Below, in pieces: positions 1-23,818 of a stretch of 23,818 nucleotides of DNA. Below the pieces are notes generated by a model. That model was not told the origin of the DNA. It made no database searches and worked only from the letters and a program-made list of their open reading frames with translations. Each line of letters starts with the position of its first letter. Positions within the stretch are counted from its first letter, which is position 1. Position numbers and translations under genes: made by a program. The stretch spans positions 1-23,818 of IMG/VR virus record IMGVR_UViG_3300045789_000303. One strand, 5' to 3'. This DNA comes from a virus.

Positions 1-3000
1 GGTGTAACAAGATTAATTACATCTGATAGTGTAGTTATTGGTGGTAGTTTACGTGTTGAAAGTGATTTAACCATTGGTGGTGGTTTAACTACTATTGGAC
101 ATTTTAATATTGACTCTTTTGTTAATATTGGTGGTGCTGTTAAAATCGGGTCATTTAATGGTAGAGATTCTGGAAATGGTCTTGGAGTTTATGACGCTAG
201 TCAAATAAAAGGAAAGAACGGTCTATATGTTGGTGATAGTACTCATTTAAGAGGCGGTCTAAAAGTTCTTGGACATGATAATGTTCTTCAAGAAGCATAT
301 ACATTTACAATTGATAGTAACTATGTACAAGAAACTCAAACAGTATCTTTGAATAATACCCAAATTCAAAATGCATTTGGACCCAATGATGCGGATTCTC
401 ATATTGTATTATCGTTTACAGATTCTGTAGATTTTAACTTCTTACGAATTACAAGAACTACTTCTGCTGGAGCAACAGTACTTTTAAACAGATATATTGA
501 CTATGATTCATTAGGCAATAGAACTCTCTTTGATTCGTCACAGTATGGTTATGGTTCACCATCTCACAACTTAATGACAAATCAGAATAGACTTAAAAAT
601 GTTTATATTAAAGAACCATCAGTATTAAATACTGATACGCAACTTCATGGGGCAGAACTTGTTGCTCAGAGTGATTCTAATTCTAAACTATCAATTATTA
701 TTGGTAATAGAATTATCGCGGTTGGCGGTACTTCTATTCCAAGAGTTTCTAATATTATTGATGATGCTAATAATTCTCTCGCTATTAATGCTGGTATTTC
801 TTTGTTCGGTGTGGTTGATCCAATTGTTAAACTCACAGACTCTATTGGTACGGTAAAAGGTCAATTATTAAAAGACCGTGATTTTACTATTGTAGATTCA
901 TTTGAAATTAGAGTGTTTAGTGATCTTAATGTTGTTCCTGGTTTATTTCCATCTGCTTATGGTGTAACCGATTCAGCGAAGATGATTCTCGGTGATAAAA
1001 TCACAATTCAAGATAGAACTCCAACACTTACAAGCAGAACAGAAATTGTTGGTCCAACAAATTTATTTGGTCATGTTACTCTTGGTAATGAGGCTATGGC
1101 ACATGCCGCTTATCCAGGATATCCTCATACTGGTTCTAGACTAACAACTCATGATAGTTTTGTTGTTAAGGGTGGTATGCATTTTGAAAGTAGCGGTGAT
1201 CCAGTAAATAGAAAAAGAATTCAATTTGATGCAGATGTTCATGTTGACTCTGGAAAAGTTTGGTATTTTGGTCCTAAGAAAACAGTCTCGCATAAAGTAC
1301 CAGCCTCATTAATTGATGCAACTCAAGATGCGTATGGTCATTATCAAAATATTAATCCAGCAACCACATTTGATTCTAATCTTATAGTTGGTATGGATTC
1401 TCACATTGTTCAAAATGTTAAGGCAACTACTGATCCTATTGATCTAAATGCAACTCGTTTAACAGTAAATAATTTATCAATCAGAGACGGTTCAGTATTC
1501 TTATATGGACCTTTGAGAACAAGATCACATTTGAAACAAGATAGTGACGGTATCGGTGGGCTATTAGGTAAAGTAGAGTCTGATGGTAGTTATGATGGAA
1601 CAATTACAGGAATTCAACGCTATGCTGATTCGCAATATCAAGTTACTTTGGATTCCCATGTTGTTGATATTTTACAAAATCCACCACTACCAGTATTAAA
1701 CTTTCTGAAGCCTGTAACATTCTCAAAACCTGTTATAATGCAAGACAGTTTAACTGTCCAATTTGTAAATGCTGATTCAGCCTCAATTGATCAGTTAGTT
1801 TCTGATAGTGCTTATATTAAGTACGCCAGAATTGATAGTTCCTATATCAGTCAATTAATTGTTGACAGTTCCAGAATTGGGCATTTGATAGTAACTGATA
1901 GTGCTACGATTAAACAATTTACTTCAGACAGTGCTAGAATTAGTCAATTAGATGTTGATAGTGCATATATCAAACTTCTGAAAGCAGACCAAATTTTAGA
2001 CACATATATTAGCCAATTACTTGTTGATAGTGCTAACATTGGTCAATTAGATGTTGACAGTGCTTATATTAAACAACTAAAATGGGATGTTGTTACAGAC
2101 GGTTATATCAGTCAACTCATATCTGACAGTGCTAACATTGGTCAATTAGATGGTGATAGTGCTTATATTAAACAACTGAAATGGGATGTGGTTGATAGTG
2201 GTTATATCAAATACGCCCAAATTGATGACGCTTACATTAGCCAATTACTTGTTGATAGTGCTAGAATTAGTCAATTAGATGTTGATAGTGCTTATATCAA
2301 AACTGCTAAAATTGATAGTTCTTATCAAACCTTGATTAGAGGACCAAGCGAAATCACTATTGATCCACTTGATGTTGGAACTAACGCTGGAAAAATTCAT
2401 GTCAAGGGAAGTTTTGAACTTACCAATGGTGACTTTACTCTTGATTCAATGTCACGCATGTTTGTTGGAGAACCAATAGACTTCTACAAATATGAATCTG
2501 ATGGTTCTGGAAATAAAACAACATTCCCAGAAAATGTTCTTAATCCTAATCATGAAGGTCAAAAATATCAACGCTTTCAACATTTCTTTGATCGGTCATC
2601 AAATCATTTCCAGACATTTGATAATACAAAGGTTGATGCTGGTAACGTAGTTTACAAATATGAATCTGATGGTTCTCCTGTAGTTAGTGGTAAAGGCTTT
2701 ACCACACCCACTGGTAATTTGCACCATATATTAGTGGATAGTTTTGATGTAGTAAATACAGATAACTCTTTAAACATTTTCAGAAAAACTCATAGACTTG
2801 ATCTTGATTCACATATTGGTAGAATCGTTGATTCAGATTATATCGGTATAAGACTTCAAACTCCTTGGAAGATTGAAAATGTGTCTCTTGGGGTTCAAAA
2901 GAAAATCTTCTATGATGATGAAGGTGCGGTTATTATAGGACCAAAGTCCTTATTAACTGGTGATTTAGCGACAAGATTTGTTGTTGACTCTGGAAATGTA

Positions 3001-6000
3001 ATGTTCTTATCAAATAATTTCCAAAGTGGTATTTCTACTGGTGCAGGTGGTGCTGGTATTACAGATAATGACGTTAGTACTGTTATTCGTGGGAATGTTC
3101 CCAATAAAGGCGCAGAAGCAAGATTTATGTGGATACCACAGAGAGGTGCGCTCAGAATAGGCGCACTAGATCAAGCAGGAGCGGCAGATTATTGGGAAGA
3201 TAGTGAATTAGGATATCAGTCTATTGCAATAGGTAATAATACTAAGGCATCACATTTCTCAACAGCATTAGGTTTTAACGTACAAGTTGGTGAAGTCAAA
3301 AAATCTGCGACTACAGCATCTAAAAATAACAATAACAGTGTTGCTTTTGGTCAAGGTATTGATATGCCCCAGCGCAACAGTGTTGCTATGGGTATCGGTA
3401 TTATCACAAGACCTACTAGTAATAGTAGCGGCACTCCAGTTCCAAATAATCCATTCATCTATAACAAAGAACAAATTGTATCACTCGGATCAAAAATTAA
3501 CTCGGCAGGTTCTTTCAATACTTCATTGGGAAATAGAATAACAATTGGGTACAATACTGGAATTGCGAATGATCAATCCCTATTCCCATTCATGAATCCG
3601 AGTACTGCTAACAATGTTACAGCAATAGGTAGAGACTTACTTGCTTATAAAACATCTGATAGATCATTAATGATTGGTGCTAACAGTGTAGTTAAAAAAG
3701 AAGATACAACTTCAATTGGTAATAATAATCAGTTAGATAAGCAATATACAATTGCCATTGGTAATGATAATTTATTACAAAAAGAAGATGCTCTCGCCAT
3801 AGGCCAAAATATTATAATGAGAAGTAGCGCACAAGGTGCGGTTGGTGTTGGTAAAGAAGTTACTGTGCATGGGAAAAATGCTGTTGCGATGGGTAGAAAT
3901 GTTCATGTGACAAGTGGTACTGGTGCGGTTGCTATTGGCGCAGACGGTAAAGTAACTGGTACTGGTGGTGTTTTTGTTGGATCACAAGGTACTGCATCAC
4001 AAAAATCAGTCGCGGTAGGTAGTTCTGTTTTTGCTGGTAATCATGGCGTAGCAATTGGTAAAAATGTCAGAAGTTACGGTGCGCAAGGATCAATAGCATT
4101 AGGATATAATGCTTATTCTGGCAGCGGTGGATTTGCCATTGGTAATAATGTGGTTGGTAAGACAGGCGCAGTTATGGTTGGTCAAGGTAATAGTGGAGCC
4201 AACTATAGTACTATTTTCGGTCTTAATAGCACATCTAAAACTGGTGGTGTTGCGATTGGTAGTTACGTTCAAAATACAGGTACTTATGCTGTTGCCATGG
4301 GCCGTTCAGTACAAGCGGCGGCGGGAACTGCTGCTATGGGTATATATGTAAAAACTACAGGTGCAAGATCAGTTTCAATAGGTGGTGGTACTTCAGCATT
4401 ACCCAATGTCGCAGCGCAAGATGCAGTATCTATTGGTTACTCAAACATTGCTGGAAGCAAAACGGTAGTTATTGGTAAAAATAATACAATGCTTGCTGGA
4501 ACAAGTTCTATTCCAGGCATTACTGTTGGAACCGACAACACAAATAACTCTAAAGCAAATATTTACGGTTCTAATAACTCAGGTAATAGTTATGTTTCTG
4601 TATATGGTAGTGGTCAGTCTGGAGCCTCAACTAGCAGCACAAATACTCCTTCAACTGCGATGGTCTATGGTATAGGAAACACTATTACTGCAAATGGTGG
4701 TTTAGCGTTTGGTAAACAGAACATTGTTGAGTTAAATGGTTTAGCATTTGGTTCTTCAAATGATGTTCAAAAAGAAGGTTTAGCATTTGGTTATGACAAT
4801 GAAGTAAATCTTGGTATTGGTAATGGTAATACAACACATTCTATAGCATTTGGTAGAGGTAATGCTTCGGATACTGAAGCGATTGCGCTTGGTAGAAATA
4901 ATGTTGCCACTCATGGTGCTATTGCAATCGGTAATACAGTTACCGCTACTGGGGCCACAGGAAACCAAGGTGGTATTGGTTTAGGTAGAAATATTACTGT
5001 ATATGGTCAAAATGCTTTGGGATTAGGAACCAATATTACAGTCGGTAGTGCAATAAATAGCGCAGCGAACAGTGTTGGTATTGGACTTGGAACAACAGCA
5101 ACAACAGTATCTACTGATAATACTCTATCCATTCAAGGTGGTCAAGTTGTAATTGAGCAAGATGAAATTAATATTGTTCCAGCAACTGCTATACAATATA
5201 AAAGTGAGGCTGCATATGGTTCCTATGGTGATGGTGGAACTGATATTTCATGTGAAAAAGTTAATGAAAATGGAAGGGCTGGAATTAAATATGCTCTTGA
5301 AGTAAATGGTCCAATAAATGTTAATGGAACTGATGCTGCTGGTAATGAGCATGACTTCTATATGCAAGGTATGAGACTTTACAATTATATCAGATATGTT
5401 GCAGCGGATAGTGCTTGGATTTTGTCGGCGGCTGATCAAGAGTATGTTGAAGGTATAATTAATAAAGAATATCTCAGAACAACATGCACTAATGATACAT
5501 TCTTCCAAAAAAGTCCAAGTGGTGGAGCATCACATCTTGTATATAAAGGCGCGAATGACTTTGAGTTTGTTGGTATTAATTTAGATAATACTACAGCAAC
5601 TAAAACTCCTGGTTATTTGAGATATGGTCCAGACGCTGAAGGTGTGTATAAGAGTAACGTAAATTATACACTAGATGTTAATGGTAATGTTAACCTTGAA
5701 GGATTAACATATCAAGGTGATGTTATTCTACCAACTGGTGGACTTGATAGTAACATCTATCTAAATCATTATACTAATCAAATTTATTATCAAATTACAC
5801 CAGATTCAGCAACTGCATTCTTTGATAGTGCGTATGTAGCAGACAGATACTCTTTTGGTTCTAATCCATCTGGTGCGGACTCTATTGCGATCATTAATAT
5901 GGTTGATGAAGACTTTATTAATGAACTTGTTCGCCCTGTTTGGCCTGATTCTGCCTATATTGATGGTAAACTTGATAGTGTTGTTGGTGGAGATATTATA

Positions 6001-9000
6001 GCATTTAGAGTTAAGCACATTCTTTCTGCTAAGTATGGCGATTTAACCACTCTTGAAAAGGCTCTTGGTCGCGGTGAAGCCCAATTTACAAACCCAACTG
6101 GGTTTGAGGCCACATATGGTACTAAAGTTGGCATTGGTAAAATAACTTATAGTCATTGGGATTCTAATCCATCAAGAGTCGGTGTTCAAACACAACTTAG
6201 AACTAGTGGTGTAACTGGGGTAACTGCTGGACAAGAAGCAATTGAAACATTAGGTCCAACTATAGGAAATTTAACTACTGGTATGGGTCTTGCTGTTGGT
6301 GGTAAAGTTGTTATACATGGTACACAAGAACCCATTACAGGCGCAACGGAACTGCCAGCGTTAGAAATTTTCAATGGTCATATTGAAGTAAATGGTGAAA
6401 AATTAGTTCTGGAAACTCCTTGGGATGAAGGTGCATCATACACCACATACAAGTCTCCAAATAAATTTATTGGTATAGGTAAAATTTCTCCAAGTTTTCA
6501 CTTTGATGTTAATGGAAAAATAAATGCTGATAGTGGTCTCTTTGTTGATGGTACTAATATAAAAGACATTTATGACTCGGATTGGGTAAAAACCACAGTA
6601 ACTGAAGATTATATAAAAACTGACTTGAATGTTGATAGTGCTTATATTATGTCAACTCACAAAGCAGTGGGAGATATAATTCCAGCCTTAGATACAGTAT
6701 ATGATTTAGGATCACCTACTGAAAGATTTAGAGATATATATCTAAGTGGAAACTCAATTTCACTTGGGGAAGTTATAATATCTTCTAATGCAAGTGGTTT
6801 GGAACTTTCTGATAGTGCTGGAAATCTTTTAAAGTTTGGTGGAATAGATTCAGACGCCATCGCGCATTTCATTGACAGTTCTTATGTCCAACTTCGCGCT
6901 GACTCTAATTGGATATTCTCGGCAGTTACTCAAGAATATGTAAGATCAAATGCAGATTCAAATTATATAAAAAGTTTCATTAACAGTTCGTATGTATTTA
7001 ATATTACAGATACAAAATATGATAGTGCGCTCTTCCTCTCAGCAGCGGATTCAGATTATGTAAAAACTGTGGCATCGTCTGATTATGTCTTAGGAATTGC
7101 AGACTCAAATTATGTGAAAAGTGTGGCATCGTCTGCTTACGTCTTAGGAATTGCAGATTCAAATAATGTAAAAACTTTCATTAATAGTTCGTATGTCTTA
7201 GGACTTGCAGACTCTAATTATCTTAAAGTTAGTATAGATTCTTCCTATATTAAAGGCTTCATAACTCCTGCATATGTGAAAAATGCTAATGATGTTGATT
7301 CCGCATTTATTAAAGGAATTGCAGATTCAAGTCACATTCAATCGGCAGTAGATTCTAGTTATATTAAAACTTATATAGATTCATCTTATGTCAAAGAGTT
7401 CGCAGATTCAAATTATGTGAAAAGTTTTATTGATAATACATATGTATTGAATATTACAGATACAAAATATGACAGTGCGTTCATTTTATCGGCAGCGGAT
7501 TCTGCATATGTAACAACTGTTATTGATGCTAAACTAGCAGCAACTGGACATATTCTTCCAGAATTGGATAGTGCCTTTGATATTGGTTCACCTACCAAGA
7601 AATTTAAAGATTTATATTTAAGTGGTAGTACAATAAACATAGGTAACACTAGAATAACGGCTGCTCCTGCTGGACTAAAAATTACAGATAATGTTGGTAA
7701 TGACGCTAAAGTTCTGGGAATAGATTCAGATGCTATTTTGGGATTTGTTGATAGTGCTTATGTTGATCTCAGAGTACCGTTTAATAAAGTAACAATCCCG
7801 CATATTCTAGGTATTGCAGATTCAGATTATGTAAAGACTGTGGCATCTTCGGCTTACGTCTTAGGTATTGCAGACTCAAATCACATAAAAACTCATGCAG
7901 ACTCAAATTATGTGAAAACTTTCATTGATAATGAATATGTTAAAGGTATAGCAGATAGTGGATATATACAAGGATTTATTTCTACTCCTTACATTAGAGG
8001 TATAATAGACTCAGCACATATTAATCCAATTACTGGTATTGGAACTAGAGATGTTGACTTTGGTGGCAATACGATTTACTATAATAATACTTTTGCATTC
8101 ACTAATCAATTACCAAGTGCGACAACATATAAAGGTATGGTTGTATATGATAACCAAGCACAACTTCCGAAAATTGCTGTTGGTGCTGATTGGCATGAAT
8201 TAGCGAGAACTTCAGATATAAGAGCAATCGCTGATAGTGCGGTGGCAACATTAGTGGCTTCAGCACCTGCTGCATTGGATACGCTCAATGAATTGGCGGC
8301 GGCGATGGGAGATGATGCAAATTTCTCCACTACTTTAACAAATAGTATTGCTGCTAAATTACCTCTTTCTGGTGGCACTATGACAGGTGCGATTGATATG
8401 GGTAGTAATAATATTACTACCACTGGAAAAATGCTTTACTCAAATGTATATTCGGCAGAAGGCGATTTGCCAAGTGCATCAACATATCATGGAATGTTTG
8501 CTCACGTTCATGGTACTGGAAAAGGTTACTTCGCTCACGCTGGAAATTGGGTAAAATTAGCAAACTTTGATGACATTTCATCTACTGTAGATAGTGCTTA
8601 TGTTGCAGCAAGAACAAATGCTGGAACAGACAGTGCTTCAATCGTAAATATGATTGATAGTGCATATGTGCAAGCAAGACAAACTTCTGGTGGTGGCGGC
8701 GGTGGGCTTGATAGTTCACTTACCATTTCTCTAATTGACAGTGCTTATGTCTCAGCGAGATCAAGTGGAAGTACTGCATTTACATCATCTATTACATCTT
8801 ATTATTATACAGCCACAGCAAATCAAACGGTATTTACTGGTTCGGATAACAATAGTGCAACTCTTAGTTATGCTGTTAATTCAGTTACAGTATTCTTAAA
8901 TGGTATAAATCTATTAAAAGGCACAGATTACAATACTACTGACACATCTACAATTACACTTGTCACTGGTGCAAAAGTTGGTGATGAACTTGTTATTAAC

Positions 9001-9666
9001 GCATTAAGTCAAATTAGTGCTAGTTCTGGTACTATAAATGCTTCTGTAATTTCTGTAGTTGATAGTGCATATGTAGCGGCAAGAACAACTGCTGGAACAG
9101 ACAGTGCATCTATTATTAATATGATTGATAGTGATTATGTTGCAGCAAGGTCAAGTAGTAGTGGTGGTGGATTAACAATTTCAGATAATCCTCCCGCATC
9201 ACCAAGCGTAGGTTCCATGTGGTTTGATCCAGAAGCCCTTGAAACTTATGTTTACTATACTGATAGCGATAATACTTCTCAGTGGGTAAAATCTAACCCA
9301 ACTGGAATAGGACTGTCTGCTGTTACTAGCATTGTTGATAGTGATTATGTAGCGGCAAGAACAACTGCTGGCGCGGCAAATTGGACAGAAATCACTAGTA
9401 CGCCAGTAACGGCAACTGCTAATCAAAGATTAATTATTGATACGTCTACTACCAAGACTATTAATCTCCCAGTTTCGGCTAATTTGGGTGATGAAATTAG
9501 ATTTATTGATGGAACTGGAAATGCAAACACTAATAATATTACTATAAATAGAAACGGTCACAAAATAGAAGCAAGCGATTCTGACTTGACTGTTGATGTT
9601 GATCGGGCGGCGTTTGGGTTAGTATACTATAATGCCACAAATGGTTGGTTATTTACGGAGAAATAA
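1..9666 (+). CDS. Giant modular tail-fibre-like protein, 5'-truncated by the window edge (at least 3,221 aa)
   Basis: The frame is open from base 1, so the true start lies upstream. The first initiator-like codon in frame, TTG at 349, has no Shine-Dalgarno sequence, and fibre-like coding continues upstream of it, so it is not taken as the start. Residues are counted from base 1. Order: beta-rich N-terminal part (1-590); about 18 decapeptide repeats DSxxIxxL (592-781); about 40 YadA-head-like repeats of the SIAIGNN/AVAMGRN type (1074-1700); three LDVNG-type fibre motifs; two copies of a DLGSPTxxFxDLYLSG module; nonapeptide repeats of DSxYVK type; a gp37-like KLPLSGGTMTGAI stretch; then DSAYVAAR repeats with poly-Gly linkers and a small C-terminal beta domain ending in NGWLFTEK. 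I see no membrane anchor and no S74 autoprotease. By family knowledge, such repeats form trimeric beta-rolls and stalks. I infer a long trimeric virion fibre that contacts the host. The fibre class is well supported; the exact T4 counterpart is unknown. Confidence 0.85.
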   Translation, partial: GVTRLITSDSVVIGGSLRVESDLTIGGGLTTIGHFNIDSFVNIGGAVKIGSFNGRDSGNGLGVYDASQIKGKNGLYVGDSTHLRGGLKVLGHDNVLQEAYTFTIDSNYVQETQTVSLNNTQIQNAFGPNDADSHIVLSFTDSVDFNFLRITRTTSAGATVLLNRYIDYDSLGNRTLFDSSQYGYGSPSHNLMTNQNRLKNVYIKEPSVLNTDTQLHGAELVAQSDSNSKLSIIIGNRIIAVGGTSIPRVSNIIDDANNSLAINAGISLFGVVDPIVKLTDSIGTVKGQLLKDRDFTIVDSFEIRVFSDLNVVPGLFPSAYGVTDSAKMILGDKITIQDRTPTLTSRTEIVGPTNLFGHVTLGNEAMAHAAYPGYPHTGSRLTTHDSFVVKGGMHFESSGDPVNRKRIQFDADVHVDSGKVWYFGPKKTVSHKVPASLIDATQDAYGHYQNINPATTFDSNLIVGMDSHIVQNVKATTDPIDLNATRLTVNNLSIRDGSVFLYGPLRTRSHLKQDSDGIGGLLGKVESDGSYDGTITGIQRYADSQYQVTLDSHVVDILQNPPLPVLNFLKPVTFSKPVIMQDSLTVQFVNADSASIDQLVSDSAYIKYARIDSSYISQLIVDSSRIGHLIVTDSATIKQFTSDSARISQLDVDSAYIKLLKADQILDTYISQLLVDSANIGQLDVDSAYIKQLKWDVVTDGYISQLISDSANIGQLDGDSAYIKQLKWDVVDSGYIKYAQIDDAYISQLLVDSARISQLDVDSAYIKTAKIDSSYQTLIRGPSEITIDPLDVGTNAGKIHVKGSFELTNGDFTLDSMSRMFVGEPIDFYKYESDGSGNKTTFPENVLNPNHEGQKYQRFQHFFDRSSNHFQTFDNTKVDAGNVVYKYESDGSPVVSGKGFTTPTGNLHHILVDSFDVVNTDNSLNIFRKTHRLDLDSHIGRIVDSDYIGIRLQTPWKIENVSLGVQKKIFYDDEGAVIIGPKSLLTGDLATRFVVDSGNVMFLSNNFQSGISTGAGGAGITDNDVSTVIRGNVPNKGAEARFMWIPQRGALRIGALDQAGAADYWEDSELGYQSIAIGNNTKASHFSTALGFNVQVGEVKKSATTASKNNNNSVAFGQGIDMPQRNSVAMGIGIITRPTSNSSGTPVPNNPFIYNKEQIVSLGSKINSAGSFNTSLGNRITIGYNTGIANDQSLFPFMNPSTANNVTAIGRDLLAYKTSDRSLMIGANSVVKKEDTTSIGNNNQLDKQYTIAIGNDNLLQKEDALAIGQNIIMRSSAQGAVGVGKEVTVHGKNAVAMGRNVHVTSGTGAVAIGADGKVTGTGGVFVGSQGTASQKSVAVGSSVFAGNHGVAIGKNVRSYGAQGSIALGYNAYSGSGGFAIGNNVVGKTGAVMVGQGNSGANYSTIFGLNSTSKTGGVAIGSYVQNTGTYAVAMGRSVQAAAGTAAMGIYVKTTGARSVSIGGGTSALPNVAAQDAVSIGYSNIAGSKTVVIGKNNTMLAGTSSIPGITVGTDNTNNSKANIYGSNNSGNSYVSVYGSGQSGASTSSTNTPSTAMVYGIGNTITANGGLAFGKQNIVELNGLAFGSSNDVQKEGLAFGYDNEVNLGIGNGNTTHSIAFGRGNASDTEAIALGRNNVATHGAIAIGNTVTATGATGNQGGIGLGRNITVYGQNALGLGTNITVGSAINSAANSVGIGLGTTATTVSTDNTLSIQGGQVVIEQDEINIVPATAIQYKSEAAYGSYGDGGTDISCEKVNENGRAGIKYALEVNGPINVNGTDAAGNEHDFYMQGMRLYNYIRYVAADSAWILSAADQEYVEGIINKEYLRTTCTNDTFFQKSPSGGASHLVYKGANDFEFVGINLDNTTATKTPGYLRYGPDAEGVYKSNVNYTLDVNGNVNLEGLTYQGDVILPTGGLDSNIYLNHYTNQIYYQITPDSATAFFDSAYVADRYSFGSNPSGADSIAIINMVDEDFINELVRPVWPDSAYIDGKLDSVVGGDIIAFRVKHILSAKYGDLTTLEKALGRGEAQFTNPTGFEATYGTKVGIGKITYSHWDSNPSRVGVQTQLRTSGVTGVTAGQEAIETLGPTIGNLTTGMGLAVGGKVVIHGTQEPITGATELPALEIFNGHIEVNGEKLVLETPWDEGASYTTYKSPNKFIGIGKISPSFHFDVNGKINADSGLFVDGTNIKDIYDSDWVKTTVTEDYIKTDLNVDSAYIMSTHKAVGDIIPALDTVYDLGSPTERFRDIYLSGNSISLGEVIISSNASGLELSDSAGNLLKFGGIDSDAIAHFIDSSYVQLRADSNWIFSAVTQEYVRSNADSNYIKSFINSSYVFNITDTKYDSALFLSAADSDYVKTVASSDYVLGIADSNYVKSVASSAYVLGIADSNNVKTFINSSYVLGLADSNYLKVSIDSSYIKGFITPAYVKNANDVDSAFIKGIADSSHIQSAVDSSYIKTYIDSSYVKEFADSNYVKSFIDNTYVLNITDTKYDSAFILSAADSAYVTTVIDAKLAATGHILPELDSAFDIGSPTKKFKDLYLSGSTINIGNTRITAAPAGLKITDNVGNDAKVLGIDSDAILGFVDSAYVDLRVPFNKVTIPHILGIADSDYVKTVASSAYVLGIADSNHIKTHADSNYVKTFIDNEYVKGIADSGYIQGFISTPYIRGIIDSAHINPITGIGTRDVDFGGNTIYYNNTFAFTNQLPSATTYKGMVVYDNQAQLPKIAVGADWHELARTSDIRAIADSAVATLVASAPAALDTLNELAAAMGDDANFSTTLTNSIAAKLPLSGGTMTGAIDMGSNNITTTGKMLYSNVYSAEGDLPSASTYHGMFAHVHGTGKGYFAHAGNWVKLANFDDISSTVDSAYVAARTNAGTDSASIVNMIDSAYVQARQTSGGGGGGLDSSLTISLIDSAYVSARSSGSTAFTSSITSYYYTATANQTVFTGSDNNSATLSYAVNSVTVFLNGINLLKGTDYNTTDTSTITLVTGAKVGDELVINALSQISASSGTINASVISVVDSAYVAARTTAGTDSASIINMIDSDYVAARSSSSGGGLTISDNPPASPSVGSMWFDPEALETYVYYTDSDNTSQWVKSNPTGIGLSAVTSIVDSDYVAARTTAGAANWTEITSTPVTATANQRLIIDTSTTKTINLPVSANLGDEIRFIDGTGNANTNNITINRNGHKIEASDSDLTVDVDRAAFGLVYYNATNGWLFTEK
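1774..2343 (+). repeat. Decapeptide DSxxIxxLxV repeat zone in the giant fibre
   Basis: About 18 units start with Asp-Ser (occasionally Asp-Thr, Asp-Gly or Asp-Asp), for example DSARISQLDV and DSANIGQLDV. Most are exactly ten residues; a few carry four-residue insertions such as KWDVV. A 99-nt stretch is nearly duplicated in tandem (anchor at 2036 and again at 2135), so one 33-residue step was copied recently. Regular Ile/Leu/Val spacing suggests a beta-solenoid or trimeric stalk, which is an inference. Confidence 0.85.
3220..5100 (+). repeat. About 40 YadA-head-like (left-handed beta-roll) repeats
   Basis: By eye there are about 40 copies of a motif of form (A/S/G)-hydrophobic-(A/S)-(I/L/M/F/V)-G-x-(N/G), for example SIAIGNN, AVAMGRN, GVAIGKN and GLAFGYD, spaced about 14-16 residues apart. 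This is the signature of the head domain of bacterial trimeric autotransporter adhesins (YadA family), where each repeat forms a turn of a trimeric left-handed beta-roll. In some units around 4560-4680 the Ile-Gly pair is replaced by Tyr-Gly. No autotransporter anchor follows, so this is a phage use of the fold. Confidence 0.88.
6670..6903 (+). repeat. Fibre module DLGSPTxxFxDLYLSG, copy 1
   Basis: Encodes about 78 residues beginning GDIIPALDTVYDLGSP and running through RDIYLSGNSISLG to IDSDAIAHFIDSSYVQLR. Copy 2 lies 876 nt downstream with the same order of motifs. A shorter relative is at the start of the gene at 19087. The module is common in marine T4-like phage fibre and structural proteins (from memory). 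It probably folds as a repeated beta unit of the fibre shaft. Confidence 0.8.
6868..8030 (+). repeat. Nonapeptide xDSxYVKxx repeat zone
   Basis: Many nine-residue units such as ADSNYVKSV, ASSAYVLGI, INSSYVLGL and IDSSYIKGF, interrupted by module copy 2. A near-identical 54-nt (two-unit) tandem duplication is visible: the ggcatcgtct anchor is at 7071 and 7125, with a diverged third copy near 7841. The units differ in length from the decapeptides at 1774 but share the Asp-Ser plus aromatic/Val pattern. Confidence 0.8.
7546..7779 (+). repeat. Fibre module DLGSPTxxFxDLYLSG, copy 2
   Basis: Encodes GHILPELDSAFDIGSPTKK, then KDLYLSGSTINIG and IDSDAILGFVDSAYVDLR. It aligns end to end with the copy at 6670, but with many substitutions, so the duplication is old. 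Between the copies, the stretch around 7000 (NITDTKYDSALFLSAADS) is also repeated around 7447, indicating stepwise growth of this part of the fibre. Confidence 0.8.
8587..9372 (+). repeat. DSAYVAAR / TDSASIxNMIDS repeats near the fibre C-terminus
   Basis: The unit VDSAYVAARTxAGTDSAS followed by xNMIDSxYVxAR occurs at 8587 and 9058, with a partial copy at 9331. Poly-Gly or Gly-Ser linkers follow (around 8689 and 9160). Between them lie two modules I recognise as frequent in marine phage structural proteins: an SVTVFLNGINLLKGTDY module and a PSVGSMWFDPE module. The repeats may join small globular tips to the shaft. Confidence 0.75.
9543..9550 (+). promoter_or_regulatory. Possible internal T4-type late promoter TATAAATA
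   Basis: An exact TATAAATA followed by G lies 116 bp upstream of the start codon at 9667, inside the 3' end of the giant fibre gene. It could drive the 2,200-residue gene separately. However, it is within coding sequence, farther from the start than the three intergenic copies, and could be chance in AT-rich DNA. Confidence 0.3.
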
Positions 9667-12600
9667 ATGAGTAATATTCAAATATGTGATACAGAGGCCG
9701 ACATATCTTCGGTTGATGTTGTTGAAGGTGATGAGGCAGTAGTAAAAGAAAATAATGCTATCTACAGATTTTTTGATTTAAGTACCACATCATCATTTTC
9801 TTATGATTTTGATGATGGTACACATTTAAAATTAGATAGTACATTTTTTGATTTTTTATCTCTTGGGGTAAGAGATTCTTTTAGTATAGAATTTTGGATG
9901 AATAAAAATACTGCTGATGATTTTTCAATATTTGATATAGCAAATCCAAGAGTTTCTTCTATTTTAGATTTTTCTTCAGATTCCCATACAATTACTCAAT
10001 ATGGTCGTACTCAAGCAGTTAAACATGGGCCATACAAGAACGGAAGTAGTTCATTATTTTTTGATAGTAGTCTTGACTTTATTACTGTTGATAGTAGCCT
10101 TGATAGTATGGTACTATTTTCACCATTTACTATTGAATTTTGGTATCGTAAAGAAAACTCTGCGACAAATGACACCGTTTTTGCTGTAATGGATAAATTT
10201 AAAGATATTTTGGTATTAGATGAAGAAGGAATTATTGTAAATGGAGTTCAATATACCTCTACTGCTAGTAGTCTTGATGCAAAAACTTGGACGCATAATG
10301 CACTTACATTTGATGGGTTTAATTATGAATTATGGAAGAACGGAGATTCTGTTGAATTAACTAGAACTCCTGATGATGGTGGAAGTGTTAAATATATTAT
10401 TGATAGTGGTTTTATGAATATTTTTACTATGGACAGAAAAGTTCCTTCTTCATGGGCTGTGCAAACAACAATGTCACCAACAGATAAAACTTTATTTTAT
10501 ATGGGTGGGGCGGTAAATAGAGTACAATTACAAACTATAAACTCTGGGGCCGATTTAAAATTATCAGCGGGTGGTGCTGATGGACCATCATTAATAGTTC
10601 CAGCACCAGCGGATACTGATATTCATACAATTTCTTGGGACGTAAACACTGATCCAGGAAGAGTTAGATTATGGATTGATAGTAATTATCAAGGTTCTAA
10701 TTCTATTAATAAATCTTTACCTGCACGACAATGGGCTTTAACTTCTTTTGAAGATTTAAGTAATGCAACATTTACAAATTCACCTTCAATGTTGGATTCA
10801 TCCACTAGAAATAGATCGGATGGTGCTGAGAATTATAATACCGACATATTTCCTTACAGTACATTGAATGATGAGCAAGATGGGTCTTGGAACTATTATT
10901 ATGATTATCCTACTGTTCAAAAGTTAAGCAAACTAGCATATACAAATGAAGATTGCACTGTTGACGGTGAACAAGATATAAGTAAAGTAACAAGACGCTC
11001 GGCCAATCTTCTGAACACCCGGTATAAATATTCCACTTCGCGGCTGAAACATGGGTATGCTGGATTCCCTCTTTGGTGTTTTAGTTCAGGTGGTGGGATG
11101 GGTGGAGATAATGCAGATGGGCGATTGGTAGCAAAATATACTATGGCGAATGCCGTTGGTGGTTATAGACCACAACATTTTTACGATAATTTAAACGCAA
11201 ATATTCCCAGCGCGACAAAGCAAAATATTCCTGGATATACTCATGCAGATGGTTACACTCCTGCTTATGATATTAAACACAGGCAGCAATGGTGGAGTAC
11301 TAGTCTTTATTGGCGGTGGATGCCGCAATTCCAAGGCTATCAGAATGTGGGGAACAATCGTTATTTTAGCGGTGGGACAAAGAACCGACTTGATGATGGG
11401 ACCAAGGTAACCAATGGGTTTACATATAATCCAGAAGGGCGAGTGCAACTGTGGTACTTTGCTGCATATTATACGCATATTAATAAATATCCAGAAGCGT
11501 TTGATCTTGGATATAGAAGACCAGATCGTTGGTATACTGATGATTATTTACCACTCGCCGCCTACACCGGTGCTAACCAGACAGATGTTTCTGGTGCATA
11601 TAAATCAGTAGATTTTCTTGCGGCACCAGCATTACGAAATGAATGCAAGCCAGCACCTTTAGGATCAATTTTTCTGAGCGAAGATACTTCCCTTGGTAAA
11701 AACAACTCAATCAACCAAAACTCTTGGAGTGTCGTGCCTGCTAATTGGAATCGCGATGGTGTTGCGAAGGGTGATGCTAGTTATTTTAATAGTCTTGGAT
11801 CTGGACTTAAATTTGGTGTAGAGGCTACATATAAGGTTAAACAGACTGATGGAATGTCAGAAAATATTGGGCTAAAACAAGAAAAGTGGGCAGTTGATTT
11901 TATAAAAACGTGGCATGATAATAATAAAGGGCAGTATTTGCAATCTGGATCAACGCCGGGTCAAGCCGTAGGTGGATTAACAACATATTGGGGGGATAGA
12001 TGGAATTCTAGTTTAGGAAGTGACTATGATCCTTGGACACACCAAGAAATAGTTGACTGTCTTACACCTGCATCAGTGGAACCAGCAGCGAATGGATCGG
12101 GCACCCGTCTCCCGCTTGATAAAACTTCCCACGTAGGGGGGGATCGTGGTATTAGAGGAGATTTATTAGGTGGCGCGAGGGTTTTTTCTGCTGGAAATTA
12201 TAGTTATATTGATAACGTATCAATACAAAAGGGCGGTACTAAAAGTTATTACATTGAAATAGACCCTGCTGATAATAGAAGCGGTCATCCTTCTGATTAC
12301 ACTGGTATGTGGTTTGCTCAAAAAGCGATATTCTATGGTCCAGAACTTGCCAAAACTAATACTCATAAATATAATAGAACAAATTGTCCAGTATATTTAA
12401 CTCTTTTTGAAACATCTAAAATTGGTGTTCACCCTTATATGTATACGGATGGGCAATTTGTTAGTGAAACATATGGGCAGGGGGCAAACTCTGGGATTGA
12501 TGGCCTTTCATATCGTACCCTGAATGATAACTCAGGCGATATCAATGGGGGCGGCGCACAACTTTCCAGACCGATAGATAGATACTCTGGCAATGGGGCA

Positions 12601-15600
12601 GATGGTTCTACTGGTTCATGGTCTTCACTTAGAAGACACAGGGCAGTCCACCAATACGGTGATCACAGGTATGATGGAAATTATCTTGACCATCACATTA
12701 CGCGCGGGATTTATAACTACAAACGCCCTTCTGGGAAGGGGGATATGGGGGATGGTTTTCCAACAGCCCCACATCCACAGGATTTTGGTTCAATTGCTCC
12801 TGATAAATTTGTTCCTAGAGGGGGATTAGGTGACGATGGATTTGGTGCTTCAGCATATCAAACAGATATATACCCTATAGTTAAGGATTTTGGAAGTGAG
12901 CGTGTATCTTATATAATATCAGAACCAGACAGTAGAATTTATATATTCGCGAGTGCTGCATATGTCGGTTATGTAGATTTTCCTGAGAATGATGCTCCTT
13001 ATAGTATTATGTTAAAAAAGGGAGAAAAGATTGCTACTACGGATGGAACTGGTAAGATTCCTGCCGTTAGCAATACGAGGGGTCAGAATCGTGGCTCTGG
13101 GTGGAATAATGATTATGGTGAAGGTACTTATAATCAATTTAAAGTAATTAATAATATTCAACCATATATTAATACTCTTAAAAAAGACGCCCTAATAATT
13201 GATGGTGTATTCGGAGGTTTAGGTGGTGGTCGTTTAGGTACACATAAAAATGTGGGGGGTGTTATAACTAATATGGATTGGGTCAATGATGATTTGGAGA
13301 TGCCTGATAGTCAAATACCTGAAAATCAATATAACCGACAAGCCAGCGTGTTTGGTACTATTAGACCATCTCAATGGCCTGGACCCCCACATAGTTATCA
13401 TATAAGTGGTCATCCAGATGGAGGAAAGATCGTACAACCAGATAATAGAGGAAAGAAATATGTATATATGTCAGCGGCGTTGGGGTATATGTATCAGCCC
13501 GTTGCTTATGGGGCAAGGTCGGCATCGCAGTATCCAGGAACAACGGCTGATCCTGACGATAGGACTTTTAATTTTAGAATATTAAACCAAATGATGTTAT
13601 CTATTGATGGTTCTCAAGGTTTAGCACCAGCAGAGTATCTTTCAATTGCTGGCCTAAGTTGGCCTTTCAGTGATTATCCATATTATATTGAAACCAGAAG
13701 CGCACAAAGAGATCAAGGGTATGGGTCAAATTACCACAGAGCGCAGACATATACATCTCTAGCACTTTGTCACAAATTTAAAAGGGGAAGAATTTTTGAC
13801 AATTTTGAACATAGAAAATGGTGTGTACATTCTCATTCAAAGGTCAGACTAGGTGCTAATTCATGGCAACTTGATCCAGTTGATTTAGTAGAAACTATTC
13901 CTTCTGCTGATAGAAATGCTTCAAGTTCTTCTGGAGATGGTGCATTTGGTATGGACTCTCTTGGTGATAGTTGGCAAGGAACTTTAAAATCTAATCTATT
14001 ATATAGTCCTCAAATGTATAGTGATTTTAAAGACTGTTCTATTACAATTGCTGAAGCGGTAAGAAGTAATAGGGGTGAACAAACAGGATTGCAATATGCG
14101 ACAGACTATGTTGCTAAAACTGGAGGGTCTATAGTACATTATTCTGGTGGTCAAAATACTGATATAAAAACTGCTTTGGGAGGATTATCTGAAGGTGATG
14201 CTTTAGTTCTACCTACTGGAAAATATGAAGTTTCGGCTTCACAAACTGGTACTCAAGACCATTATAAAACCAAGACTAGTATCTTTTTTGACGTAGGATT
14301 TTTAATTTGTGGTACAACAGATAATCCTAATGATGTAGAATTGAAAATTAAAGTACATAGGATTTTTGATGAAGCAACTACATCAAATACTCAACTTGCA
14401 TTTATGAATATCAAGAAAGCAGAATATCATTCTTACAACCCTGATATTATTTTTAAAAGCGCACATGGTATTGCGTTCAAATGCATTTTTGATTTTAATA
14501 ATAAAGACATTGGGTGGAGAACATATCAATCATCTAGCGATGCAGGATCATCAGCAAATATTATAAAATTTGAAGGATGCATATTTACAAACTATAAATC
14601 ATGGTTAGTTCCAAATAGAAATAATTATTCGTCTTATAAAAACAGTAAAGTTAATGTTAATGAAATTATAATTAAAGATTGTATTTTTCAAAAAGATTTT
14701 GGACCAACATATGATTTACTTAATCCCACTAATTCTCCAACATTTGAAGGAAAACTTTTAATAAATCAAGGTACGGTAGATGCAACTTTTACTACAGGAA
14801 ATGCTATGTCAGAGTGGTACATAGATGATTATGCAGCAGGTAGTAAATTTCGTTATATTAGAGATTTTATTATCCATGATAGTAATAAGTATCCGCTCAA
14901 ATATACTATTGATTCAGCACCCACGATAAAAGATGATAGTAGTACACATTTAATCTTAAATCCTCAAATTGTAGATACTGCACTTAGTTATAGCACTGAT
15001 GGTGTTATAACACACGGCACGACAAAAGATAAATTACATAATGTACCTTATACTTTAGGTAATTGGTTCTCCACATCTTTAAACTACAGTGGAGACTCTA
15101 ACGTAATTAGAACTTATATAGATGGTATAAAGGTAGATAGTAGTTCAATAAATTTAGACATAAATTCTCTGATTAGTACAGATAATATCATGTTTAATAA
15201 AAAAGACTCTTGGAATCCTACTCTTGCAATTTATGAAGATATATATGGAGATTTTCTGCTAAAAGAATTTCGTTTAACTAGAAACCAAAAAAGAAGTGGT
15301 GATTATGCTGCACAATTTTTAACAGAATTTGGGTTTGGAGACAAACTTACAAAAGAACCAGATGATGTTTTCCTAACGGCTCATGATGGCTCATCCATTT
15401 TAGCAAATGAAAATAGCCCATACACTGCTGATGTTAAATCGTGGCGCAAAGTGGGTATTTTACCAAATGCTCTAGAAAGTGCTTATACTATATTAATTGA
15501 TGATAATCCAAGTGAACAATATGGCACTGGAGTATTTGGTGAAGGTGCTAATATTGATTTCAAGATGCCTTTCAAAACCAATGGTGCGCCAACCGCTGAT

Positions 15601-16269
15601 TGGCAATACACTAATGCAGATGTTGCACCAAGACCACAAAATATGACATTGGGATTAGTTGAAGATTCAAACTATAGACCTATTAGGAAAACTATGCCTA
15701 TATATGAATCTGATGGCTTCGGTGGATTTAATTCTCCATTAGTTCAAGAATCAAGTGGTTCATATATTGGAACTATAACAGGAGATGATCACACATACAT
15801 ATATCAACCAGATTCTAATCTTGCATTCGCGAGGCCAAGTTTTCTAATACACCTTAAAGATTCTGATGATAGAGGAGATAGTATTGATTGGACATATTCT
15901 GTTGATAATTATAAATCTTCTATCTTACAGATAGGCCATGATATTGACAACAAAACTTTCTATATTAAAGCATATGATATATCAGAGTCCAACATGCATA
16001 GAAGTTCTCATTTACATTTTATTGGAAAATCTGTAGATTCTGAAAATAAGAGGCCAATTGTAAATAGTTTATCAAGACCAACAGATTCATCTGCTACACC
16101 GATGGAAATTTCATTTCAATATAACGGCACAAGCGGTTTAGATATATCTTGGCTTGGTGATGTACAATTCATGAGGTATATAACCTTAGATAGTATTCCA
16201 CCTGATTTTGATTCAACTAGTATGATATTTGATCCTATTGTATCTTCTCAAACAGGGGGTATAATATAA
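9667..16269 (+). CDS. Large LamG / beta-helix adhesin or tailspike-like protein (2,200 aa)
   Basis: The ATG follows directly on the TAA of the giant fibre gene; GGAG at 9657-9660 is a well-spaced ribosome site within that gene's last codons. Residues about 50-350 hold LamG/concanavalin-like pieces: SFSIEFW near 75, FTIEFWYR near 154, ELWKNGD near 219 and VRLWIDS near 332. Residues about 442-1298 form an unrecognised Gly/Tyr/Trp/Asn/His-rich block encoded by GC-richer DNA. Residues about 1494-1675 begin with TDIKTALGGLSEGDALVLP, typical of the first turns of pectate-lyase-like right-handed beta-helices. Residues about 1745-1880 are another LamG-like unit (RTYIDGIKVDSS, then LLKEFRLTRNQ). The remainder is unassigned. 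LamG folds usually bind glycans, and phage beta-helices are often tailspikes or depolymerases; no catalytic residues can be assigned. I infer a receptor-binding virion protein. Confidence 0.75.
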   Translation: MSNIQICDTEADISSVDVVEGDEAVVKENNAIYRFFDLSTTSSFSYDFDDGTHLKLDSTFFDFLSLGVRDSFSIEFWMNKNTADDFSIFDIANPRVSSILDFSSDSHTITQYGRTQAVKHGPYKNGSSSLFFDSSLDFITVDSSLDSMVLFSPFTIEFWYRKENSATNDTVFAVMDKFKDILVLDEEGIIVNGVQYTSTASSLDAKTWTHNALTFDGFNYELWKNGDSVELTRTPDDGGSVKYIIDSGFMNIFTMDRKVPSSWAVQTTMSPTDKTLFYMGGAVNRVQLQTINSGADLKLSAGGADGPSLIVPAPADTDIHTISWDVNTDPGRVRLWIDSNYQGSNSINKSLPARQWALTSFEDLSNATFTNSPSMLDSSTRNRSDGAENYNTDIFPYSTLNDEQDGSWNYYYDYPTVQKLSKLAYTNEDCTVDGEQDISKVTRRSANLLNTRYKYSTSRLKHGYAGFPLWCFSSGGGMGGDNADGRLVAKYTMANAVGGYRPQHFYDNLNANIPSATKQNIPGYTHADGYTPAYDIKHRQQWWSTSLYWRWMPQFQGYQNVGNNRYFSGGTKNRLDDGTKVTNGFTYNPEGRVQLWYFAAYYTHINKYPEAFDLGYRRPDRWYTDDYLPLAAYTGANQTDVSGAYKSVDFLAAPALRNECKPAPLGSIFLSEDTSLGKNNSINQNSWSVVPANWNRDGVAKGDASYFNSLGSGLKFGVEATYKVKQTDGMSENIGLKQEKWAVDFIKTWHDNNKGQYLQSGSTPGQAVGGLTTYWGDRWNSSLGSDYDPWTHQEIVDCLTPASVEPAANGSGTRLPLDKTSHVGGDRGIRGDLLGGARVFSAGNYSYIDNVSIQKGGTKSYYIEIDPADNRSGHPSDYTGMWFAQKAIFYGPELAKTNTHKYNRTNCPVYLTLFETSKIGVHPYMYTDGQFVSETYGQGANSGIDGLSYRTLNDNSGDINGGGAQLSRPIDRYSGNGADGSTGSWSSLRRHRAVHQYGDHRYDGNYLDHHITRGIYNYKRPSGKGDMGDGFPTAPHPQDFGSIAPDKFVPRGGLGDDGFGASAYQTDIYPIVKDFGSERVSYIISEPDSRIYIFASAAYVGYVDFPENDAPYSIMLKKGEKIATTDGTGKIPAVSNTRGQNRGSGWNNDYGEGTYNQFKVINNIQPYINTLKKDALIIDGVFGGLGGGRLGTHKNVGGVITNMDWVNDDLEMPDSQIPENQYNRQASVFGTIRPSQWPGPPHSYHISGHPDGGKIVQPDNRGKKYVYMSAALGYMYQPVAYGARSASQYPGTTADPDDRTFNFRILNQMMLSIDGSQGLAPAEYLSIAGLSWPFSDYPYYIETRSAQRDQGYGSNYHRAQTYTSLALCHKFKRGRIFDNFEHRKWCVHSHSKVRLGANSWQLDPVDLVETIPSADRNASSSSGDGAFGMDSLGDSWQGTLKSNLLYSPQMYSDFKDCSITIAEAVRSNRGEQTGLQYATDYVAKTGGSIVHYSGGQNTDIKTALGGLSEGDALVLPTGKYEVSASQTGTQDHYKTKTSIFFDVGFLICGTTDNPNDVELKIKVHRIFDEATTSNTQLAFMNIKKAEYHSYNPDIIFKSAHGIAFKCIFDFNNKDIGWRTYQSSSDAGSSANIIKFEGCIFTNYKSWLVPNRNNYSSYKNSKVNVNEIIIKDCIFQKDFGPTYDLLNPTNSPTFEGKLLINQGTVDATFTTGNAMSEWYIDDYAAGSKFRYIRDFIIHDSNKYPLKYTIDSAPTIKDDSSTHLILNPQIVDTALSYSTDGVITHGTTKDKLHNVPYTLGNWFSTSLNYSGDSNVIRTYIDGIKVDSSSINLDINSLISTDNIMFNKKDSWNPTLAIYEDIYGDFLLKEFRLTRNQKRSGDYAAQFLTEFGFGDKLTKEPDDVFLTAHDGSSILANENSPYTADVKSWRKVGILPNALESAYTILIDDNPSEQYGTGVFGEGANIDFKMPFKTNGAPTADWQYTNADVAPRPQNMTLGLVEDSNYRPIRKTMPIYESDGFGGFNSPLVQESSGSYIGTITGDDHTYIYQPDSNLAFARPSFLIHLKDSDDRGDSIDWTYSVDNYKSSILQIGHDIDNKTFYIKAYDISESNMHRSSHLHFIGKSVDSENKRPIVNSLSRPTDSSATPMEISFQYNGTSGLDISWLGDVQFMRYITLDSIPPDFDSTSMIFDPIVSSQTGGII
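10990..13560 (+). other. GC-rich compositional island inside the 2,200-aa gene
   Basis: Sampled 60-base lines reach 35/60 GC (12061-12120) and 34/60 (12721-12780), against 16/60 in both flanks of the same gene (9781-9840 and 15121-15180). G and C runs occur at synonymous positions as well as in Gly, Pro and Trp codons. The Asp-Ser dipeptide frequent elsewhere in the fibre genes is absent from about 10990 to 12925. The reading frame stays open throughout. This suggests a foreign segment fused in frame. Boundaries are approximate. Confidence 0.65.
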
Positions 16270-16271
16270 TG
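16254..16271 (+). promoter_or_regulatory. Ribosome binding site and TAATG overlap starting the propeller gene
   Basis: AGGGGG at 16254-16259 lies nine bases before the ATG at 16269-16271. That ATG shares its A with the TAA stop of the upstream gene. The arrangement fixes the start and suggests translational coupling of the two genes. Confidence 0.7.
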
Positions 16272-19040
16272 CCAGAAGAATATCAAGTATATTATGATTC
16301 TGACGCAAGAAAATTTAAAATGTACCTTAATCAAAATTATGTAACAGTTGGTGCTATACATGAAGAGATTAAAAAAGTAGAGTATAAAGACGATATATAT
16401 CTCTCAACATTTGATTCTACCTTTTCGCCAAATACAGACCCATACACACCTATTGTAAGTCTCAATAAATACGATTCTGATGCTAATCCTATAACTTGGA
16501 CTGTACAACACTTGACTAGTACAAGTCTTGGAATTCTTAATAATGTTGATCTTTTTAACATGGATACTGAATGGATTGCACATGTATCTAAGGGGTCAGT
16601 AGCAAATCGTCCATCAAACCAAAGACTTAATCCAACAATTTCAAAATTAGTTGGTTCTGGAAACGAATATACAATAACACCAATTCTTTCTAGAACATCA
16701 GGAGATTATGATTATTCTGAATATACAGAAGAAATTACAAATGATGTTTATAAATTTACTGGAAAAATTGCGACAGGCAGTGGAAAAAGTGGGTTGCCAA
16801 AAAAGAGCAATTTAGATTCAAATTATCTTGAAAATAGTTTTTATTTTACACTTGAATATACTCCAACTCAAGCGCATGTTACCTTTGGGAATATTCCAGA
16901 TTTTTATGATTACATTGGATTAGGCGCACCAGATGTAAAATATAAAGTATCATCACCGTTAAGACTTTTAACGAATTGCCAAGGGATTGTTTTTAATGAT
17001 GTAGATTCTTCACCGTCAACTGGTAATATATCTGGTAAAAAATTATTTGCTGTGAATAACTCAAGTAGTGGAAGAACGGTAAATCAATATAATCTTAACA
17101 ATCCTTATGGGGTTGATTCATTGTTCTCAACGTCTACTCCAGATAAATCATTAGGAATATATAATAATTTAGGAATTTCAAACAGTATTACAGAAGCAAT
17201 AAATTCAAGTAATTTGTATGGTTTAGATTTTAACGATTCTGGTACTAGATTATTTTTGGCAGATAAAGGCCATAATAATATATACCAATATGATCTTACA
17301 AATCCATATGAATTAGATGATTCTGCATATTATAAAACTGATTATTATGAAAACGCAAATATTCAAAATCCTGTGACTGTTTCTCAATCGGCAAACAGTC
17401 AAATTAGAGACTATACTTATAATGCCTATTGGTGGAATCCTATAACACAATGGTTTCCTCCACAAAATATATATGATAACACTTTTACCACACATTTATC
17501 AAAAGATGGCAAACATTATTATATTATGGATGCTAATGGAATTAAGCAACATGATTTAAGTCATAAAGATCAAATATGCACTGCAAATTATGTAGGGTTG
17601 TTCTCTATTTTTGAATCTACAAAAAGATTTTATTGGCCTAACGGCAAAAGTAATTCCTATGCTTATAGTAGATATGGTGGAGGATATGTACGAACTGATT
17701 CAACATTTTCCACAATTACTCAACACTTCAGAGAAATATTACCAGAAGGGTATAGTCCTTTTCCAACATATAGAAGGGCTGCACATTTTAACAAAAACCC
17801 AATACGGATACTGATAAACCAAATACTTAGAATTGTTGGGTATAAAATTCAATACGATTTTATACATTCCGCATATCCTCAATGCTTTACAATTTCTGGT
17901 GATGGTACTAAATTATATATTTTATGGGGATGTGCTTATGATAAAGGACAGTTAAAACAATACACATTAACAACTCCTTGGTTAATATCATCAGCAACTT
18001 CTACTGCTACAGTGAGCCATGGTATAGGTCAAAAAAGTCCAAATACAGATAATGTAACAGAATCAAAATTATATAGTTGTTGGGGAATAGAACTTAAACC
18101 AGATGGAAGTTCTCTATTTATTTGGGATAATGATACAAATTACATTTATGAATTTACAATGTCTACACCATATGATATAACAACTGTGCAAAATGATGCT
18201 GGGATAATCCAACCTTGGAGTGGGTCATATACAAGACGTTCACCTCAAATTGTTACTTCACCAAGATTAAAACATTTTAAAATGAATAGAATTGGAACAA
18301 AATTTTATTTATCAAATTCTTCAGTGACAAGACAATATAGCATGTCAATTCCCTACGATGTTTCAACTGCAACTTTTGAGGTAGAAAGATCAACACTTGG
18401 TGTAACAGATGTTTCTAGTGGTGCTGGGTTTGAACTTAATGAGGATGAAACTACTATCTATCTTCCGAAAACTACTGAAACTCAAATACAATCATTTCAA
18501 CTCACTAATAGCAGTGCAGCAAATAATGATAGTGCAGATTTAAATTCAGCAGTTACGGTACAAACACAAAAATACTTAAATTTAGATACTTATATTTCAT
18601 CAAATCGGCTGCATGATGTAACATTAACCTCTGATGGAAAACAGATGTATGTTATTGAAAATAGAAGCACTACCGCTCAGAAAGTTCATAGGTATAATCT
18701 ATCAGATTCAAATGAAATTTACAGTGCAGTATATGATTCTGCTTTTTCAACATTACCTGATTATAGTCTGATTACTGGTATGGCATTAAACGATTCTGAG
18801 AATAAGATGATAATTGTTGGTGGTCCAAGTAGCAAGGGTTTCTTGCGAGAGTATACGATTACAAATCCATTCTCTAATAGCACATTCAATACCCATGAAT
18901 ATTTATTAACTGGACCAAATAATAAAAATATGGCAGATATTCATTTTACTCCTGAAGGGGATAAATTTATAACATTAGGTAATAATGGAATGATGGATGT
19001 ATATACCACAAGAAATAAATTTGTTATTAAACCAATATAA
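16269..19040 (+). CDS. Beta-propeller-like virion protein (923 aa, about ten repeats)
   Basis: Residues 1-235 are an unassigned N-terminal part (starts MPEEYQVYYDSDARKFKMYL). From about residue 239 onward there are roughly ten repeats of form 'hydrophobic-x-(D/N/P)xGxxLY(I/L)...IxQYxLxxPYDIxxA', for example DSGTRLFLADKGHNNIYQY (about 320), GDGTKLYILWG (about 541), PDGSSLFIWDN (about 608) and SDGKQMYVIEN (about 783). The phrase PYxxxxA closing each repeat is typical of blade linkers in WD/NHL-like propellers. No signal peptide, membrane segment or catalytic motif was seen. It overlaps the upstream gene by one base and so is probably co-expressed with it. It shares the Asp-Ser style of its neighbours. 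I infer a receptor-binding or fibre-associated structural protein; the propeller fold is likely, the exact role unknown. Confidence 0.7.
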   Translation: MPEEYQVYYDSDARKFKMYLNQNYVTVGAIHEEIKKVEYKDDIYLSTFDSTFSPNTDPYTPIVSLNKYDSDANPITWTVQHLTSTSLGILNNVDLFNMDTEWIAHVSKGSVANRPSNQRLNPTISKLVGSGNEYTITPILSRTSGDYDYSEYTEEITNDVYKFTGKIATGSGKSGLPKKSNLDSNYLENSFYFTLEYTPTQAHVTFGNIPDFYDYIGLGAPDVKYKVSSPLRLLTNCQGIVFNDVDSSPSTGNISGKKLFAVNNSSSGRTVNQYNLNNPYGVDSLFSTSTPDKSLGIYNNLGISNSITEAINSSNLYGLDFNDSGTRLFLADKGHNNIYQYDLTNPYELDDSAYYKTDYYENANIQNPVTVSQSANSQIRDYTYNAYWWNPITQWFPPQNIYDNTFTTHLSKDGKHYYIMDANGIKQHDLSHKDQICTANYVGLFSIFESTKRFYWPNGKSNSYAYSRYGGGYVRTDSTFSTITQHFREILPEGYSPFPTYRRAAHFNKNPIRILINQILRIVGYKIQYDFIHSAYPQCFTISGDGTKLYILWGCAYDKGQLKQYTLTTPWLISSATSTATVSHGIGQKSPNTDNVTESKLYSCWGIELKPDGSSLFIWDNDTNYIYEFTMSTPYDITTVQNDAGIIQPWSGSYTRRSPQIVTSPRLKHFKMNRIGTKFYLSNSSVTRQYSMSIPYDVSTATFEVERSTLGVTDVSSGAGFELNEDETTIYLPKTTETQIQSFQLTNSSAANNDSADLNSAVTVQTQKYLNLDTYISSNRLHDVTLTSDGKQMYVIENRSTTAQKVHRYNLSDSNEIYSAVYDSAFSTLPDYSLITGMALNDSENKMIIVGGPSSKGFLREYTITNPFSNSTFNTHEYLLTGPNNKNMADIHFTPEGDKFITLGNNGMMDVYTTRNKFVIKPI
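16983..19025 (+). repeat. About ten degenerate propeller-blade repeats
   Basis: Repeat starts by eye fall near residues 239, 316, 405, 537, 604, 667, 718, 780, 835 and 888 of the protein. The first three are long, with insertions (for example the Trp/Pro/Tyr-rich stretch around 17430-17470); the last seven are regular at about 50-65 residues. Ten is more than the usual six to eight blades, so this may be one seven-bladed propeller plus extra repeats, or a larger ring. Confidence 0.6.
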
Positions 19041-19051
19041 ATTGATAATCA

Positions 19052-19059
19052 TATAAATA
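19052..19059 (+). promoter_or_regulatory. T4-type late promoter TATAAATA
   Basis: An exact TATAAATA, the -10 element read by the T4 gp55 late sigma factor, lies in the 46-base gap after the propeller gene, 27 bases before the ATG at 19087. AAGGA at 19073-19077 sits between it and the start as ribosome site. The position is as expected for a late structural gene. Confidence 0.75.
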
Positions 19060-19086
19060 GTAGAGAATAATTAAGGATAACTGAAT

Positions 19087-19773
19087 ATGCCCACCAAAGG
19101 AAGATCATTAGCAAATGGAGAGATGTTTGGAGATTTTATTCCTAGCAATGACTCTGCTTATGATTTAGGATCATTCACTAAAAAGTGGAAAGATTTACAT
19201 TTAAGCGGTAGTACATTATACATAGGTGATAGTGGATCAATTTCATCAAACGTAGGTGGTGCGATTGGATTGCCTGCAATAGAAATTGGCACTGGTGCGA
19301 ATACAGTTTCTTTAACGGCTAGTGATAGTGGTGAAATGGTAATTCCTGCTATAAAGATTGGTTCTGGTGCAACGGCAGTAGTTCTTAAAGCATCCGCGTC
19401 AGGAACTTTAGAAACAACTAATACGTCTGGAGTAGTTCAAGATACTGCTTCAAGCATAGTGAGTATGGTTCAAACTGGTGCGTTGATCGTTACTACTGGT
19501 ACAAAAAGATGGTATTCGCCGGGCGCATCAAACACAATAAGCAAAATTGTTGCGAGAGTTAGTACAGCACCTGCTGGTGCTACACTGAACATAGTAGTAA
19601 ATAAGAATGGTTCTTCGGCAGCGACATTATCAATAGCAGATGGTGGAACAAAAATTGTTAATAGTTCTCCTAGCATATCATTAGTAGAAGATGATTATTT
19701 AACGGTAGATATAACACAAATTGGAAGCACTACAGCGGGGTCTGATCTCACTGTTATGTTTACATATATATAA
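19087..19773 (+). CDS. Short fibre-like structural protein (228 aa)
   Basis: The ATG has AAGGA nine bases upstream and its own late promoter. Residues about 14-50 (DFIPSNDSAYDLGSFTKK, then KDLHLSGSTLYIG) match the module found twice in the giant fibre. Residues about 60-110 hold two imperfect copies of a unit of form 'PAI(E/K)IGxGAxxVxLxAS'. Residues about 132-228 form a C-terminal domain (TGTKRWYSPGASNTI, VVNKNGSSAATLSI, DYLTVDITQIGSTTAGSDL) that I recognise as a recurrent tip or jelly-roll-like domain in marine T4-like phage structural proteins. I infer a short virion fibre or tip protein. Its shared module may let it assemble with, or be derived from, the giant fibre. Confidence 0.75.
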   Translation: MPTKGRSLANGEMFGDFIPSNDSAYDLGSFTKKWKDLHLSGSTLYIGDSGSISSNVGGAIGLPAIEIGTGANTVSLTASDSGEMVIPAIKIGSGATAVVLKASASGTLETTNTSGVVQDTASSIVSMVQTGALIVTTGTKRWYSPGASNTISKIVARVSTAPAGATLNIVVNKNGSSAATLSIADGGTKIVNSSPSISLVEDDYLTVDITQIGSTTAGSDLTVMFTYI

Positions 19774-19776
19774 ATA
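19769..19776 (+). promoter_or_regulatory. T4-type late promoter TATAAATA overlapping a stop codon
   Basis: The exact TATAAATA contains the TAA stop (19771-19773) of the short fibre gene, so coding end and promoter share bases. It lies 19 bases before the ATG at 19795. TGGAG at 19785-19789 is the ribosome site. The initiation point expected from T4 spacing would leave only a very short leader. Confidence 0.7.
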
Positions 19777-19794
19777 GAGTGGGGTGGAGTCAAT

Positions 19795-20022
19795 ATGCAA
19801 TTTACAAAAACACATGAAGATTTTGATGATAGCGACAATTCAATTACAGTAACTCGCACATTTGATGCGGTTCTTAATGGATCAATATTGGAAATTTCAG
19901 AAATTATAGATGGTTCTTCGGTTCTTAGTATGATTCAGCCATGGAAGCCAAAGCCAGATGGAAGTAGAAGTAATTGGGTAGATATAAATGAAGCCGTTGA
20001 ATGGTATAAACTTCAAGCATAA
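19795..20022 (+). CDS. Small hypothetical protein (75 aa) in the fibre cluster
   Basis: I do not recognise a family. It starts at an ATG with a good TGGAG ribosome site and the late promoter at 19769, which makes it a real gene despite its size. The first two thirds look beta-rich and acidic (DFDDSDNS near residue 10); the last third contains Trp/Pro (QPWKPKPDG) and ends with a likely amphipathic helix (INEAVEWYKLQA). No signal peptide or membrane segment is visible. It is flanked on both sides by fibre-like genes. It might be a small virion component or a fibre assembly factor, by analogy with small chaperone genes found next to phage fibres, but nothing in the sequence shows this. Confidence 0.65.
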   Translation: MQFTKTHEDFDDSDNSITVTRTFDAVLNGSILEISEIIDGSSVLSMIQPWKPKPDGSRSNWVDINEAVEWYKLQA

Positions 20023-20036
20023 AATAGGATAAAAAT

Positions 20037-21899
20037 ATGGCATTAATTAAAAAGGGATATCAGGCACATAAATTTCCTGTAATAGAGAGTCCACATGCAG
20101 GAAGTACTATGATCTATCTGTATCATCAGCCTCATGACAAAACCACACTTGCTCCTATAATGGCAAATGAAGCATTGACACAACAGCAACACGATTATCC
20201 ACAAATGGCATATGGGAACACGGCGATGCACCCAGCAGGCACTGGCTACAGTGGGCTTAATATAGTAAATAATAATGAAACTTCAATCAGTGCATCGACT
20301 TTCAGGGCTGGGGGAGGTTTTACAGTAATGCTTCCAAAAATGACCGCAGGAACTTCTTATGGTGCAGTTGTAGGTGGGCATAATGACTATTATTGGTCAA
20401 ATGTGGACCCTTGTCCATTTATGAGTATGGATGAAACTATTGAAAATGCAAGAATGCGTAGAATAGTTGATGGTAGTGATGAATTAGTGGTAATGTTAGG
20501 AAATGAGGGCTGGAGTTCAAACTATCATTGTAATGTTAGTTGGTATAATAAAGGTTCTACTTACAATTTACACGATTCACCGCCTTCAAATGATGAGTAC
20601 TTATATAGTCATAGCAGTACTTATTATGAATTTCCTTACATATCAACTGTAAAAGTTGGAAATTATGTTTCTAGTATATATGCTTATTATCGCTACAATT
20701 ATGCATATCAATATGTCAAGATTGGTAGAAACTCGTTTTCTAATTATCATAGTGCAACTAAAGAAACGATAGCAGCATCACAGAGGAATTATTATACTTT
20801 ACAATATATAGGTACTACAAGTGACGGAAATCCACTATACTTATATAATTTTAGCACAAATGATCATCAACAGTATGTTACAAAACACAATGTCGCATCA
20901 AACACTATAACCGACTTGCATAATTTTACTGCTGCACCTAGTGCAACAGGAACAAGTGCTGGTGGAACAAGAGCAACAAGTGCATTTGAGACAATTTCAA
21001 AAATGGCAAGTCACGTATTTGATGATCCAGCAAGTTCTGGAAATAAAGCATTTTATTTACCATATTTTGATACTAGTATGAATTATCACCCTTGGTGTTT
21101 TAAATGGAATACTTCGGCTGACACTTTTACCAGAGATCAATGTTCAACTATTACTGGAACTTTAAGTAGTGGAATGTTAAATAATATGGATGGCACTACG
21201 TCTTATAGAGCCAGACTTAAAGGACTTGCAATAAACGAAACCTTTGTTAATAGCGGAAATAGGTATTTAACAGTATTTCCCTTACAAGGTCAAAAAGATG
21301 TAACTATTAGTACTCCGACGAAGAGAACATTTGTAACTTATGCCGTAAGTGGTTCTGATGCTACAGCGTTAACATATCATAGTAACGTAATATCATCCAC
21401 TCAAATATACCAAATTATATGGTTAAATGATACTAGAACTAAATTAGGAACTTTTAGTGAAAATGCATTTAAAATTTATAATTGGAATAATACTGATGGG
21501 TGGGTACTAACTTCTACAATTAATGAGTCATTTAATGCTGTAGGAAGAGACTCAACAGATAGAATTTGGGCTGTTGGTGGAACCAGAGATGATGTACCAG
21601 TTGATATTCATTTACTATCTAATGCAACTCCAGTGAGAGTGGCAGTAACACCTGCTGATAGCACTTATAACTACGCTGGTTCAAATATAAATTCTACTGT
21701 TGGAGTTAGTGCATATAATATGGATGGTGCTAGAATGGCAGTAAGTGTTAATTTAACTATTCAGGGAAGTACGATGACTTTTAGTGGTGGGGCAACAACC
21801 GCAACTGTAACTACTAGTACTTCTGCTGATGTGAATGAAGCAATTATTATAACTGGATCAGGTACAAGTGATATATTAACAAATGTACAATTGTCGTAG
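20037..21899 (+). CDS. Tyr-rich beta structural protein (620 aa), likely fibre/adhesin
   Basis: The ATG follows AGGAT at 20026-20030, 14 bases after the previous stop. The N-terminal part (MALIKKGYQAHKFPV...) is unassigned. Residues about 190-300 are rich in Tyr, Ser and Asn (for example YAYYRYNYAYQYVKIG), a style seen in carbohydrate-binding surfaces. Residues about 340-525 have propeller- or kelch-like strands (SGNKAFYLPYFD, FKWNTSADTFTRD, IYNWNNTDGWVL, DRIWAVGG). Residues about 532-620 form an Ig-like or sandwich C-terminal domain (VRVAVTPADSTYNYAG, GARMAVSVNLTIQGSTMTF) that I recall as recurrent at the ends of marine T4-like phage structural proteins. No enzyme motif was seen. Position between fibre genes and neck genes argues for a virion protein; the precise role is unknown. 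Confidence 0.7.
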   Translation: MALIKKGYQAHKFPVIESPHAGSTMIYLYHQPHDKTTLAPIMANEALTQQQHDYPQMAYGNTAMHPAGTGYSGLNIVNNNETSISASTFRAGGGFTVMLPKMTAGTSYGAVVGGHNDYYWSNVDPCPFMSMDETIENARMRRIVDGSDELVVMLGNEGWSSNYHCNVSWYNKGSTYNLHDSPPSNDEYLYSHSSTYYEFPYISTVKVGNYVSSIYAYYRYNYAYQYVKIGRNSFSNYHSATKETIAASQRNYYTLQYIGTTSDGNPLYLYNFSTNDHQQYVTKHNVASNTITDLHNFTAAPSATGTSAGGTRATSAFETISKMASHVFDDPASSGNKAFYLPYFDTSMNYHPWCFKWNTSADTFTRDQCSTITGTLSSGMLNNMDGTTSYRARLKGLAINETFVNSGNRYLTVFPLQGQKDVTISTPTKRTFVTYAVSGSDATALTYHSNVISSTQIYQIIWLNDTRTKLGTFSENAFKIYNWNNTDGWVLTSTINESFNAVGRDSTDRIWAVGGTRDDVPVDIHLLSNATPVRVAVTPADSTYNYAGSNINSTVGVSAYNMDGARMAVSVNLTIQGSTMTFSGGATTATVTTSTSADVNEAIIITGSGTSDILTNVQLS

Positions 21900-21908
21900 G
21901 TAGTCATA

Positions 21909-22298
21909 ATGTCATCTATTGTTAATCAACTCACTAGAATAAACGCATCACAAAAACCAGATATTAAAGTATTTAATGATAGGTTTAGTATTAAAGTTAG
22001 TGATGTAAATTCTAGTTGGGTATATTCTGAGATTAGTGCGATATTACAAATAAATGGCGATAGTCATACTGTCAATAGTGCTGGTGGTAGTAATGTAAAT
22101 AATGCTAGTATTAATACAACATTTGTTTCGCGTGATTCTGATTTTTTCTCGGACATCATTGGAAAATATACTCCTGATGTAATAGGACATAATATAATCA
22201 AGGTTGGTTCCATATTCACTCCACCAGATATTTCTGAAGGCGGTGGTGGTGGTGGGACACCAACGGGACCAGAAGCACAGTCTTGGTCTTATGGATAA
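21909..22298 (+). CDS. Hypothetical 129-aa protein with a Gly-rich tail
   Basis: The ATG is 10 bases after the previous stop; the only upstream purine-rich element is a weak TAGGTAG overlapping that stop, so expression may depend on coupling. Residues 1-105 are predicted beta-rich (VSDVNSSWVYSEISAILQ, DFFSDIIGKYTPDVIG). The C-terminus is a flexible low-complexity tail: GGGGGGTPTGP ending in SWSYG. Poly-Gly tails of this kind also separate modules in the giant fibre. I recognise no family. It is the last gene before the promoter of the neck genes, a slot held by wac (fibritin) in T4, but it has no coiled coil, so it is not a fibritin by sequence. A small virion protein is the best guess. Confidence 0.6.
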   Translation: MSSIVNQLTRINASQKPDIKVFNDRFSIKVSDVNSSWVYSEISAILQINGDSHTVNSAGGSNVNNASINTTFVSRDSDFFSDIIGKYTPDVIGHNIIKVGSIFTPPDISEGGGGGGTPTGPEAQSWSYG

Positions 22299-22327
22299 TT
22301 TTAATAATATGTTGAGATTAAAATCTA

Positions 22328-22335
22328 TATAAATA
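22328..22335 (+). promoter_or_regulatory. T4-type late promoter TATAAATA upstream of neck genes
   Basis: An exact TATAAATA followed by G lies in the 69-base intergenic gap, 32 bases before the gp13-like ATG at 22368. TTAGGAAA around 22356-22363 is the ribosome site. It probably drives the gp13-like and gp14-like genes and the gene starting at 23735. Confidence 0.78.
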
Positions 22336-22367
22336 GAAGTGAATAAACTATTTAATTAGGAAACACT

Positions 22368-23126
22368 ATGTCATCAAATAGACCCGACACCAGAGATGAA
22401 TTGATAGATTACTGTTTGAGAAGATTAGGCTCACCAGTGATTGAGATCAATGTTGCGACAGACCAAGTAGAAGATCGTATTGATGACGCAATTGATTTTT
22501 ATCAAGAATTTCACTCAGATGCCACACATAGGACATATTTAAAACATCTCGTTACTTCTGACGATGTTACAAACAAATATATTCCAATACCTTCAAGCGT
22601 AATTTATGTAACAAAATTATTTCCTATTATTACTGCTGGCAATACTTCAAATTTCTTTGATATTAAATACCAAATGATGTTAAACGATGTTGCTGATATG
22701 GGTAGTTTTATTGGGGATTTAATGTATTATGAACAAATGCAACAACACTTGGCATTGATTGATACTAAATTGAATGGTATTCCACAAGTAGGCTATTCAC
22801 GCAGAGAGAATAGACTTCATATTCACGGTGAGTGGCAAAACGGTGATATAAAAGCAGGTGATTATTTGGTTGTAGAAGTGTTGCAAATTATTGATCCAGA
22901 TACAAATGTTTCTGTTTATAATGATAGGTTTCTAAAAGATTATGCAACTTGTTTGATAAAAATTCAATGGGGGTCAAACCTTATAAAATTTGAAAATATG
23001 CAAATGCCAGGTGGTGTCACATTAAATGGTAGACAAATATATGATGATGCGATACAAGATAGAGATAGACTTGAAGAACGAATGAGGCTGGAACAAGAAA
23101 TGCCACCTGATTTTATGGTGGGTTAA
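22368..23126 (+). CDS. 13: Neck protein, T4 gp13-like
   Basis: This is the head-completion (neck) protein family that, with gp14, seals the filled head and joins it to the tail. The N-terminus (RDELIDYCLRRLGSPVIEIN, then DRIDDAIDFYQEFH) and the C-terminus (YATCLIKIQWGSNLIKFE, MPGGVTLNGRQIYDDA, PPDFMVG) match what I recall of gp13 in marine T4-like phages. At 252 residues it is shorter than T4 gp13 (about 309), as is common in marine relatives. The start has an AGGAAA ribosome site and its own late promoter. It is followed after three bases by the gp14-like gene, the T4 order 13-14. Identification is from recognition of the sequence, not a search. Confidence 0.88.
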   Translation: MSSNRPDTRDELIDYCLRRLGSPVIEINVATDQVEDRIDDAIDFYQEFHSDATHRTYLKHLVTSDDVTNKYIPIPSSVIYVTKLFPIITAGNTSNFFDIKYQMMLNDVADMGSFIGDLMYYEQMQQHLALIDTKLNGIPQVGYSRRENRLHIHGEWQNGDIKAGDYLVVEVLQIIDPDTNVSVYNDRFLKDYATCLIKIQWGSNLIKFENMQMPGGVTLNGRQIYDDAIQDRDRLEERMRLEQEMPPDFMVG

Positions 23127-23129
23127 AAT

Positions 23130-23735
23130 ATGACAACTAATCATTATATTTCTCAAACAGTAAGAAGCGAACAAAATCTTTATGAAGATATCGTTATAGA
23201 GTCTCTTAAAACTTATGGGCAAGACGTTTATTATCTTCCTAGAACCATCGTTAATGAAAATAAAGTTTTTGGTGATGATGTCCCATCAGCATTTAATTCT
23301 TCATACAAAATAGAAATGTATATTGAAAATACTGAGGGTTTTGATGGTGAAGGTGATCTGTTTACAAAGTTTGGCGTAGAAATACGTGATGCTGCTACAT
23401 TTATAGTTGCTAGAAGAAGGTGGAGAAACCTAGTTGGTCAAACGACTAACGATATAGATCAAATAGACCGACCAGCAGAAGGTGATTTAATATATTTACC
23501 TTTATCAAAATCTATGTTTGAAATAATGCATGTTGAGCATGAACAGCCATTTTATGCTTTAAGCAATTTACCGACATATAAAATGCGATGTGAATTATTT
23601 GTTTATAATGATGAATCATTTGATACTAGTTTGGTTGTTCTTAATGAACTTGAGGCAACAGATGCTTATACTTATGAACTTACCTTAAAAATTCCTAAAC
23701 AAGCAACTGCGACTGCTAATATAGGAGTGATATAA
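23130..23735 (+). CDS. 14: Neck protein, T4 gp14-like
   Basis: Partner of gp13 in the head-tail neck. The opening QNLYEDIVIESLKTYGQDV, then YYLPRTIVNENKVFGDD, YKIEMYIENTEGFDGEGD and KFGVEIRDAATFIVARRRW are typical of gp14 in T4-like phages. The protein is 201 residues, shorter than T4 gp14 (about 256), and ends shortly after TYELTLKIPKQ. The stop overlaps the next ATG by one base (TAATG at 23733-23737), so the C-terminal truncation relative to T4 is followed at once by another structural-type frame. It lies three bases after gp13, with which it is clearly co-transcribed. Unlike the fibre genes it shows no Asp-Ser repeats. Confidence 0.88.
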   Translation: MTTNHYISQTVRSEQNLYEDIVIESLKTYGQDVYYLPRTIVNENKVFGDDVPSAFNSSYKIEMYIENTEGFDGEGDLFTKFGVEIRDAATFIVARRRWRNLVGQTTNDIDQIDRPAEGDLIYLPLSKSMFEIMHVEHEQPFYALSNLPTYKMRCELFVYNDESFDTSLVVLNELEATDAYTYELTLKIPKQATATANIGVI

Positions 23736-23818
23736 TGGCTACTTATATTCAAAGTGGTGCGATCACTGATGGTGGTTTCGGATATGATTCTGCACCATTA
23801 ATAATAGTTGCAGCACCA
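23735..23818 (+). CDS. Start of a structural-type protein, 3'-truncated by the window edge
   Basis: The ATG at 23735 overlaps the gp14-like stop codon; AGGAG at 23723-23727 is a strong, well-spaced ribosome site. The 28 visible codons begin MATYIQSGAITDGGFGY and continue DSAPLIIVAAP. The phrase GxGYxSAPxIxI resembles a short beta repeat seen in large marine phage structural proteins. In T4 the next gene would be gp15 (tail sheath terminator), and this does not look like gp15, though too little is visible to decide. Frame open to the last base of the window. Confidence 0.7.
   Translation, partial: MATYIQSGAITDGGFGYDSAPLIIVAAP

Follow-up and report, generated by a model that had tools for sequence, protein, structure and literature searches.

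The fibre gene and its surroundings

The window, a virus record of 23,818 bases, contains the genes of two neck proteins and, of a giant tail fibre gene, the 3' part (Table 1); the initial annotation was made from this part of the gene only. The complete fibre gene is found in a relative (L005:557-17800), where it encodes a protein of 5,747 amino acids starting MPATIRIKRSSNVD; in a second relative, L006, the fibre is approximately 5,716 amino acids long. The N-terminus of the fibre is 37.5% identical to a tail fibre of Pelagibacter phage Mosig, and at the C-terminus the identity to a Mosig tail fibre is 43.6% over 100 amino acids. In PHROG several tail fibre families were matched, phrog_9729 [2.8e-31] among them.

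Table 1. Features on the window discussed in the text (positions in bases)
Feature	Position	Strand	Remarks
3' part of giant tail fibre gene, 3,221 codons	1..9666	+	open frame without a stop; PHROG tail fibre matches C-terminally
DSAYI-type repeats, ca. 10 residues	1700..2400	+	upstream of the beta-roll, same gene
YadA-head-like beta-roll array	3220..5100	+	ca. 33 (strict) to 40 (loose) repeats, each of ca. 14 residues
Most regular core of the array, ca. 17 consecutive turns	3655..4383	+	predicted continuous beta-roll, pLDDT 86.7, pTM 0.80
DSxYV-type repeats, ca. 9 residues (54-base tandem repeat)	6930..8000	+	downstream of the beta-roll, same gene
Conserved C-terminal domain	9360..9666	+	common to other marine phage fibres; phrog_31104 7.4e-18, phrog_4302 3.3e-10
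gp13-like neck protein (head-tail adaptor Ad2)	22368..23126	+	phrog_211 2.5e-40; marks T4-like cluster
gp14-like neck protein (head closure Hc2)	23130..23735	+	phrog_460 4.6e-71

The gp13-like protein was matched in 2,254 phage records, and the relatives carry genes for the tail sheath, portal, terminase, sheath stabiliser and baseplate wedge. In this T4-like marine phage the fibre gene has the baseplate genes on one side and gp13/gp14 on the other, which bears out the T4-like tail cluster recognized in the initial annotation. This position fits the host recognition cluster of the pelagimyophages, which ends at gp14 (PMC7029224). The fibre gene of the window is followed (9667-16269) by one for a 2,200-amino acid protein with a weak match to Laminin_G_3 (24.2 bits; cut-off 27.6), which may possibly bind carbohydrate. 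In another relative (L134:5950-11219) a 2OG-Fe(II) oxygenase gene and three genes whose scores exceed the radical SAM cut-off lie upstream of the fibre gene.

As YadA heads are familiar chiefly from adhesins of bacteria, one might suspect that the region is a bacterial trimeric autotransporter placed by mistake in a viral contig. The neighbouring phage genes rule this out: the contig itself has gp13 and gp14, and the relatives have those for sheath, portal, terminase and baseplate. The protein also matches phage tail fibres at both ends; we regard the probability of such an origin as negligible. The anchor beta-barrel of these adhesins (PF03895) was searched for in every piece of the window gene and of the N-terminal part of the L005 protein and found in none, so that the protein is not a trimeric autotransporter. 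The statement that it lacks the anchor therefore holds.

In L005 numbering the main array occupies residues ca. 3600-4240 of 5747, and some 1,500 residues follow it. The same protein has a second YadA-type array (ca. 845-1050; 33.8 bits with the repeat profile described below) and a weaker GGY-rich one (ca. 1210-1690; 11.4 bits). It also contains near-identical 30-residue tandem repeats (ca. 2010-2200) and three stretches of DSAYI or DSxYV repeats, among them residues 100-340. The DSAYI and DSxYV repeats are possibly another type of rod or joint; DSxYV also precedes a YadA array in the fibre of another phage, L035. With several repeat arrays in one fibre, the YadA-type array is one module of a mosaic. 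We put forward, tentatively, that two or three separate YadA-type beta-rolls alternate with the DSAYI, DSxYV and 30-residue rods in one chain of 5,747 residues, giving a jointed fibre much longer than those of T4.

Repeats, sequence similarity and predicted fold

The first motif of the array lies at codon 1074 and the last at 1693 (ca. bases 3220-5090), in agreement with the position given at first, and the array copies counted below lie within codons 1074-1705. No stop interrupts the motifs, the frame being fully open. The motif small-hydrophobic-small-hydrophobic-G occurs 33 times in codons 1041-1740, as against a mean of 2.5 and a maximum of 9 in 1000 shuffles; in its strictest form there are 25 copies in the same interval. 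A broader form gave 36 copies in the array (mean 5.7, maximum 15 in 2000 shuffles) and 16 in the remaining 2,521 residues of the frame. The spacing is chiefly 13-16 residues. The array is uneven, with degenerate stretches at about codons 1132-1205 and 1493-1566. The repeats are consequently real and far more numerous than chance would give, but because these two stretches break the array the figure of about 40 copies in the initial annotation is valid only if imperfect turns are counted.

A Pfam scan of the whole ORF matched no family. When the protein was cut into pieces, codons 1061-1290 (the first 230 residues) matched YadA_head, PF05658, with 32.2 bits [E 1.3e-7], the curated cut-off being 25; the remaining pieces, and the entire region as one piece, fell under it. 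The sole match in a PDB sequence search with the array region was the YadA head 1p9h [E 0.004], and a small profile of the core found that same chain again [E 0.0075]. A repeat profile built from the repeats of eight other viral contigs, with the window left out, scored 49.5 bits against the array region, the top of 50 shuffles reaching 8.5. The proposed similarity to YadA heads is thus present at the profile level.

The AlphaFold2 model of the whole 669-amino acid region had a mean pLDDT of 59.8 and was confident in the middle only. Being poor outside the core, it made the Foldseek search uninformative, and the core (243 amino acids, codons 1219-1461) was refolded alone. The resulting monomer, with the scores listed in Table 1, has two strands in every repeat. 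The alignment behind it consisted of the window and two close relatives only, hence no bacterial sequence steered the model. Neither the 669-residue model nor the core had a significant Foldseek match in the PDB; with the core the head of BpaC reached E 2.8, and 1p9h was absent among the matches listed. VIA, a second alignment of the Foldseek candidates, placed 7o23, the trimeric adhesin head of BpaC, first with the core [Z 15.1; 139 residues aligned, 27% identity, rmsd 6.9], the next match having a Z of 11.2. The rmsd indicates that the curvature differs.

On the strength of a monomer model and its top VIA match, the core is accordingly predicted to form a parallel beta-roll, as had been suggested, each turn consisting of two strands; the coil would be left-handed, going by BpaC, and three chains probably assemble. 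The array has in common with the YadA-like heads (PF05658; YadA 1p9h, BpaA 3LAA, BpaC 7o23) a repeat of ca. 14 residues with an SVAIG-type motif, and the two short strands per turn of the predicted roll. It differs in having several-fold more turns than the YadA head and degenerate breaks, and in sitting inside a phage fibre in which no anchor was found.

The resemblance to bacterial adhesins could be one of ancestry; alternatively, a short unit could have been duplicated within phages, the resulting repeats having come to match the YadA pattern by convergence only. Trimeric adhesin heads rank first whether profiles, sequences or structures are compared, and modules are often exchanged between phages and bacteria, both of which speak against convergence. 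In its favour are the weakness of the sequence similarity to YadA (E 0.004) and the occurrence of proteins named YadA-like head in giant viruses too, which suggests that the pattern is widespread. Furthermore, the bacterial genome contigs searched for a donor contained no relative, by a method that detects close ones only. We give an independent origin in phages somewhat less than an even chance.

Conservation and occurrence of the array

Two relatives, L002 and L003, encode the array region at 96 and 94% identity, free of gaps, and the number of repeats is identical in the three contigs. dN/dS over the region is 0.16-0.26. Most changes fall at loop positions: positions 12-14 have 8-10 changes, while motif positions 1, 2 and 5 have 0/76 changes each. 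These three sequences give an indication of a conserved roll with freer loops, under purifying selection.

The clustering of differences at the loops would also suit the main alternative, a roll that itself binds the receptor, that is, a phage adhesin lying along a host surface polymer as the YadA head does with collagen. Bacterial YadA-type heads do bind ligands, including collagen through their Ylhead regions (PMC2942831), and a pelagiphage tail fibre has a YadA domain at its variable C-terminus (PMC3909814). The array described here, by comparison, is long, shares its 5,747-amino acid protein with other arrays and lies inside it, with ca. 1,500 residues following. Purifying selection acts on the array and its number of repeats is fixed, whereas a binding tip would be expected to be hypervariable. 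We therefore consider receptor binding by the roll unlikely.

YadA domains have likewise been described in structural proteins of pelagimyophages (PMC7029224); these and the pelagiphage protein resemble the present one in being products of marine phage tail fibre genes with a YadA-like domain. Cyanophages have a 'YadA domain-containing structural protein', namely S-TIM4 ORF108 (PMC6224464) and S-SZBM1_54, which was detected in virions by mass spectrometry (PMC9146016). S-TIM4 ORF108 is, like the window fibre, a large structural protein encoded beside gp13/gp14. Pfam gave Mtd_N only in this protein (L131:210-6920), and neither the motif nor the YadA-repeat profile found an array in it. The cyanophage proteins were rejected as a direct precedent, S-TIM4 ORF108 and Syn19_095 being without such repeats. 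The 'YadA domain' label on a well-studied cyanophage protein thus does not stand for the domain described here, and annotation is no reliable basis for counting such domains.

When viral contigs were scanned for three repeats in register, at least 120 loci were found. At least 89 loci have open frames bearing chains of five or more motifs, a count in which the two close relatives and some low-complexity frames are included. With the repeat profile at least 113 frames reach E 1e-3, several with 20-35 units; the profile was built from eight of these loci, which do not include L015, L067, L099 and L043. In L035, L042 and L016 the presence of YadA_head is confirmed by Pfam. The unannotated viral contigs L035, L042, L016, L067 and L015 also have fibre-like frames, with ca. 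13-35 repeat units by profile; they differ from the window in that the proteins are shorter, the phages are others and the repeats are often more regular. The first of them (L035:246-1601), in design a compact relative, is a short phage fibre in which DSxYV repeats are joined to ca. 13 regular repeats of YadA_head [Pfam 2.9e-22].

Tblastn of the window array against named phages gave nothing significant, so that named relatives cannot be read from the array itself. With more regular arrays a few named phages were found, for example a Flavobacterium phage tail spike, under the Pfam cut-off. YadA-type arrays are common in phage fibres and that of the window is a long example. The initial annotation had overstated its rarity, since more than 80 loci have such repeats, in some cases in arrays of similar length, and marine phage fibres with YadA domains had already been published.

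Probable role of the beta-roll in the fibre

Taken together, the repeat, the model and the place of the array in a long fibre that has further rod-like repeats point to a stiff spacer segment. We conclude that the array very probably serves this marine T4-like phage as a structural rod segment in a very long tail fibre. With each repeat of ca. 14 residues the chain would complete one turn of a parallel, left-handed beta-roll like that of the YadA head, and three chains, probably packed side by side, would give a stiff shaft. By our own estimate (ca. 40-47 turns of 0.48 nm) the shaft would be roughly 20 nm long. As a spacer, such a rod would hold apart and position the receptor-binding parts of the fibre; its loop faces may additionally bind a surface ligand. 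The original proposal that a bacterial-adhesin architecture serves as a long phage fibre stands insofar as a head-type beta-roll lies within a tail fibre gene, but the roll is one segment of a mosaic and not the whole fibre.

The profile, model and selection evidence argue that a phage fibre uses the head fold of bacterial adhesins as a shaft, and the scan of viral contigs suggests that this use of the fold in phage fibres is widespread and mostly unannotated.
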